A stretch of 64,000 bases of DNA from Rubeoparvulum massiliense. GTDB taxonomy: Bacteria > Bacillota > Bacilli > Rubeoparvulales > Rubeoparvulaceae. The stretch's first letter is position 1; each line of letters starts with the position of its first letter. The notes beneath the pieces were generated by a model. The model did no database searches. It worked only from the letters and a program-made list of their open reading frames with translations, and had not been told where the DNA came from. A program made the translations under genes and the position numbers. The stretch is taken from positions 592,957 through 656,956 of the forward strand of contig NZ_CVPE01000006.1 of assembly GCF_001049895.1 (NCBI RefSeq), read 5' to 3'. Below, in pieces: positions 1-64,000 of this stretch.

Positions 1-17
1 CATAGAGAAAAAGAAGA

Positions 18-1964
18 TCACTGTTGTTCATCACTTATTTCCCCCTTTACCTTGCCCTTATTTAGTAAGGTTTTCGTCCCAAATGCATAACCGGATAAAA
101 GATAGAAGACATTCTCTCGATCAGAGAGTGACCAAGCAGGCAAAGCTTCATCAAAGAGTCGCTTATGTTCAGCATAGATTAACTCATTCGTTGCATTTAA
201 CCGTTTATATTGGCGTAGTTTCTCAAAAACATCGTTGGACAGCATCTGCAACTTTACTCGATTCATCCCATGGAAATTAATCTTATTCAGAATGGGTTTA
301 TTGCTGATACTAACCTGTGGAAGCGGAGAGGATTCATGCTGTTTCGTCACTTGGGCTGCCCCTACCTTTGCGATTAACATTCCTAGTAGAAAGAGGGCAC
401 TCTGCGCTTGATTAAAGGCCATCTCCTCCATATAACGGACGATCACATCGTCTTGTAATTCATAATCCACGTCTTCTTCCCCTCCTTTATCTAAAAGTTC
501 TAGCTCTCTTACCATCTTTAGCAATAATTGCGCTTTCAACATGTCATAAACAAGTAAAAGATCATTGGTTGCTACAGGAGCTTTTTTGATCTGAAACATA
601 TCGTATTGTTCAAAGCGATGCACTTTTGCTAACTGGATAAATTGTTGAATTAACCACGAATACGACAAGGTTTTACCGGTTAATAAACTCTCATAGAGCA
701 AGAGGATTTTACGTTTTTCTACACTTTCGTTCTTCTCAACTTTCATCGGGATCATATAGTAGAGTTGATTTAAACCGAGGTTCCAATTGCCTAACCCAAA
801 TGAGTGCTCCCCAACCTCTTTCATCGTTTCAAACTTGTGGATTATGGCTTTCAGATGATTCAAGGGAACATTGGCTATGAATTTATTCACTTTGAATGAA
901 GCTTGTGCTTTTGTATAGAATAAAAAATTGAGTGATAGCTGGTTATCAATAGCTTCATAGTGAAGATACTCCTCAACTTCACGCTCTAGTTTTTCCGCCA
1001 CTTTTAGGGTTTGGGCCGTATAGACATAGTCCATGATATGTTGACTAAATTCATCAAATGGGACATCGTCAGCCTTAAAATCAAAGAGAAACTCTGGAAT
1101 AATATAGCAAGGTAGTGAAATAAATCTCGTATTAAAATAACGATGGATATAAGCTTCGCCAACCATAATCGCCTGATATGCATCTTTTCCAATTGCCATA
1201 TTCTTCGTATAGTTCTTCTCCTCTAGATTAGAGGCAAAGTTCACTTTATCTGTAATATAATATTTAAATTTCAACTTGGTCGTATTACCGGTGATCCAAT
1301 CTTCCTGATTCGTTATGGAGCAAATTCCACGTTGTTCTTCGGCAAAAACACTATTCTTCTCTTGAAGAATCAATCTCTTGTACTCCGCTTGTGAAACGAG
1401 CAATTCTCCATTGATGGCCAATGAATAAATTACAACATCTCCCGCTGGAATATGGTGTTCTTCAGTCAGATAGACTTCAAATTGCTTGACAACTTCATTA
1501 ATCGCCTTTTTATTATCTTGTTCAGAACGTTCGCACCCAAAAAGACAGGGATTTAAAAGATACTGATACCTTTTATCTGCGGCTTTTGTTACACCTAAAT
1601 CCTCAAAAAACAGCTGTTGAACTTGCTGTAGTGCGTCATAAGATGGGTCATGCTGATCCCAGATTTCCAGTAGATTCGTAATGGTTTGACTAAATAAGTA
1701 TCCCAGATTCCGAGCCAAGACTGTACCATACCATTGCGGACTATTACTTCCATCCGCTGAACCGAGATATAAGTAATCTGTGTATGAGCGGGATGTTAAT
1801 TGATAGGGCTTCACGTTGAACTTTTTAGTGTTCGTATCAAAGTCAAGAACGACGACATACTCTTCCTTCTTTGGGGAAACCGGAAGTGGGATAGCCAAAC
1901 CTGTTAGAACAGAGGAATTATGTAACAAGTAATATGAACCCAGATCATAAACGGTTTGAATCAA
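18..1964 (-). CDS. cas8b: Type I-B CRISPR large subunit Cas8b (TM1802/Csh1 family)
   Basis: Large subunit of a type I-B Cascade complex, expected to recognise the PAM and help bind target DNA. The protein has about 648 residues, normal for the TM1802-type Cas8b family. Its C-terminal part carries the family-like segments KPILNKINFHGM and, near the end, ENVFYLLSGYAFG. There is a Cys pair in NPCLFGC. I place the start at a TTG about 7 nt after AGGAGGAGG; a GTG two codons earlier is closer to that site. Next on the strand, an ATG sits at bases 3–1, so another cas gene (probably cas7b) may begin at the edge. Array 1 lies upstream on the same strand. Family assignment is by remembered motifs only. 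Confidence 0.8.
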   Translation of the reverse strand: MIQTVYDLGSYYLLHNSSVLTGLAIPLPVSPKKEEYVVVLDFDTNTKKFNVKPYQLTSRSYTDYLYLGSADGSNSPQWYGTVLARNLGYLFSQTITNLLEIWDQHDPSYDALQQVQQLFFEDLGVTKAADKRYQYLLNPCLFGCERSEQDNKKAINEVVKQFEVYLTEEHHIPAGDVVIYSLAINGELLVSQAEYKRLILQEKNSVFAEEQRGICSITNQEDWITGNTTKLKFKYYITDKVNFASNLEEKNYTKNMAIGKDAYQAIMVGEAYIHRYFNTRFISLPCYIIPEFLFDFKADDVPFDEFSQHIMDYVYTAQTLKVAEKLEREVEEYLHYEAIDNQLSLNFLFYTKAQASFKVNKFIANVPLNHLKAIIHKFETMKEVGEHSFGLGNWNLGLNQLYYMIPMKVEKNESVEKRKILLLYESLLTGKTLSYSWLIQQFIQLAKVHRFEQYDMFQIKKAPVATNDLLLVYDMLKAQLLLKMVRELELLDKGGEEDVDYELQDDVIVRYMEEMAFNQAQSALFLLGMLIAKVGAAQVTKQHESSPLPQVSISNKPILNKINFHGMNRVKLQMLSNDVFEKLRQYKRLNATNELIYAEHKRLFDEALPAWSLSDRENVFYLLSGYAFGTKTLLNKGKVKGEISDEQQ

Positions 1965-2303
1965 GAGCACACCTCCTCCTCATAAAATCCTCAGTATGTT
2001 TCTATTTTGCTCCAGTGAGTTAACTCATCTTACCTTTTTCATCTTTCTTACTATCCAATTCATCCATATTTTTTCACATTAATTCATAGGTCTAAAGAAA
2101 TAGCAACTGTATATTGATATTGTTCGATATGTAGCAAGAAAATCCTTCCTAATTTGTGTGAAAGATTGTACAAATGTCGTCTTTATTAAGTTATGTACTG
2201 AATTTTCTGTTTACTTAATTGCTGATTCTATGCTTTTAAACATATTCGGTAATTTGTGGTTGTAAAAAATAATACGATTACATATAGAATGATGTGATTT
2301 TTA
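1965..2303. other. Intergenic stretch between cas8b and CRISPR array 1
   Basis: About 340 AT-rich bases with no convincing open frame. It should hold the promoter of the type I-B operon, which reads leftward, but I found no strong -35/-10 pair. The ribosome-binding site of cas8b is at its left end. Confidence 0.5.
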
Positions 2304-3880
2304 CTTTCAATTCCTCGTAGTTACGATACAAACGTTGCAGGTCAAAGTACAACCGAAGCAGGGGTCGAGTTTCAATTCCTCATAGTTACGATACAAACTG
2401 GTGATTGATTTTGTTACAGGTGTATCAGCCAGTGGTTTCAATTCCTCATAGTTACGATACAAACGTGTATCAAGTCGACCAAGTGGTCCTCTCTTAACGA
2501 GTAGGTTTCAATTCCTCATAGTTACGATACAAACTTGTGAAAGCTCACACCCTTCTCGATGGCTCCTACCTGTTGTTTCAATTCCTCATAGTTACGATAC
2601 AAACTCCATATCACCGTATAATTCATCTTTAGACTCATGTGGTTTCAATTCCTCATAGTTACGATACAAACTGATCGGTTCCAGTGAGTGCAACGTTATT
2701 GGAGAAATTAGTTTCAATTCCTCATAGTTACGATACAAACTTGCAGGTATTTGACCTTTACTATCTGGATCATCCACGTTTCAATTCCTCATAGTTACGA
2801 TACAAACACTAGCTTTACGCCTACCAAGCAGAAGCATTTTTCGTTTCAATTCCTCATAGTTACGATACAAACGTTTCAAATACACCAACGCGACACCAGA
2901 AGGAATAAGTTTCAATTCCTCATAGTTACGATACAAACTGTCACCGAATACACGTACATTCTCGCCATTTGCATCGTTTCAATTCCTCATAGTTACGATA
3001 CAAACACTGTGGTGATATTTTCTCTTTATATTCCCATCTTGAGTTTCAATTCCTCATAGTTACGATACAAACTTCTAAATACCAACAAAGCGATTTCGAT
3101 AGGATACGAGTTTCAATTCCTCATAGTTACGATACAAACCGAAAAAAGCCAGCCTGAGCTTCCTCCATCATTCCAGTTTCAATTCCTCATAGTTACGATA
3201 CAAACGCAATATGAGTTCATTAGAATGATTGGTTATCCAGAAAAGTTTCAATTCCTCATAGTTACGATACAAACTTCCTAATCACTTCATTTGCAAGTTC
3301 TAAAATATCACTGTTTCAATTCCTCATAGTTACGATACAAACGCCAATGTCGAAGAGGTAGGGAAATTATCTTGGGAAGTTTCAATTCCTCATAGTTACG
3401 ATACAAACTTATCTGTGTAATCAGCTTTTGGCTTCAACTCACCGAGTTTCAATTCCTCATAGTTACGATACAAACGATGAGATCAATCACAATCTACCAG
3501 ATATGAGTGGGACAGAGTTTCAATTCCTCATAGTTACGATACAAACCCAGATACAAAAGTCCTCAAAGACGCGGATGGAAATAGTTTCAATTCCTCATAG
3601 TTACGATACAAACATCTAAGATTCGTAAGCTTAGAGTTGGTGATCGTAGGTTTCAATTCCTCATAGTTACGATACAAACAGGGAACATACTACGTTGATA
3701 GCGACAATCACAGCGGTTTCAATTCCTCATAGTTACGATACAAACGGGGGCCAGCAAGTTTCACAACGTATGCTACGCGTATATGTTTCAATTCCTCATA
3801 GTTACGATACAAACGAGGTTGAACGTCTGCAAGGCGGTGGCCGCGATGAGGTTTCAATTCCTCATAGTTACGATACAAAC
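2304..3880 (-). CRISPR. CRISPR array 1 (24 repeats, 23 spacers)
   Basis: Twenty-four 30-nt repeats separated by spacers of about 35–41 nt. On the transcribed (minus) strand the repeat begins GTTTGTATCG and ends GGAATTGAAAC, so processing would leave the usual ATTGAAAC 5' handle. The repeat at 2304–2333 has two changes (first base, and TCGTAG for TCATAG on the plus strand). A degenerate terminal repeat marks the trailer end, so the leader is at the high-coordinate side. All other repeats appear identical. Spacers look unique. Array 2 (12570–14003) has the same repeat, so one Cas6 probably serves both arrays and both effector types. Confidence 0.98.
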
Positions 3881-4022
3881 CCATGAAATCCTTAATAAAT
3901 CAACATTCTCTTTAGATAGAGTATAGTCAAATTTTCCATTGTAAGCAACCAAGAACTAGTTCCGTAATAGTGCTAACCCTTGCTACGACGAGCTGTACAC
4001 GACTCTATCAATAAAAAATACA
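3881..4022 (-). promoter_or_regulatory. Leader of CRISPR array 1 with promoter
   Basis: The sequence beside the first repeat is shared with the array 2 leader: CCATGAAA next to the repeat, AAATCAACATTC a little farther, then TAACCCTTG. On the minus strand a -35 TTGCTT (3948–3943) and a -10 TATACT (3925–3920) are 17 bp apart. The array 2 leader has TTGCTT and TATATT with the same spacing and place. Transcription should start near 3913, about 33 nt before the first repeat. Confidence 0.8.
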
Positions 4023-4070
4023 ATGTCGTCGATCTCCGGGGTTTATTACGCTACTCCCGATCGACGACAT
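4023..4070 (-). terminator. Leader-distal inverted repeat, terminator-like (copy 1)
   Basis: Perfect 12-bp arms (ATGTCGTCGATC at 4023–4034, complement at 4059–4070) enclose 24 bases that can form a short inner GGG/CCC stem. On the minus strand the hairpin is followed by TGTATTTTTT, the form of an intrinsic terminator. It lies upstream of the array promoter and downstream of cmr6, so it could stop cmr transcripts from entering the array. The array 2 leader has the same element at the same distance. Confidence 0.6.
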
Positions 4071-4255
4071 GAGGATGAACCATATTTAGGGGCTGCAAAA
4101 AGTAAAATATTCGCTAAACATCTTAATAAACTATCAAGTGGCTATGAAAAAGTTGTTATACATATTATTTTCCGTTATCTTGCAAATTTATATTTTTCTC
4201 TTCATTATTATCATTTCTACTAATTTCCTGATTCTTGTTGTTAAACTGATATCAC

Positions 4256-5089
4256 TTATTCATCATGACTTTTATCTATTTCAAATCGTCCATAACCCAC
4301 TGCTGTTTTGGCCCCTGCACCGATATATTGAAATGCATCTACCATCCATTTTAAAACTTGATCGATATCTGCTAAACTCTCCTTCCCTAGACAACGAGGA
4401 GCTACTATAAATATAAATGTCGTTCCTGGAGCAACTGTCAAAAATGGAATAGGAATAGGTGACATTGAATCTACAGGGGGATTTGATGGATCTTGGTAAT
4501 AAGAATTATAATGCGGTGTCATAATATCCGCTTCTAAGGAAACTGGTTTACATGGTAAACCATCAAAGAAGATCACACTACCAACAGAACTAGTTAACTG
4601 ATCTGTGAACCCGAATATTCTATTGATACTAGCTGTAGAAGTTTCCGTGTAATTCTCCGCCCAAGCTCGTACAACTCCTTTAATCGATGAAGCTGGTAAG
4701 TAAGGTATTCCCAAAGTAGGATGCCACACAAAACCATTTTCAATCGGATTGGGGAGTCCTAATCCAGTTACGAAACGACCCATCGTTTTCATATGGATGT
4801 ATTTTGCATTTTTGGTAAGACTTAATTTCTTCATTCGCTCAATTGTGTCTTTAATCTTAGAAGATGAACCTGCTTTGCCATACTTATTACCTTCCATTGA
4901 AAAATTAGTAACCGTCTCAATCCATTTGATTTTTTGTTCTCCTAAAATCCATTCTTTATCATTAATACTCCACTTATTACAAAACTTATCAAACCATAAA
5001 CCAATATGACATTGATTAGGTGGGGTATTTTTAACACATATTTCATCCACTGCTTGAGCCTGATATAAAGGAATCTTCGAATTATTCAT
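4256..5089 (-). CDS. cmr6: Type III-B RAMP protein Cmr6
   Basis: RAMP-superfamily subunit that caps the backbone of the Cmr complex. The roughly 277-residue protein has the RAMP-type segment YLPASSIKGVVRAWAE in its middle and a Gly-rich C-terminal GAGAKTAVGYGRF, the usual Cmr6 ending. It is the last gene of the cmr1-2-3-4-5-6 run. Its ATG overlaps the end of cmr5 by 8 nt, with GGAG about 10 nt upstream; a GTG three codons earlier is possible but too close to that site. Array 1 and its leader follow about 190 bp downstream. Confidence 0.88.
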   Translation of the reverse strand: MNNSKIPLYQAQAVDEICVKNTPPNQCHIGLWFDKFCNKWSINDKEWILGEQKIKWIETVTNFSMEGNKYGKAGSSSKIKDTIERMKKLSLTKNAKYIHMKTMGRFVTGLGLPNPIENGFVWHPTLGIPYLPASSIKGVVRAWAENYTETSTASINRIFGFTDQLTSSVGSVIFFDGLPCKPVSLEADIMTPHYNSYYQDPSNPPVDSMSPIPIPFLTVAPGTTFIFIVAPRCLGKESLADIDQVLKWMVDAFQYIGAGAKTAVGYGRFEIDKSHDE

Positions 5090-5597
5090 GGGAATCACGC
5101 TCCGTTGATTCCTCTGGGTCCATCGCCTTTAAATATGTTATGGCTAATTTTTTATGCCACTCTAACCACTGTAATGCTTCGATTTGTGCTAATTGATAAT
5201 GACGTTGATCATGGCGAATGAGTGCCTGTAAGAGTTCTATCTCTTTATCATCTTCATACTCTTCTTTAGTTTGGTAATAAGGTGAGTACTCATTCTTTTC
5301 ACACAACCATTCTTCTAAATGACGATATAACAAATAATAGGGAGATTCTTTATTCAATTTTTCTTGCTCCGTGCTGGAATCTTGAGGCGAATTTTTGGAC
5401 GAACGCTTGGAAGCAGCTAAAAGTTGAGCTAATGCTTGTCCTAATCCATTCATCAAAATATTTGCAGGTAAACGCTCAACGTATTCGGCATATTCTTTCG
5501 CACAATAACGATATTTCGTTTGGATTTCTTCTATTTTAGTAAGCGAATGTCTTGACCGCTCTTGTTCCAATGATGACTTTGATTCATTCGACTTCAT
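5082..5597 (-). CDS. cmr5: Type III-B small subunit Cmr5
   Basis: Small alpha-helical subunit that lines the Cmr complex beside the target RNA. The product is about 171 residues, charged and helical, with RYCAKEYAEYVERLPANILMNGLGQALAQ near the middle broken here as RLPANILMNGLG, a typical Cmr5 segment. An internal region rich in Ser, Lys and Glu makes it longer than many Cmr5 proteins. The ATG follows GGGGGAAGTG and lies within the end of cmr4 (14-nt overlap). An in-frame extension upstream is open but overlaps cmr4 and has no better start site. Confidence 0.85.
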   Translation of the reverse strand: MKSNESKSSLEQERSRHSLTKIEEIQTKYRYCAKEYAEYVERLPANILMNGLGQALAQLLAASKRSSKNSPQDSSTEQEKLNKESPYYLLYRHLEEWLCEKNEYSPYYQTKEEYEDDKEIELLQALIRHDQRHYQLAQIEALQWLEWHKKLAITYLKAMDPEESTERDSHE

Positions 5598-6417
5598 GTT
5601 CACTTCCCCCTTCCATAATCGAAGTGATACACCAACCTTGTCCAATCGTCTCATTTCCACCAACACGCACGTATAAATCATGTGCAAACATCTTTTTTAT
5701 CCGTGCCAACTGTTCCTTTTCATTCAACCGTGGAAGGATAAGAGTATAAAGTAATGTATCTGGTGGTAATGTTTCTTCATACCATAAGTTTTTACTCTCC
5801 TTCGTTTCCGCATCAAGTTGATTACGAGCCTGAACCGATAAACCGTATTTGGCAAAATAGCGAAACATATCATCATGCACAATCGTTAGCGATTGTACTA
5901 GATTGTCTCTAACCGATTCGTGCTGAATTAATTTTCCCAATTCGCTAGCGATAGCTTGTATTTCACTTTTCTTTTGAATTGCACGAAAAGAAAACTCTTC
6001 CAAAAACAAACTTTCTTCTTCTATTGCTACATAAGCTTCATCATCCTGTGGATCTGGGATGAAAAAACGACTGGAGGAACCCATCATTTGAATATCCCTT
6101 TGCCATCTTCTTAGTATGTATGGACATGTAACCCAGCGAAAATGTCCCGTTAACGACCGAACGGGAAGCAAAAGAAGACGACCATCTGTCACAGCTACTG
6201 CTCCAGCAAAGTCTGGCATACCAAAAACTTCATCTTTAGATTCCATTTTCTGTTGTTCCGCTTTATCACGTAGCGCTCCTTTAAGACTAGAACCGACAAT
6301 GACAGGATAATCTGTAACCGCTTCACGGGCTACAGGTAAATCTACAACCCCTGCTGTTTGACCACTACCTGCATGGATGGACGTTTCTGCTAATAAGCCA
6401 ATCATAAGACCATTCAT
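5584..6417 (-). CDS. cmr4: Type III-B backbone RAMP protein Cmr4
   Basis: Cmr4 forms the repeated backbone of the complex and cleaves target RNA. The roughly 277-residue product begins with the family signature LLAETSIHAGSG, followed by LPVAREAVTDYPVIVGSSLKG, split here as LPVAREA and VGSSLKGALRD. It ends with VGGNETIGQGW, the Gly-rich loop typical of Cmr4. The start is an ATGA overlap with the cmr3 stop. The catalytic Asp of Cmr4 sits in the loop after the first helix in known structures, but I cannot place it with certainty here. Confidence 0.92.
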   Translation of the reverse strand: MNGLMIGLLAETSIHAGSGQTAGVVDLPVAREAVTDYPVIVGSSLKGALRDKAEQQKMESKDEVFGMPDFAGAVAVTDGRLLLLPVRSLTGHFRWVTCPYILRRWQRDIQMMGSSSRFFIPDPQDDEAYVAIEEESLFLEEFSFRAIQKKSEIQAIASELGKLIQHESVRDNLVQSLTIVHDDMFRYFAKYGLSVQARNQLDAETKESKNLWYEETLPPDTLLYTLILPRLNEKEQLARIKKMFAHDLYVRVGGNETIGQGWCITSIMEGGSEHEVE

Positions 6418-7532
6418 TGATTTTCCTCTCCTTCTTGCCAAACTCCAATAACGATTTGTCCCATACCGTATTCTGTCATTTCGCCAATACACTGACCATG
6501 TAATTGTTTAATGCTTGAATACTCATTTTTTTTCGCTTTAAAAAACCATGTACTACCAGCTGGAATCAGAGGGAGCAAGGGACGAGGACAGTGATTAACC
6601 ATATCCCAACCACCCATTTGTTGCATTTTTCCAGTGCAAGCGGAGACACATTCACCGGGAACTTCACTTGGACCATTCTGAATCACGTCATAGATATTAT
6701 CTCTGCTACCAAAATAACCGGGAGTAATCAATGTTACCGTAAAATAGATATACTCTGGATCTTGCTTTAATTTAGGTATCGCTGGGAATGACTCCGAAAC
6801 ATGAGACACACTTACATGAGCCATACGCCCTTCTCCTCCAAGTGGTAAAGCATCCGTCTCTTGTAAATGCCACGCTTCTGGAATTCCTCCAACTTCTACT
6901 TCGATCTGCAACCCTTGTTTTGGTCGAATATGTGTGGTGGTATATAAGTGCTGATCTTCCGCCGTTCTCGTCTTTCGATCGCGCCTAATTCCTACATGAA
7001 GCTCCGTGTTCCATAAATCATCTGTCACATAAATTAGACTAGGTTTTTTACCAGCTAACAACTTTTCCATCTCTCGCCAAGGTAACCAGCCGTCAATGTT
7101 TTTAGCCCCTTCAACATGTTCTTGTGGTTCAGGAAGATACACACTTCCTAAATCACATTCAACCAACGTTTCACTAGGAATCAGTCGGGTCAATTGCCAT
7201 TTTTTATTTTCAGCACTATACTTTCCAATAAGCGTCAGCGGAATGGGGAACAAACGCTCTTGATTAAAACGTAAATAAGGGCCCCGTAACTTAAGATCCC
7301 CTAGATGTTCATATGTACCAAGCTTCTCAGGCCAATGCGCTTGTTTTTGTGGAGTCCACCCCTGCCTCAACGCTAAAGCTGTCCGAATCGCTCCTTGCAT
7401 CGTGCTCATATATGGAGGAAAATATCCTGTTGGTTGAGCCATCCCCCCTTCACCTTGACGAAAGGGTGTACCATCACGAAAGAAAAGAGTGTCTAATGCT
7501 TGGAATGTCCAAAGTTTATACTCTTGCTTCAA
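6414..7532 (-). CDS. cmr3: Type III-B RAMP protein Cmr3
   Basis: Cmr3 pairs with Cmr2 and holds the 5' handle of the crRNA. The roughly 372-residue product starts with FQALDTLFFRDGTPF, the characteristic Cmr3 N-terminus. It ends with EMTEYGMGQIVIGVW, the Gly-containing RAMP loop. The start is a TTG that overlaps the cmr2 stop as TTGA, with AAAGGAGAAG about 8 nt upstream. The reading frame stays open farther upstream inside cmr2, but that part does not look like Cmr3. Confidence 0.9.
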   Translation of the reverse strand: MKQEYKLWTFQALDTLFFRDGTPFRQGEGGMAQPTGYFPPYMSTMQGAIRTALALRQGWTPQKQAHWPEKLGTYEHLGDLKLRGPYLRFNQERLFPIPLTLIGKYSAENKKWQLTRLIPSETLVECDLGSVYLPEPQEHVEGAKNIDGWLPWREMEKLLAGKKPSLIYVTDDLWNTELHVGIRRDRKTRTAEDQHLYTTTHIRPKQGLQIEVEVGGIPEAWHLQETDALPLGGEGRMAHVSVSHVSESFPAIPKLKQDPEYIYFTVTLITPGYFGSRDNIYDVIQNGPSEVPGECVSACTGKMQQMGGWDMVNHCPRPLLPLIPAGSTWFFKAKKNEYSSIKQLHGQCIGEMTEYGMGQIVIGVWQEGEENQ

Positions 7533-9508
7533 GAATTCTCTTCTCCTTTCTTGGCCAAAAAGCGAACTAATAATGCGCCGTCCGAACGAAAATCGCCTTC
7601 CGCATAATGTAATGTGTGATCCTGATCCCGCCACGAAGAGAGACAAAGATTAACGAGAGTTTCTATCCGCTTCTCAACTTGATGATTCATTTCGAATTCA
7701 TTTTCCCTTGATTCTGATTTCAAATATTCTGCAACGAGTAATTTACGAAAAATCTCTTTGTTTTCTTCTGGATTACCTGAAAATCTGCCAATTCTATCAT
7801 AATGTTCACGTAGTTTATAGAGAAAGCTACTAGATGCAACATCTTCTCCCTTACCTTTAAACTCCAACGCTAACTGTTCGATAATTGTTGCATCCCCTGA
7901 ACCTTGAATGATTTGCCATGGGGCTGCCCACTCAAGAACAGGACCACCTGTCTTCCACACACCAATGGCTAAACTATCCCTTCCTTTCGCATCCTTTGCT
8001 ACATCATCTAATAAATAATGAGCATACTTCAATACTCCTTGAAGCGGAGCTTTATAATGTGTATAAACAATCGCTGCTGAAATCGTTGCCTGATTATGAC
8101 TATGACTAGAATGAGCTTGGAAGGCCTCCTTATACTTCATATGTAAGTTATTAGCCACAGATAATGCTCCATCCAGGGTCAGAAGAGCTAATACGTCATC
8201 ACCACCTGCATAAACAGTTTCACCATGGCACTTAACAATACCCTCCAAATCCTTTGTGAAACTTGCCAATGAGTGACTTACCCAACGCCCAGGGTCAGAC
8301 ATATTAGTCGACTGTAAGAGATTACCTAATTGATCACCATCCATGACTAAGAGTGCATAGAAGGGACTTGGTTTTCGATAGGAATTTTCTATATTGCTTA
8401 GTAATTCGATTAGCTCTTCCACCTGACAAGAATCCACATCGAATCCTTTTTCTTGCCAAAAACGTTCATTGCTTAAGTTGGAGGAGTAAAAAAAAGGCCC
8501 TTCTAAGTGTTTAAATTCTGAAACGAGCCGTTCTTCATCATACGACTTGTTGATTTCATCATCATGAATTCCTATAGCTGAAAGCTTAATTTTCATCACA
8601 TGTTTCATAAAAGCTATTGCCTTATCATTATGTGTTTTCAACACTTCCTCACGCCACGGACGGATAGCTAAATCAGCGGTTGATGGAAAGCGAACTGCTT
8701 CAGTGGGTAATTTCCAACCTAATGCTTCTTCTGCTACCAGAGGATAAAAGCGTTTCACTAAAGCGATTGCACTTAATTTTTCTCCTTCTCTTAACTCGTA
8801 TGTAGTTGAATCTCTTTTCGACGTTGATTTGCGTAGTGAAGTCCAAAATTGCTTTTGCTTGCTACCATTACGATCTCTTTCTGTATGTATATAGCCGGAT
8901 ATTTCTTGCATATTACCAAAGAGCATGCACTTATCGCCTGGCTCTTCGGTTGGTATATAGCTTCGCCAATTTTTGCGGCGATTTAGCAAATAATTCTGTT
9001 CTCCTATCACCCAACTTATGTCCCAATAGAAGGGGGAGTCATCCATTTCATAGCTTCCGATTTGCCGATTCCAAATTTCTTTTGTGTTTTTTCCTTGTGG
9101 CGCCACTTCCGCTATAAAGTGATCCCATACAGCGTCTGCCACCCTCTTCCATGCTTGTTTTACTGCACGTACACAATGAACCTTAGGATCAAAATCAATT
9201 GGAACTTCTGCCTTGAATCGATTTGGGAGTGAACCGATATGGGGACCTTTCTCGATGCTTTTTTTCGTCTTAGTTTGATAAATTGCTAAAAGCAAAGGAT
9301 CATTAATCGAAGTTTCAATATTATGTTCATTCTCTCCCTGAACATAAGGGAAAATAATGCGACCACCATTCTGGATGATACTCACCATCGCGTGGCCTGA
9401 CAAAAAAGAGAGCAGAAAAGAGCTCGCTAATAGATCTCTAGTCTTTCGCGATTGTGTAATAAAGTCTTGTACAGGGCCAATCGAAAAATGCAATATTTTT
9501 TTACTCAC
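7529..9508 (-). CDS. cmr2: Type III-B Cas10 subunit Cmr2, without HD domain
   Basis: Cas10-type large subunit of the Cmr complex, which in active systems makes cyclic oligoadenylate on target RNA binding. The roughly 659-residue protein starts directly with the Cmr2 D1-type segment SIGPVQDFITQSRKTRDLL. Longer Cmr2 proteins have an HD nuclease domain before this; none is visible here. Palm motifs are present: LLVMDGDQLG near residue 390 and YAGGDDVLALL (GGDD about 435–438). The usual zinc-binding Cys cluster is not evident; one Cys remains in KCMLFGN. The GTG start overlaps the cmr1 stop by 8 nt and follows GGGTGGAAAAGG. The cyclase looks intact, and DNA cleavage by an HD site is unlikely. Confidence 0.93.
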   Translation of the reverse strand: MSKKILHFSIGPVQDFITQSRKTRDLLASSFLLSFLSGHAMVSIIQNGGRIIFPYVQGENEHNIETSINDPLLLAIYQTKTKKSIEKGPHIGSLPNRFKAEVPIDFDPKVHCVRAVKQAWKRVADAVWDHFIAEVAPQGKNTKEIWNRQIGSYEMDDSPFYWDISWVIGEQNYLLNRRKNWRSYIPTEEPGDKCMLFGNMQEISGYIHTERDRNGSKQKQFWTSLRKSTSKRDSTTYELREGEKLSAIALVKRFYPLVAEEALGWKLPTEAVRFPSTADLAIRPWREEVLKTHNDKAIAFMKHVMKIKLSAIGIHDDEINKSYDEERLVSEFKHLEGPFFYSSNLSNERFWQEKGFDVDSCQVEELIELLSNIENSYRKPSPFYALLVMDGDQLGNLLQSTNMSDPGRWVSHSLASFTKDLEGIVKCHGETVYAGGDDVLALLTLDGALSVANNLHMKYKEAFQAHSSHSHNQATISAAIVYTHYKAPLQGVLKYAHYLLDDVAKDAKGRDSLAIGVWKTGGPVLEWAAPWQIIQGSGDATIIEQLALEFKGKGEDVASSSFLYKLREHYDRIGRFSGNPEENKEIFRKLLVAEYLKSESRENEFEMNHQVEKRIETLVNLCLSSWRDQDHTLHYAEGDFRSDGALLVRFLAKKGEENS

Positions 9509-10649
9509 ACCTTTTCCACCCCTTATCTCCATAATCATTTAAATAAATGCAAAACTTATTCAGTGCATCGTGCATGCTAAAATCGTGCTTAAACATAGTC
9601 TTAGTCTCTTTTTTGCCTTCCTCCTGTTCTGCAATAGCTATTTTTTTGGGTGGTGTTAAGACAGCAATGAAGGGATAATACTTTCCTTTTATCTCAATGA
9701 TACGAATCCAGACTGGGGAAGCATAGCGCTCGCCATCAAAGGGAGTATATACTATTTCTTTAGGCTTTGATGACTTTGACTTTTTCATTTTTTCTTTAAT
9801 TTTTAACGGCATTCCTAATGCAAATCTATGATCTTTATTTTTTTTACGAAAATCTTGGATTACTTTAGCTACATCATCTAATGCTTCGTTCCAGCTATTA
9901 TATTTTTGTTCTCTACAATAAAAAGATGTTTTATGATTAATAATAGAATGCTCACATATATCTTGCCATTCCCCAAACCATGATTTAATCGAATTTAATG
10001 ATGCCAAAAAGTGATTCTTCCATGCCTTTATTGAACTCTCATTATTAGCAATTGGTAACTGTTTTAATAATTGGTTAGCGGATGAATCGTTAGTAAAACC
10101 CCATGACTTTAATGCTAATGTACCGAACCCACGACGAGAACGCGAACCTAGCCCACCTAAGTGTCCTAATAACCAGATGCTAGAGAGTAAAGCCTTCCAT
10201 TCTTCTATTGGGTCACATACTTTATTAGAGGTACGCCTGAAAAAATATACAGTAACAGTACGATTAGGTACTAAACATAGTCGAGGAACATAATCTTTTT
10301 TCATAGGAGCAGTCTCAACTTTAGTTTTCAAAAAAAAAGCAAAATACGTTGGTTTATGATATTTAGAGTTATCTTGCTTATTAGATACTACATTCATCTG
10401 ATGGTGTGATTCCATCCGCATTAAAAATCGAGATTGTCCTTCCCCCTGCTTTGCCCCACCAAAAATCCAGCTCTCCTTAGATATGCTACTGCTCGATGAA
10501 ACCGGATGATTATACGAAGGATCAATAGATCGATACCAATAACGAAGGGCACCCTTTAATGAAGCGAGACGAAATTCTGCTTTTTCTTGATCAGCACCCG
10601 ATAAAAACATGGGTGTAATGATTTGAAATGTCACTTTTAATTCTTCCAT
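9501..10649 (-). CDS. cmr1: Type III-B RAMP protein Cmr1
   Basis: First gene of the cmr run; Cmr1 binds near the 3' end of the crRNA in the complex. The roughly 382-residue product has the signatures TPMFLSGAD and LKGALRYWYR near the N-terminus, IFGG around residue 65, and the Gly/Arg loop GGLGSRSRRGFG about a third of the way in. All are typical of Cmr1. I chose the second of two ATGs two codons apart because the first lies against the GTGG that would serve as ribosome-binding site. Base composition is more AT-rich than in cmr3 to cmr5, with many A-runs. Confidence 0.9.
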   Translation of the reverse strand: MEELKVTFQIITPMFLSGADQEKAEFRLASLKGALRYWYRSIDPSYNHPVSSSSSISKESWIFGGAKQGEGQSRFLMRMESHHQMNVVSNKQDNSKYHKPTYFAFFLKTKVETAPMKKDYVPRLCLVPNRTVTVYFFRRTSNKVCDPIEEWKALLSSIWLLGHLGGLGSRSRRGFGTLALKSWGFTNDSSANQLLKQLPIANNESSIKAWKNHFLASLNSIKSWFGEWQDICEHSIINHKTSFYCREQKYNSWNEALDDVAKVIQDFRKKNKDHRFALGMPLKIKEKMKKSKSSKPKEIVYTPFDGERYASPVWIRIIEIKGKYYPFIAVLTPPKKIAIAEQEEGKKETKTMFKHDFSMHDALNKFCIYLNDYGDKGWKRCE

Positions 10650-10756
10650 ATGCATCCACGTCCTATTATCATTTTCTAATAACCCTTTTGTGACCTACAT
10701 CACGCCGATCAACTTTATTATCACATGGTATTTTTTATCAATAGAATTCATCCTCC

Positions 10757-11734
10757 CTATTTAGCATTTTTCCCCTCCTCTTCTTCCCTACTGATCTCCC
10801 TGAATTTACGTGCATATGCGAAGTGTGGAAATAGCATAGGATTATTAATTAACATCAATAATTGATTTAGTTGAAAGTTCAATGATAATAATGGATTGTT
10901 GTCTACCTTCAAATCGCTAAGTGTGTTCGTTAAATATAAATTTTCGTCAAATTTTAATTCAGGAGTTACTTTTGCCAAACGTTTCTTAGATTCTAAACCC
11001 TTCTCATATTCTAAACGTTCATTATCATCTTTAAAGTCATCGATTTTTCTTTCAGAAAAAAATTGTAGTTTTAATTTATCTTCTAATCCTTCCACACCAT
11101 TTAATTCATGTCCCCACCACGCCAACGATCGATTCTCATAGGGTATTTTCACTTCAAAGCGTTTACTTTCCCTTTCAGTAAGAATAATATCGAAATGTTT
11201 GACCAATTTTTCTAAAGACTGCTCTCCTACGTTAGATCTTAATGTGGCCAATATTCTAATTGGTCTTGTTTTTACTTGTGATTGATTTGTCAATCCAGAT
11301 ACATATCCATTCACCATACGTGTAATTCCTGAACGTTTTGGAATTAATTCATCTATGCTGTCTACCCAATCTTTGAGTTCTTCTATTGGCATACTATTAC
11401 TTTTGCATTCGATTACAATAGCAACTGCTTCAATTGGAATAAACTTTAATGTATTGTATTGGAATACATATGGGGTATACTGCTCATCAAATACTGCAAT
11501 ATCAACCTCCTTAGACACTTGACCCTCTGAATCAATAATCATCACACCTTGAGCCAACGAATATTTTTTTGGAATAATACTTTTGAAAAAATTCATCCAC
11601 ATTTCTTCACGGTAATTTCCTGTTAAGCCACCATGTTTAGAAGCAATCTCCATCTCTTGTATCATCATTTTATTCATAAAACTATAATTATCCATGATTC
11701 TCTTAAACACGTTTTTATTCTCCTGTTCTGTCAT
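10757..11734 (-). CDS. DUF6602-like putative PD-(D/E)xK nuclease, type III-B associated
   Basis: The 325-residue product resembles the DUF6602 group. A restriction-endonuclease-like core can be read: GNYREEMWMNFF (E43/E44), SKEVDIAVFD (D78) and IVIECKSN (E109-x-K111), in the order and spacing of a PD-(D/E)xK active site. No CARF-like or membrane segment is obvious, and the C-terminal third is helical and charged. The start has GAGAGGAG about 9 nt upstream. It lies 107 bp before cmr1 on the same strand, so it may be co-transcribed. Role as a defence effector is inference from position; the nuclease fold is inferred from motifs alone. Confidence 0.65.
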   Translation of the reverse strand: MTEQENKNVFKRIMDNYSFMNKMMIQEMEIASKHGGLTGNYREEMWMNFFKSIIPKKYSLAQGVMIIDSEGQVSKEVDIAVFDEQYTPYVFQYNTLKFIPIEAVAIVIECKSNSMPIEELKDWVDSIDELIPKRSGITRMVNGYVSGLTNQSQVKTRPIRILATLRSNVGEQSLEKLVKHFDIILTERESKRFEVKIPYENRSLAWWGHELNGVEGLEDKLKLQFFSERKIDDFKDDNERLEYEKGLESKKRLAKVTPELKFDENLYLTNTLSDLKVDNNPLLSLNFQLNQLLMLINNPMLFPHFAYARKFREISREEEEGKNAK

Positions 11735-12569
11735 AACAATTACTCCTCTCTATTACAGTATTTTTTATTCTGTCGTAAGCTGTATACCGAACTCACTTTC
11801 TAAAATCAAATACTTTTGACTCGATTGTATAAAAGAGATACTACCACGATGTATCCATATGAACCAAAAACCACCTATATTTCAAATTCGATATAAAACG
11901 TCAATTTCCTTTATATTTCTCGTTACTATTTTCCTATAATTATATTCTGATTATTTTGATCATTCAGTTTACAAGCGCTTGTTTTATAGTCAAAACGGTT
12001 GATATTAGAATAATAATAATTTCTGTATATAACAAACTCAAAGGATTACAACAATGGAGCACTACTTAAGTTATAGATCAACTATCACCATCTTGAAACT
12101 TCATACTCCCACTGATAAAGAGCTATAATCAAGTACAGATTTTACATCTAATAACACATCTCGACATTCATGGCAAAGCAATCAAAAATTATAATTCTGT
12201 CTTCAATGCTGTCCACTTTACTCTTCTAGCCTATTTAATTCTTTCGCGGGCAGTGTTAATCCCTCATGTCATTGAATATCATTTATTTTACACCATTTTC
12301 TTAGTGTATTAGGAAGCATCCTCGAGAAGACTTTCAGAAAATAAAGGTAAGATTCAAGATCAATCTATGTTTGTATATAATGGCTCAGCCAAAGACCTTA
12401 CCAGCTTAACTTATTATAAGCCCAAGTAGCGAATATGAGTACATACAATAAGAAGTACTTATCGCTGATATTTACTACGCAATTGTATGATTGAAATCCA
12501 GCCAATCACCAACGCTTTGAACACAAAACTAATCATTAACATATTTTTTCATGTCTTAAGACCAATACA
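11735..12569. other. Gene-poor AT-rich stretch between nuclease gene and array 2
   Basis: About 835 bases with no frame that has both a plausible start site and meaningful length. The longest candidates are under 30 codons. It probably holds the promoter of the nuclease–cmr operon near 11.8 kb, but no strong promoter stands out. No transposase remnant or tRNA was recognised. Confidence 0.5.
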
Positions 12570-14003
12570 TTTTCAATTCCTCATAGTTACGATACAAACT
12601 ACCAACAAAATGGATTTGGATTTCTCAATCCTCTTGGTTTCAATTCCTCATAGTTACGATACAAACTATACCGCATTAAAGGGTCGTTCTCAAATTTTGA
12701 TTCGTTTCAATTCCTCATAGTTACGATACAAACCTGGAAAAAGCATGGCATACGTCCATCGGTTTTCTAGTTTCAATTCCTCATAGTTACGATACAAACA
12801 GTTAGATCCTGCTTTCCGCTATACATCCGTCATTTGTTTCAATTCCTCATAGTTACGATACAAACGATTATAAAACCTTTATGAAACACGCAGCCACTGT
12901 TGGTTTCAATTCCTCATAGTTACGATACAAACCCTTATGCACGTCTATAATCGCATCTACAGGGTCAAATTTCAATTCCTCATAGTTACGATACAAACTT
13001 CGTACTCGTCTGGTACCCTAGCAAGAAGGCTCTCGTTTCAATTCCTCATAGTTACGATACAAACGGTGGCATCCAGGTTGAAGAAAAGAATCTAGCAAAC
13101 AAGTTTCAATTCCTCATAGTTACGATACAAACCCAAGGTCAGCTTCAAGTTGTTCGATATCTGGTTTCTGTTTCAATTCCTCATAGTTACGATACAAACG
13201 TCCGTCAGCAAGACCCTCAAACTTCAACGTGTCCTGTTTCAATTCCTCATAGTTACGATACAAACAACGAGAAAAGGAGCTGAGGAAACAGCTCCAGAAA
13301 AGGTTTCAATTCCTCATAGTTACGATACAAACTTTTGTTTACAGTCACCAATTGTCCCGTATGGATGTTTAGTTTCAATTCCTCATAGTTACGATACAAA
13401 CTCCGAAGTTCTCTGCAGATCCACAGGTCGCTATCGGTTTCAATTCCTCATAGTTACGATACAAACTCCTTCCTCGAGTGGTTGCAGTCGGAAGTTGAAA
13501 GAGTGTTTCAATTCCTCATAGTTACGATACAAACGCAGCGTCGCCACCCACGGTATCCGCGACCCGTTAAAGGGTTTCAATTCCTCATAGTTACGATACA
13601 AACGAGGACGAGTTGAGAGCCGACCGCCTGCGACAAATGTTTCAATTCCTCATAGTTACGATACAAACGGTTAACCAAAGGCTTGTTTACAAGAGATTTA
13701 AAAAGTTTCAATTCCTCATAGTTACGATACAAACGATCACAGCCCTCACCGAAGCAACCAAGCGGAACGGGTTTCAATTCCTCATAGTTACGATACAAAC
13801 ACATCTTGGAACAAACACATATCGAATGAAAGAAACGTTTCAATTCCTCATAGTTACGATACAAACGTCAACAACAGTTCCATATCGTACACCTAGAAAT
13901 TCAGCGTTTCAATTCCTCATAGTTACGATACAAACACGGGATTCGTTACCGATCCAATTAACCAAGGTGCCTGGTTTCAATTCCTCATAGTTACGATACA
14001 AAC
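12570..14003 (-). CRISPR. CRISPR array 2 (22 repeats, 21 spacers)
   Basis: Twenty-two 30-nt repeats with the same sequence as array 1 and spacers of about 35–39 nt. The terminal repeat at 12570–12599 differs in its first base, and the repeat at 12969–12998 also has a changed first base (A for G on the plus strand). The low-coordinate side is the trailer and transcription is on the minus strand. The spacer at 13266–13302 contains a 7-bp hairpin (GGAGCTG and CAGCTCC). No spacer is shared with array 1 as far as I can see by eye. Confidence 0.98.
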
Positions 14004-14144
14004 CCATGAAAGCCCTATTAAATCAACATTCGCCTCAAATACAATATAGCTAATTTTTTCTTATCAAGCAACCTGGATTAAATTAAAAAATAGCGTTAAC
14101 CCTTGTTACGCTTGGCGTTATCTCATTTTTTCTTAAAAAATACA
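14004..14144 (-). promoter_or_regulatory. Leader of CRISPR array 2 with promoter
   Basis: Matches the array 1 leader in its repeat-proximal end (CCATGAAA), in the block around AAATCAACATTC, and in TAACCCTTG. A minus-strand -35 TTGCTT (14071–14066) and -10 TATATT (14048–14043) have 17-bp spacing, as in array 1. The stretches between these blocks have diverged, which makes the shared blocks more telling. Confidence 0.8.
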
Positions 14145-14192
14145 ATGTCGTCGATCTCCGGGGTTTACTACGCTACTCCCGATCGACGACAT
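14145..14192 (-). terminator. Leader-distal inverted repeat, terminator-like (copy 2)
   Basis: Same element as at 4023–4070 with one base changed in the loop (TTTACTACG for TTTATTACG). The 12-bp arms are at 14145–14156 and 14181–14192. On the minus strand it is followed by TGTATTTTTT. It separates the spoVA operon, which reads toward the array, from the array 2 promoter. Confidence 0.6.
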
Positions 14193-14255
14193 CTCAAGTA
14201 GGCTTGGTTGAGGTGAAGTGAATACCCCATCTGAACCATCGTCGCCCTTATTTCG

Positions 14256-14308
14256 ATGCTCCGTGTAATTACTCCCCCTTTGTAGAGAAGAGTATTCACA
14301 TGGAGCAT
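14256..14308 (-). terminator. Large imperfect hairpin after spoVAE
   Basis: Two 19-nt arms (14256–14274 and 14290–14308) pair with three mismatches, beginning with ATGCTCC and ending with GGAGCAT. It lies about 10 nt after the spoVAE stop. There is no clear T-run, so its role as spoVA terminator is uncertain. Confidence 0.4.
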
Positions 14309-14318
14309 GTAGACCCCT

Positions 14319-14696
14319 TTACCCCTTCGGCTTAAACGCAAGTGCCGCTAAGAAACCAAAAATAATGGCTGCAGAGATACCAGCGGAGGTCACTTCAAAA
14401 ATGCCAGTAATGATTCCGACATAGCCATGACGTTCCGCCTCTTGTAAAGCGCCTGTGACGAGGGAGTGACCGAAACTGGTGATGGGAACGGTAACACCAG
14501 CCCCGGCCCACTTTACTAAAGGCTCATAGAGACCTAATCCGCTTAGGACAGCACCGGATACCACCAGTGTGGACATGACATGGGCTGGTGTGAGCTTCGC
14601 TGCATCGAGGAGGATCTGACCAACCACACAGATTAAGCCACCGATGACAAAAGCCTTTAGATACATAGGTAGTGCTTGGATTAAAGCATCAACCAT
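14319..14696 (-). CDS. spoVAE: Stage V sporulation protein SpoVAE
   Basis: Small membrane protein of the SpoVA channel, which moves Ca-dipicolinate into the forespore and out during germination. The roughly 125-residue product is mostly hydrophobic with about four membrane segments and the family pattern [24 protein letters not shown] and PITSFGHSL. It resembles SpoVAC (15735–16217) in layout, as is usual. The ATG overlaps the spoVAD end by 8 nt. The operon ends here: no spoVAEa or spoVAF follows, and the CRISPR region begins within 130 bp. Confidence 0.92.
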
Positions 14697-15720
14697 TCTC
14701 TTCACCTGCTTCCTTACGTTCAAATGCAACAGCATGGGCTGTACAAGGAATGGACTCCCCTTGCTGGAAGGTCACTGGGCTGAACAAGGCTCCGGTGGCT
14801 ACCACTAAGATCCGTTGATACTTACCACGCTCCATCTCTTTCAGCAGGTGGCCATATGTAACTATTGCACTGGCTGCACAGCCACTCCCACCTGCATTCA
14901 CTTCTTGGGATGGATCATAGAGTATGCTACCGCAATCTCGATGTAAATTAGCGATATCTATATTACGTTCGCGTAATAACTGGATCAAGATGGGAGACCC
15001 CACATTGGCCAAATCTCCAGTAACGATGAGATCATACTCATGAGGAGAGCGCTGTGTGTCCTGAAGATGAGCTGCAATGGTATCTGCCGCAGCTGGTGCC
15101 ATGGCTCGCCCCATATCAAAGGGATCCTTGATCCCCATATCCACCACCTTGCCAATGGTGGCGTGAGTCACCATGATTCCGCTTGTCCCCTTCCCCACCA
15201 CTGCGGCACCTGCGCCGGTGGCTGTCCATTGGGAGTAAGGAGGCTTCTGTCCTCCATACTCGGTGGGATAACGAAATTGTCGCTCAGCAGTGGCATTATG
15301 ACTACAGCAACCTGCAAGTACATAATTGGAGAAGCCGGATGAAACAAGGGCGGATGCCGTGGCTAAGGTCTCCATGGAGGTGGAGCAGGCTCCAAACATC
15401 CCCATAAAAGGCAGCTCCAATTCCTTGGCTACGAAGTTGGCGGAGACAATCTGATTCAATAGATCGCCTGCTAAAAATAGATCGATTTGATCCTCCTTAA
15501 GCTTCGCATTGGTGATGGCAGTCTTTGCAGCCTCAGCAAGAAGCTGACGTTCTGCCTTTTCAAAGGTATCCTGACCGATATAGATATCATCATAGGAAAT
15601 CGGAAAATCATCACCTAAGGGACCTTCCTTCTCCTTTGGTCCCACCACAACACCGGTTCCTAGGATTTTCGTTTGGTGAAAGACCCAGGTACGATCTCCA
15701 TTACGTTTGATTGCCTTCAC
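14689..15720 (-). CDS. spoVAD: Stage V sporulation protein SpoVAD
   Basis: Soluble thiolase-like component of the SpoVA complex that binds dipicolinic acid at the spore inner membrane. The 343-residue length is normal. Family segments include [13 protein letters not shown] near the start, [34 protein letters not shown] broken here as [13 protein letters not shown], and [12 protein letters not shown]. The start is GTG with a G-rich site upstream. It lies between spoVAC and spoVAE, overlapping the latter. Confidence 0.96.
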
Positions 15721-15734
15721 GAGCCTAGCCCCCC

Positions 15735-16217
15735 TTACATATTAACCAGCTGGCGAATTAACGTCACAAGAAAAGCAGCTACAACTCCAAAAACGATGAC
15801 TGAACCTGCCAGCTTAAACATGTTCCCGCCTACTCCAAGGACCAAGCCTTCACTACGATGCTCCATGGCTGCTGAGGCAACAGAATTAGCAAAGCCTGTT
15901 ACAGGAACAGCTGAGCCTGCTCCTGCATACTGTCCCAATTTATCGTAAACACCCAACCCGGTTAAGAGGACAGAGAGAAAGATTAAAGTCGCAACCGTGG
16001 GATTTCCTGCTGTATCTTGATTGAAGTCAAAGAATTTCATATAAAAATCTTGGAGGCCTTGCCCGATCAGACAGATGAGCCCGCCAATCCAGAAGGCGCG
16101 CCAAGTGTTACGTAAGAGCGGTGTCTTTGGATGAAACTGCTTGGAGTCCTGTTGATATCTTTCCATTTTCGCCTGTTTCTGCGCCTGTTTTTGTTCCTGG
16201 TTTTGTTGATTCAACAC
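15735..16217 (-). CDS. spoVAC: Stage V sporulation protein SpoVAC
   Basis: Membrane protein of the SpoVA channel. The product has a polar, Gln/Lys-rich N-terminal tail of about 35 residues and then hydrophobic segments with FWIGGLICLIGQGLQDF, LLTGLGVYDKLGQYAGAG and VPVTGFANSV, the SpoVAC signatures. I chose a GTG 5 nt after GGAGG; a GTG two codons earlier is directly against that site. Length about 160 residues, as in relatives. Confidence 0.93.
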   Translation of the reverse strand: MLNQQNQEQKQAQKQAKMERYQQDSKQFHPKTPLLRNTWRAFWIGGLICLIGQGLQDFYMKFFDFNQDTAGNPTVATLIFLSVLLTGLGVYDKLGQYAGAGSAVPVTGFANSVASAAMEHRSEGLVLGVGGNMFKLAGSVIVFGVVAAFLVTLIRQLVNM

Positions 16218-16232
16218 CCACACCTCCAGTGA

Positions 16233-16673
16233 CTAGGGGATATTAAAAATCCATTGTGTTAATGAGCCGAGAACCTTGCCAAGGGCTAATGCCATCAGGA
16301 ACGGAATCAGATGCCCGTCCATGCCTATCCTTCTTGCCATAATGGGGATGACATTAAGAATTTCTGTCAATGCTGCAGCCAGCATCCCTACGAAAATCCC
16401 CATAAAACTTCCTAAGATGATGAGAAGTACGTACTTCACCATGGCAATGGAGGGGAGCGTGGGATGGGTAAAGTCCAAGATGGTAAAGAGCAATGTTCCA
16501 GCGATGATGGCTCCTTCATACTGAGGAATCAGGTTCCTGCTTTTACTCAGTTGGATACTTCGTGGGATGACATCAAGGACGAGTAGAAATGCCACAATAC
16601 CGGTGCCAACGAGCATGCCACTACCGATACCGATGACAATGAGCAATAGTCCTTGAAGGATTGAGAAGATCAT
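16233..16673 (-). CDS. spoVAB: Stage V sporulation protein SpoVAB
   Basis: Membrane protein of the spoVA operon, 146 residues with about four hydrophobic helices and the family-like stretches GSGMLVGTGIVAFLLVLDVIPR and FMGIFVGMLAAALTEILNVIPI, quoted here as VLDVIPR and ALTEILNVIPI. The ATG overlaps the spoVAA stop by 4 nt and follows CAGGAG. Its exact job in dipicolinate transport is less defined than that of SpoVAC or SpoVAD. Confidence 0.9.
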   Translation of the reverse strand: MIFSILQGLLLIVIGIGSGMLVGTGIVAFLLVLDVIPRSIQLSKSRNLIPQYEGAIIAGTLLFTILDFTHPTLPSIAMVKYVLLIILGSFMGIFVGMLAAALTEILNVIPIMARRIGMDGHLIPFLMALALGKVLGSLTQWIFNIP

Positions 16674-17299
16674 TGGGGATTCTCCTGCTTATTGACCGGC
16701 TTCTCATGAACTGCAAGATACTGCTTCACATTCTGATCATAGAGAAACATCTCCACCTCTAGTGGACTAGGCTCATCATTAATCCGCTTTCGAAATAGAT
16801 GGTTAAAAAAAAGAATCATACCCACACCGATGCCGATGGAATAAGGGATTTGGATCAGCAGTGGACGTGCCTCCTTCTCCCCCATGATGAGATGGTATAG
16901 CTTTTGGTGAACCTGATGCATGCTTACATCGGTATGGAAATTCATTATTGCCATTCCAGAACCGAAAAAGAGTAGCAACCAGACAAGAACTACAAAAAGC
17001 GGTTGCATCCGCCGTCGCTTTACTTCCATCTCAACAATAATGCGATTGGCTCCTACATATTCAATCTCTAGCTGTGGTACTACCTCTTGGAGCTTTTGTA
17101 GAACCCAAAGGATGTCGATCACCAAGTAATTCCCATCGTGCTCCTGCGGATGATAGATCACCATTTGCTGAAGTCTTTCACGAGTATGCTGAGGGACATA
17201 TAAATAACAGAGATCTCTTAGATAAATGGGTTTTCCCCGTTTAAGCACCACTTTTTCTTTGAAGCGAATTAACGCTACGTCTTGTAATGCTGGCACCAT
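16670..17299 (-). CDS. spoVAA: Stage V sporulation protein SpoVAA
   Basis: First gene of the spoVA operon. The roughly 209-residue product has a soluble N-terminal part with KRGKPIYLRDLCYLY and then two membrane segments (about 105–125 and 155–175), as in SpoVAA. Two ATGs and a GTG in a row follow a GGGGGAG site; I chose the second ATG, and either neighbour would change the start by only one codon. A sigma-G-type promoter lies just upstream. Confidence 0.88.
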   Translation of the reverse strand: MVPALQDVALIRFKEKVVLKRGKPIYLRDLCYLYVPQHTRERLQQMVIYHPQEHDGNYLVIDILWVLQKLQEVVPQLEIEYVGANRIIVEMEVKRRRMQPLFVVLVWLLLFFGSGMAIMNFHTDVSMHQVHQKLYHLIMGEKEARPLLIQIPYSIGIGVGMILFFNHLFRKRINDEPSPLEVEMFLYDQNVKQYLAVHEKPVNKQENPQ

Positions 17300-17320
17300 C
17301 ATCTCCCCCTTTTTCAGTCC

Positions 17321-17350
17321 TAGTATGCACATTGATCACCATCTCATACG
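17321..17350 (-). promoter_or_regulatory. Sigma-G-type promoter of spoVA
   Basis: On the minus strand, -10 CATACTA (17327–17321) exactly fits the forespore sigma-G -10. CGTATG (17350–17345), 17 bp away, fits the -35 at five of six positions. It lies between the sigF terminator and spoVAA. Confidence 0.7.
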
Positions 17351-17351
17351 A

Positions 17352-17385
17352 AAAAAAGACCAGTGAACTTATTGTTCATACTGGT
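17352..17385 (-). terminator. Terminator of the spoIIA operon
   Basis: The arms ACCAGTATGAAC and GTTCACTGGT (minus strand) are followed by TCTTTTTTT. The first arm includes the end of sigF. This separates spoIIA from spoVA. Confidence 0.8.
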
Positions 17386-18118
17386 CACGAATCCGCTTTA
17401 ATATTTTTTTCTCAAGGCGTGAAACCTGCACCTGGGAAATTCCTAAGCGTTCAGCCACTTCCGCTTGGGTTTGATCCTTATAATAACGAAGATAAATAAT
17501 CAATTGCTCCCGCCTATCGAGACGTTGAATCGTATCACGTAGCGCAAGCTGGTCAAACCAACGCTGCTGTCCATCATCGGCAATTTGATCCATCAATGTG
17601 ATAGGATCACCATCATTTTCATACACCGTCTCATGAATGGATGCAGGCATCCGATTAGCCTCAAGGGCAAAGACCACATCCTCTGGCTGACAGCCTAATT
17701 GACTGGCTAGCTCTTGAATGGTTGGTGATCGTCCTAAGCTCTTCGTGAGGTCATCACGGAGTCGCTTGACCTTGTTTGCCAATTCTTTCAGAGAGCGGCT
17801 CACCTTCACCGAGCCATCATCCCGAATAAATCGTTGGATCTCACCGATGATCATGGGAACTGCATAGGTCGAAAATTTCACATCGATGGTGAGATCGAAT
17901 TTTTCCACCGCTTTGAGTAAACCGATACAACCAATCTGAAAGAGATCCTCTGGTTCGTAGCCACGATGGAGAAAACGTTGAACCACCGACCAAACTAACC
18001 GTACATTGTTGGTAATCATGGTATCCTTGGCCTTTTGGTCCCCCTGTTGACTCCGCCAAATTAACTCCTTATTTTCATCTCCCAGAAAGGGACGCTGAAT
18101 TTTGGATGTTTGTTCCAT
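17369..18118 (-). CDS. sigF: Forespore sigma factor F
   Basis: First forespore-specific RNA polymerase sigma factor, held inactive by SpoIIAB until septation. The 249-residue product has region 2 with EDLFQIGCIGLLKAVEKFD (short form: DLFQIGCIGLLKA) and KFSTYAVPMIIGEIQRF (KFSTYAVPMI), region 3, and region 4 ending in QTQAEVAERLGISQVQVSRLE (AERLGISQVQVSR). Order spoIIAA-AB-sigF is as in Bacillus. The ATG is 11 nt after the spoIIAB stop. Confidence 0.97.
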   Translation of the reverse strand: MEQTSKIQRPFLGDENKELIWRSQQGDQKAKDTMITNNVRLVWSVVQRFLHRGYEPEDLFQIGCIGLLKAVEKFDLTIDVKFSTYAVPMIIGEIQRFIRDDGSVKVSRSLKELANKVKRLRDDLTKSLGRSPTIQELASQLGCQPEDVVFALEANRMPASIHETVYENDGDPITLMDQIADDGQQRWFDQLALRDTIQRLDRREQLIIYLRYYKDQTQAEVAERLGISQVQVSRLEKKILKRIRDQYEQ

Positions 18119-18129
18119 GGCACCTTCCC

Positions 18130-18582
18130 CTAATTATGCACTCCATGCGTGATGGAGCGAAAAGATGAGCATTTTTTTCGTAGTCGTACCGTCGTACCTT
18201 CATGAGCACTTGAGAGAATATCCACTTCATCCATGAAGTTTTCCATAATGGTGAAGCCCATCCCTGAACGTTCTAACTCTGGCTTGGAGGTATATAGTGG
18301 TTGTCTCGCCTCTGTAATATTCTTGATGCCGATGCCATGATCACGAACGATAATCTCCAGCCACTTATCATCCAGGAATACTTCGAGCTCGATCTCTCCA
18401 TTGGGTTGTCCTTCATACCCATGAATAATCGCATTGCTTACTGCTTCGGATACGGCAGTTTTCAGCTCTGTCAATTCTTCCAGTGTCGGATCAAGCTGAG
18501 TAATAAATGCAGCGACGGAAACACGAACGAAGGCTTCATTCTCTGGCCTTGCAGGAAACTGTAGCTTCATATAATTCTTCAT
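18130..18582 (-). CDS. spoIIAB: Anti-sigma-F factor and serine kinase SpoIIAB
   Basis: GHKL-type ATPase that binds sigma F and phosphorylates SpoIIAA. The 150-residue product has the N box [20 protein letters not shown] (core [12 protein letters not shown]), the G1 box VRDHGIGI and the G2 region [10 protein letters not shown]. The start is right after the spoIIAA stop, as expected for coupled expression. Confidence 0.96.
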
Positions 18583-18936
18583 CTACATCACCCCCACGAC
18601 TTGCAGTGCTTCTTCCTCACTGGTTTTAATGGGAATGATCTTATACATTCCTGAGAGACGAAGCATCTTATCAATAGTGGTGGAGGTGGCACAGATCACC
18701 AATTCCCCATCCCGTTGTTTCACCTGCTTGTAGCGCCCGAGAATCACCCCGAGACCCGTGCTATCCATGAATGTCAGGTCCTGAAAATTAAGGACCAAAT
18801 GTTGAATATTCCAATCGCTTAACTGCTGCTCCAATTCACGGCGTAGAAAAACAGCTGTATTGGAATCTAATTCCCCTTTTAACCGCGCGATTAATGTGTT
18901 CTCATAGCGATCCACATCAATCCAAAGATTCATCAT
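18583..18936 (-). CDS. spoIIAA: Anti-anti-sigma factor SpoIIAA
   Basis: STAS-domain protein that frees sigma F when unphosphorylated. The roughly 117-residue product has FMDSTGLGVILGRYK, where S59 matches the regulatory serine. I chose an ATG 10 nt after AAGGAG. An upstream GTG (three codons) is against the same site, and the next ATG is also possible. A sigma-H-type promoter and 0A box lie upstream, between dacF and this gene. Confidence 0.95.
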   Translation of the reverse strand: MMNLWIDVDRYENTLIARLKGELDSNTAVFLRRELEQQLSDWNIQHLVLNFQDLTFMDSTGLGVILGRYKQVKQRDGELVICATSTTIDKMLRLSGMYKIIPIKTSEEEALQVVGVM

Positions 18937-18984
18937 TAAGCTCACTCTCCTTCTCCAGCTCCATATCTCTCTCGCTTTTTCATC

Positions 18985-19013
18985 TCATTCTTGTTTTATC
19001 TTCTCTTTCCCTG
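18985..19013 (-). promoter_or_regulatory. Sigma-H-type promoter of spoIIA
   Basis: Minus strand: GCAGGGAAA as -35, 12 bp, then CAAGAATGA as -10, close to the sigma-H consensus. The -35 is nearly the same as at the spo0A promoter (52206–52214). It is about 50 bp before spoIIAA. Confidence 0.5.
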
Positions 19014-19036
19014 CCTGCTGACAAAACTTCCTGTAT

Positions 19037-19043
19037 TTCGCCA
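19037..19043 (-). promoter_or_regulatory. 0A box upstream of spoIIA
   Basis: TGGCGAA on the minus strand fits the Spo0A-binding heptamer TGNCGAA. It lies about 25 bp upstream of the sigma-H-type -35, where Spo0A activates spoIIA in Bacillus subtilis. A single heptamer is weak evidence by itself. Confidence 0.45.
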
Positions 19044-19072
19044 GATTTCTACGTGTATGCTTCGTAGATGGG

Positions 19073-20263
19073 CTATGGTTGTAGCAGGAAATACTGACTC
19101 ACACGCCGCATGAGATCAAAGTAATTCGCCTTCGCCACTTCTTCCTGAGCAACCAGAGGATAGCTGGCTAGTTCTGCACCATCACGGGAGATGATCAGCT
19201 TACCTAGTTCTGTCCCTTTCTCAAGGGGAGCATGGATCATCTCAGGCAATTGGAGCTTCGTCTCCAGTTCATCTGCCTTCTCGCCCTTCCTTAGAAGGAC
19301 ACTGACTCGATAAGGGGAATGGATGGAAACCCGGGCGATTTTCCCTTTATCTACACGGAGTTCTTCCAGAGGTTCTCCTGCTTCATGAATGGTATGGAGC
19401 TGAAACTGGGAAAAGGCATAATCAAACATGCTAGAGATTTCCTTGTTCCGTACCTTACTACTTGGTTCACCTAAGACCACAGCCACAAGACGCATTTCAT
19501 CTCGTTTGGCTGTAGCAGTTAGACAGAACTTCGCCTCACTGGTATAGCCTGTCTTGAGACCATCTACGCCTTCATAGAATTTGACAAGACGATTGGTATT
19601 CACCAGCCAGAAGGGGTTCTTGCTCTCCTTCCGCAGGTAATCCTCATAGATACTGGTAAATTGAATCACATCGGAGTACTTCAACAATTCCCGTGACATG
19701 ATGGCGATATCATGGGCGCTGGTATAATGATTCTCTGCTGGAAGTCCTGTGGTATTTACAAAATGTGTATTTTTCAGACCCAATTCCTCTGCCTTTTCAT
19801 TCATGGCTTTGATAAAAGCCTCTTCAGTACCTGCTACATGCTCCGCCAACGCGACAGCCGCATCGTTTCCAGAAGCCACTGCGACCCCCTTCAATAGATC
19901 ACGGACACTCATCACCTCTCCCACCTCAAGAAAGATCTGTGATCCTCCCATGGAAGAAGCATTTTCACTAACACGTACCTGATCATCGTAGGTGATTTTC
20001 CCTTGATCCAATGCTTCGAAGATAAGAAGCATGGTCATCACTTTAGTAATACTGGCTGGCGGTAGCTTCTCATCCATGTTCTTTGCATAGAGTATGGTAC
20101 CTGTATCAAATTCCATTAAGACAGCTGAACGTGCTTCAGGTGCTAGTGCAGGTGCAAGCTCAGCTACCTCAAGCGATGGATAGTTCACATCCGTTGCATG
20201 GACTGGAATTACGCTGGCGGTAATAAGGATGGTAAAGAAGAGCAAGTAAGCGATTGGTTTCAA
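19073..20263 (-). CDS. dacF: D-alanyl-D-alanine carboxypeptidase DacF
   Basis: Low-molecular-weight penicillin-binding protein of the forespore that trims peptidoglycan side chains. The 396-residue product has an N-terminal signal peptide ending near VHA (residues 1–23), the S71-I-T-K74 active site, SGN at 131–133 and K237-T-G. The C-terminal domain is the PBP5-associated beta domain and ends with an amphipathic anchor segment. The TTG start has AGGAGG upstream. Placement before spoIIAA is standard. Confidence 0.95.
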   Translation of the reverse strand: MKPIAYLLFFTILITASVIPVHATDVNYPSLEVAELAPALAPEARSAVLMEFDTGTILYAKNMDEKLPPASITKVMTMLLIFEALDQGKITYDDQVRVSENASSMGGSQIFLEVGEVMSVRDLLKGVAVASGNDAAVALAEHVAGTEEAFIKAMNEKAEELGLKNTHFVNTTGLPAENHYTSAHDIAIMSRELLKYSDVIQFTSIYEDYLRKESKNPFWLVNTNRLVKFYEGVDGLKTGYTSEAKFCLTATAKRDEMRLVAVVLGEPSSKVRNKEISSMFDYAFSQFQLHTIHEAGEPLEELRVDKGKIARVSIHSPYRVSVLLRKGEKADELETKLQLPEMIHAPLEKGTELGKLIISRDGAELASYPLVAQEEVAKANYFDLMRRVSQYFLLQP

Positions 20264-20290
20264 GTTAGATCCCTCCTATTCTTTCATCCT

Positions 20291-20321
20291 TAGTCTGTAC
20301 CACTTGACGGCAAATTATTCC
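20291..20321 (-). promoter_or_regulatory. Forespore-type (sigma-F/G) promoter of dacF
   Basis: Minus strand: GGAATA (20321–20316), 18 bp, CAGACTA (20297–20291). It resembles the sigma-F/G consensus with one mismatch in each box and lies just before dacF, which is forespore-expressed in Bacillus. Confidence 0.4.
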
Positions 20322-20332
20322 AATGCCTAAAC

Positions 20333-20367
20333 AAAAAAACGTGCATCCCTGAAGGATACACGTTTTC
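20333..20367 (-). terminator. Terminator after the aspartate racemase gene
   Basis: Minus strand: AAAACGTGTATCC, short loop, GGGATGCACGTTTTTTT. The stem has one mismatch and ends in a run of T. It lies about 50 bp after the racemase stop. Confidence 0.8.
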
Positions 20368-20413
20368 CAATGATTCTGTTGATTAAGAGCTGAGCAAAAT
20401 CATCAGGTTCTTG

Positions 20414-21124
20414 CTATTTCACTAACTCCGGTTTCATTCGTTTCACAATATATTGAGCGGTAATCTTCATCGGATTAAGGATAGGTACTTCGAGCGCATC
20501 CTCTTTTAATGCAAGGGGAATTTCGGTACAACCCATGATTAAAATTTGTGCACCTTGGGCAATTAAGGTTCTTCCTGCATCCTCCATGAGGCGAGAAGGT
20601 TCCCCTTCGGTAATTCCTGCTTTAATTCCACCCTTACCGTAGATGGCTTCCATTACCATTTTTTCTTGGACTTCATCATCAGTATGAAGAATTTCATACT
20701 CAGAAAATGCTTTATCAAAAAGGCGACTTTGGTTGGTTCCTGTGGTACATAAGAGACCAATCTTCGTTACATCTGGATATTCTGTTTGAATATACTCCTT
20801 CAATACATGGAGGAGGTTCACAATGGGTACATTCACTTCTTGCTGTACCGCTTCCACAAAGTTATGAGCTGTAAAGCAAGGCATAAAGAGCATGGAAGCG
20901 CCACCTTGCTCTAATACCTTGGCTGCCTTCACCATCTCTGGTACAGGACTCTCACCCTTGCCCAGAATGCATGCTGTACGATCAGGAATCTCGGAGTTGC
21001 TATAAATTAAAGTGGGGATATGATCACGATCATTTTTGGCTGGTGTTGCTTTAATAATCTGTTGAAAGAAGTAGGAGGTAGCTTCTGCTCCCATACCACC
21101 TAGAATTCCTAGAATTTCTGCCAT
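20414..21124 (-). CDS. Aspartate/glutamate racemase family protein
   Basis: Cofactor-independent racemase, probably of aspartate. The roughly 236-residue product starts with ILGILGGMGAEAT, has the first catalytic Cys in MPCFTAHNF and the second in IMGCTEIPL. The usual motif around the first Cys is PCNTAH, so Phe replaces the common Asn. The start is set at an ATG that fits the family N-terminus; a GTG four codons earlier is closer to the G-rich site. It is a single gene between two terminators. D-aspartate for cell wall or spore use is possible but not shown. Confidence 0.82.
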   Translation of the reverse strand: MAEILGILGGMGAEATSYFFQQIIKATPAKNDRDHIPTLIYSNSEIPDRTACILGKGESPVPEMVKAAKVLEQGGASMLFMPCFTAHNFVEAVQQEVNVPIVNLLHVLKEYIQTEYPDVTKIGLLCTTGTNQSRLFDKAFSEYEILHTDDEVQEKMVMEAIYGKGGIKAGITEGEPSRLMEDAGRTLIAQGAQILIMGCTEIPLALKEDALEVPILNPMKITAQYIVKRMKPELVK

Positions 21125-21269
21125 CTCTGGATGCACCCCTTTTAATTATTGTGATTTTTATCACAATTATAGTATAGCCACATTCTATCCAATAGTATTT
21201 GTTCATTTGAAGAAAAATAACGATTGGCATCCGTTGATTCACCTATTAAAAAATGAAAACCACACCATA

Positions 21270-21316
21270 AAAAGGCACCCCCTACAAAAAGAGTTGCTTT
21301 TCTGTAGGGGGTGCTT
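21270..21316 (-). terminator. Terminator of the drm–pdp operon
   Basis: A 12-bp perfect stem (GCACCCCCTACA at 21275–21286 and complement at 21303–21314) with a 16-nt loop. On the minus strand CTTTTTAT follows. Confidence 0.88.
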
Positions 21317-21328
21317 TATTGATCTCAA

Positions 21329-22630
21329 CTACTGGATAATCGCGTGGATCATGGGATTGGGCTGAACCGATGTGGGGCTAAACTGATAAGCATCGAGAAG
21401 CATCTTCTGACTCTCGTTTACTTCCTCACGATTTGCATGGAGAATCGCCAGAACATCACCAGCTTGTACCGCATCGCCAACCTTCTTCTTCAAGGTGATA
21501 CCAACACTATGGTCGATGACATCCTCCTTGGTTTTCCGCCCTGCACCTAGTAACATAGCAGCAACACCCACTGATTCTGCATCAATGCCTGCTACATAGC
21601 CTGAGGTTGGTGCCACCACTTCCACATGATATTTGGCTTGGGGTAAACGCTCAGGATGGTCCACAAAGCTTGCATCGCCACCCTGTGCTTCGATGAAACG
21701 GCGGAAGGTAGCTAGTGCTTGACCAGAATGGAGTACCTTCTCCAATGCTGCATAGGCCGTCTTTACATCGGGATAGATCCCACCAGCAACGGTCATATGA
21801 GAAGCCAAGGTGAGGCAGAGTTGATTTAAGTCCTCTGGTCCCTTTCCTTGTAGGGTCGCGATGGCCTCTTGTACCTCATTGGCATTACCCACCTCATCGC
21901 CCAATGGCTGATTCATATCACTGATGACAGCAATGGTCTTCCTTCCGAGATTACGACCAATCTCCACCATGGTCTCTGCTAATTCCTTCGCTTCGTCCAC
22001 GGTCTTCATAAAGGCACCTGTGCCTGTTTTCACATCAAGCACGATAGCATCTGCACCGGAGGCTAGTTTCTTACTCATAATGGAGCTTGCAATGAGTGGT
22101 ATGGTATCCACAGTTGCCGTCACATCACGTAATGCATAGAGCTTTTTATCGGCAGGGGTTAAGTTACCGCTCTGACCAACCACAGCCAGTTTAAAATCAT
22201 TTACATTATGGATGAACTGTTCTGTGGTTAATTCTGTCTTGAAGCCTGGGAAGGATTCTAGCTTATCCACCGTTCCACCAGTATGTCCTAAGCCACGGCC
22301 AGACATTTTGGCGACGGGTACTCCCACTGTTGCAACAAGTGGCGCAACGATTAGCGTGGTGGTATCTCCCACGCCACCTGTGGAATGCTTATCTACCTTT
22401 AACCCAGCGATGGCAGATAGATCCACCTGATCACCAGATCGTACCATGGCATCTGTCAGCGCTGCGATCTCCTCATGGTTCATCCCCTTAAAATAGATGG
22501 CCATGGCCCATGCAGATATCTGATAATCTGGGATTTCACCTTTGGTAAAGCCAGCGATGATAAAATCAAGCTCTGCCTTCGTGAGGGCAAAGCCATCACG
22601 CTTTTTTTGAATTAAATCCACCATTCTCAT
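21329..22630 (-). CDS. pdp: Pyrimidine-nucleoside phosphorylase
   Basis: Phosphorolysis of uridine and thymidine (deoxy)ribosides to base and sugar-1-phosphate. The 433-residue product shows the family signature [16 protein letters not shown], the phosphate-binding [11 protein letters not shown], and [18 protein letters not shown] (core [11 protein letters not shown]). The start overlaps the stop of the purine phosphorylase upstream (ATGA), so the genes are coupled. With drm it links nucleoside salvage to the pentose phosphate pathway. Confidence 0.96.
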
Positions 22631-23454
22631 GATATTGTCATCTCACTTAAGATTGATTTCACGAGACGAATAAAACGTGGTCTTGTCTTATTGGCCACAG
22701 CGATCACCTGCTCATGGGTGAGCGGCTCTAGATCTTCACCGATGGCCATATCGGTAATACAGGAGATACCCAACACCTTCATCCCTGCATGGTTGGCCAC
22801 AATCACTTCTGGAACAGTAGACATCCCCACCGTGTCACCACCGAGGTGACGAAGCATGATCAGCTCAGCAGGTGTCATATAGCTTGGTCCAGAGATCGCT
22901 GCATAGACCCCTTCTTGCACCTTAATCCCTTCATGCTTAGCCACTGCTTTGGCCAATTTACGTAGGCTTGGATCATAAGCCTGGGACATATCAGGGAAGC
23001 GTACACCCAATTCAGCATGGTTCGGTCCAATCAACGGATTATTCCCGGTGAAATTAATATGATCAGCAATGATCATTAAATCCCCTGCAGCAAAATGAGG
23101 ATTCATTCCACCACAAGCATTGGTGACAAAGAGATGTGACACACCAAGGGCCTTCATCACATAGACAGGAAAGGTCACCTCCTGCTGCGTATAGCCTTCA
23201 TAATAATGAAAGCGACCTTGCATGGCGATCACATTTTTGCCCTCTAATTCCCCAATCACCAACTGACCCGCATGGCCTTCTACGGTAGAGACTGGAAAAT
23301 GAGGAATCTCCCCATAAGGAATAATCACAGGATTCTGAATCTCTTCTGCTAACACACCAAGACCAGAGCCAAGAATGAGACCAACGCTTGGCTTCAGGGT
23401 AACTTTTCCTTCAATGGCTTTTGCCGCTTCTTGAATCATTTGTAGTTTATTCAT
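22627..23454 (-). CDS. punA: Purine nucleoside phosphorylase, copy 1
   Basis: Trimeric-type purine nucleoside phosphorylase for inosine and guanosine. The 275-residue product has [12 protein letters not shown], the phosphate-contact segment [18 protein letters not shown] and [15 protein letters not shown] (core STVPEVIVA). It is a tandem paralog of the next gene upstream (23486–24301). The base-binding region differs slightly between the copies (TNACGG here, TNAAGG there), so substrate range may differ. Confidence 0.94.
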
Positions 23455-23485
23455 GCTATGCTCCCCCTTACGAATAGATTATTTC

Positions 23486-24301
23486 TTATTTAATGGCTTC
23501 AACCAGAGCCTTAATCAGTGTGAGGAACTTACTCTGCACCTTGGCAGCGGTCTCCATCACTTCAGCATGGCTCAGGGGCTGAGGAAGGATTCCTGCAGCC
23601 ATATTGGTAATGCAAGAGATCCCCAATACACGCATTCCGGCATGGCGCGCCACAATCACTTCAGGAACGGTAGACATACCAGCAGCATCGCCACCAAGAA
23701 TACGTGCCATCTTGACCTCACTCGGAGTTTCATACGTAGGTCCGGTAAACCATGAATATACCCCTTCTTGTAAGGTAATCCCCTGCTTCGAAGCCACTTC
23801 CTTGGCTAGATTGCGGAGCTCTAGATCATAGGCCTGGGACATATCCGGAAAACGAACACCCTGTTCGGCGAGATTAGCGCCAATTAAGGGATTCACTCCA
23901 GCTAGGTTCAGATGGTCGCGAATCAACATCAGATCGCCTGGTTCAAATGCTTCGTTCACCCCACCTGCAGCGTTGGTGAGAATGATGGTCTCCACGCCTA
24001 GCTCCTTCATGACTCGGATGGGAAAGGTAACATCCTGCAGAGGATAACCCTCGTAATAATGAAAGCGACCTTGCATACAAATCACTTGTTTATTCGCTAG
24101 CTGACCGATGACCAGCTGTCCAGCATGACCTTCCACGGTGGATCGGGGGAAATGAGGAATCTCCTGATAAGGAATGATGGTAGGATTCTCTACCTCATCA
24201 GCTAGTACACCTAAGCCCGAGCCTAATACAAGGCCGATGGTAGGGCGTGTTTGCACATGATTCTGGATATATACTGTGGCTTCTTTAATCTTGTCCCACA
24301 T
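23486..24301 (-). CDS. punA: Purine nucleoside phosphorylase, copy 2
   Basis: Same family as the neighbouring gene: [31 protein letters not shown] and [13 protein letters not shown]. About 271 residues from an ATG 8 nt after GGAGGA. An upstream in-frame extension overlaps drm and lacks family similarity. In Bacillus subtilis one copy (pupG) follows drm; here there are two. The TNAAGG form is the commoner one in this family, so this copy is probably the ancestral pupG. Confidence 0.94.
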   Translation of the reverse strand: MWDKIKEATVYIQNHVQTRPTIGLVLGSGLGVLADEVENPTIIPYQEIPHFPRSTVEGHAGQLVIGQLANKQVICMQGRFHYYEGYPLQDVTFPIRVMKELGVETIILTNAAGGVNEAFEPGDLMLIRDHLNLAGVNPLIGANLAEQGVRFPDMSQAYDLELRNLAKEVASKQGITLQEGVYSWFTGPTYETPSEVKMARILGGDAAGMSTVPEVIVARHAGMRVLGISCITNMAAGILPQPLSHAEVMETAAKVQSKFLTLIKALVEAIK

Positions 24302-24329
24302 CGCTTTTCCTCCTTCATTCGTTAAATCA

Positions 24330-25514
24330 TCAATGTAATTCTCGTAAAAAGCTGGTACCATGACGAGGCATCGGTACTACGAAGTTATGGGCAATGGTGG
24401 CACCCACATCGGCAAAGGTGTTGCGGATACCAAGATTCACATTCCCTTGGAGTGAAGGACTATAGACCAATAAGGGCACATGCTCCCGTGTATGATCGGT
24501 GCCAAAATGAGTCGGATCATTCCCATGGTCCGCTGTTAGGATCAGGAGGTCAGTCTCACGTAACTGGGCCATGATCTCTGGTAAACGTTGATCAAATTGC
24601 TCCAATGCCTCGCCATAACCAGCTGGATCACGGCGATGACCATACTGAGCATCAAAGTCTACCAGGTTGGCAAAGCAAAGACCCGTGAAATCTTCTTGCA
24701 AGGCTTCGATGATCTTGTCCACGCCATCCATATTGGACTTGGTCCGACGTGCATCGCTAACCCCTTCACCATCATAGATATCGGAAATCTTGCCGATGGC
24801 GATACTAGCGAGATCCTCATCAAAAAGGCGATTCATCACCGTAGGCTCTGGTGGTTTCACAGAATAATCATGACGATTGGCCGTACGGACAAAATGTCCA
24901 GGTTCGCCTACAAAGGGACGAGCGATCACACGGGTTACCGCATACTCTCCTTCACGGGTCATTTCACGGGCGATCTGACAAATACGATAGATCTCATCAA
25001 GGGGAATCACCTCTTCATGGGCAGCGATCTGCAGGACACTATCTGCAGAGGTATACACGATAATATTCCCTGTTCGCATATGCTCCTCACCAAGTTCTTC
25101 GATAATCGCTGTCCCTGAAGCAGTTTTATTCCCTAAGACCTTACGACCAATCTTTGCCTCTAAAGGTTCTATTAAACCAGGAGGAAACCCTTGGGGATAG
25201 GTTTTAAACGGAGTAGTCGTCTGGATTCCCATCAGCTCCCAATGGCCCGTAGAAGTATCCTTACCAGCTGAGACCTCCATCATCTTGCCATACGCCCCTT
25301 GTGGCTGAGAAACAGGGCTTACTCCCTCAATGGGTTCAATATTTCCTAACCCCAATTTTTGCAAATTAGGAAGATGAAGACCGTGTTTATATGTAGCAAT
25401 ATGGCTCAATGTATGGGCACCCTCATCACCATATTGATGGGCATCTGGTAGTGCACCGATTCCCACACTGTCGAGAACGATTAAGCATATTCGTTGAAAT
25501 TGCTTTGCATTCAT
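24330..25514 (-). CDS. deoB: Phosphopentomutase
   Basis: Interconverts ribose-1-phosphate and ribose-5-phosphate. The 394-residue product (same length as Bacillus Drm) has the metal-binding [14 protein letters not shown] at the start, the phosphorylated-Thr region KDTSTGHWE, and the metal ligands in LTADHGNDP and [10 protein letters not shown]. The ATG follows AGAGGTGAT. First gene of the drm–punA–punA–pdp operon, about 110 bp from xerD. Confidence 0.96.
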
Positions 25515-25625
25515 CTTTATCACCTCTAATAATTGGAATAGCATGGAAATGTATGGAGAAACATCCCCTTGATTAGTCTACCTCAGTTCATATTTAAATG
25601 ACAATGTAAACGAATCATTTCTTCA

Positions 25626-26513
25626 CTAAGCGCGGGGAAATGTCTTCTGATATACCTCTTTCAACCGTGTCTGTGTAACGTGGGTATAGATTTGGGTTGT
25701 TGAGATATCCGCATGTCCCAGCATTTCCTGAACAGCACGCAAATCAGCGCCATTCTCCAACAAATGGGTTGCGAAGGAATGGCGTAATGTATGAGGGGTA
25801 ATCACCTTGGTAATCTGAGCAGACTCTGCATATTGCTTAATGATTTTCCAGAATCCCTGACGCGTGAGGCGACCGCCATGATGGTTAAGGAACAACGCCT
25901 CCTCGCTCCGGTTACGGACCAATTGGGGGCGAAAACGTTCTGTGTAGCGTTGTAATGCCTTAATCGCACTAGAGCCTAAAGGAATAATCCGTTCCTTACT
26001 CCCTTTTCCCATGCAACGGACAAATTCCATATTGATGTTCACATCATGAACATTGAGAGAGATTAGCTCAGAAACACGAAGACCTGTAGCGTATAGTAGC
26101 TCTAGCATCGCTTTATCTCTTGCGCCCATGGCATCGATCTCCTTCGGCTGCTGTAATAAACGATCCACCTCTTCAATGGTTAGAACCTTGGGTAGACGCT
26201 TATCCAGCTTGGGAGTTTCCAGATGGCTAGTGGGATCACTTGCAATATAGCGATCAAGAAGGAGAAATCGATAGAATCCACGTAGGGAGGAAAGATTACG
26301 TGTGATGGTAGAGGTACTCTTTCCCTGTTCTTGTAGGTGAATGAGGTATCCCATCACATGGGTACGTGTGGTTTTTTCCACGCTGATTTGATACTTCTCT
26401 TTGATAAATGTGAGGTATTGGGTAATGTCACGCCCATAGGATTGAATTGAGTTCTCAGCTAAACCTTTTTCTACGACTAAGTACTGAATATATTGTTGGA
26501 GAATTTCTTCCAT
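25626..26513 (-). CDS. xerD: Tyrosine recombinase XerD
   Basis: Acts with XerC at dif to resolve chromosome dimers. About 295 residues. The N-terminal SAM-like domain runs to about residue 90. The catalytic set is seen in TGLRVSELISL (Arg), TPHTLRHSFATHLL (HxxR), LGHADISTTQIYTHV (His and Tyr nucleophile). The ATG has GGAGGGGAAGG upstream. Order yqzK–xerD–drm matches Bacillus ripX. Confidence 0.96.
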   Translation of the reverse strand: MEEILQQYIQYLVVEKGLAENSIQSYGRDITQYLTFIKEKYQISVEKTTRTHVMGYLIHLQEQGKSTSTITRNLSSLRGFYRFLLLDRYIASDPTSHLETPKLDKRLPKVLTIEEVDRLLQQPKEIDAMGARDKAMLELLYATGLRVSELISLNVHDVNINMEFVRCMGKGSKERIIPLGSSAIKALQRYTERFRPQLVRNRSEEALFLNHHGGRLTRQGFWKIIKQYAESAQITKVITPHTLRHSFATHLLENGADLRAVQEMLGHADISTTQIYTHVTQTRLKEVYQKTFPRA

Positions 26514-26587
26514 GGGTCCTTCCCCTCCCATCTAAGTACCCAATTCGACAAAGCTCTGCACTTTCCTCTATCTGGTTCAGTGCAGAT

Positions 26588-26794
26588 CTATTCTCCTTCA
26601 TAGTAAAAGTGATGGATTTGCTGAAAAACCGCTTCAGCTCTTCCCTTCGGTTTTTCATACGGATTAATCAATTGAAAGGATTCAAGGATCATCATGGTTC
26701 CTTGATAAAAAAGATAGGTGAGCATGGTCATGATCACTAGCCACTTACAGCTTGAAACCAGCTTATGTATGGTCTGCATGCTATTTTTCCTCAC
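26588..26794 (-). CDS. yqzK: YqzK-like small membrane protein (DUF4227)
   Basis: 68-residue protein with one membrane segment (about residues 18–38) and a short soluble tail ending YYEGE. Function is not known. The call rests on size, layout and its place before xerD, where Bacillus has yqzK. The start could be the GTG used here, with GGGGAAGG upstream, or an ATG five codons on. Confidence 0.72.
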   Translation of the reverse strand: MRKNSMQTIHKLVSSCKWLVIMTMLTYLFYQGTMMILESFQLINPYEKPKGRAEAVFQQIHHFYYEGE

Positions 26795-26850
26795 TCCTTC
26801 CCCTCATACTTATCCACCAGTCTATTCATATCCTGATTTTTTCATACACG

Positions 26851-26878
26851 AAAAAAGGCTCCCCGTGATAGGGAGCCT
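26851..26878 (-). terminator. Terminator of ald
   Basis: GGCTCCC and GGGAGCC arms around seven bases, followed on the minus strand by TTTTTT. It lies 13 bp after the ald stop. Confidence 0.88.
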
Positions 26879-26891
26879 CGATTGCTGTAGA

Positions 26892-28010
26892 CTAAGCAAG
26901 TACTTGCTCTAGCGGTGTATAGGGGATTTGATGAGCCTCAGCCACGGCCTGATAGACCAGATGACCACCATAAATATTGATCCCTTTGGCCAATGCTGGT
27001 GAGTTTTTCACTGCTTCCACGAGCCCGCGCTTCGCAATATTGAGGGCATAGGGTACTGTAGCATTGGTGAGACCAGCAGTAGAGGTTTGGGGAACAGCAC
27101 CAGGCATATTACCCACCGAATAATGAATCACACCATACCGTTCATAGGTTGGATTGGAGTGTGTGGTTACATGATCAGCGGTGGCAATAGCTCCCCCCTG
27201 ATCGATGGCCACATCCACGATGACGGAGCCAGGACGCATCTGCTTCACCATCTCTTCACTGACTAGAATGGGCGTTCGGGCACCAGGGATCAGCACAGCC
27301 CCGATCAACAGATCTGCTTCTGCAACAGCTTTGGCAATATTATATGGATTGGACATGAGTGGTTGAATCCGACTCCCAAAGAAGTCATCAAAAAAACGGA
27401 GCCGATCGGGGTTAATATCTAAAATGGTTACATTGGCATCCAATCCAATGGCCATCTTGGCTGCGCTGGTTCCGACCACACCTCCACCAAGAATCACCAC
27501 ATTTCCTCGCTCCACACCAGGAATGGCGCTGAGGAGGATACCTTTTCCCCCTTGAGACTTTTGGAGATATTGGCTTCCGATCAAGACAGCCATCCTTCCA
27601 GCCACCTCACTCATCGGCGTGAGAATAGGTAGAGAGCCATTATGGTGCTGAATGGTTTCATAAGCGATAGCAGTCACTTTCTTCTCCATTAATTGCTTCG
27701 TTAACTCTAATTCAGCAGCAAGATGTAAAAAAGTAAAGAGGATAAGTCCTGGTCGAAAATAGCCATACTCCGAATCGATGGGCTCCTTCACCTTCATGAT
27801 CATCTCACTACCCTGCCACACATCCGCTGCTACTGTATGGATCTCTGCTCCCACCTGTTGATACTCCTGATCCGTAAAGCCGCTACCCATACCAGCTCCA
27901 GCCTCTATAAGGACATGATGTCCATCATGAACCAGTGCTTGTACCCCTGCAGGGGATAAAGCAACGCGATTTTCTTGATCTTTAATCTCTTTAACAATCC
28001 CAATTCTCAT
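26892..28010 (-). CDS. ald: Alanine dehydrogenase
   Basis: NAD-dependent oxidative deamination of L-alanine to pyruvate, used in sporulation and in alanine catabolism. The 372-residue product has MKVKEP (substrate Lys near 74), TFLHLA (catalytic His near 95), the Rossmann [14 protein letters not shown] and VAIDQGG (catalytic Asp). It is a single-gene unit between fur and yqzK, two genes that are adjacent in Bacillus subtilis, so it appears to be inserted there. Confidence 0.97.
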
Positions 28011-28062
28011 AATCAGCCCTCCAAACGATAAACTATTTCAAATTTTTTGAATATATCCAGGT

Positions 28063-28098
28063 AAAAAAAGAAAACATCGACAAGCAAGGATGTTTTCT
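28063..28098 (-). terminator. Terminator of fur
   Basis: A 10-bp stem AGAAAACATC with its complement around 10 bases, followed on the minus strand by TTTTTT. It lies just after the fur stop. Confidence 0.85.
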
Positions 28099-28105
28099 CT
28101 GCTAA

Positions 28106-28588
28106 TCATAGATGGTGAGGATGCTTAAAATATTTCTCCTGAACAACCGGGTCTGTTTTACATTTTGAGCAGATTCCCTGAAAGGTTAACCGCACATCCA
28201 TGATACTAAAATCAAAAGTCTCTTCGACTATTTTCTCAACATCCTGTAATAGATAATCGATCTCTTGTACCGCTCCACAATTCATACAGACCAAATGGTG
28301 ATGGATATGGGAAGCATCTTCATCTCTGCGTAAATCATAGCGTGTAACACCATCACCGAAATTCATCTTATGCACAATTTCCAGTTCTGTTAGTAATTCT
28401 AGGGTACGATATACTGTAGCGAGACCAATTTCTGGTGCTTTATCTTTTACGAGTAAGTAAACGTCCTCTGCACTTAAATGATCCTCTTGATGTTCAAGGA
28501 GGACTTGAACCGTGGCTTGACGCTGTGGCGTTAACTTAAACCGTTGCGAGCTTAATAACTGTTTAATACGAGTCAATTTATCTTCCAT
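28106..28588 (-). CDS. fur: Fur-family metal-responsive repressor
   Basis: Winged-helix regulator with metal binding. The 160-residue product has the DNA-binding region GLATVYRTLELL, His-rich metal site HIHHHLVC, and two CxxC pairs (CMNCG and CSKC) that hold structural zinc. The gene position next to spoIIM and near yqzK/xerD points to the iron regulator Fur rather than PerR or Zur, but sequence alone does not settle which metal is sensed. Confidence 0.92.
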   Translation of the reverse strand: MEDKLTRIKQLLSSQRFKLTPQRQATVQVLLEHQEDHLSAEDVYLLVKDKAPEIGLATVYRTLELLTELEIVHKMNFGDGVTRYDLRRDEDASHIHHHLVCMNCGAVQEIDYLLQDVEKIVEETFDFSIMDVRLTFQGICSKCKTDPVVQEKYFKHPHHL

Positions 28589-28713
28589 GAGGTCCTCCTC
28601 CTACAAGCTTGGTACGATTCCATTATAGAAGAGAGGAAGAAGGAAAGTCAAACTAATTAAGAAGGTTATCAGTTAAGAATGAGAATAGCTTGAAAAGGCA
28701 AATTGATACAGAA

Positions 28714-29352
28714 CTAATGGGCTAACGTCCAATGTAATAGCGTCGTTGAAATGAATCCTTCCACCAAGGCTGCGCCAACGACGAAGAGCAAAGCGACGCC
28801 AAATGCAACAGTAAAGCGGCGAAAATGTGGAGCGATTCGTTCCGTTCGCTTTAAGAAAAGCACCTTGAGTAATTGGAAGGAGAAGTGAATCCCGATCACC
28901 GTAACCAAAATCCAGGCAGGAAGAAGAATTAAATTATGTGGCAATATAGAGGCTCCTGCCATGAGAACGCCCTGCCACTGAAATTGCTGCGTGAGTGTTG
29001 CAACGGTAAAGCCAATGGTGGCTCCCTTTAAGAAGAGAGCGATTAATAGTAAGGGAAGTCCTATGACGGTTAAGCCCACGATTCCTAATGCAAAAAGGAG
29101 TATCCCCTGTTGTGTCAAGGTGTTGCGGGCAATCTCCCATGAATTCCAGCCTTGTTCCCCTTCAAACCAAGCAAGATAAGCAGCTACCGATTCTCCAATG
29201 CTTCCCTGCTCTCCATTAAACAAGCGTTGAAATAGGATTGCGCCAAAGACAACGCCACTCAGCAAAAGTATCAACGTAAAGATCACAATCCCAAAGTGAT
29301 GATTCATCCATTGCCACGAGGATTTTGCCATCCAGCTCCCCACCTTCTCCAC
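28714..29352 (-). CDS. spoIIM: Stage II sporulation protein M
   Basis: Membrane protein of the SpoIIDMP machine that removes septal peptidoglycan and drives engulfment. The 212-residue product has about five membrane segments, and FLKGATIGFTVA and SILPHNLILLPAW in the middle are SpoIIM features. It lies 48 bp after nudF on the same strand. Confidence 0.93.
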   Translation of the reverse strand: MEKVGSWMAKSSWQWMNHHFGIVIFTLILLLSGVVFGAILFQRLFNGEQGSIGESVAAYLAWFEGEQGWNSWEIARNTLTQQGILLFALGIVGLTVIGLPLLLIALFLKGATIGFTVATLTQQFQWQGVLMAGASILPHNLILLPAWILVTVIGIHFSFQLLKVLFLKRTERIAPHFRRFTVAFGVALLFVVGAALVEGFISTTLLHWTLAH

Positions 29353-29400
29353 ATCATTACTACAATGCTATGTGGGACAAGTAGGGATTAGACCAGCCGA

Positions 29401-29946
29401 TTACTTTGTTATTATGCTCAATCGCCAGTACTGCAAAGCGATCAGGGTCTTGGCATCACGGATCTCCCCTGCTTCAAGGAGTTGCTCCACCTTGGCCCAC
29501 TCTACCTCCACTAGCTCAATAAATTCATCCTCATCAGGCGGCATTGGCTTCTTCTGCAGTTCTGATGCGAGAAAGAGTTCGATCTTTTCATTGGCAAAGC
29601 CTGGGGATGTGTAGAAGGTATAGAGCTTTTGCAAGGAGGCTGGTTCATAGCCTGTCTCTTCTTGTAATTCGCGGATCGCGGTCTCTTCTGGCTTTTCTCC
29701 CTTTTCAATTTTTCCAGCTGGAATCTCCCATAATACCTCCTCACATGCTTTGCGAAATTGACGGATCAGTAGGATCTTGCCTGTGCTAGTAATCGGAAGA
29801 ATAGCAACAGCACCGGGGTGACGAATTAATTCTCGCTTAGTATGTACGCCATTGGGTAATTCCACTTCTTCGAGATCCAGTTGTACGATTTTGCCCTGAT
29901 AGATGGACTGTACACGGATGGTCTTCTCATATAGATTCTCCATCAT
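29401..29946 (-). CDS. nudF: ADP-ribose pyrophosphatase (Nudix)
   Basis: Hydrolyses ADP-ribose and related sugars to AMP and ribose-5-phosphate. The 181-residue product has a complete Nudix box (GKIEKGE then REL-Q-EETGY, residues about 76–98) and downstream SPGFANEKIELFLA, typical of the ADPRase group. The N-terminus has two Met in a row. Its start overlaps the end of the DUF3866 gene by 4 nt. Confidence 0.92.
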   Translation of the reverse strand: MMENLYEKTIRVQSIYQGKIVQLDLEEVELPNGVHTKRELIRHPGAVAILPITSTGKILLIRQFRKACEEVLWEIPAGKIEKGEKPEETAIRELQEETGYEPASLQKLYTFYTSPGFANEKIELFLASELQKKPMPPDEDEFIELVEVEWAKVEQLLEAGEIRDAKTLIALQYWRLSIITK

Positions 29947-31166
29947 TCCTCATCCTTTCTGCGATCAGTGTAATCTCTTTTTAACTCTTCAATAACATAA
30001 TAGGCAGAAGCAAATACTGTGGCAAAAAAGATGGGGTCATCCTTCAATTCTCTTCCCATGGTGGTAATCGGAATCGGATAGGAGAAAAGAAGCCTTTCCA
30101 GCTCTGAAAAGCTAGGGAGCTTAACAGACTGCCATTGATGAGCTGGTAGCAGCTTCCCTCTCCGCCTTTCATCTATCATGGCAATCTGCTTCTTTACCTC
30201 CTGCTGACTGGCTAAGGGGAATGAGTTCATCATCTGCTTATGCCAGCAAGCTGCATCAGGGATGGGGATGGTCACTGAATAGGGTGTAAGCTGGGTTAAT
30301 ACAGTGATCGTATGATGGCTAATCCCTTGATGGCGTTGTCTTGAATCCACCCCTTGGATCCGGGGTACGAAGAGAGGTTTTCCTCCTAGGGCAGCGGTGG
30401 CATTTAGATATTCCCCTGTTAAAATCCCAGTGGTTCCCCATTGTGTATTCGTACCCACCACCCCTGGCCCATCTCCAATGATCACCACATCACATGCTTG
30501 ATATGCAGCTTGAATGGCGGAGTAAAGCGTTACCGTCTCTAGATCACCGCCGAATGCTTGACCACAGGTGATGGTTAAATCCACAAGGCCAGCTTGCTTA
30601 CAGATCCGTACATGCTTACTGAGAGCAATGGGTAGAGCACTACCATCGGTCATGACGTAAGCGATGCGACAGGATGGTTGTCTCTCCTTGATTGCTAGAA
30701 CCAGCAAAGGGAGCATGCTATGGAGACTAATAACAAGCATGGGAGTACGAATGGAAGATGCCTCTTCCCCTGGTGGATTCTCCTGATCCAGCTGGCACTG
30801 CTCCTCCCAGGTAAATACAGCCAGCTGCATCGGGGTATAGCGCAGTTTCATAATATGTCCTTGATGGAGGTGACCCAACTTCTCCTCATAGGTATTCATC
30901 TTATTCCAAGCTCCTGTACCGTGCACAGGAAGACGAAGGCGAACAAAATCATAGCCACCTGTTCCCAGTTGGAGGTGTTGAGCAGTGCCATTCAGGAGAA
31001 CATAGTCACCAACCTGACAATACCCTGTTAATTCAGGGTAATTGATCGCTTTCACCCTATGCTCTGCATGGGTGGGAGTTGGATGCAGAAGTTGACAATC
31101 TAACTCTTGGTAATCCTCTTCTTCAACCATTACCTGCTGGATACGAGCAACCCTCTGAATAATCAT
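29943..31166 (-). CDS. DUF3866 family protein
   Basis: 407-residue soluble protein of unknown function. GTGGYDFVRLRLP, LHQGHIMKLRYTPMQ and VIIGDGPGVVGTNTQWG match the DUF3866 family as I remember it. The last segment looks like a nucleotide- or sugar-binding loop, but no function follows from that. It shares a 4-nt overlap with nudF, and this pair is seen in other Bacilli. No membrane segment or signal peptide. Confidence 0.75.
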   Translation of the reverse strand: MIIQRVARIQQVMVEEEDYQELDCQLLHPTPTHAEHRVKAINYPELTGYCQVGDYVLLNGTAQHLQLGTGGYDFVRLRLPVHGTGAWNKMNTYEEKLGHLHQGHIMKLRYTPMQLAVFTWEEQCQLDQENPPGEEASSIRTPMLVISLHSMLPLLVLAIKERQPSCRIAYVMTDGSALPIALSKHVRICKQAGLVDLTITCGQAFGGDLETVTLYSAIQAAYQACDVVIIGDGPGVVGTNTQWGTTGILTGEYLNATAALGGKPLFVPRIQGVDSRQRHQGISHHTITVLTQLTPYSVTIPIPDAACWHKQMMNSFPLASQQEVKKQIAMIDERRRGKLLPAHQWQSVKLPSFSELERLLFSYPIPITTMGRELKDDPIFFATVFASAYYVIEELKRDYTDRRKDEE

Positions 31167-31247
31167 CTACATCCCTCCATCTTATCTAGTTTGACACCAG
31201 ATAAGCGCTCTTAATCATGATGGTAGAGAGAGATGTGAGGATTCGAA

Positions 31248-32375
31248 TTAGCGATTGGGCAAAGCGACTTGAATCAGTTGTAATGCTAATTGAGCAGTTT
31301 CTACGAGTCGATCCATGTGGATGCGCTCATTGGTTGTATGAATCTGTTCATACCCCACCGCAAGATTGATGGTTGGAATACCATAGCTTGCGATGATATT
31401 GGCATCACTGCCACCACCACTGGCTTTTAGTACGGGCTCTTTACCCATGGCCTTCACTGCTGCTTTTGCCCGCTGTACCACAAGATCTTGCTCAGTATAG
31501 CGGAAGCCAGGATACATCAACTGTGCCTGAAAATCTACCGTCGCTCCGTGCTCCTCCGCAGTTTGCACAAATGCTTCCTTCATGGCCTGTACCTGCTTCT
31601 CTACCTTCTTCTTATCGATGCTTCGAGCTTCTGCAAGGATGGAAACCTGATCACACACCACATTGGTCGCTTCGCCACCATGGAATTGCCCAATATTGGC
31701 AGTGGTCTCAAAATCAATCCGACCTAGGGGCATCTTACTAATCGCCTTACTTGCTACTTGGATCGCACTAATGCCATCCTCAGGATTGACCCCAGCATGT
31801 GCTGATTTTCCTTTTACGGTAATCCAGATTCTTACCTGATAGGGTGCTGCCACAATAAGATCCCCAATCTTGCCATTACTATCGAGGGCAAAGCCATATT
31901 TGGCATCGAGTAATTGAGGATCCAGGACCTTGGCACCAGCCAACCCTGATTCTTCACCCACTGTGATAACAAATTGAATCTGCCCATGGGGAAGCTTCTG
32001 TTCCTGAATAATCTGTAGAATCTCCAGCATCACTGCCAAGCCAGCCTTATCATCAGCACCTAGGATTGTGTCGCCTGAAGAGGTGATCAGCCCATCCTCA
32101 TGAACGACGGGCTTAATATTTACTCCTGGCTTTACGGTATCCATATGAGAGGTAAAATAGATCTTCTCTGCGCCTTGATAGTTGGAGGGTAGGGTGATCA
32201 CGAGGTTGTTGGCACCATGACCTGTCAATTCCATGGCATTGTCTTCTTGAATTTCGCAATCTAAAGCTGCAAACCTTTCTTTTAGAAAGGGGGCAATCTT
32301 CCCTTCATGCTTCGTTTCACTATCCACTTGAACTAATTGGAGAAATGTTTGAAGTAAACGTTCTCGATTGATCAT
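31248..32375 (-). CDS. M20-family metallopeptidase (PepT/YqjE-like), copy 1
   Basis: Zinc aminopeptidase-like enzyme. The 375-residue product has metal-ligand segments SHMDTVKPG, ILGADDKAGLAV and VGEESGLAGA, and SGGGSDANI near the C-terminus. Between is a dimerisation domain with GKSAHAGVNPEDG. Paralog of the gene at 32626–33747, 250 bp upstream. B. subtilis has a single yqjE beside the pccB-like yqjD. The peptide substrate is unknown. Confidence 0.88.
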   Translation of the reverse strand: MINRERLLQTFLQLVQVDSETKHEGKIAPFLKERFAALDCEIQEDNAMELTGHGANNLVITLPSNYQGAEKIYFTSHMDTVKPGVNIKPVVHEDGLITSSGDTILGADDKAGLAVMLEILQIIQEQKLPHGQIQFVITVGEESGLAGAKVLDPQLLDAKYGFALDSNGKIGDLIVAAPYQVRIWITVKGKSAHAGVNPEDGISAIQVASKAISKMPLGRIDFETTANIGQFHGGEATNVVCDQVSILAEARSIDKKKVEKQVQAMKEAFVQTAEEHGATVDFQAQLMYPGFRYTEQDLVVQRAKAAVKAMGKEPVLKASGGGSDANIIASYGIPTINLAVGYEQIHTTNERIHMDRLVETAQLALQLIQVALPNR

Positions 32376-32485
32376 CTTGCTCCTCCTCCGGACAATATTA
32401 GGTACATCTCGTTTACTAAATGATATAGCTAGATTTTCCTCCTTCTAAATCAGAAAATCAAGGGCTAACTCCCAGTAAAAGAAGA

Positions 32486-32555
32486 AACCATGCCAGCTCC
32501 TTCCCTAGCTTTGCGATACGCAGAGTTATGAAAGCGAGAACGGAGTGGCATGGTT
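32486..32555 (-). other. Structured hairpin between the two M20 peptidase genes
   Basis: Outer arms AACCATGCCA and TGGCATGGTT pair perfectly, continue with GCTCC/GGAG, and hold an inner stem (GCTTT, GCG around ATA with CGC, AAAGC). The total is 70 nt, about 110 nt before copy 1. On the minus strand a T-rich tract (TTTCTTCTTTTA) follows. It may be a terminator or a leader element. I do not recognise a riboswitch class. Confidence 0.5.
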
Positions 32556-32625
32556 AAAGGATGAATACTCCAATATGTTACTAATGAAACCGATATTACT
32601 TCGGCGATTCTTACTGCTTTGCTAC

Positions 32626-33747
32626 TTATTCTGTTAAGGCTAATTGAGTTAGGGTTAAGGTCATTTCTGCTGCCTTTACGATTTGATCAGAGTGAACACG
32701 TTCTTTCACGGTATGATTCAATTCATAGCCTACAGCAAGATTGACCGTGGGAATATGATAGGAATTGAGCACATTGGCGTCACTGCCACCGCCACTCACC
32801 TTAGTGGATGGATTTAAGCCTACCTTGCGTAATGCAGTTAGAGCTTTTAGGACCACTTGATCTTCATCACGATACTTATAGCCAGGATAGAGACGTTTCA
32901 CTTCAATATCTACCGTGGCACCACGTTCACTGGCTGCTTTTTGAAGAGCCTCTTCCATCTGTTGAATCAACCGTTCGAATTTCTCACCATCTTGGCTACG
33001 CGCTTCACCAAGGAGCGTTACGGTATCACACACCACATTGGTAGCAACATCGCCAATAAACTGGCCGATATTGGCAGTGGTCTCTTCATCAATTCTGCCC
33101 AATGGCATGGTGGTAATCGCTTTACTTGCTACCTCGATGGCACTGATCCCGTCTTCTGGATGGATTCCGGCATGGGATGCCTTCCCATGAACCGTCGCTT
33201 TGATCTTCGCTTTATATGGAGCAGCGGTGACCACTTCTCCTACTTTGCCACTGCTATCCAAGGTAAAGCCATAATCCACATCAAGCAATGATGTATCGAG
33301 GGCCTGAGAACCCACAATCCCAGATTCTTCACCAACAGTTAGTAAAAATTGAATCGGACCGTGGGGGAGATTTTTCTCCTTTAATACTTGAATTACTTCA
33401 AGCATCACAGCAACTCCCACTTTGTCATCGGCACCTAGGATGGTATCACCACTGGATGTGATCATTCCATCCTCATGAAGAATAGGGTCAATCCCCTTCC
33501 CAGGCTTCACAGTATCCATATGGGCACTGAAAAAGATTTTATCACCAGAATGATTGGATGGTAATGTTACGACGAGATTGTTTGCTCCGAACCCTGTTAG
33601 TTCTTTGGCATTGTCCTCTTGTACTTGACAACCCAATTGTGTGAATCTCTCCTTCACACATTGAGCCATAGCAGCTTCTTCTTTCGTCTCACTGTCAACC
33701 TGTACTAGTTCCATGAATGTTTCAACAAGCCGAGAACGATTAATCAT
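32626..33747 (-). CDS. M20-family metallopeptidase (PepT/YqjE-like), copy 2
   Basis: 373 residues, clearly paralogous to 31248–32375: AHMDTVKPG, ILGADDKVGVAV, VGEESGIVGS and SGGGSDANV, with GKASHAGIHPEDG in the central domain. It lies 54 bp after pccB, where Bacillus subtilis has yqjE, so this copy is the likely original. Both keep all visible metal ligands. Confidence 0.88.
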   Translation of the reverse strand: MINRSRLVETFMELVQVDSETKEEAAMAQCVKERFTQLGCQVQEDNAKELTGFGANNLVVTLPSNHSGDKIFFSAHMDTVKPGKGIDPILHEDGMITSSGDTILGADDKVGVAVMLEVIQVLKEKNLPHGPIQFLLTVGEESGIVGSQALDTSLLDVDYGFTLDSSGKVGEVVTAAPYKAKIKATVHGKASHAGIHPEDGISAIEVASKAITTMPLGRIDEETTANIGQFIGDVATNVVCDTVTLLGEARSQDGEKFERLIQQMEEALQKAASERGATVDIEVKRLYPGYKYRDEDQVVLKALTALRKVGLNPSTKVSGGGSDANVLNSYHIPTVNLAVGYELNHTVKERVHSDQIVKAAEMTLTLTQLALTE

Positions 33748-33801
33748 GGTTTGCTCCTCCTTTGATGTGATCGATTAATTCTGCTTGCCTTCATGCTCCA
33801 A

Positions 33802-35373
33802 TCATAATGGGATATTCCCATGTTTACGTACAGGTAAATTTTCCTCCTTCCTCCTTAGCAATTCAAGGGATTTACGTAATATGTCACGTGTTTGTCGTGG
33901 ATCGATCACATCATCAACCATTCCCATTGCCGCTGCCACATATGGAGTTGCTACTTTTTCGCGGTACTCCTCAATCTTTTGCTGTCGGATTACATGAGGT
34001 GTTTCACTTGCTGCGATCTCCTTGGCATAAATAATTGAGGCTGCTCCTTCAGGACCCATTACAGCGATCTCTGCATTCGGCCAAGCAAAAACCAAATCTG
34101 CGCCAATCGCCTTACTGTTCAAGGCAACATAGGCACCACCATAGGCCTTCCGTGTAATCACCGTAATCTTCGGTACCGTTGCTTCTGAATAGGCAAATAA
34201 AATTTTGGCACCATGACGAATGATTCCTCCATGCTCTTGATTCACACCAGGTAGGAAGCCTGTGACATCCTCTAAGGTAATGAGGGGAATATTGAAGGCG
34301 TCACAGAAACGGATAAATCGTGCCAATTTATCCGATGAGTCGATATCGAGACCGCCTGCCATCACCTTGGGTTGATTGGCGATCATGCCAACCGATTCAC
34401 CAGCGATCCGTGCCAAGCCAACCACAATATTGCGGGCGAAATGGGCATGAACCTCCATGAAGGAGTCTTGATCTACAAGATGGTAGATCAAATTACGCAC
34501 ATCATAAACCTTAGTTCCTTCAACGGGAACTACATCAAGAATCTCCTCATTCCAATCCTTCTCTTCCCCTCCTTCCCAATTCTCAAGGCGTGCTGTACGT
34601 TCATGACAATTCTGAGGTAAATAGCTAAGTAAGCGCCGTACAGCAAGGAGTGTTTCTTCCTCTGACGGATAATAGAAATGAGCATTTCCGCTTTTCGTTG
34701 CATGGACTCGTGCGCCACCAAGGGCTTCCGCGGAGATTCTTTCCCCAGTGACCGTTTCAATCACCTTCGGTCCTGTAATGAACATCTGACTTGTTCCCTC
34801 TACCATGAAAACAAAATCGGTAATCGCTGGTGAATAGACGGCGCCGCCTGCACACGGACCCATGATGACAGAGATCTGAGGAATGACACCCGAGTAAATC
34901 GCATTACGATAAAAGACCTTGCCATAACCATCAAGGGAGACCACCCCCTCTTGAATCCTTGCACCCCCAGAATCATTCAATCCGATGAATGGCGCTCCCG
35001 TTTTCGCTGCAAGGTCCATGACATGAGCGATTTTCTGTGCATGCATCTCTCCTAGTGCGCCACCGAAAACAGTAAAGTCCTGAGAGAAAAGATAGACCGT
35101 ACGCCCCGCAATTTTACCTACACCAGTCACAACACCCTCACCTGGTGCCTCCTGACCTGTTTCTAATAGGGTTGAACGCATCTCCACAAAGGGATTCAGT
35201 TCCATAAAACTATTCTCATCGAGGAGAAGCTGAATTCGTTCACGAGCCGTCAATTTACCCTTGGTATGCTGCGCTTCAATCCGACGATCTCCGCCACCCA
35301 ATTCGATTCTAAGTCGACGCTCCTGCATCTCATCGATCTTCTGATACATGGCCTCACGATTTTGTTCCTTCAT
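33802..35373 (-). CDS. pccB: Propionyl-CoA carboxylase beta (carboxyltransferase) subunit
   Basis: Carboxyltransferase that forms (S)-methylmalonyl-CoA from propionyl-CoA, equal to YqjD of Bacillus. The 523-residue product has ARERIQLLLDENSF, FSQDFTVFGGALGEMHAQKI (core QDFTVFGGALG), GPCAGGAVYSPA, and in the second half AYGGAYVALNSK. The biotin carboxylase/carrier partner is not in the window. Methylmalonyl-CoA decarboxylase alpha subunits look alike, but no decarboxylase membrane subunits are near. It overlaps mce by 4 nt. Confidence 0.9.
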   Translation of the reverse strand: MKEQNREAMYQKIDEMQERRLRIELGGGDRRIEAQHTKGKLTARERIQLLLDENSFMELNPFVEMRSTLLETGQEAPGEGVVTGVGKIAGRTVYLFSQDFTVFGGALGEMHAQKIAHVMDLAAKTGAPFIGLNDSGGARIQEGVVSLDGYGKVFYRNAIYSGVIPQISVIMGPCAGGAVYSPAITDFVFMVEGTSQMFITGPKVIETVTGERISAEALGGARVHATKSGNAHFYYPSEEETLLAVRRLLSYLPQNCHERTARLENWEGGEEKDWNEEILDVVPVEGTKVYDVRNLIYHLVDQDSFMEVHAHFARNIVVGLARIAGESVGMIANQPKVMAGGLDIDSSDKLARFIRFCDAFNIPLITLEDVTGFLPGVNQEHGGIIRHGAKILFAYSEATVPKITVITRKAYGGAYVALNSKAIGADLVFAWPNAEIAVMGPEGAASIIYAKEIAASETPHVIRQQKIEEYREKVATPYVAAAMGMVDDVIDPRQTRDILRKSLELLRRKEENLPVRKHGNIPL

Positions 35374-35786
35374 TCTTTATCACCTTTTTTGCTACAGAAC
35401 TCGGTTAATACCCCATGTGTGGACCGAGGATGCAAGAAGGCGATTTGCATGCCCCCTGCTCCATCCTTCGCCTTATCACTAAGAAGTGGTAAGCCTTCCG
35501 CATCTAACCGTTCCATTGTCTTCTCAACATCCGCTACCTCGTAGGCAATATGATGGATTCCTTCCCCCCGCTTCGCTAAAAAACGAGCCACAGGACTCTC
35601 ATCATGTAGGGGCTGTAATAGCTCAAGATAGGTCTCACCAATCTGCAAAAATGCCACTTTTACACCTTCCTGCTCAATATGTTCAATTCTTTCAAGCTGA
35701 AAGCCTAAACGTTCATAAGTAAGAACTGCCTCCGTCAAGTCGTGTACCGCAATCCCGATATGTGCGATCTTTAATGGAACCGTCAT
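35370..35786 (-). CDS. mce: Methylmalonyl-CoA epimerase
   Basis: Converts (S)- to (R)-methylmalonyl-CoA. The 138-residue vicinal-oxygen-chelate protein has [11 protein letters not shown] (metal His), YLELLQP (Glu) and GIHHIAYEV (His). It overlaps both neighbours (pccB and mcmA2) by 4 nt. Same as yqjC. Confidence 0.93.
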
Positions 35787-36199
35787 GCTAACTCCCTCAC
35801 ATGTTCTACAATATATTGGATAACCTCCTGCGTTGATGTACCAGGTGTAAAGATATGAGCGATCCCTGCCTCATGGAGGAATTGAATATCCTCTCGAGGA
35901 ATCACTCCTCCCCCGATGACGAGCACATCATCAAGCCCTGCTTCCTTAAGCTGTTGAACCACTTGGGGAAATAGATCACGATGAGCACCTGAAAGACTGG
36001 ACAGGCCTACCACATCAGCATCCTCCTGAAGTGCGGTGGCCACGATCTGCTGAGCTGTCTGGCGGATCCCTGTATAGATCACTTCCATTCCTGCGTCCCG
36101 AAGTGCTTGGGCAATGACCAGTGCACCCCGATCATGACCATCCAAACCTGGCTTCGCAATAACAACTCGAATGGTTGTAATATCTCTTCCTTGTTTCAT
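35783..36199 (-). CDS. mcmA2: Methylmalonyl-CoA mutase, B12-binding small subunit
   Basis: Cobalamin-binding domain protein of 138 residues. The base-off cobalamin motif is seen as [11 protein letters not shown] (DxHxxG), followed by [11 protein letters not shown] and VIGGGVIP. It pairs with the catalytic subunit encoded just upstream to form a split mutase, an arrangement also found in archaea and some Bacilli. Confidence 0.93.
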
Positions 36200-36210
36200 T
36201 CCTCTTCCTC

Positions 36211-37881
36211 CTAGAACGCTGCTTGATATTCACCGAACACCCTACGCAGTACATCAGAAATTTCACCCACTGTGCAGTATGCCTTCACGCATGCTAGCAA
36301 AAGGGGAAGTAGATTAGCATCTCCTTCAGCGCCCTTTTGTAAGGCTTGCAAGCTTTGCTTCACAGCGATGGGATCTCGCCGTTCCTTCAACGCTTTCAAC
36401 CGTTCCTTCTGTTCCTTCGCTAATTGGGAATCTATTCGATAGAGAGGCGGTTCTACCTCCTCATTCATCCGAAAGCGGTTAACACCAACAATCACTTCAT
36501 CGCCTTGTTCAATGGATCGTTGCGTTTTATAGGCTTGTTGCCGAATCTCTCGCTGCATAAACCCTTGCTCAATGGCAGTCACGGCACCACCCATCTCGTC
36601 AATTTGCTTAAGGTATTCCCAGACGCGCTCCTCGATTTGATCTGTTAATTGTTCCACAAAATACGAGCCTGCCAAGGGATCCACCACATCAGCAACACCG
36701 CTCTCATGGGCGATGATCTGCTGTGTTCGGAGTGCAAGTAATGCGGATGCTTCTGTTGGTAGTGAAAGCGCCTCATCTTTTCCATTGGTATGTAAGCTTT
36801 GTGTACCACCTAACACTGCTGCGAGTGCCTGTAGTGTCACGCGTACCACATTGTTTTCTGGCTGCTGAGCAGTGAGGGTGGAGCCTGCTGTCTGCGTGTG
36901 AATACGCATCTGCATCCCCTTTGCATCCGTCACGCCAAACTGCTCCTTCATGATAGTGGCCCAGATTCTACGTGCGGCGCGGAATTTTGCAATCTCTTCG
37001 AAAAAATGATTGTGCGCGTTAAAAAAGAAAGAGAGCTGAGGTGTAAAACGATTCACCTCTAAGCCTTTTGCCACTGCGGCCCGTACATAGGCGATCCCAT
37101 TGGCGATGGTAAAGGCCACCTCCTGTACGGCATTGGCGCCTGCTTCCCGAATATGATAGCCACTGATACTAATGGTGTTCCAACGCGGCACATGCTCAGC
37201 ACAATACGCGAAGGTATCTGTAATTAACCGCATGGAAGGACTCGGTGGATAGATATAGGTGCCACGAGCCACATACTCTTTTAAAATATCATTCTGGATC
37301 GTCCCACTAATCTTCTGAAATGGAACCCCTTGCTTCTCAGCTACTGCTAAATACATGGCTAATAGAATGGCTGCAGGTGCATTGATGGTCATGGAGGTGC
37401 TCACCTGATCAAGGGGGATGCCCTCTAAAAGAATCTCCATATCCTCCAAGGAATCAATGGCCACCCCGACCCTTCCTACTTCACCCTCAGCCATGGGATG
37501 GTCAGAATCATAGCCAATCTGTGTAGGCAGATCGAAGGCAACGCTCAAGCCCGTCTGTCCTTGCAATAGAAGATACTGAAAGCGCTCATTGGTTTGACTC
37601 GCTGTACCGAAGCCAGCATATTGTCGCATGGTCCAATGGCGACCCCGATACATGGTGTGTTGAACACCGCGGGTATAGGGATACATCCCAGGTAATCCAT
37701 TCTTCACTTCATTCTGTTGATCACGATCTACTGGTGTATAGCAGCGTTGAATTGGAATACCTGAAGAAGTGTTAAACTCCTCTTTTCGTTCAGGAAAACG
37801 CTCTAAACGTCGTGCTACATCGGCTTCCCACTCTTCATATAACGTCAAAAAATCTTCTTTTTCAGAACTACCCAACACCAA
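36211..37881 (-). CDS. mcmA1: Methylmalonyl-CoA mutase, large catalytic subunit
   Basis: TIM-barrel catalytic subunit that isomerises (R)-methylmalonyl-CoA to succinyl-CoA. The 556-residue product has [27 protein letters not shown] near residue 75 (core [11 protein letters not shown]), [14 protein letters not shown], and [18 protein letters not shown] (core [11 protein letters not shown]). There is no B12 domain at the C-terminus; that is the separate mcmA2. The start is a GTG with a GGAGAGGGG site. No meaB chaperone gene is in the operon. Confidence 0.94.
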
Positions 37882-37935
37882 CTCGCCCCTCTCCAGGATT
37901 TTGATATATTTGAATTTTTAAAATATATTGAGCAG

Positions 37936-37965
37936 TTGTCTTTCTTCTTCTACTTGATTTATGAT
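37936..37965 (+). promoter_or_regulatory. Possible promoter of prli42
   Basis: TTGTCT, 18 bp, TATGAT on the plus strand, about 30 bp before the small gene. A plausible sigma-A promoter with loose spacing. Confidence 0.35.
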
Positions 37966-37996
37966 GATATTAACGATTAACAGGAGGATGGTAGAG

Positions 37997-38092
37997 ATGC
38001 ATATGCATAGGTGGATGAAGCCGATAATCTATCTGGTTATCATTACGCTCGTCATTTCCACTTTGGTTATGGGCTTCGGTTTCTTATTCTAA
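37997..38092 (+). CDS. prli42: Stressosome miniprotein Prli42
   Basis: A 31-codon gene with AGGAGG 9 nt before its ATG and a terminator right after it. The product has a short positive N-terminus (HRWMKP), then one hydrophobic helix with IIYLVIITLV and STLVMGFGFLF. This fits Prli42, the membrane miniprotein that anchors the stressosome in Listeria. The family pattern of K-x-IIY, then STL, then a hydrophobic end is as I remember it. A second ATG two codons on is possible. It is divergent from the mcm operon. Confidence 0.75.
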   Translation: MHMHRWMKPIIYLVIITLVISTLVMGFGFLF

Positions 38093-38097
38093 GCATA

Positions 38098-38142
38098 GGG
38101 GGCGAAGGAGAGGAAGAACCTCTCACTTTCGCCCCATTTTTA
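38098..38142 (+). terminator. Terminator of prli42
   Basis: GGGGCGAAGGAGAGG, loop, CCTCTCACTTTCGCCCC, then ATTTTTAT on the plus strand. The stem has a small bulge. It sits between convergent prli42 and bkdB. Confidence 0.82.
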
Positions 38143-39459
38143 TTAATATATAGTAGTATTCTCAATGCTCATGGACTCCACTTGTTGCTTCACTTCTTGT
38201 AAGAAGCGACCACAAACCAAACCATCGAGTACACGATGATCGAGGGAAAGACAGAGATTGACCATACTACGAATGGCAATCATATCATGCATAACCACAG
38301 GACGCTTCACAATAGCTTCAATGCTCATAATGGCTGCTTGTGGTGCATTGATAATGGGCATGGAAAGCACCGAGCCAAACGAGCCTGTATTATTTACTGT
38401 GAAGGTTCCACCCTGCATATCCTCTAAGGTTAATTTGTTTGCCCTTGTACGATCAGCTAAATCATGAAGTGATTTGGCTAATCCATAGATGCTTTTCTCA
38501 TCAGCATGGCGAATGACTGGAACATAAAGCGCTTCCTCGGTAGCAATAGCTACGGACAGATTGATCTCCTTCTTCTGAAGGATATGATCCTCTCGCCATT
38601 GTGAGTTTAGAATGGGATATTTCTTTAAAGCTTCGACAACGGCCTTCATAAAGAAGGGTAAGAAGGTTAAAGAAAAGCCATTTTCCTTATAGAACGCTGC
38701 TTTATAATGCTCTCGTACTTGTACCAAGTTCGTCGCATCCACTTCCACCATGGTCCAGGCATGAGGAGCATCATGCTTACTCTGTACCATGCGTTGGGCA
38801 ATGGTGCGGCGAACAGGTGTTACTGAAATTGTTGTATCCAATGCATGAGCGGATGCCAGCGTAGCCTGAGTGGAAGGTGCTACTTCCTCTACCCTACTCC
38901 TTGGAGGCTCTGCTATCTGAGGTATAGGGGCTTGCTCCAAGGACCTTTGACCCTCTTCGCGAGTATTGTTATTGTTACTCTTGTCCTTTTCCCCTCGATT
39001 TGACTCTACATAGTTTAGCACATCCTTACGTGTGATCCGACCACCTTGTCCTGTTCCTAAGAGCTTCGCTAAATCGATTCCATATTCTTGTGCCAAACGG
39101 AGGACTGCTGGTGAGTATCGGCCCCCTCCTGTCTGGGCTGTGGTCAAGGCTGTAATCTCTTCTTTCGTAAGTGGTTCAATTGGTTGTAGCGAAGCCGTAG
39201 GTTCCTCTTTCTTCACTTGATCTTCGGTTTCGATGAAACAGATCACCTTACCAACCTGAATGGTATCTCCTTCTTCAGCTACCAATTGAACAATTTTGCC
39301 ACGGACGGTTGAGGGTACCTCTGCATTTACCTTATCTGTACTTACCTCACAGAGGGGGGCATACTCTTCAACAAAATCCCCCACTTTAACTAACCATTTT
39401 TGAAGGGTACCTTCTGTAACACTCTCACCCAGTTGGGGCATCTTCACTTCACTTGCCAT
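38143..39459 (-). CDS. bkdB: Branched-chain 2-oxoacid dehydrogenase E2 (lipoamide acyltransferase)
   Basis: Core acyltransferase of the dehydrogenase complex. About 438 residues: an N-terminal lipoyl domain with CEVSTDKVNAEVP (lipoyl Lys), a linker, a peripheral subunit-binding domain with YSPAVLRLAQEYGIDL (core SPAVLRLAQEY), a long polar Ser/Asn/Glu linker, and a catalytic domain ending in SLDHRVLDG with the active His. The ATG follows AAGGAGGAG. Last gene of the bkd operon. Specificity for branched-chain acids is inferred from the operon. Confidence 0.93.
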   Translation of the reverse strand: MASEVKMPQLGESVTEGTLQKWLVKVGDFVEEYAPLCEVSTDKVNAEVPSTVRGKIVQLVAEEGDTIQVGKVICFIETEDQVKKEEPTASLQPIEPLTKEEITALTTAQTGGGRYSPAVLRLAQEYGIDLAKLLGTGQGGRITRKDVLNYVESNRGEKDKSNNNNTREEGQRSLEQAPIPQIAEPPRSRVEEVAPSTQATLASAHALDTTISVTPVRRTIAQRMVQSKHDAPHAWTMVEVDATNLVQVREHYKAAFYKENGFSLTFLPFFMKAVVEALKKYPILNSQWREDHILQKKEINLSVAIATEEALYVPVIRHADEKSIYGLAKSLHDLADRTRANKLTLEDMQGGTFTVNNTGSFGSVLSMPIINAPQAAIMSIEAIVKRPVVMHDMIAIRSMVNLCLSLDHRVLDGLVCGRFLQEVKQQVESMSIENTTIY

Positions 39460-39501
39460 GAAAATCTCCTCCTTTTCAACATCAACCATGAGCAGGATTA
39501 T

Positions 39502-40485
39502 CTAATACTGGGCCAAGGCCTTCATGGCATCGTATACCTTCTGGGCATCCAGCATGAAAAATTTCTCTAATGGAGGACTATAGGGCATCGCTGGAATATC
39601 CGGCCCACATAAGCGTTGAATGGGTGCATCCAAATCGAATAAGCAATGTTCTGCAATGATAGCTGATACCTCTGCACCAATTCCTCCTTCCTTATTATCC
39701 TCATGTACGATGAGGATCTTACCGGTATGCTTCGCAGCAGCAATAATCGATTCCTGGTCAAGGGGGTAGAGGGTACGTAGGTCAATAATATGAGCATGAA
39801 TTCCTTCCTCTGCTAAACGCTCAGCAGCCTCCTTCACAAATTGAACCGTGAGCCCATAAGTAAAGACCGTGAGATCGTCGCCTTCACGAATGGTAGCTGC
39901 CTTACCAATTGGCACAATATAATCCTCTTCAGGCACCTCTTCTTTAACCAGACGGTATAAGCGCTTATGCTCAAAGAAAAGGACGGGATCCTCATCGCGG
40001 ATGGCTGCTTTGAGAAGTCCTTTGGCATCATAGGGATTGGAGGGTGTCACAATCTTTAGCCCTGGTGTGCTGGCGAATAATGCTTCAACGCTCTGAGAAT
40101 GGTAGAGGGCACCGTGTACACCGCCACCATAGGGAGCGCGAATGACCATGGGACAATGCCAATCATTGTTGGAACGGTAACGCATCTTGGCTGCTTCGCT
40201 CACAATCTGATTCACTGCGGGCATGATAAAATCTGCAAATTGAATCTCACAGATGGGACGCATACCATAGGTTGCAGCACCGATCCCTACACCAACAATG
40301 GCTGATTCAGTAAGAGGTGTGTCGATGACCCGCTCCTCACCAAACTCATCGATCAAACCGAGGGTAGCACGGAAAACACCGCCACGAACCCCAACATCCT
40401 CTCCCATGATGAAGACACTGGAATCGCGCTTCATCTCCTCACGCATGGCCTGAGTGATGGCTTCAATATATGATAGCATTGCCAT
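39502..40485 (-). CDS. bkdAB: Branched-chain 2-oxoacid dehydrogenase E1 beta
   Basis: Transketolase-like beta subunit of the thiamine-diphosphate E1. 327 residues with FIMGEDVGVRGGVF near the start, DTPLTESAIVGVGIGAA (core TPLTESAIVG), EIQFADFIMPA and IRAPYGGGVHGALYHSQS (core APYGGGVHGA). It directly follows the alpha subunit with no gap. Confidence 0.95.
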   Translation of the reverse strand: MAMLSYIEAITQAMREEMKRDSSVFIMGEDVGVRGGVFRATLGLIDEFGEERVIDTPLTESAIVGVGIGAATYGMRPICEIQFADFIMPAVNQIVSEAAKMRYRSNNDWHCPMVIRAPYGGGVHGALYHSQSVEALFASTPGLKIVTPSNPYDAKGLLKAAIRDEDPVLFFEHKRLYRLVKEEVPEEDYIVPIGKAATIREGDDLTVFTYGLTVQFVKEAAERLAEEGIHAHIIDLRTLYPLDQESIIAAAKHTGKILIVHEDNKEGGIGAEVSAIIAEHCLFDLDAPIQRLCGPDIPAMPYSPPLEKFFMLDAQKVYDAMKALAQY

Positions 40486-41487
40486 TTAGATACCCTCCTT
40501 CTCTGCATAGACATAGCGTAATGCCGATTCTGCAAGGGGATAGGGTGCTGCCTCTGCATAGCGTGTGGCTTCATCCACTTCAGTAGCGATCTCTGCCTGT
40601 AATTCCTTCTCTTCCACTTCCGTGATGGTACCAGATTGCAGAAGATAGTTCAGAAATGTTGGTAGGGGATCCTTCTCCTTGGCTGCTGCTACCTCTTCCC
40701 GTGGTCGATAGGTACGGTCATCATCATCACTGGAATGCGGGGTAAGACGGTTACAAACTGCTTCAATTAAGGTGGGTCCCTCACCTGCTAGTCCACGTTG
40801 AACCGCTATCTGCATCGCCTCATAAACAGCTAAGGGATCATTGCCATCAACGGTGACACCAGGCATTCCATAGCCAATGGCTCGATCTGAGAGCTTCTCA
40901 CATGCCACCTGCTTCCGTAATGGTACAGAGATGGCATATTGATTATTCTCGATGAAAAAGATCACAGGTAACTTATGAACACTGGCAAAGTTAGCTGACT
41001 CATGGAAGTCTCCCTGATTAGAGGATCCATCGCCGACGGAGGTATAAGCAATCATTCTCTCTCCACGCATTTTTGCTGCTAGTGCTGCACCGACCGCATG
41101 GGGAAGCTGCGTAGTAACTGGTGATGACCCTGAGAGGATACGATGGCGACGACTGCCAAAATGGCCTGGCATCTGGCGACCACCAGAGCTAGGATCCTCT
41201 GCTTTTGCAAATGCTGCTAGCATCAGATCACGGGCCGTAAAGCCGAAGCTAAGAACCACACCGACATCGCGATAATAGGGCATCACCATGTCTCGCTCAC
41301 GATCTAACGCATATGCTGCTCCAACCTGGGCTGCTTCCTGTCCCTGACAGGAGATGACAAAAGGAATCTTTCCTGCACGATTAAGTAGCCATTGGCGTTC
41401 ATCCAATTTACGAGCAAGGAGCATGGTTCGATATATCGATTTAACCTTTTCATCAGTCAATCCTAGGGCAAGATGACGCTTTTCCAC
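40486..41487 (-). CDS. bkdAA: Branched-chain 2-oxoacid dehydrogenase E1 alpha
   Basis: Thiamine-diphosphate-binding alpha subunit. 333 residues with MPGHFGSRRHRI, the ThDP motif VGDGSSNQGDFHESAN (core GDGSSNQGDFHE), and ENNQYAISVP. The phosphorylation-loop-like segment NRLTPHSSDDDDRTYR is present. The start is GTG after GGAGGGG. A perfect 8-bp hairpin (41535–41558) lies between this gene and lpdV. Confidence 0.95.
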   Translation of the reverse strand: MEKRHLALGLTDEKVKSIYRTMLLARKLDERQWLLNRAGKIPFVISCQGQEAAQVGAAYALDRERDMVMPYYRDVGVVLSFGFTARDLMLAAFAKAEDPSSGGRQMPGHFGSRRHRILSGSSPVTTQLPHAVGAALAAKMRGERMIAYTSVGDGSSNQGDFHESANFASVHKLPVIFFIENNQYAISVPLRKQVACEKLSDRAIGYGMPGVTVDGNDPLAVYEAMQIAVQRGLAGEGPTLIEAVCNRLTPHSSDDDDRTYRPREEVAAAKEKDPLPTFLNYLLQSGTITEVEEKELQAEIATEVDEATRYAEAAPYPLAESALRYVYAEKEGI

Positions 41488-41534
41488 CTAGCGACCCCTC
41501 CTTAATATTTTAAAAATTCAAACATATGTGGTGA

Positions 41535-41558
41535 GAGGATCGACCTTGCACGATCCTC
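41535..41558 (-). other. Intercistronic hairpin between lpdV and bkdAA
   Basis: GAGGATCG and CGATCCTC arms with an 8-nt loop, starting about 14 nt after the lpdV stop. There is no T-run after it on either strand. It may adjust message stability or partial termination within the bkd operon. Confidence 0.4.
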
Positions 41559-41571
41559 CTCTTCCAGCTTA

Positions 41572-42993
41572 TTAAATATGAATCGCATTCCCGTCAACAG
41601 CTAAGGCCGCTTCACCCATCACTTCTGAAAGAGTGGGATGGGGATGAACCATGGACCCTATCTCCCAAGGTGTCGCGTTAAGGAATTGAGCTAAGGCTGC
41701 TTCAGAGATTAGATTGGTCACATGAGGCCCTACCATATGAACGCCGAGGATATCGTTGCTCTTCGCATCGGCAATAATCTTCACAAAGCCATCGGCCTCT
41801 CCTTGGACGAGTGCTTTGCCAATCCCTTTAAATGGCATCTTCCCAACCTTCACTTCATAGCCACGTTCCTTCGCTTCCTGTTCAGTGATCCCCACACTAG
41901 CCACCTCGGGACGGCTATATGTACAGCGAGCGATCTGTTCATACTGAAGGGGCTCAGGTTGTAAGCCTGCCATATGCTCTACCGCATGAATTCCTTCATG
42001 GGATGCAACATGGGCTAATTGAAGGCCCCCAATGCAATCCCCAATGGCATAGATATGGGGTTCAGCCGTTTGATAGTCCTCATTCACCTGAATGGCACCA
42101 CGTTCAACTTTAATATTGGTACTTTGTAGGCCAATTCCTTCTGCATTGGCACCTCGGCCAACAGAGACAAGCATGCGTTCCGCAGAGAAGCTCTTCGTCT
42201 CTCCTTGATGCTCTGCTTGTATGGTGACACCCAATTCTGAGAGCTCTAAGGTATCTGGTAGTACTTTGGCAGAAGTGATGATCTTAATCTTCCGTTTCTT
42301 AAAGAGGCGCGTCATCTCTTTACTAATCTCTTCATCCTCTAAAGGTAGAATCCGCGGCGCATATTCGAGAATCGTTACATCCACACCAAAATCATGCAAC
42401 ATGGATGCCCATTCGATTCCAATAACACCACCACCCACAATGATGATGGAGCGAGGTAGCTCTTCCATCACCAACGCTTCATCACTGGTCATCACTCGTT
42501 TTCCATCGATGTGAAGACCAGGCAATGTTTTGGGATGGGAGCCCGTGGCGATGATCACATGATTGGGTTGCAGAATCTCCGTTTCACCATCCTCATACTC
42601 CACATTGATTGCACCTGCTCGCGGTGAGAAGATGGATGGACCCATAATACGTCCTGTGCCCTGAATGACACGGATCTTCCCCTTCTTTAATAGGTACTCC
42701 ACCCCTTGATGAAGCTGATTCACGATGCTCTCTTTTCGTGCCTGGACCTTTGCAAAGTCGAGGGAGATCTGTGAAGCTAGAATACCAAATGCATCACTCT
42801 CTTTGGTTTGGACAAAGACCTCTGCACTACGAAGTAAAGCTTTACTAGGAATACAGCCTGCATGTAGACAGGTTCCCCCTACCTTTCCTTTCTCCACAAC
42901 TGCCACATTCATTCCTAGCTGTGCAGCGCGGATCGCAGCAACATAGCCTCCAGTACCTCCACCCAAAACGACTAAGTCTAATTGTTCAGACAT
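41572..42993 (-). CDS. lpdV: Dihydrolipoamide dehydrogenase E3
   Basis: FAD flavoprotein that reoxidises the lipoyl arm. About 473 residues: FAD-binding LVVLGGGTGGYVAAIRAAQLG (core GGGTGGYVAA), redox disulfide GGTCLHAGCIPSKAL, NAD-binding IIVGGGVIGIEWA, and C-terminal HPHPTLSEVMGEA with the catalytic His. The ATG follows AAAGGAGG; an upstream extension is not conserved-looking. Third gene of the bkd operon. Confidence 0.95.
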   Translation of the reverse strand: MSEQLDLVVLGGGTGGYVAAIRAAQLGMNVAVVEKGKVGGTCLHAGCIPSKALLRSAEVFVQTKESDAFGILASQISLDFAKVQARKESIVNQLHQGVEYLLKKGKIRVIQGTGRIMGPSIFSPRAGAINVEYEDGETEILQPNHVIIATGSHPKTLPGLHIDGKRVMTSDEALVMEELPRSIIIVGGGVIGIEWASMLHDFGVDVTILEYAPRILPLEDEEISKEMTRLFKKRKIKIITSAKVLPDTLELSELGVTIQAEHQGETKSFSAERMLVSVGRGANAEGIGLQSTNIKVERGAIQVNEDYQTAEPHIYAIGDCIGGLQLAHVASHEGIHAVEHMAGLQPEPLQYEQIARCTYSRPEVASVGITEQEAKERGYEVKVGKMPFKGIGKALVQGEADGFVKIIADAKSNDILGVHMVGPHVTNLISEAALAQFLNATPWEIGSMVHPHPTLSEVMGEAALAVDGNAIHI

Positions 42994-43103
42994 GATTGCG
43001 CCTCCTTTGCCTTTTCTTTTTCCTATTTCCTTTGATTGGAGCAGTTCCCTGCTCTCTCTATCATAACTCAATGGGAGACGGGATCATGGGATGCATTTAA
43101 AAT

Positions 43104-44183
43104 TTATTTCTTTTCACCAGGAATATAGTTACTACGCAATTTCTGCACGCGACTGATTCTTGTCTCTGCTAGATGGTCCGCAGCATGGGATGTGGAGATT
43201 TTTTCGGTACGAGAAATCTGGAAAACTTGTAGTAGGGTGTCATAGATTTTCTCTACCTTCCGCATGGCTCGCTCCCGTGAATAGCCTTCTAGCTCATCTG
43301 CTACATTGATGACGCCACCTGCATTGATTACATAATCTGGTGTATAGAGAATTCCTTCACTTTGGAGCTCTTCACCATGACGATCCTCTAAGAGTTGATT
43401 ATTAGCGGATCCTGCAATGATCTGTACGCGGAGCTGAGGTAGGGTTTGATCATTGATGACACCGCCGAGGGCACAGGGTGCGAAGATATCTGCTTCTGCA
43501 CCATAGATCTCCTCGGTGGAAACGCCTTTTGCACCAAATTCATTCATGACACGCTTTACGCTCTCTTCATTGATGTCTGTAACGATTAAGTTGGCGCCCT
43601 CTTCATGAAGATGACGAGTAAGATGATAGCCCACATTACCTAAACCTTGAACAGCGATGGTACGACCAGCCAAATCATCGCTTCCAAACATTTCTTTTGC
43701 TGCTGCCTTCATCCCCCGAAAAACGCCATACGCAGTAATGGGAGATGGGTTGCCACTGGAACCAAACTCAGGCGAAACACCTGTGACAAAATCAGTTTCT
43801 TGATGAATATAATCCATATCATCCACCGTGGTACCAACGTCTTCAGCTGTGATGTAACGGCCTCCTAATGATTGGACATAGCGACCAAGAGCACGGAAGA
43901 GCTCAGGTGATTTATCCTTGCGTGGATCCCCAATAATTACGGTCTTTCCACCACCGAGATTAAGACCAGCTACTGCATTTTTATATGTCATTCCCCTAGA
44001 CAAACGAAGGGCATCTGTTAGCGCTTCCTCTTCATTTTGATAGGGCCACATCCGTGTGCCACCTAGAGCAGGCCCTAACGTCGTGTCATGTATGGCGATA
44101 ATTGCCTTTAAACCAGAGACTTCATCGTAGCAGTAAACAACCTGTTCATAATCATATTGCTTTAACGTGTGAAATAGTTGCAT
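43104..44183 (-). CDS. bcd: Leucine/valine (branched-chain amino acid) dehydrogenase
   Basis: NAD-dependent deamination of leucine, valine and isoleucine to the 2-oxoacids that feed the bkd complex. 359 residues with [31 protein letters not shown] (cores [10 protein letters not shown] and LGGGKTVI with substrate-binding Lys residues), and Rossmann [13 protein letters not shown]. It lies between ptb and lpdV. Bacillus subtilis has buk after bcd; here there is no buk. Confidence 0.95.
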
Positions 44184-44195
44184 CGCAATTCCTCC

Positions 44196-45089
44196 TTAAT
44201 AGTCTTGTGCTAAAGCGAATAGCATGGAATGAAACTTGGTCTCGGCATGATCAGCTCGCGATGGAAGAATGATCGGTCGTTTTGCCCCTACTAAAAGGGC
44301 TCCTACCCTTGCGTCAGCCAAATAGGCTAGCGCTTTATACAATGTGTTACCTGCCTCCAAGGTTGGAACAACAAGAATATCCGCTTCCCCTGCTACAGGG
44401 CTCAAAACACCCTTCTCTTTTACAGAGGCTGGTGAGATGGCATTATCAAGGGCTAATGGTCCATCAACAATACCACCCTGAATCTGCCCACGATCGGCCA
44501 TCTTTGCTAGTGCTGCTGCATCAATGGTGACTGGCATTTGCGGGTTCACCGTCTCAATCGCAGCCAAAATAGCCACCTTTGGCTGAGGAATCCCGAGACG
44601 ATGGGCAAGGTCGATCACATTTTGGGTAATCTCTCGCTTTTCTTCCAAGGTTGGGTGAATATTCATGCCTGAATCAGTTACAAAGAGTAACCTTTCCAAT
44701 TGAGGCAATTGAAATATGGTCACGTGACTGAGTAATCGCTCACTTCGGAGTCCACCATGCTGGAGAATGGTACGGACAAAGGTGGAGGTATGCACCAATC
44801 CTTTCATCAGAACATCTGCTTCCCCTGCATGAACAGCATGAACTGCCTTTTCGCATGCTTCCGTATGTGAAGCTGCATGGATCAACCATTCAGCTGGCAA
44901 TGGAAATTGCCCCTCAGCCATGTGCTTGCGGATGATCTTCTCATCACCATAGAGTAAAAAGTCAGCAATCCGATGTTTCACAGCTAATTGCAATGCTTTA
45001 AAAGTCTCTTCGCCTTCTGCTACAGCGAGGGCAATACGTTTTCTGGGACGTTGTATCACGATATGTAAGAGTTCATCCATGCTTCGCAA
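44196..45089 (-). CDS. ptb: Phosphate butyryltransferase-like acyltransferase
   Basis: Moves acyl groups between CoA and phosphate (butyryl- or branched acyl-CoA). The 297-residue product has the family segments GEADVLMKGLVHTS and VTDSGMNIHPTLEEK, and ends with RADHAETKFHSMLFAL (core AETKFHSM). The start is TTG with AAAGGGTGA upstream; an ATG three codons on is farther from that site. First gene of the bkd operon, under the sigma-54 promoter. Confidence 0.9.
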   Translation of the reverse strand: MRSMDELLHIVIQRPRKRIALAVAEGEETFKALQLAVKHRIADFLLYGDEKIIRKHMAEGQFPLPAEWLIHAASHTEACEKAVHAVHAGEADVLMKGLVHTSTFVRTILQHGGLRSERLLSHVTIFQLPQLERLLFVTDSGMNIHPTLEEKREITQNVIDLAHRLGIPQPKVAILAAIETVNPQMPVTIDAAALAKMADRGQIQGGIVDGPLALDNAISPASVKEKGVLSPVAGEADILVVPTLEAGNTLYKALAYLADARVGALLVGAKRPIILPSRADHAETKFHSMLFALAQDY

Positions 45090-45138
45090 ACACGGTCACC
45101 CTTTCAATCAATGTACCTTCCCACCACACTAATTACTA

Positions 45139-45155
45139 TGCAAAAATTATGCCAA
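45139..45155 (-). promoter_or_regulatory. Sigma-54 (-24/-12) promoter of the bkd operon
   Basis: Minus strand TTGGCATAATTTTTGCA: GG and GC are separated by 10 bases, matching TGGCAC-N5-TTGC except for the last base of the first box. It is about 50 bp before ptb. The adjacent gene encodes a sigma-54 activator. Confidence 0.85.
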
Positions 45156-45237
45156 CACTTACTATGTAAGCGCTTTAATTTTACTCGTATGTTTAGCCAA
45201 TTGCTACCCTTACTTTTCGAAAAAAACATGAAAGATA

Positions 45238-45274
45238 TTGCACAGTATGCAAAATCCTTCATGCAATTTATTGC
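45238..45274. promoter_or_regulatory. Candidate BkdR upstream activating sites
   Basis: Two inverted repeats: TTGCACAGTATGCAA (45238–45252, arms TTGCA/TGCAA) and GCAATTTATTGC (45263–45274). They lie about 85–130 bp upstream of the sigma-54 promoter, the usual distance for enhancer sites. Assignment to BkdR is inference. Confidence 0.5.
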
Positions 45275-45289
45275 GCTGCTGATGATCTG

Positions 45290-47347
45290 TTAAAGACCAT
45301 ACCGCTGTATTTTATAGTACAAATTGCGTACAGAAATCTGAAGAAGCGCAGCTGCCTTGGTCTTATTCCCATCACAGGCTTGAAGAGCTTGCCTTATGTA
45401 ATTCCTTTCCATCTGCTCAAGATGGCAGTGAAGTGGTTCTAACTCCTCTACACCTACAGAATTGGAAATCACCTTTGGTGTATGACCCAAGGGAGGAAGA
45501 TGGTGAAGCTGGATCATCCTTTCTTGAACATGCATACTGATCATGGCTCGCCCAAGAATATTTTCCAGTTCCCGTACATTTCCTGGCCAGTCGTAATCTA
45601 ATAAAAATTGAAGTGCATCTGGATCTATCTCTTGAACCATGCGACGATACTCAAGATTTAATTTTCTAAGAATATGCTGGATCAGCATGGGAAATTCCTG
45701 CTTACGAAGTCGTAATGGTGGAATCATAATAGGGATCACATTGAGCCGATAGTAGAGATCCTCCCGAAAACGTTGCTCCTGAATCATTTTTTCTAAATTA
45801 GCGTGAGTGGCTGCGATAACGCGCACATCAATGGGGATCGGTTCTGTACCACCGACACGAATAATCTCCTTCTCCTGGAGAATACGGAGTAGTTTGACCT
45901 GCACTCCCATGGGTAGCTCTCCAATCTCATCTAAAAATATGGTTCCGCTATGGGCTTCCTCAAAATACCCCTTCTTTCCACCCTTCTTAGCGCCTGTAAA
46001 GGCTCCCTCCTCATAACCAAAGAGTTCACTTTCCAAAAGATTTTCGGCAATGGCAGCGCAATTGACACGGACAAACTGTTGATTACGTCGAGGGCTAGCA
46101 TGGTGAATGGCATGGGCGAATAATTCCTTACCCGTACCTGATTCACCACGTAGCAAGACCGTGGCTGGTGTACTGGCCACATTGAGAGCTTGCTCAACAG
46201 CGAGCTTCATGCCTTCACTCTCTGCGATCATATCTTGAAATGTATACTTCGCCTGTAAAGTACGAAGCATCTGCTTCGCATGGGCAAGTTCATCGGTCAA
46301 CTGCTTCATCTCTGTCATATCGTGAATGATCCCCACAGACCCACGTAACTGATCACCTACCATGATAGGTGCCACATTCACAACAACCTCTTTACCATAG
46401 GGACCCACTTTCATCCGTACGCCCCGAACAGGATGCTTGGTTTTCAATACCTGCATATGCATACTCTGACCCTCTGAGATATCTACATCAGCTGGTTTTC
46501 CTAGAACATCCTCTTCCTTCATACCTGTTAATCGGGTATAAGCTGGGTTGATCATCATTCCTAAGCCTTGCTCGTCCACGATGGAGATGGCATCCTCGGT
46601 GGAATGAATAATCGCCTTGAGAAGACTCTGGATCTCCTTCAGATCTGTAATCTCCTCTGCCAATTCCAAGATGTCACTAATATCTCGAAAAACAGCCACC
46701 GCACCGATAATTTTTCCGTCATCTGTCAAAATGGGAACACGATTGGTGACAATGCGTGCATCATCGGTGAGCTGTTGCTCTTGATTTAATTCAGGAATCC
46801 CCGTATGAAGAACAATATCAAGTCGACTGTTTGGAACCACCTGGGAGACAGGCTGATTTAACACATCCTCTGCTTTCAATTGAATCAATCGTTCAGCAGA
46901 ACGGTTAAATAATGAAATTCTTCCTTGCTCATCAACGGCGATCATGGCATCATGAGTAGAATTAATCATGGCCTGTAACTCCGTCTCTTGGCGCTTGAGA
47001 CGACCAATTAGCTGCTCCTTCATGGCGATTAAGGACATGAGGAGATTAGCAATCGAGCCAGGGACTAATAATGTTCCTTCTGGCTTCACCTGCTCTAAAT
47101 GACGATAAACCTCCTCCTGACCTGTTGCTTCAAAGATAATATCAACAAATGTGGTTTGTAACCACAATAGATAATCGTCACCTGTGGGTATACCCCAATC
47201 TTTAGCCAATGCAAAACCTGGAGCTTCAGGTCGGATATCTGTGATGGCGATCACTTCAAAGTTCGGGAGTGTATGAAAGGTTCGCAAGAGATGCGTACCT
47301 CCCTGTCCTGCTCCCACGATTAGGATCTGCTTCGCTGTTTGGTCCAT
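45290..47347 (-). CDS. bkdR: Sigma-54-dependent regulator BkdR
   Basis: Enhancer-binding activator of branched-chain amino acid catabolism. About 685 residues in this order: an N-terminal Rossmann-like domain with [17 protein letters not shown] domain 1 (about 125–220), PAS domain 2 (about 240–345), AAA+ domain with Walker A GESGTGKE near 401 and the sigma-54 contact loop GAFTGA near 448, and a Fis-type helix-turn-helix at the end ([19 protein letters not shown], core [12 protein letters not shown]). I start it at an ATG with GGAGG 10 nt upstream. It ends 150 bp before the bkd promoter. Confidence 0.93.
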
Positions 47348-47510
47348 TACGTTTCTTGCCTCCAGAGGAATATGGTATCTCATATAACTTAAATTCGCCA
47401 AATATGGTTTTATTACCTGCATCTAAAGGTATGAGCGAATCTTGATTGTAGACAGTCTAGGATCATTCCACTAAGATAAGGGTAGTAAAATGCGAAAGAA
47501 GGGTGACATA

Positions 47511-47768
47511 ATGCTAACCTATCAACGACTAATCGCTTTGCTATTTCTGACTATTCCTGCCATCATCGCTGCATTTGGGTGGAAGATTATGCGAGAAGTC
47601 TACATCGACTATGCTGCTTATGATCAATTTCAACTTCTTTTATTCCTAGGAGGGCTTCTCCTCTTCTTATTTGGTGTTGGATTTATCGCTGGATGGATCC
47701 TGCATCGTGATCGCAAGCGCAATCTTGTTCAACCACGTTTCATGCAACGTGATGAGGATGAGGAATGA
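47511..47768 (+). CDS. yqzF: YqzF-like small membrane protein (DUF2627)
   Basis: About 85 residues with two membrane segments (about 5–22 and 38–60) and a charged C-terminus ending DEDEE. Function unknown. Bacillus yqzF also lies divergently next to the bkdR homolog, which supports the call. The ATG follows GAAGGGTGA. It converges with the next gene, with only 18 bp between the stops. Confidence 0.75.
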   Translation: MLTYQRLIALLFLTIPAIIAAFGWKIMREVYIDYAAYDQFQLLLFLGGLLLFLFGVGFIAGWILHRDRKRNLVQPRFMQRDEDEE

Positions 47769-47786
47769 GCTTGCTCCTCACCACCT

Positions 47787-48584
47787 CTAACGGATGCGCC
47801 CCCATTCATCTACCCGTCGTATCCAGTGATGAGCTTCGACCCAGCGTTGTATAGAATATTTCTCAGCGAACCAGTGCAACCAAAGAAATACGAAGCCCAG
47901 CATTAGCTGGATCCAAAAAGGATACAGGCTGATGATCCATATCCCCGTGACAAAGCCAAGCAGATTACTGCCTGCGTCACCTAGCATCCATTTTCCCTGT
48001 AAATCACCAATGATCAAAAGAAGCCAAACGCCCCATAGTCCTAGCCACTCTCCAAACAACCCGTACCAGTCCCCTGTTAGAAAAAACGAAAGCAGACCCA
48101 TGAGTAGAAACAGCTTACCTGCCCTTCCTGGTCGAACATCCAAAAGATTGAAAAGATTACTGGACAACATAAGAATGACGATGACAAACCACCAATGATT
48201 AGGGTGAGCTATATTGACGCTGACCAACATGGCAGCGAGCATGATGATTATTACCTTCCAGAGCCCTGTCGTTAACTTTCGATGCTCTCTCGCATATTGA
48301 AGGTGTCCCCGTAAACCCTTGATATCATAGCGCCCCCACCGATCATCGACGAAACCGATGATGCCAACTGCACTCATCGAAATAAAAAAAATAATGGAGG
48401 AAATCTGTACTGGCTCCCCCCATCCCAATCCTATCCATATTGTACTACGTAACATCAGATATAAGCCCTGACCGAGAAGTAAAAAAACGCCTACCCCTAG
48501 TGGAATCCTCTCACCACGAAAATTTTCAGCGAGCAATCCCCAATTGGAAAAAAGTTGATTGATCAATCGCTCCATTTCATTCAC
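47787..48584 (-). CDS. MraY-like sugar-phosphate transferase (GT4 family)
   Basis: 265-residue polytopic membrane protein. It has GIIGFVDDRWGRYD and KWMLGDAGSNLLG, the two Asp-rich motifs of polyprenyl-phosphate sugar-1-phosphate transferases, and about seven hydrophobic segments. It is shorter than MraY or TagO and probably has fewer helices. It overlaps the GT2 gene by 4 nt. Substrate unknown; a lipid-linked sugar is implied by the family. It shares a cluster with steA. Confidence 0.8.
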   Translation of the reverse strand: MNEMERLINQLFSNWGLLAENFRGERIPLGVGVFLLLGQGLYLMLRSTIWIGLGWGEPVQISSIIFFISMSAVGIIGFVDDRWGRYDIKGLRGHLQYAREHRKLTTGLWKVIIIMLAAMLVSVNIAHPNHWWFVIVILMLSSNLFNLLDVRPGRAGKLFLLMGLLSFFLTGDWYGLFGEWLGLWGVWLLLIIGDLQGKWMLGDAGSNLLGFVTGIWIISLYPFWIQLMLGFVFLWLHWFAEKYSIQRWVEAHHWIRRVDEWGRIR

Positions 48585-49255
48585 CCTTTCGCCTTGCGGA
48601 TCAATGTTGAGCCGATTTGGATGAATTGCTTTCCCCGATGCTTGAAACCATCCCAGTTTCTCAGCGTCTCCCGATGCTGAAAGGGCAAGGGAATCTCCTC
48701 GATGCGATATCCTTTACGTAGACAATCGATGGTCATACCCACCTCTACACCAAAACGCTGTACAGGTTCGCCAAGGACAGTAAGCACCTCCTTTTTGTAT
48801 GCTCGCTGACCTGAAAGAACTGATGTCACATAGCTTCCCGTTAACATGAAGACGCCTTCACGGGCTAGCATCTTTACAAGACCAAAGCCCCCCTTTTTCT
48901 GAGCCGATGGAAATTGAGCAATGGTAACATCAGCACGATCTCGAAAGAGCGGAGGAAGGAGATGTCTGGCATGGTGACTGCTCTCACCAAGGTCTGCATC
49001 AAGAAAAAGAAGATACTCTCCCTGCGCCTCTTGCCATCCTCGGTAGAGTGCAGCTCCTTTGCCACAGCGGCCAGGCAAACGGATGACCCGCGTGGCCAAA
49101 GGAATCGCTATCTCTGATGTATGATCCTCACTGCCATCATCCACTACGATCAACTCTGCAAAAAACGGAGTGGACCAAAGAGCCTGAAGGGTTGTCCCAA
49201 TTCGAGTAGCCTCATTATAAGCTGGTATGATCACTGAAACGCGAGCTTTCTCCAT
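48581..49255 (-). CDS. Glycosyltransferase family 2
   Basis: About 224 residues with the GT-A fold motifs VSVIIPAYNEATRIG, IVVDDGSEDHTSE and LFLDADLGESS (DxD). It is like dolichol-phosphate-mannose synthase without membrane segments. The ATG follows GAGGAG; the frame is open upstream into the SteB-like gene, and the genes overlap by 41 nt. It likely adds a sugar to the lipid carrier loaded by its neighbour; that is inference. Confidence 0.88.
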   Translation of the reverse strand: MEKARVSVIIPAYNEATRIGTTLQALWSTPFFAELIVVDDGSEDHTSEIAIPLATRVIRLPGRCGKGAALYRGWQEAQGEYLLFLDADLGESSHHARHLLPPLFRDRADVTIAQFPSAQKKGGFGLVKMLAREGVFMLTGSYVTSVLSGQRAYKKEVLTVLGEPVQRFGVEVGMTIDCLRKGYRIEEIPLPFQHRETLRNWDGFKHRGKQFIQIGSTLIRKAKG

Positions 49256-49826
49256 TGGGCTCCTCACCTTCCTCTGCATGATGAAATTGCGAATAGAGCT
49301 CATGCACCCAGCGTATCCATTCTGGAACCGTTGTGGGAAATGTCATTACGATGGGCGTTAATCCAGGTGATCTTCCCGTAAAACGTTGGAGATCATGGAA
49401 TTGGGAGATCCCCGCTGAGTCAGGTAGGATGAGATAGCCTTGGTTATTTGACCCTAGCGCTAGTTCAGACCAAGAAAGCATCACAGGATTGATCCCAATC
49501 TCCTTCAAAGCCTGTTGTTGCTCCTCACTGACAGCTGGGGTAATAAATAGGGTGTGTCCTTCTAGATGCGGCTTGTAAAAGCTAATCATGTCCTGGCGAA
49601 TGGTCTTAGCTTGCCGATCGATTTCTTGTAGGAGATCCTGGAAGTCTTTAGATTCTAGTCGTGCTTCATGCAATACACGGGTATAACGTTGGTGAACCTG
49701 ATGAAGTAACTGTTGCTCCTGTTGCTGCAAGGCAGGTGCACCTAAGAAAATTCCGATTAATAAGCCAAAAGCCCAAGCGAAAAAGATGGCAACTAACATC
49801 AGCATATTATAACGTAATGAGTACAC
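49215..49826 (-). CDS. SteB/MctB-like membrane protein (copper transporter family)
   Basis: About 203 residues: one N-terminal membrane segment (LRYNMLMLVAIFFAWAFGLLIG, core LVAIFFAWAFGLLIG), then a coiled-coil-like stretch rich in Gln and Glu, then a globular domain. This is the layout of SteB and of the mycobacterial MctB proteins, often annotated as copper transporter. Its partner SteA is encoded directly upstream. GTG start with AGGTGG. A role with SteA at the division or sporulation septum is inferred from the actinobacterial pair. Confidence 0.72.
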   Translation of the reverse strand: MYSLRYNMLMLVAIFFAWAFGLLIGIFLGAPALQQQEQQLLHQVHQRYTRVLHEARLESKDFQDLLQEIDRQAKTIRQDMISFYKPHLEGHTLFITPAVSEEQQQALKEIGINPVMLSWSELALGSNNQGYLILPDSAGISQFHDLQRFTGRSPGLTPIVMTFPTTVPEWIRWVHELYSQFHHAEEGEEPNGESSRFSDHTSL

Positions 49827-49835
49827 GGGAACCAC

Positions 49836-50948
49836 CTATGTTAACCACAGCTTCAACTGAATCAACAAAAGACCTAACAGTTGACGAAAGTGTGGTAAGA
49901 ATAATAAAGAAAGCGTACTGACCAACATTCCGACCATTCCCCAGCGAATCTCACGTTGTTCCTTCAAAACCGGGAAAATTTGACTAATCCCCTTTAAGTC
50001 CAGCAGTTTCTCACCTAACTTCAAACGAATCAGCATGGTGCTTGCCATCCCTGCTCTTCCCTTATCCAAAAAATCCACCATATGGGTATGCGTCCCCAAG
50101 GTAACGATCCTGCGAGCCTGATGGTCGTAGGCAAGTAGCATGGCAACATCCTCACTGGTTCCTGGTAGACAGAGGACCTGCCCTGAACAACCTAATGCCT
50201 TCAAGCGTTCCATTCCCGGTGCCCGCCCATCACAATAGGCATGTACCAGTAGCTGCGCACCTGTTCGTAAGGCCTCCTCTGATACACTATCCATATCACC
50301 GATGATGAAATGAGGTGGGTAGCCCTGATGGATCAGCGCATCTGCACCTCCATCCACTGCGATGAGAACCGGTCGGAAAGCCTGAATATAGGAATGAAGT
50401 ATGCGTAAGTCCTCTTCATAATAATCACCTCGCGCCACAATCAAGACATCTCGTCCCTTTAGCTTGACATGAAGAGGTGGATAAGAAAACTGCTGACCCA
50501 GAATCTCCTTTTCTCGCATTGCATAAGCTAAGGTATTCTCAACAAAGCTTTGCAAGGGTTGAGATGAACGGCTCAGCGCTTCGTGGTACTCCGCTTCCAG
50601 CTGTGCCGCCTGTAAGCGATGGCATGTAATCTGCACCTTACCCTCCCCAACTACAATCTTCCCATCCTGTTCAATTCGTAGCCAATCACCTTCCTGAACG
50701 AGGGAAAATGCAGCACTGGGCACTTGATACAAGGGGATACGATGTTGAAGAAGAAAGCGGGCACCCTTGGCAGGATAATAGCCTGTAAAGAATGGTTGGC
50801 TATTGATCACAGCTTTTACGCCTTTTTTGAATAATTCCTGGGCGGCAATTAAATCAAGATCTTGATGATGAATCCAGGCAATGTCATGATGGTTAAGGCG
50901 TTTTACAAGGTTTTTTGTCTTCCGATCGATTACAACCTGACCTTCCAT
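49836..50948 (-). CDS. steA: SteA-like cytokinetic protein with TPK-like domain
   Basis: About 370 residues. The N-terminal half includes the segment VKAVINSQPFFTGYYPAKG and a beta domain. The middle has a thiamin-pyrophosphokinase-like core IAVDGGADALIHQG and FIIGDMDSVSEEAL. A C-terminal membrane helix (about 345–365) follows. This is the SteA layout known from Corynebacterium, where SteA and SteB act at the divisome. The ATG has GGAGGGTGA upstream; the frame is open for 84 codons farther but without similarity. Confidence 0.85.
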   Translation of the reverse strand: MEGQVVIDRKTKNLVKRLNHHDIAWIHHQDLDLIAAQELFKKGVKAVINSQPFFTGYYPAKGARFLLQHRIPLYQVPSAAFSLVQEGDWLRIEQDGKIVVGEGKVQITCHRLQAAQLEAEYHEALSRSSQPLQSFVENTLAYAMREKEILGQQFSYPPLHVKLKGRDVLIVARGDYYEEDLRILHSYIQAFRPVLIAVDGGADALIHQGYPPHFIIGDMDSVSEEALRTGAQLLVHAYCDGRAPGMERLKALGCSGQVLCLPGTSEDVAMLLAYDHQARRIVTLGTHTHMVDFLDKGRAGMASTMLIRLKLGEKLLDLKGISQIFPVLKEQREIRWGMVGMLVSTLSLLFLPHFRQLLGLLLIQLKLWLT

Positions 50949-51012
50949 CCTGGTCACCCTCCATCCAGATTGACTCTTACTTCTATTGTGACCTGGTGAG
51001 CAAAAATTATCC

Positions 51013-51041
51013 TTGACACGCGAGGTATGTTCCTTGCATAT
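51013..51041 (+). promoter_or_regulatory. Possible promoter of the 51.1-kb small gene
   Basis: Consensus -35 TTGACA, 17 bp, then the weak -10 GCATAT on the plus strand, about 35 bp before the small gene. Confidence 0.35.
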
Positions 51042-51076
51042 GCTGGAGTGAATTAAGTAGAAGGGATGGATAGAGG

Positions 51077-51304
51077 ATGTCATATGAGGAGCTTGAGCAG
51101 CATCTAAGAAAAGCCAAATTGCATCTGGAAAAGGGTCTTCAGATGAGTGGTGAATTAGGCAAACGGGGAAAAGTTCAACAAGAGAGGGTTGCAGCCTCAT
51201 GGCAGAAGGTCTTAAGTGAGCTACTGCAGACTGTGAAGCAGGTTGAGAAGCAGCATCAAGTCAATTTTATGAGTTGGATTAATTGGTGGAAGCTGCGAAA
51301 ATAA
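51077..51304 (+). CDS. Unrecognised small helical protein
   Basis: 75 residues, charged and helical, rich in Lys, Glu and Gln, ending FMSWINWWKLRK with three Trp. It is one of the few plus-strand genes. A consensus -35 lies upstream and a strong hairpin with T-run follows directly, shared with spo0A. GAAGGG is 11 nt from the ATG, and GAGG is adjacent, so translation signals are moderate. No family recognised. Without the terminator I would not have listed it. Confidence 0.5.
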   Translation: MSYEELEQHLRKAKLHLEKGLQMSGELGKRGKVQQERVAASWQKVLSELLQTVKQVEKQHQVNFMSWINWWKLRK

Positions 51305-51350
51305 GAAATCCCCTTCTTTGACGAGAAGAGGAGTTTCTTATTTTTTATGG
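51303..51350. terminator. Bidirectional terminator between the small gene and spo0A
   Basis: AAGAAATCCCCTTCT, loop TTGACG, AGAAGAGGAGTTTCTT, then ATTTTTTA on the plus strand. On the minus strand TTATTTT follows. It can end both convergent units. Confidence 0.85.
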
Positions 51351-51354
51351 TACT

Positions 51355-52143
51355 TTATGATGCCTTATGATCCAAGCGGAGCTTATCTGCAATCATGGCA
51401 ATAAATTCACTGTTGGTGGGCTTTGCTTTACTTACGTTAATGGTATGGCTAAAAAGTCGACTAATGGAATCGATATTGCCTCGACTCCACGCTACTTCAA
51501 TGGCGTGACGGATCGCTCTTTCCACCCGGCTGGGCGTTGTATTATATTTTTGGGCAATCTCTGGATATAAGCGCTTGGTAATGCTTCCTAATAAGTCAAT
51601 ATTATGATACACCATGGTGATCGCCTCACGAAGGTATAAATAGCCTTTAATGTGGGCTGGTACACCGATTTCATGAATAATGTTGGTGATACTACGATCC
51701 AGGTTAATTTCGCGTTGTTGGGTTTTGGGTTGTGTGGAAACAGCTTGGAATGATTCTGCAGATGAAGATGGCGACTCTTTACTACCCATATAGCGGATTC
51801 GATCCACCAACATTTCCATATCAAAGGGTTTTAGAATATAATAATCAGCACCTAATTCCATTGTCCGTTTTGTAATCTCCTCTTGGCCAAATGCGGTCAG
51901 CATAATGATTTTGGGCTGAATCGGTAGATCCATTCCCTTCATACGTTCTAATACTGCGATACCATCCAGATATGGCATGATGATATCCAGAACCATTAAA
52001 TCAACCTCTTGATCTTCAAGTATTTCTAATACTTCATTACCGTTATAGGCTACGCCTACAACTTCCATGTCATCTTGTCTGTTAATGTACTCTTGAAGCA
52101 GTTGGACAAACTCCCGATTATCATCGGCTAATAAAATTCTCAT
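51355..52143 (-). CDS. spo0A: Sporulation master regulator Spo0A
   Basis: Response regulator that starts sporulation. 262 residues: receiver domain with acidic pocket (ADD at 6–8), phosphoacceptor D53 in [12 protein letters not shown], and conserved K near 104; a linker of about 20 polar residues; and the Spo0A-specific DNA-binding domain with [17 protein letters not shown] (core [13 protein letters not shown]). It sits after spoIVB as in Bacillus, with its own sigma-H-type promoter. Confidence 0.98.
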
Positions 52144-52185
52144 TCCCCATTATCCTCCTTCAACACTCCCATATCACCACAGTAT

Positions 52186-52214
52186 CATTTCTACATCTGG
52201 AAGGTATTCCCTGC
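52186..52214 (-). promoter_or_regulatory. Sigma-H-type promoter of spo0A
   Basis: Minus strand GCAGGGAAT, 11 bp, GTAGAAATG. It is close to the sigma-H consensus and lies about 50 bp before spo0A, where Bacillus subtilis has its sporulation promoter. Confidence 0.6.
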
Positions 52215-52278
52215 CTTTGCTCTTCATTTTTCCACAATTCACATCATATGAAAAGTACTTTGCTAAAAGTACTGCTAT

Positions 52279-52285
52279 TTCGACA
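52279..52285 (-). promoter_or_regulatory. 0A box upstream of spo0A
   Basis: TGTCGAA on the minus strand is an exact Spo0A-binding heptamer, about 65 bp upstream of the sigma-H -35. It suggests autoregulation, as known in Bacillus. Confidence 0.6.
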
Positions 52286-52335
52286 TCATTTGCGCTAAAA
52301 TCACTTGTGAAACACGATTTTTTGACATTCTTTTA

Positions 52336-53658
52336 TTAGCTAGCCTTCCGTTTGTGAAGTGATGAGGATTGGATATCAATCCCTGCCTCTTTCAACATCC
52401 ATTCAATATGAATACCATACCCTGATGTAGGGTCATTCACAAATACATGGGTTACTGCACCGACAATACGATTATTCTGAACGATGGGACTACCACTCAT
52501 CCCTTGTACAATCCCACCCGTCTCTTTTAACAATTTAGGGTCGGTTACACGAATGATCATACCTTTGGTGGAGGGGTATTTCTGGGGAATCACTTTCACA
52601 ATCTCAATGTCAAAAGCTTCAACCTGCTCGCCTTTAATGACGGTATAGATTTTGGCTGGTCCAACTTCCACCTGTTCCTGTAAAGCTACAGGTAGGGGAT
52701 TGCTAAAGAACTCATTCTTTATTGTACCATGAACGCTTCCAAAGACTCCAAAAGCAGTATTTTTTTCAATTTGTCCTAATGGTTGATCCTCGTTGACAAA
52801 GGAAGCATATTTTTCTCCTGGTTGACCATGCTCCCCCTTTTGGATCGCAGTGATTCGCGAGTGAACGATATGACCATTGGCTGTATCGATGGGCTTCCCC
52901 GTATCCATATCCGAAATCACATGGCCTAAAGCGCCAAATCTCTTGGACTGAGGATGAACAAAGGTCAACGTACCAATTCCTGCTGCAGAATCACGAATAT
53001 AGAGACCTAAGCGATACGATTCATCCTTTACATCAAAGACGGGGGTTACTTCAACATCCATGATTTGACCATCACGACGAATGGTAATCAACAGAGGCTT
53101 CCCTGAGCTTCCATACTGATTGACCAGCTTTGAGACATTTTGAATACTGGTTACATCCTGATTATTAATTTTCAAAATCATATCCCCTACTTTGATTCGC
53201 TCTAAACTGGGGGAATGTTTCTTCTCTTTTCCATCAACCATATGATGACCAACCACCATCATGCCATTGGACATCAATTTTACACCCACAGATTGCCCAC
53301 CTAGATAGACTCTTACATCATCCATCACATTGACTTTCATCTTCTTAATGGGGAAGCCAGCAACCTCAATGGCCAACTCCGTCTCCCCTTGTTCCCTGGA
53401 GGTTAAGATCAGGGGCTTGCTTAAATCAACTGCAATACTTTTGCTTATCTCCCCATTGATCTGCACCACATCTGGATTTTTAGTAACAACGGTGGCTGTT
53501 GTTGGCAAAGAAAATTCCAGATGAGTTTGCATTCCTGGGGCAACACGAATTTCATTAGGAATTTGCATCCAATGCTGAAACGGTGCAGAAAATAGAAATA
53601 CGAAACTAAGAAATAATATGATTAGGCCCATCACTTGACGGTTACGCTGATTGAACAA
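52336..53658 (-). CDS. spoIVB: SpoIVB serine peptidase
   Basis: Forespore-secreted S55 peptidase that triggers pro-sigma-K processing. 440 residues: an N-terminal membrane signal (about 8–28), a PDZ domain (about 115–200, with GDMILKINNQDV), and the peptidase domain with GALGHVISD and the catalytic region GMSGSPIVQNNRIVGAVTH (cores GMSGSP and GAVTH). TTG start after AGGAG. A sigma-F-type promoter lies upstream. Confidence 0.96.
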   Translation of the reverse strand: MFNQRNRQVMGLIILFLSFVFLFSAPFQHWMQIPNEIRVAPGMQTHLEFSLPTTATVVTKNPDVVQINGEISKSIAVDLSKPLILTSREQGETELAIEVAGFPIKKMKVNVMDDVRVYLGGQSVGVKLMSNGMMVVGHHMVDGKEKKHSPSLERIKVGDMILKINNQDVTSIQNVSKLVNQYGSSGKPLLITIRRDGQIMDVEVTPVFDVKDESYRLGLYIRDSAAGIGTLTFVHPQSKRFGALGHVISDMDTGKPIDTANGHIVHSRITAIQKGEHGQPGEKYASFVNEDQPLGQIEKNTAFGVFGSVHGTIKNEFFSNPLPVALQEQVEVGPAKIYTVIKGEQVEAFDIEIVKVIPQKYPSTKGMIIRVTDPKLLKETGGIVQGMSGSPIVQNNRIVGAVTHVFVNDPTSGYGIHIEWMLKEAGIDIQSSSLHKRKAS

Positions 53659-53715
53659 GCATCATCACGCTCCTACCTCTTACCCCTACCAACGCTGGCA
53701 ACATCACCGTATCTA

Positions 53716-53746
53716 TAATGTTGCCTTTGCTACAGTGATTTATAAC
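53716..53746 (-). promoter_or_regulatory. Sigma-F-type promoter of spoIVB
   Basis: Minus strand GTTAT, 16 bp, GGCAACATTA. The -10 fits GGNRANANTW fully; the -35 is partial. spoIVB is forespore-expressed in Bacillus. Confidence 0.4.
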
Positions 53747-53782
53747 TGGAGAGCTATGATAATAACTTGTACTCTTGGTAAG

Positions 53783-53814
53783 ATCAAAAAAACAAGGAAG
53801 GTTAATTCCTTGTT
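53783..53814 (-). terminator. Terminator of recN
   Basis: Arms AACAAGGAA and TTCCTTGTT around six bases, followed on the minus strand by a run of T. It starts right after the recN stop. Confidence 0.88.
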
Positions 53815-55548
53815 TTAATCATCTTGGTAAGTGGCCTTCCATTGTTTGGCGAGATCCAGCATTTGATTAGCGTGCTCGAGGGTGACTGCTGTTTGCTGTA
53901 CACCGCTCAACAGCTGAGCAAGGGCATAAGTCCGCTCATCATCTGGCAGAACATTCACCTTCGTAACCGTCTCATTGGCAGATTGATTCTTGGTAATAAA
54001 GAGATGATGATCGGCCATGGCTGCTACCTGAGGAAGATGCGTGATAGAGAGAACTTGCTTCCCCTGACTAATACGGTATAGCTTCTCACCAATTTTCTGA
54101 GCCACATCACCACTAACGCCTGTATCCACTTCATCAAAAACTAAGGTCTCTACATCATCGAGACGGGCTAGGATGGCTTTCATAGCGAGTAGGATACGGG
54201 ATAGCTCACCACCAGAAGCAATCCGCACTAAGGAACGACAGGGTTCTCCTGGATTAGGGGAAAATAGGAACTCCACCTTATCCATGCCTTGGCGTGTACA
54301 CGCAATGGTCTCCCCATTGATATAAATCCCATTCGGATCGGCTTGGGTGGTAAAAGCCACTTGAAAGATGGTCCGTTCCATCTTCAGATCAGTAAGCTCC
54401 TGTTCAATGGCATTGGCCAATCGAACGCCAACCTGATGGCGGATTTCTGATAAATCCTGTGCCAATAAGACTAGATCCTTCTCCTTCTGCAGGATGGTTC
54501 GCTCCAATGCTTGCAAGCGTTCATCACGGTGTTCCATTTGCTCTAGATCTTCTTCAATCTTAGCACCGTATTCCAAAATTTCATTGACTGAATCGCCGTA
54601 CTTCCGCTGCAGCATACGAATGAGATCGCGGCGCTGTGACACTTCGAATAGACGTTCTTTATCAAAATCAAAGCCATCAAGGTAATCACGGAGGGCAAAG
54701 GTCACTTCCTCCACTTGATAGTAAGCAGATTCCATCAACTTAAAGGTTTCTTGAAGGGATGGCTCAAAGGGAAGAATCTCCTCTAATTGGCTCATGGCAT
54801 GAGCAACCCAATCCATCCCACGATTCTCTGTACGCAATGCTTGATAGGCCTGCTGCACATGGTGATGGATCTGTTCACCGTGGGATAGCCGCTGAAATTC
54901 ATCCTCAATCTTTACATCTTCATCAGGTTCAAGCTGCGCCCCTTGGATCTCCTGAAGCTGGTAGCGATAAAGATCGATCCGTTGAATCAGTTCCTGCTCA
55001 TCCTGTTGCAGTCGCTTCCACTCCCGCTTGAGGTTGACATATTCATCATATAAACGAGTATATTCTTGCTTTGTTTCGGCTAATTCTTCTTCACCATAGG
55101 CATCTAGCCATTCGATATGCCGCTCCACCTGCAGGAGAGATTGTTGCTCATGTTGGGTATGAATGGCCACCACCTTCTCACCAATCTCCCGCAAAATTGC
55201 CAATGTAACCAGTTGACCATTGATCCGGCAGATGCTTTTCCCTTGCTGCGTGATCGCACGATAGAGGAGTAATGTCTCCTCTCCTCCCTGTTCAATGCCA
55301 AACTGCTCGAGAATTCTCCAGGCTGCATGACTTGGAGAGAGATGGAAGAGGCCTTCAATCTCTGCCTTCTTCGCTTCATAGCGCACATAATCAATGCTCC
55401 CTCTTCCTCCGCATAGTAAAGAAAGTGCATCCATCAGCATAGATTTCCCTGCTCCGGTTTCACCAGTAAGAATAGTTAAACCCTCTTCAAATTGTAAACG
55501 TACTTCCTTGATCAGTGCGAAATTTTTGATTCCCAGCTCCATTAGCAT
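53815..55548 (-). CDS. recN: DNA repair protein RecN
   Basis: SMC-like ATPase for double-strand break repair. 577 residues: Walker A LTGETGAGKSML near residue 30, a central coiled-coil (about 155–365), the signature SGGELSRILLAMK, and Walker B TLVFDEVDTGVSG. The first ATG has GAGGG 6 nt upstream; a second ATG two codons on is possible. It follows argR as in Bacillus. Confidence 0.97.
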   Translation of the reverse strand: MLMELGIKNFALIKEVRLQFEEGLTILTGETGAGKSMLMDALSLLCGGRGSIDYVRYEAKKAEIEGLFHLSPSHAAWRILEQFGIEQGGEETLLLYRAITQQGKSICRINGQLVTLAILREIGEKVVAIHTQHEQQSLLQVERHIEWLDAYGEEELAETKQEYTRLYDEYVNLKREWKRLQQDEQELIQRIDLYRYQLQEIQGAQLEPDEDVKIEDEFQRLSHGEQIHHHVQQAYQALRTENRGMDWVAHAMSQLEEILPFEPSLQETFKLMESAYYQVEEVTFALRDYLDGFDFDKERLFEVSQRRDLIRMLQRKYGDSVNEILEYGAKIEEDLEQMEHRDERLQALERTILQKEKDLVLLAQDLSEIRHQVGVRLANAIEQELTDLKMERTIFQVAFTTQADPNGIYINGETIACTRQGMDKVEFLFSPNPGEPCRSLVRIASGGELSRILLAMKAILARLDDVETLVFDEVDTGVSGDVAQKIGEKLYRISQGKQVLSITHLPQVAAMADHHLFITKNQSANETVTKVNVLPDDERTYALAQLLSGVQQTAVTLEHANQMLDLAKQWKATYQDD

Positions 55549-55576
55549 CCTGATCCCTCACTTCTCCACACAGGCT

Positions 55577-56029
55577 CTAAAGCATTTCAAGGAAGCGATC
55601 GTATAGAGCGGCTGCCCCTTCCCGATCACGGCAGATAATCAAGATATTATCATCACCACAGATCGTTCCTACGATTTCCTTCCAATCTAATTGATCAATT
55701 AGAACACCATAGGCATTGGCATTCCCTGGCATGGTCTTCATAACGATTAGGTTATCTACAGCATCAATGCTGATAAAGCTGTCTAACATGACATTACGCA
55801 ATTTCTCCAGTGGATTAAAGCGCCGATCTGCTGGTAGTGAATACTTATATCGTCCATCCATGGTTGGAACCTTGACTAAGCGTAGCTCTTTAATATCTCG
55901 CGAAATCGTGGCCTGTGTCACGTTAAATCCGGCCTTGCGAAGATACTCCACTAATGCTTCCTGTGTCTCCACTTCATACGTTGTGATAATCTCACGTATT
56001 TTAATGTGACGTTGTCCCTTACTACTCAT
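55577..56029 (-). CDS. argR: Arginine repressor ArgR/AhrC
   Basis: Hexameric regulator of arginine metabolism. About 150 residues: N-terminal winged helix with [16 protein letters not shown], and the C-terminal arginine-binding domain with [15 protein letters not shown] (core CGDDNILII). The start is placed at the ATG giving the family length; an ATG eight codons earlier is also in frame. Confidence 0.95.
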
Positions 56030-56057
56030 TACACTCACATCCTTTAGTTTCATATCC

Positions 56058-56594
56058 TTATTTTATCAAGAAATACATCAAGCTCATACCCAAAAGAAAA
56101 GGTATTCCCAAAGATGCGAAACGCCAATGTTTTCGTAGCGATGGATAAGCAAAATGAATTTCATGTATGATTTGGTGATCTAGATCTATATATAGAATAC
56201 CATTACAACGATAAAGTAAACTATAGATCAATAAATGATCTCGCAAGGATGTTGCTGTAAATGAGACGCGAGATCTGGCACGACGTTGTTTAATCACATA
56301 GAGTTCGCCCGCTTTTTCCGCCCATCCATCGATGGTCAAGCGTGTTGTAAACTGTCGACCATCATTGAGTTCAATGGTGATGGGCACCTGCTCCCGTCCT
56401 GAGAGTGGCTCATAACCATGCTGCTGTAAGATCTGGGCGAGGGGACGTGTTAATTGATCTTGATGTTGAATCGAGGGATGAGAAGGTAGCCTCCACCCAA
56501 ATTGAACTACCTTACGTAGAAACCACCATAACAGCCAACCTCCTCCCAGTAGGAGGAGCACAATAAAAATATAAAAATCCCCTGCAGGTAACAT
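56058..56594 (-). CDS. Unrecognised membrane protein, possible PD-(D/E)xK-like core
   Basis: About 178 residues with a membrane helix at each end (about 8–28 and 158–176) and a soluble middle. The middle reads [36 protein letters not shown], quoted here as [10 protein letters not shown] and ELYVIKQRR, then [12 protein letters not shown] and GILYIDL. The pattern D-x(n)-VIK-x-R followed by a helix and a strand is reminiscent of nuclease-fold proteins, but a full set of catalytic residues is not clear. It lies between tlyA and argR on the same strand. GTG or ATG start after GAGGTGAT. It has two, not four, helices, so it does not match the OLE-associated protein OapA as I remember it. Confidence 0.65.
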
Positions 56595-56648
56595 CACATC
56601 ACCTCAGGGGATTATATTCGACTCAGCACATGACGTTTCCTTTTTCAA

Positions 56649-57467
56649 TTAGCTCAATTCTTGATGAGCTTCCATGACCTCCTGCTGAATACGTGTAGGC
56701 TGTAGAAGATTAGTACCTTGCTCCTTTTCCGCCTTTTCTAACAGGAGGAGAAACTCAATATTCCCATCGCCTCCTGTAATCGGCGAATAGGTGAGCTCCA
56801 ATGGTGAAAAACTCTCCTGTAATGCCATTTGAATCACATGCTCTAAGACCTCTTGATGAATACTGGCATCACGGACTATCCCTTTGTTTCCCACCTGTTC
56901 TTTCCCTGCTTCGAATTGTGGCTTCACCAACGCCACCACCCTCGCTCCCACCGATAGTAGGGGATAGAGTGCTGGTAAGATTTTATTCAAGGAGATAAAG
57001 GAGACATCAATGCTCGCAAAGGTTGGAGTTGGTCCCACAAGCTCTTCCTGTGTTAAATAACGGAAATTGGTTCGCTCCATTACATTAACACGGGGATCTT
57101 GACGTAGCTTCCAGCTTAACTGATTATAGCCAACATCAATAGCATAGACATAGGCTGCTCCATTTTGCAGGGCACAATCGGTAAAACCGCCTGTAGAGGC
57201 TCCGATATCCAGCATCACTTGGTTCGTTAGATCCAGTGCAAACTCCTGGATTGCCCGTTCCAGCTTTAATCCACCGCGCCCTACATAGGGATGAGGCTTA
57301 CCCTTCACCTCGATCCCCGCATCGATTAATACTTTCGTGCCAGCCTTATCCACGCGCTCGCCAGCCACAAAGACTAAACCAGCCATAATCGCTTTCTTTG
57401 CCGTTTCTCGACTATCAAAATGGCCTTGCTGTACCAATAGAACATCTAGACGTTCCTTCATCGCCAT
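56649..57467 (-). CDS. tlyA: TlyA-family rRNA methyltransferase
   Basis: Equal to yqxC in Bacillus. 272 residues: an N-terminal S4 RNA-binding domain (RLDVLLVQQGHFDSRETAKKAI, core DSRETAKKAI) and an FtsJ-like methyltransferase domain with DIGASTGGFTDCAL and IDVGYNQLSWKLR (core DVGYNQL). Probable 2'-O-methylation of rRNA, known for the mycobacterial member. The start overlaps the dxs stop (TAATG). Confidence 0.93.
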   Translation of the reverse strand: MAMKERLDVLLVQQGHFDSRETAKKAIMAGLVFVAGERVDKAGTKVLIDAGIEVKGKPHPYVGRGGLKLERAIQEFALDLTNQVMLDIGASTGGFTDCALQNGAAYVYAIDVGYNQLSWKLRQDPRVNVMERTNFRYLTQEELVGPTPTFASIDVSFISLNKILPALYPLLSVGARVVALVKPQFEAGKEQVGNKGIVRDASIHQEVLEHVIQMALQESFSPLELTYSPITGGDGNIEFLLLLEKAEKEQGTNLLQPTRIQQEVMEAHQELS

Positions 57468-59350
57468 TACTGCTGCATCCTCTTTCTTGAAGTAAGCTGA
57501 GTGGCTGCTTCCACAATTTTTTCCGGTGTAAGACCAATCTCTTCCCGTAATAGCTCCACACTACCATGTTCAATAAATTGATCCGGGATCCCAAAGGTTT
57601 CAATCTCCATACAACGATGATGTTCACTATAAAACTCGCGAACCGCACTTCCAAATCCACCGGCGAGAACACCTTCCTCCACGGTGATAATGGGAAGCTG
57701 CTCATCAGCTAGTTGCATGAGCATGGCTTCGTCTAATGGTTTGATAAACCGCGCATTGATAATCCGTGCGGAGATCCCTTGTTCCGCGAGACGATCCGCT
57801 GCCTGTTCGGCGAGAGGGAGCATATTGCCCATGGTTAGGATGGCTAGATCATGACCAGCACGTAACACCTCGAAGGTGCCGATAGGAATCTGCTTAAATT
57901 CATGATCATAAGGAACCCCTCGACCACCACCACGTGGATAGCGGACAGCGATGGGTCCATCATTGTATTGGATCGCTGTATATAGCATATTACGTAGTTC
58001 ATTCTCATCCTTTGGCATCATCACCACAAGATTGGGGAGGATCCGTAGGAAAGCAATATCAAACACACCATGATGGGTCTCTCCGTCAGCACCAACAAGT
58101 CCAGCACGATCAATGGCGAAGACCACATTAAGATTCTGGCGAGTAATGTCATGGATCACCTGATCATAGGCCCGCTGTAAAAAGGTTGAGTAGATGGCAC
58201 AGACAGGCTTTAATCCCTGTGTTGCGATGCCCCCAGCCATGGTCACTGCATGCTGCTCAGCAATCCCCACATCGAAGAAGCGATCAGGATACTTAGCAGC
58301 AAAGCCCTTCAATCCTGAACCATCAGTCATCGCTGGTGTAATGGCAATGATCCGATTATCATGTTTCGCCAATTGCATCAGAGTATCACCAAACACCTTG
58401 GAATAACTAGGCGGACCTTCTTTTTTGATGATTTCGCCTGATTCGATTTTATAAGGACCACTGCCATGGAAAGTATAGGCATCATCCTCAGCAGGCTTAT
58501 AGCCTTTCCCCTTCTTAGTGATCACATGGATGAGTGTTGGTCCTTCGATCTCTTTCGCATGCTCCAATGTATCGATGAGGTCTTCAAGACTGTGTCCATC
58601 AATGGGCCCTAGATAGGTATAGCCCAATTCTTCAAAGAGCACCCCATCAACAACGAGATACTTTAAGCTATCCTTTAATTTATCTAGCGTATTGTAGATG
58701 GAATCACCAATAGCAGGAATATTGCCGATAAGGTTGATTACCTCTTTTTTAACCTTATTATACGGCTTTCCAGTTCGAAGTTTGTTGAGATACTGATGAA
58801 GAGCCCCAACATTAGGCGCAATGGACATTTCATTATCATTAAGGATCACAATCATATTCTTCTTATCATGACCGATATGGTTGAGAGCCTCAAAAGCCAT
58901 CCCACCAGTCATTGCACCATCACCAATCACAGGGACAATATGATACTTCTCCCCTTTACAGTCACGGGCAATGGCCATACCCATTGCTGCCGAAAGTGAG
59001 GTGCTGCTGTGGCCTGCTTCCCAGACGTCATGGATGCTCTCACGTCGCTTTGGGAATCCACTTAACCCGTGGAACTGCCGTAAGGTATCAAATTGATCCT
59101 GCCGACCAGTTAAGATTTTATGTACGTAGGATTGATGTCCCACATCCCAAATCAGTTTATCCTTCGGGCTTTGAAAAACATAATGCATGGCGAGAGTAAG
59201 TTCAACCACGCCCAAATTAGGTGCAAGGTGTCCTCCTGTCTTCGATAGCTTAACGATTAGAAAGTCCCTAATCTCATGAGCGAGTACTTTCAACTCGTCC
59301 ACATTTAGTTTTTTCACATCATCGGGTGTATGAATACGTTCCAGATACAA
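57467..59350 (-). CDS. dxs: 1-deoxy-D-xylulose-5-phosphate synthase
   Basis: First step of the MEP isoprenoid pathway. 627 residues: ThDP motif [17 protein letters not shown] (core GDGAMTGG), [29 protein letters not shown] (core GIAEQHAVT) and [14 protein letters not shown] (core GADGETHHG). TTG start after GAGGGG. Unlike Bacillus, it is separated from ispA by the OLE RNA region. Confidence 0.97.
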
Positions 59351-59463
59351 CGTGACCCCTCACTTTCTGGATATTAAGACACGAAAAGCGATTAATAGGA
59401 TATATGTATAGTTTATTGTAATATAGATCAAGGACAGTTACCACTCAAGTAAGCCAAATAAAA

Positions 59464-59484
59464 AGTCGCTCATAACGAGCGACT
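59464..59484 (-). terminator. Terminator after the OLE RNA
   Basis: Arms AGTCGCTC and GAGCGACT around five bases, followed on the minus strand by TTTTTATTT. It starts 10 nt after the closing stem of the RNA. Confidence 0.85.
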
Positions 59485-59489
59485 CTTTA

Positions 59490-60100
59490 TGACCATTAGG
59501 GTGCTAACCTTATGAGTAAACATTGTGGCTTGAGGTCCAGTAGGTTTTCCCAAGCAAGTACCTGAACGTTGCCATTCAGGCCGTTTCCATTTAAACCTGC
59601 CTTAATGTCGTCACCATACATTAGACTGGATTACCACTTAGTCCACACTCTAATCCCCATAAGGTCTCGAGAAGAGCAGTCTAGGAGATTTCCTCAACAA
59701 TCAGCGCCTATCCCCTAGCCTCTTTTGCAAGAAAGATTTCATATAGCACCGAATACTGATTTCTGGCCAAAAAACCAATATCTGAACCCTATAATCCCCT
59801 CTTCCCCACGCAAGGCAGGCTACGCTACACACAATCCCATTATAGGTCGCATGCAGGTTCATACCCCAAGCCATAACAATACGTTCGATGACGTGCTGCC
59901 ACGCACTTGGGCCTCCGCGGAAATGGGGTCAACGCCCACATGCCTTTGTGGATCGCCCCAAATCCTTAACTTCCAGCATAAGCCCCCGACTGGGCGTCGA
60001 AAGCCAACACCAGAAACTTCATCGATGTGCCCTTTAGCGGATTTTTAGCCCCGCCTTCAGGGTAGGCCGATTGACTAGAATACTGCTACACCCTAATGTA
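59490..60100 (-). ncRNA. ole: OLE RNA (ornate, large, extremophilic)
   Basis: A stretch of about 610 nt without a convincing gene lies between ispA and dxs, the place and size of OLE RNA in Bacillus halodurans and other extremophilic Firmicutes. The two ends pair perfectly: CATTAGGGTG at 60098–60089 with CACCCTAATG at 59503–59494 (minus strand), giving a 605-nt closed domain. Clear hairpins inside include CCTGAA/TTCAGG (59561–59580) and CCACA/TGTGG (59936–59951). GC content is higher than in usual intergenic DNA. OLE RNA acts at the membrane with OapA, B and C in stress resistance; the oapA gene is normally adjacent but is not seen here. The call rests on context, size and fold; I recall parts of the sequence as OLE-like but cannot align it. 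Confidence 0.85.
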
Positions 60101-60143
60101 GCTAGGAGTAATATATCATATTTATATGCAAATATCAAATTGT

Positions 60144-61031
60144 TCATGAATCCCGCTTTTCCATATAGTCGATAAACTGCCAGAGTAGTCCATCCTCTTT
60201 TCCTAGCTGACGCAGGGCATAACGTGCTTGTTCTAAGGTCTCGTGCAATTTTTGATGTGCACCATTAAGCCCAAGCAGACTCACATAGGTAGATTTTTGC
60301 AATTTTTCATCTCCACCCGTTTTCTTCCCTAATTTGGCTTCATCGCCAATCACATCTAGAATGTCATCTTGAATTTGGAAGGCCAAGCCAAGGGATTCAG
60401 CATATTGGGTATAATGAAGAAGCTCCTCTTTATTTGACCCAGCAATCACTGCCCCTGACCAGACTGCGAAAGTGATCAGATCTCCTGTTTTATGACGATG
60501 CACCAATTCTAATTCCTCTAATGAGATGGAGTGTTCCTCTGCTTCCAGATCAAGAACCTGACCAGCCACCATGCCACGGGAACCAGAGCGAATGGCCAGC
60601 TCTGCTAAGAGAGCTACCTTTGTTTCTGGTGTTAAATCTGCTTTTGCCGTGATCCCAAATGCTTCTGTTAATAAGGCATCCCCTGCCAAAATGGCTAACG
60701 CCTCACCAAATACCATATGATTGGTCAGTTTACCACGTCGGTACTCATCGTCGTCCATAGCGGGAAGATCATCATGAATCAAGGAGTATGTATGTAAGAA
60801 TTCTAAGGCGCACGCTGCATCCAGGGCACCTGCTATTTCCATCCCAGTGTCCTCAACGGTGGCGAGCAAAAGGATGGGACGAATCCGCTTACCCCCAGCA
60901 AAAAGGGAGTACTCCATGGCTGAGCGAAGAGAGGAGGGTGGAATTTCCATTTGATTCATCAAGATCTGCATATGCTCTTCAACAAGTAGCTTCTTCTCTT
61001 TTAAATAAGCTTGAAACTGATGTGCGTTCAC
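60144..61031 (-). CDS. ispA: Geranyl/farnesyl diphosphate synthase
   Basis: Prenyltransferase making short-chain isoprenoid diphosphates. About 295 residues: GGKRIRPILLLA, first Asp motif HDDLPAMDDDEYRRG (core DDLPAMDDD), KTGDLITFAVWSG and second Asp motif IQDDILDVIGD. GTG start 7 nt after GGAGG, just past the xseB stop. With dxs it supplies precursors for quinones and undecaprenyl lipids. Confidence 0.94.
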   Translation of the reverse strand: MNAHQFQAYLKEKKLLVEEHMQILMNQMEIPPSSLRSAMEYSLFAGGKRIRPILLLATVEDTGMEIAGALDAACALEFLHTYSLIHDDLPAMDDDEYRRGKLTNHMVFGEALAILAGDALLTEAFGITAKADLTPETKVALLAELAIRSGSRGMVAGQVLDLEAEEHSISLEELELVHRHKTGDLITFAVWSGAVIAGSNKEELLHYTQYAESLGLAFQIQDDILDVIGDEAKLGKKTGGDEKLQKSTYVSLLGLNGAHQKLHETLEQARYALRQLGKEDGLLWQFIDYMEKRDS

Positions 61032-61033
61032 AC

Positions 61034-61279
61034 CTATTCCTCCTGCAATGTAAATGGTTTTGCAGTCACTTGACCATTCTCTTCCATAAGTAGGTCGATC
61101 TGTTTTTCTACATGCTGTAATTTGCCTTGACAATATTTTGAAAGCTCCATCCCTCGCTGAAAGAGCTGAATTGACTCTTCAAGGGGAACTTCACCAGCTT
61201 CCAGCTGTTGAACGATCTCCTCTAGTTGAGCCATGGCTTCTTCAAAGCTCATCTCTTCTGATTCATTCACCTTTTTCAC
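61034..61279 (-). CDS. xseB: Exodeoxyribonuclease VII small subunit
   Basis: 81 residues with the family motif SFEEAMAQLEEIVQQLEAG (core FEEAMAQLEEIV) and GEVPLEESIQLFQRGMEL (core LEESIQLFQRG). It lies between xseA and ispA, 5 nt after the xseA stop. Confidence 0.96.
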   Translation of the reverse strand: MKKVNESEEMSFEEAMAQLEEIVQQLEAGEVPLEESIQLFQRGMELSKYCQGKLQHVEKQIDLLMEENGQVTAKPFTLQEE

Positions 61280-61284
61280 TATGA

Positions 61285-62637
61285 TTACTCCTCCTTAATA
61301 TCCTCAATCTGACAGGCAATCCAACCATCCTGCATACGAATATTGAGGTGATCTGTAGGGGTTACTTGTCGAACGCTGGTAAGCACCTGCTCCTGCTTCT
61401 CATCATAAATCACACCATATCCCCGCATCATTACCTTGAGTGGACTCATGGCATCCAATTGCTTGAGCATTTGGCTTAAGCCTTGTTGTGTTTGTTGCAG
61501 CTGTTGACCCATGGTTTTGAGTAACCACTTTTCTTGGTTTTGTTGCCGTTCCTTGAAGCGCTCAATTCGTTGGGCTGGATGGAAGCGGAGCAATTGATGC
61601 TCGCGCTGACGGAGCTGGTTGGCTCCATCCTTCTGCAAATTTTTAATGGCAGGTGCCATCCGATCTACCAATTGGTCCAGATGCTGCTGTGCTAGCTCCA
61701 ATTGGCGGCGCGGGTAACGGAAGGCATAACGATTCATCAGGTGATCCAATCGAAGAGCAGAGCGCTTCAGCCGTTCTCCCATCTGAAAGAGGATCCGCTG
61801 ATGGTTCACCTGAATCCGCTGCTGAAGCTGCGTCCAGTCAGGTACTGCCAATTCTGCAGCGGCCGTCGGTGTGGCTGCACGAACATCTGCCACAAAATCT
61901 GCGATGGTAAAATCCGTTTCATGTCCGACAGCAGAGATAACAGGAAGCTGGGAAGCAGCAATTGCTCGGGCTACCGGTTCCTCATTGAAGGCCCATAGTT
62001 CCTCAATCGAGCCTCCACCTCGACCGACGATCAATACATCTGCTAATGGGAACTGGTTCGCTCTTTGGAGGGCTGCAACGATGGAAGCTGCAGCCTCTTC
62101 ACCCTGAACCTGCACAGGATATAGGATGAGCCTAGCAGGTGGATAACGGCGTTGAATTGTACTGATAATATCTCGGACTGCTGCACCTGTAGGCGAGGTG
62201 AGCACACCTACAACCTGCGGATAGCTTGGAAGATCACGCTTTCTTTCCTGGGCAAATAATCCCTCCCCCGCCAACTTTAGCTTCAATTGCTCGAAGGCTT
62301 GAAAAAGATTACCTACCCCGTCCAATTGCATCTCCTTAATATATAACTGATATTGCCCATCGCGATCATAGACGGAGATATTGCCACGCACTAGCACATG
62401 ATCTCCATCCTTCGGTTTGAAGCGCATAAAACGATTATAACCGGCAAACATCACAGCCTTTAAACGGCTCTTCTCATCCTTCAAGGTGAGATACATGTGT
62501 CCACTACTATGGTGCTTAAAATTAGAAATCTCTCCGCGGATCCAACAGTCTTGCAGAATTGGATCTTCATCCATGAGCTGCTTCAAATATTGTGTCACCA
62601 TGGAAATAGTATAGGGATTGGGCGTTGTTTGTTGCAC
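61285..62637 (-). CDS. xseA: Exodeoxyribonuclease VII large subunit
   Basis: About 450 residues: an N-terminal OB-fold with CWIRGEISNFKHHSSGHMYLTLKD (core RGEISNFKHHSSGH), the catalytic region VGVLTSPTGAAVRDI, IVGRGGGSIEELW and SAVGHETDFTIAD, then a long coiled-coil. Start chosen at a GTG giving the usual length; GTG or TTG codons 3 and 11 residues earlier are alternatives. Confidence 0.94.
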   Translation of the reverse strand: MQQTTPNPYTISMVTQYLKQLMDEDPILQDCWIRGEISNFKHHSSGHMYLTLKDEKSRLKAVMFAGYNRFMRFKPKDGDHVLVRGNISVYDRDGQYQLYIKEMQLDGVGNLFQAFEQLKLKLAGEGLFAQERKRDLPSYPQVVGVLTSPTGAAVRDIISTIQRRYPPARLILYPVQVQGEEAAASIVAALQRANQFPLADVLIVGRGGGSIEELWAFNEEPVARAIAASQLPVISAVGHETDFTIADFVADVRAATPTAAAELAVPDWTQLQQRIQVNHQRILFQMGERLKRSALRLDHLMNRYAFRYPRRQLELAQQHLDQLVDRMAPAIKNLQKDGANQLRQREHQLLRFHPAQRIERFKERQQNQEKWLLKTMGQQLQQTQQGLSQMLKQLDAMSPLKVMMRGYGVIYDEKQEQVLTSVRQVTPTDHLNIRMQDGWIACQIEDIKEE

Positions 62638-62689
62638 TTTTGTCACCGCCTTCCATTCAACCGATCTCAACCAATAATTTACACAGAGC

Positions 62690-63538
62690 TTATCCTTGCA
62701 ATTGCTTACATGCTTGAATGGTGTTTTCTAACAGCATGGTGATGGTCATCGGTCCTACACCACCAGGTACAGGGGTAATATAGGAAGCCACTTCCTTTAC
62801 CTCTTCAAAGTTTACATCACCTACTAAGCCTTCGGGCAAGCGATTGATACCCACATCGATGACGACAGCACCAGGTTTGACCTCTGCTTTACTGATGAAG
62901 TTGGGTTTCCCTACTGCTGCAACAAGAATATCAGCTTGACGTGTGATCTCTCCGAGTTCCACGGTTTTTGAATGGCAGATGGTTACTGTTGCATTTTGAT
63001 TAAGGAGGAGACTGGCCATCGGTTTTCCAACGATATTGCTACGGCCTACGATCACCGCGTGCTTACCAGCGATGGGTATTTTCATCTCCTCTAACATCAC
63101 CATGATACCTGCAGGTGTACAGGGGACAAAACCTGGCTTACCTACCACGAGGTTCCCTGTGTTGATGGGATGAAATCCATCTACATCTTTTTCAACACGA
63201 ATCGCTTCAATCACTAGATCCTCTGAGATATGGGGAGGCAGTGGTAATTGTACAAGAATCCCGTGAATAGATGGGTCCTCATTTAGCTGTTGGATCTCTT
63301 GTAATAATTCCGCTTCCGTGATGGTTGCAGGATGACGAATCACACGAGAATAGATCCCCGCCTGTTCGCATGCTCGTTCCTTCGAACGAACATAGGTAAT
63401 GGATGCAGGGTTTTCCCCAACCAGAATTACGGCTAATCCAGGGGTGATCCCCGCTGCCTTCATCTGCGTGACTTCCTCTTTAATCCGTCCTCGAGTTGCT
63501 TTGGCGATTGCCTTCCCGTCAATTAATGTCGCTACCAT
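62690..63538 (-). CDS. folD: Methylenetetrahydrofolate dehydrogenase/cyclohydrolase
   Basis: Bifunctional enzyme of one-carbon metabolism. About 282 residues with [14 protein letters not shown] (catalytic Lys), [28 protein letters not shown] (core GRSNIVGKP) and [11 protein letters not shown]. The second ATG is 9 nt after AGGAG and was chosen over the first, which abuts it. Confidence 0.96.
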
Positions 63539-63654
63539 GAAGTTCATCTCCTACTTTGATGGATTGTTAGTTCATTCGTTTGAAAATCCTGATAGTACTA
63601 GTCTAACGAGTTTGGTAATCGATGTAAACCCGAATGGAAAAAAGAAAGATTAAT

Positions 63655-64000
63655 TTATTGTTCGGATTGCCAAGAGTGTAGACCAATAGTGGCTACCCCG
63701 AAGGCATTATCACCGGAATAGCAGGGATCAGCGAAAGCAAGACGTCCGCCTACTGCAGGATGCTCAAGGCGATAACGTAGCCGTTGCCGTAAGTAAGCAT
63801 TGGCTGCTACTCCCCCTACAATCAGGACCTCTTTTACACTAAACTGTTCCATGGCCTTTCGTAGCACTTTTTCTAAGGTATTGGCAATCACCTGTTCGGT
63901 AGCGCGGGCAACTGCCGTTGGCGCTTCTCCACGGTCAATGGCCCGAAAGAGCGCTGTTTCTGCTCCAGAAAAGCTAAATTGATTCTCTTTGACAGAGGAG
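63655..64000 (-). CDS. TsaD-like (Kae1/O-sialoglycoprotein endopeptidase family) protein, 3' part
   Basis: The frame is open to the right edge, so the N-terminal part is missing. The visible 114 residues include FSFSGAETALFRAID, EVLIVGGVAANAYLRQRL (core GGVAANAYLRQR) and YSGDNAFGVATIG, the C-terminal signatures of the TsaD/Kae1 family. True TsaD usually has FSFSGLKTA, and the Ala-Glu change and the location next to folD suggest a paralog of TsaD rather than the main threonylcarbamoyl transferase. Function unknown. Confidence 0.8.
   Translation of the reverse strand, partial: SSVKENQFSFSGAETALFRAIDRGEAPTAVARATEQVIANTLEKVLRKAMEQFSVKEVLIVGGVAANAYLRQRLRYRLEHPAVGGRLAFADPCYSGDNAFGVATIGLHSWQSEQ

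Follow-up and report, generated by a model that had tools for sequence, protein, structure and literature searches.

The OLE RNA gene of Rubeoparvulum massiliense stands apart from oapA, with a divergent OapA probably supplied in trans

Rubeoparvulum massiliense very probably has a functional OLE RNP in which the RNA, encoded at the ispA-dxs site, forms a transcription unit of its own and a distant locus provides OapA in trans. Of the conserved bacterial RNAs that have no known biochemical function, OLE ranks with the largest. OapA is regarded as the indispensable partner of this RNA, and the argument for the pair has come partly from the adjacency of the two genes. The sequence studied here is a 64,000-nt window of the 2.84 Mb R. 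massiliense genome (NZ_CVPE01000006.1, positions 592,957-656,956), and coordinates given without a contig or locus prefix are positions in this window.

The Rfam OLE model (RF01071) matched the window at 59485-60107 on the minus strand over its full length (cmscan, not truncated, model positions 1-616 of 616), with a score of 503.6 bits (E-value 8.9e-145, gathering score 50). This covariance search bears out the earlier note, which had read the region as an OLE gene, and adds the strand, which that note did not give. The R. massiliense genome holds this single copy, no second one being found in a whole-genome search. Upstream lies ispA (farnesyl diphosphate synthase, 60144-61043, minus strand; NF045485, 379.7 bits, above cut-off), and directly downstream dxs (57467-59350, minus strand; TIGR00204, 929.5 bits), i.e., the RNA occupies the location in the isoprenoid operon by which OLE is recognized. 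What is lacking at this site, as in 7 of the 85 OLE-bearing genomes surveyed below, is an oapA gene immediately downstream of the RNA: dxs comes next, with no oapA between, just as had been claimed from the letters alone. Such a position of oapA is common, not universal, and hence non-defining, according to two published accounts (PMC12265935, PMC12054373). Among open reading frames of at least 60 aa, the ispA-dxs gap contains just one, of 107 aa, which runs antisense within OLE.

The structural elements of the RNA are retained as well. A closing helix joins a 5' strand at 60089-60098 (minus strand, CACCCTAATG) to a perfectly complementary 3' strand at 59494-59503 (minus strand, CATTAGGGTG), so that the 10-bp end pairing described previously is real and encloses exactly 605 nt (59494-60098); a 10-bp match between the flanks occurred in 0.4% of shuffles. 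The enclosed domain is also GC-richer, as stated before (0.488 vs. 0.442 for the whole window, and 0.22 and 0.36 for the two flanking gaps). Within it, the palindrome CATCGATG (60020-60027, minus strand, P4a region) is an octamer kept in the other OLE RNAs compared, with few exceptions; OapA sites in H. halodurans were mapped to the P2 and P4a palindromes (PMC12265935), which makes this octamer a candidate for the OapA site of P4a. The hairpin CCUGAAUGGCAACGUUCAGG (59561-59580, minus strand) keeps its pairing intact in the cmscan alignment and, from its position, is the putative tip of P13, the stem-loop of OLE bound by OapB (PMC12054373). A UUGGCC loop at 59765-59770 (minus strand) carries the palindromic GGCC of the kissing loop L9.3, which forms bridge B3 of the OLE dimer (PMC12286853). 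Judged by its sequence, this OLE copy is genuine and intact, an ordinary member of the family, and membership in the family predicts an abundant, stable, membrane-associated OLE RNA of ~600 nt in R. massiliense.

Several other features of the window were recorded. CRISPR genes of type III-B (Cmr), one of them for a 325-aa NucC-type nuclease, occupy 4256-11734 (minus strand). On either side lies a CRISPR array (2369-3880 and 12637-14003, plus strand); the two arrays share their repeat, and the first is adjoined by a gene for Cas8b (type I-B). Between tlyA-like and argR genes, a 179-aa protein with hydrophobic ends (56058-56597, minus strand) had no match in Pfam or NCBIfam.

The partner proteins of OLE are encoded elsewhere in the genome. 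A profile built from 17 linked OapAs of related genomes, i.e., those whose gene lies directly downstream of OLE, has one match in R. massiliense, even at E-values up to 10: a gene at G000:C6:37470-38048, 614 kb from OLE (E-value 3.5e-50, profile positions 9-199 of 208). The predicted protein has 225 aa and contains DVVGD, an instance of the DxxxD motif that is distinctive of OapA (PMC11332333). With this single distant homologue, an OLE without OapA is rejected, and the implication drawn earlier from the bare locus, that the RNA might do without its neighbour protein, finds no support; what R. massiliense lacks is linkage rather than the partner. The genome-wide search proposed in the earlier note in fact returned homologues of all three associated proteins, with OapB matching PDB 7k9b ("OLE-associated protein B") over residues 12-107 (87 bits, E-value 8e-24) and OapC/YbxF scoring 113.4 bits against NF010125 (cut-off 113), YlxQ being a separate gene. 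No structured RNA was found near the distant oapA.

The surroundings of the distant oapA yielded two observations. In R. massiliense the gene is convergent with a TerC-family gene (L042:8701-9372 and 9468-10145), and deletion of ole-oapA in H. halodurans is suppressed by mutations in ykoY and in a Mn riboswitch (PMC10898510). As a functional link the TerC-oapA pairing is weak, the genes being convergent and the pairing seen in R. massiliense alone. In 6 of the 7 genomes with unlinked oapA, the region includes a gene with tandem CBS domains and ylbF-ylbG-like genes (L043, L044, L137-L140); in MpfA, CBS domains accompany the CNNM domain. A split MpfA made of the CBS gene and oapA was considered and retained as no more than a lead: the ylbF-ylbG region is generally conserved, the neighbours lie at distances of 130-800 bp or more, and beside the R. 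massiliense oapA the CBS-domain gene is absent.

To place the R. massiliense arrangement, we surveyed 399 genomes of the class (Bacilli). OLE was above the cut-off in 85 of them and OapA was found in 86, with one gene per genome (in G336, as two adjacent fragments of one oapA). Every genome with OLE above the cut-off also had OapA (85/85), and the sole OapA without OLE (G261) sits so close to a contig end (about 110 nt) that an adjoining OLE would fall beyond it. The two genes are adjacent in 78 of the 85 genomes and unlinked in seven: R. massiliense (G000), G019, G033, G136, G147, G168 and G179, among whose hosts are Bacillaceae bacterium GB_MAG13_007, Ammoniphilus resinae DSM 24738, Ammoniphilus sp. 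YIM 78166 and Aneurinibacillus tyrosinisolvens LL-002. Outside the class, OLE adjoins oapA at all 20 OapA loci checked. Unlinked cases of oapA are implied in the literature, of which the available parts do not describe a coherent divergent clade of them such as the one presented below.

In the order to which G179 belongs, both genes occur in 5 of 15 genomes, always unlinked, and both are missing from the other 10 (Fisher p-value 3e-4, shared descent not corrected for); the co-loss may reflect few events. Since the RNA and OapA are kept or lost together here though unlinked, adjacency offers no explanation, and a functional bond between them is supported. The unlinked yet co-retained genes thus provide an argument for the OLE/OapA pair that linkage does not explain, and A. 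resinae DSM 24738 and A. tyrosinisolvens LL-002 make the unlinked arrangement testable.

Two surveyed genomes deserve separate mention. G107, a genome without OapA, has a weak OLE-like match (22.9 bits, L145, G107:C1:9598-9671), possibly a decayed OLE gene. In G033, which carries OLE and OapA and a candidate for OapC, no OapB-type KOW protein was found at E-values up to 1. The long OLE-dxs gap of this genome (L019:2131-2860) contains repeats of the type GCCGTCGATGAACGCCCGC, and no remnant of oapA was seen in a six-frame translation of this gap.

The transcription signals around OLE are consistent with an RNA expressed on its own. Upstream of the gene, a predicted promoter (TTGATA-17-TATATT with a TG extended -10; 60110-60138, minus strand) would place the transcription start near 60103, although the number of such sites in the region is by itself not above chance. 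Across the class, 75% of 64 OLE genes have an upstream promoter-type site scoring at least 9/12 (vs. 10% of shuffles), usually TATAAT after TG. Because sites of this type recur in most of these 64 genes with almost constant spacing to the start of the RNA, OLE probably has its own promoter generally. At the other end, the strong terminator announced previously was recovered within 2 bases of its noted range, as an intrinsic hairpin followed by U's directly 3' of OLE (about 59462-59486, minus strand; fold -14.5 kcal/mol, z -5.0). A consensus terminator scan missed this hairpin, probably because A-U pairs lengthen its stem into the T run. Past the terminator, a possible dxs promoter (59420-59448, minus strand) is weak (9/12) and not above chance.

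Terminator-like hairpins follow OLE within about 25 nt in 7 of 7 unlinked genomes, and within 30 nt in 3 of 57 linked ones (Fisher p-value 2e-7, with the unlinked cases largely one clade). Given that the seven unlinked cases belong to one clade, this association and that of the protein tails described below are not independent events. A terminator at this place fits an RNA that is no longer co-transcribed with oapA.

The loss of the neighbour gene, together with the handful of changes private to this RNA, could be taken to mean that the R. massiliense OLE locus is decaying or pseudogenised. Across 251 conserved columns, defined from linked genomes, the R. massiliense RNA has 7 deviations, the RNAs of the unlinked genomes 2-7 and those of the linked genomes 0-17, so the changes lie within the linked range; the match is full-length at 503.6 bits, and promoter, terminator and helices are retained. 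Decay is thus very improbable. Only two changes are near-fixed among the unlinked RNAs (93 U to C and 137 A to G). Both are in P5, one on each strand, and have the look of a compensatory pair. To judge by this alignment, the OLE RNAs of the unlinked genomes are ordinary, and OapA diverged without a matching change in the RNA.

The protein is where the unlinked genomes stand out. The seven unlinked OapAs form one clade (support 100/100) on a long branch, and the R. massiliense member is 32-40% identical to linked OapAs. All seven have DVVGD. Basic residues (K+R) are on average more numerous in their N-tails than in those of linked Bacilli OapAs (7.6 vs. 2.2) and less numerous in their C-tails (3.4 vs. 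9.1), where the N-tail of G019 was counted as 0 from a late start codon and has 8 K+R in the longer frame. Three residues are changed in 7 of 7 unlinked OapAs, namely E68 (to L, I, V or M), C99 (to F) and T150 (to I or V), and R90 is lost in 6 of 7. E68, C99 and T150 are conserved in 58 linked Bacilli OapAs and largely also in 29 OapAs of other classes, the latter being the best-scoring ones and not a random sample; the invariance of these residues is outside the published OapA definition. With near-invariant residues lost, the function of the unlinked OapAs could have changed. For the four transmembrane helices expected of an OapA, hydropathy gives the R. massiliense protein a handful of broad hydrophobic blocks, similar to those of its linked counterparts. 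The fold assignment is by sequence alone, and an AlphaFold model built from only 4 sequences had a pLDDT of 46, too low for use.

The loss of residues that are invariant across the phylum, and a weak match to the CNNM Pfam family in one unlinked member, would also be expected if the distant protein were a CNNM-type transporter relative, non-functional as OapA, with OLE working without OapA. We consider this very unlikely: the OapA profile match has an E-value of 3.5e-50, OapA co-occurs strictly with OLE, and the DxxxD motif is kept, which is described as absent from CNNM domains (PMC11332333). R. massiliense moreover encodes one MpfA-like CNNM protein as a separate gene (C6:505258, open frame of 434 aa). 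From homology and co-retention, we infer instead that the divergent OapA binds OLE RNA and takes it to the membrane.

How an OapA of this type came to serve a Bacilli RNA can be read in two ways. In an OapA tree that includes the 29 OapAs of other classes, a branch (100/99.7) separates the linked Bacilli OapAs from the unlinked clade, and placement of this clade beside the RNA's nearest neighbour (p-AU 0.003) or inside the main 14-row Bacilli clade (p-AU 0.024) is rejected. In the RNA tree, OLE RNAs of other classes are on one side of a branch (96/86), and those of the unlinked genomes fall among Bacilli. Both results, along with basic N-tails in some OapAs of other classes, are in line with a xenologous replacement, in which the linked oapA was lost, its place was taken by a divergent oapA whose descent lies outside the linked Bacilli OapAs, and the Bacilli-type RNA was kept. 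However, a sister position of the unlinked clade to the linked Bacilli OapAs as a whole is nearly as good (lnL 1.07 lower, p-AU 0.39), the long branch of the clade may be drawn outward, a grouping of the unlinked genomes with other classes in the RNA tree is not rejected either (p-AU 0.18), and the GC content of the R. massiliense oapA is unremarkable (0.425 vs. 0.45 in its surroundings). Replacement is a real possibility that falls somewhat short of probable.

The same long branch, with about 1 to 1.6 changes per site, is what would be seen if the native oapA had moved once in an ancestor and evolved fast, long-branch attraction pushing the clade to the base. Relocation is also favoured by the presence of exactly one OapA per genome, old and new never together, and by clade-unique substitutions at positions conserved in both other OapA groups. 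It has to contend with the rejection, under the model used, of a placement within the larger Bacilli clade, with the span of the unlinked clade over two orders (the lineages of G000 and of G179), and with ispA and dxs trees that, poorly resolved, do not show the unlinked genomes as one clade. We would put relocation just short of probable. That two Bacilli lineages exchanged their OLE membrane protein for an outside OapA at an unrelated locus, the RNA staying unchanged, is offered as a tentative proposal only.

Under the reading we prefer, that of an RNP assembled in trans, the OLE RNA would have stayed at the ispA-dxs site with its own promoter and its own terminator, while oapA either left the OLE locus or was replaced by a copy originating outside the linked Bacilli lineage. 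OapA would have diverged afterwards, its basic tail now being N-terminal rather than C-terminal, and would still bind OLE RNA and anchor it at the membrane as an essential subunit, as in H. halodurans. The divergent clade then amounts to a natural mutational scan, in which DxxxD, K154 and K158 were kept and E68, C99, T150 and the C-terminal basic tail were lost, and which points to parts of OapA that are free to change while the RNA stays the same. A protein swap, if true, would be a natural exchange within a large RNA-protein machine and would reveal the parts of OapA on which the RNA depends.

Compared with known systems, the R. massiliense OLE is like that of H. halodurans in its full length, ispA-dxs position, helices, P4a palindrome, P13 hairpin and kissing-loop palindrome, and differs in having no oapA before dxs and a strong terminator after the RNA. 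OapB (a KOW protein) and OapC (YbxF) are both encoded in the ribosomal protein region, with nothing notable relative to the known ones. CNNM magnesium transporters of the MpfA/CorC type, to which OapA is distantly homologous, have CBS domains (PMC11332333) and about twice the length of OapA, and provide no OapA substitute in R. massiliense. The unlinked OapA itself shares with known OapA homology over ~190 residues, DxxxD, K154 and K158, and occurrence as one copy per OLE genome; it departs from it in its distant gene, ~35% identity to linked OapAs, N-terminal basic tail and replaced E68, C99 and T150.
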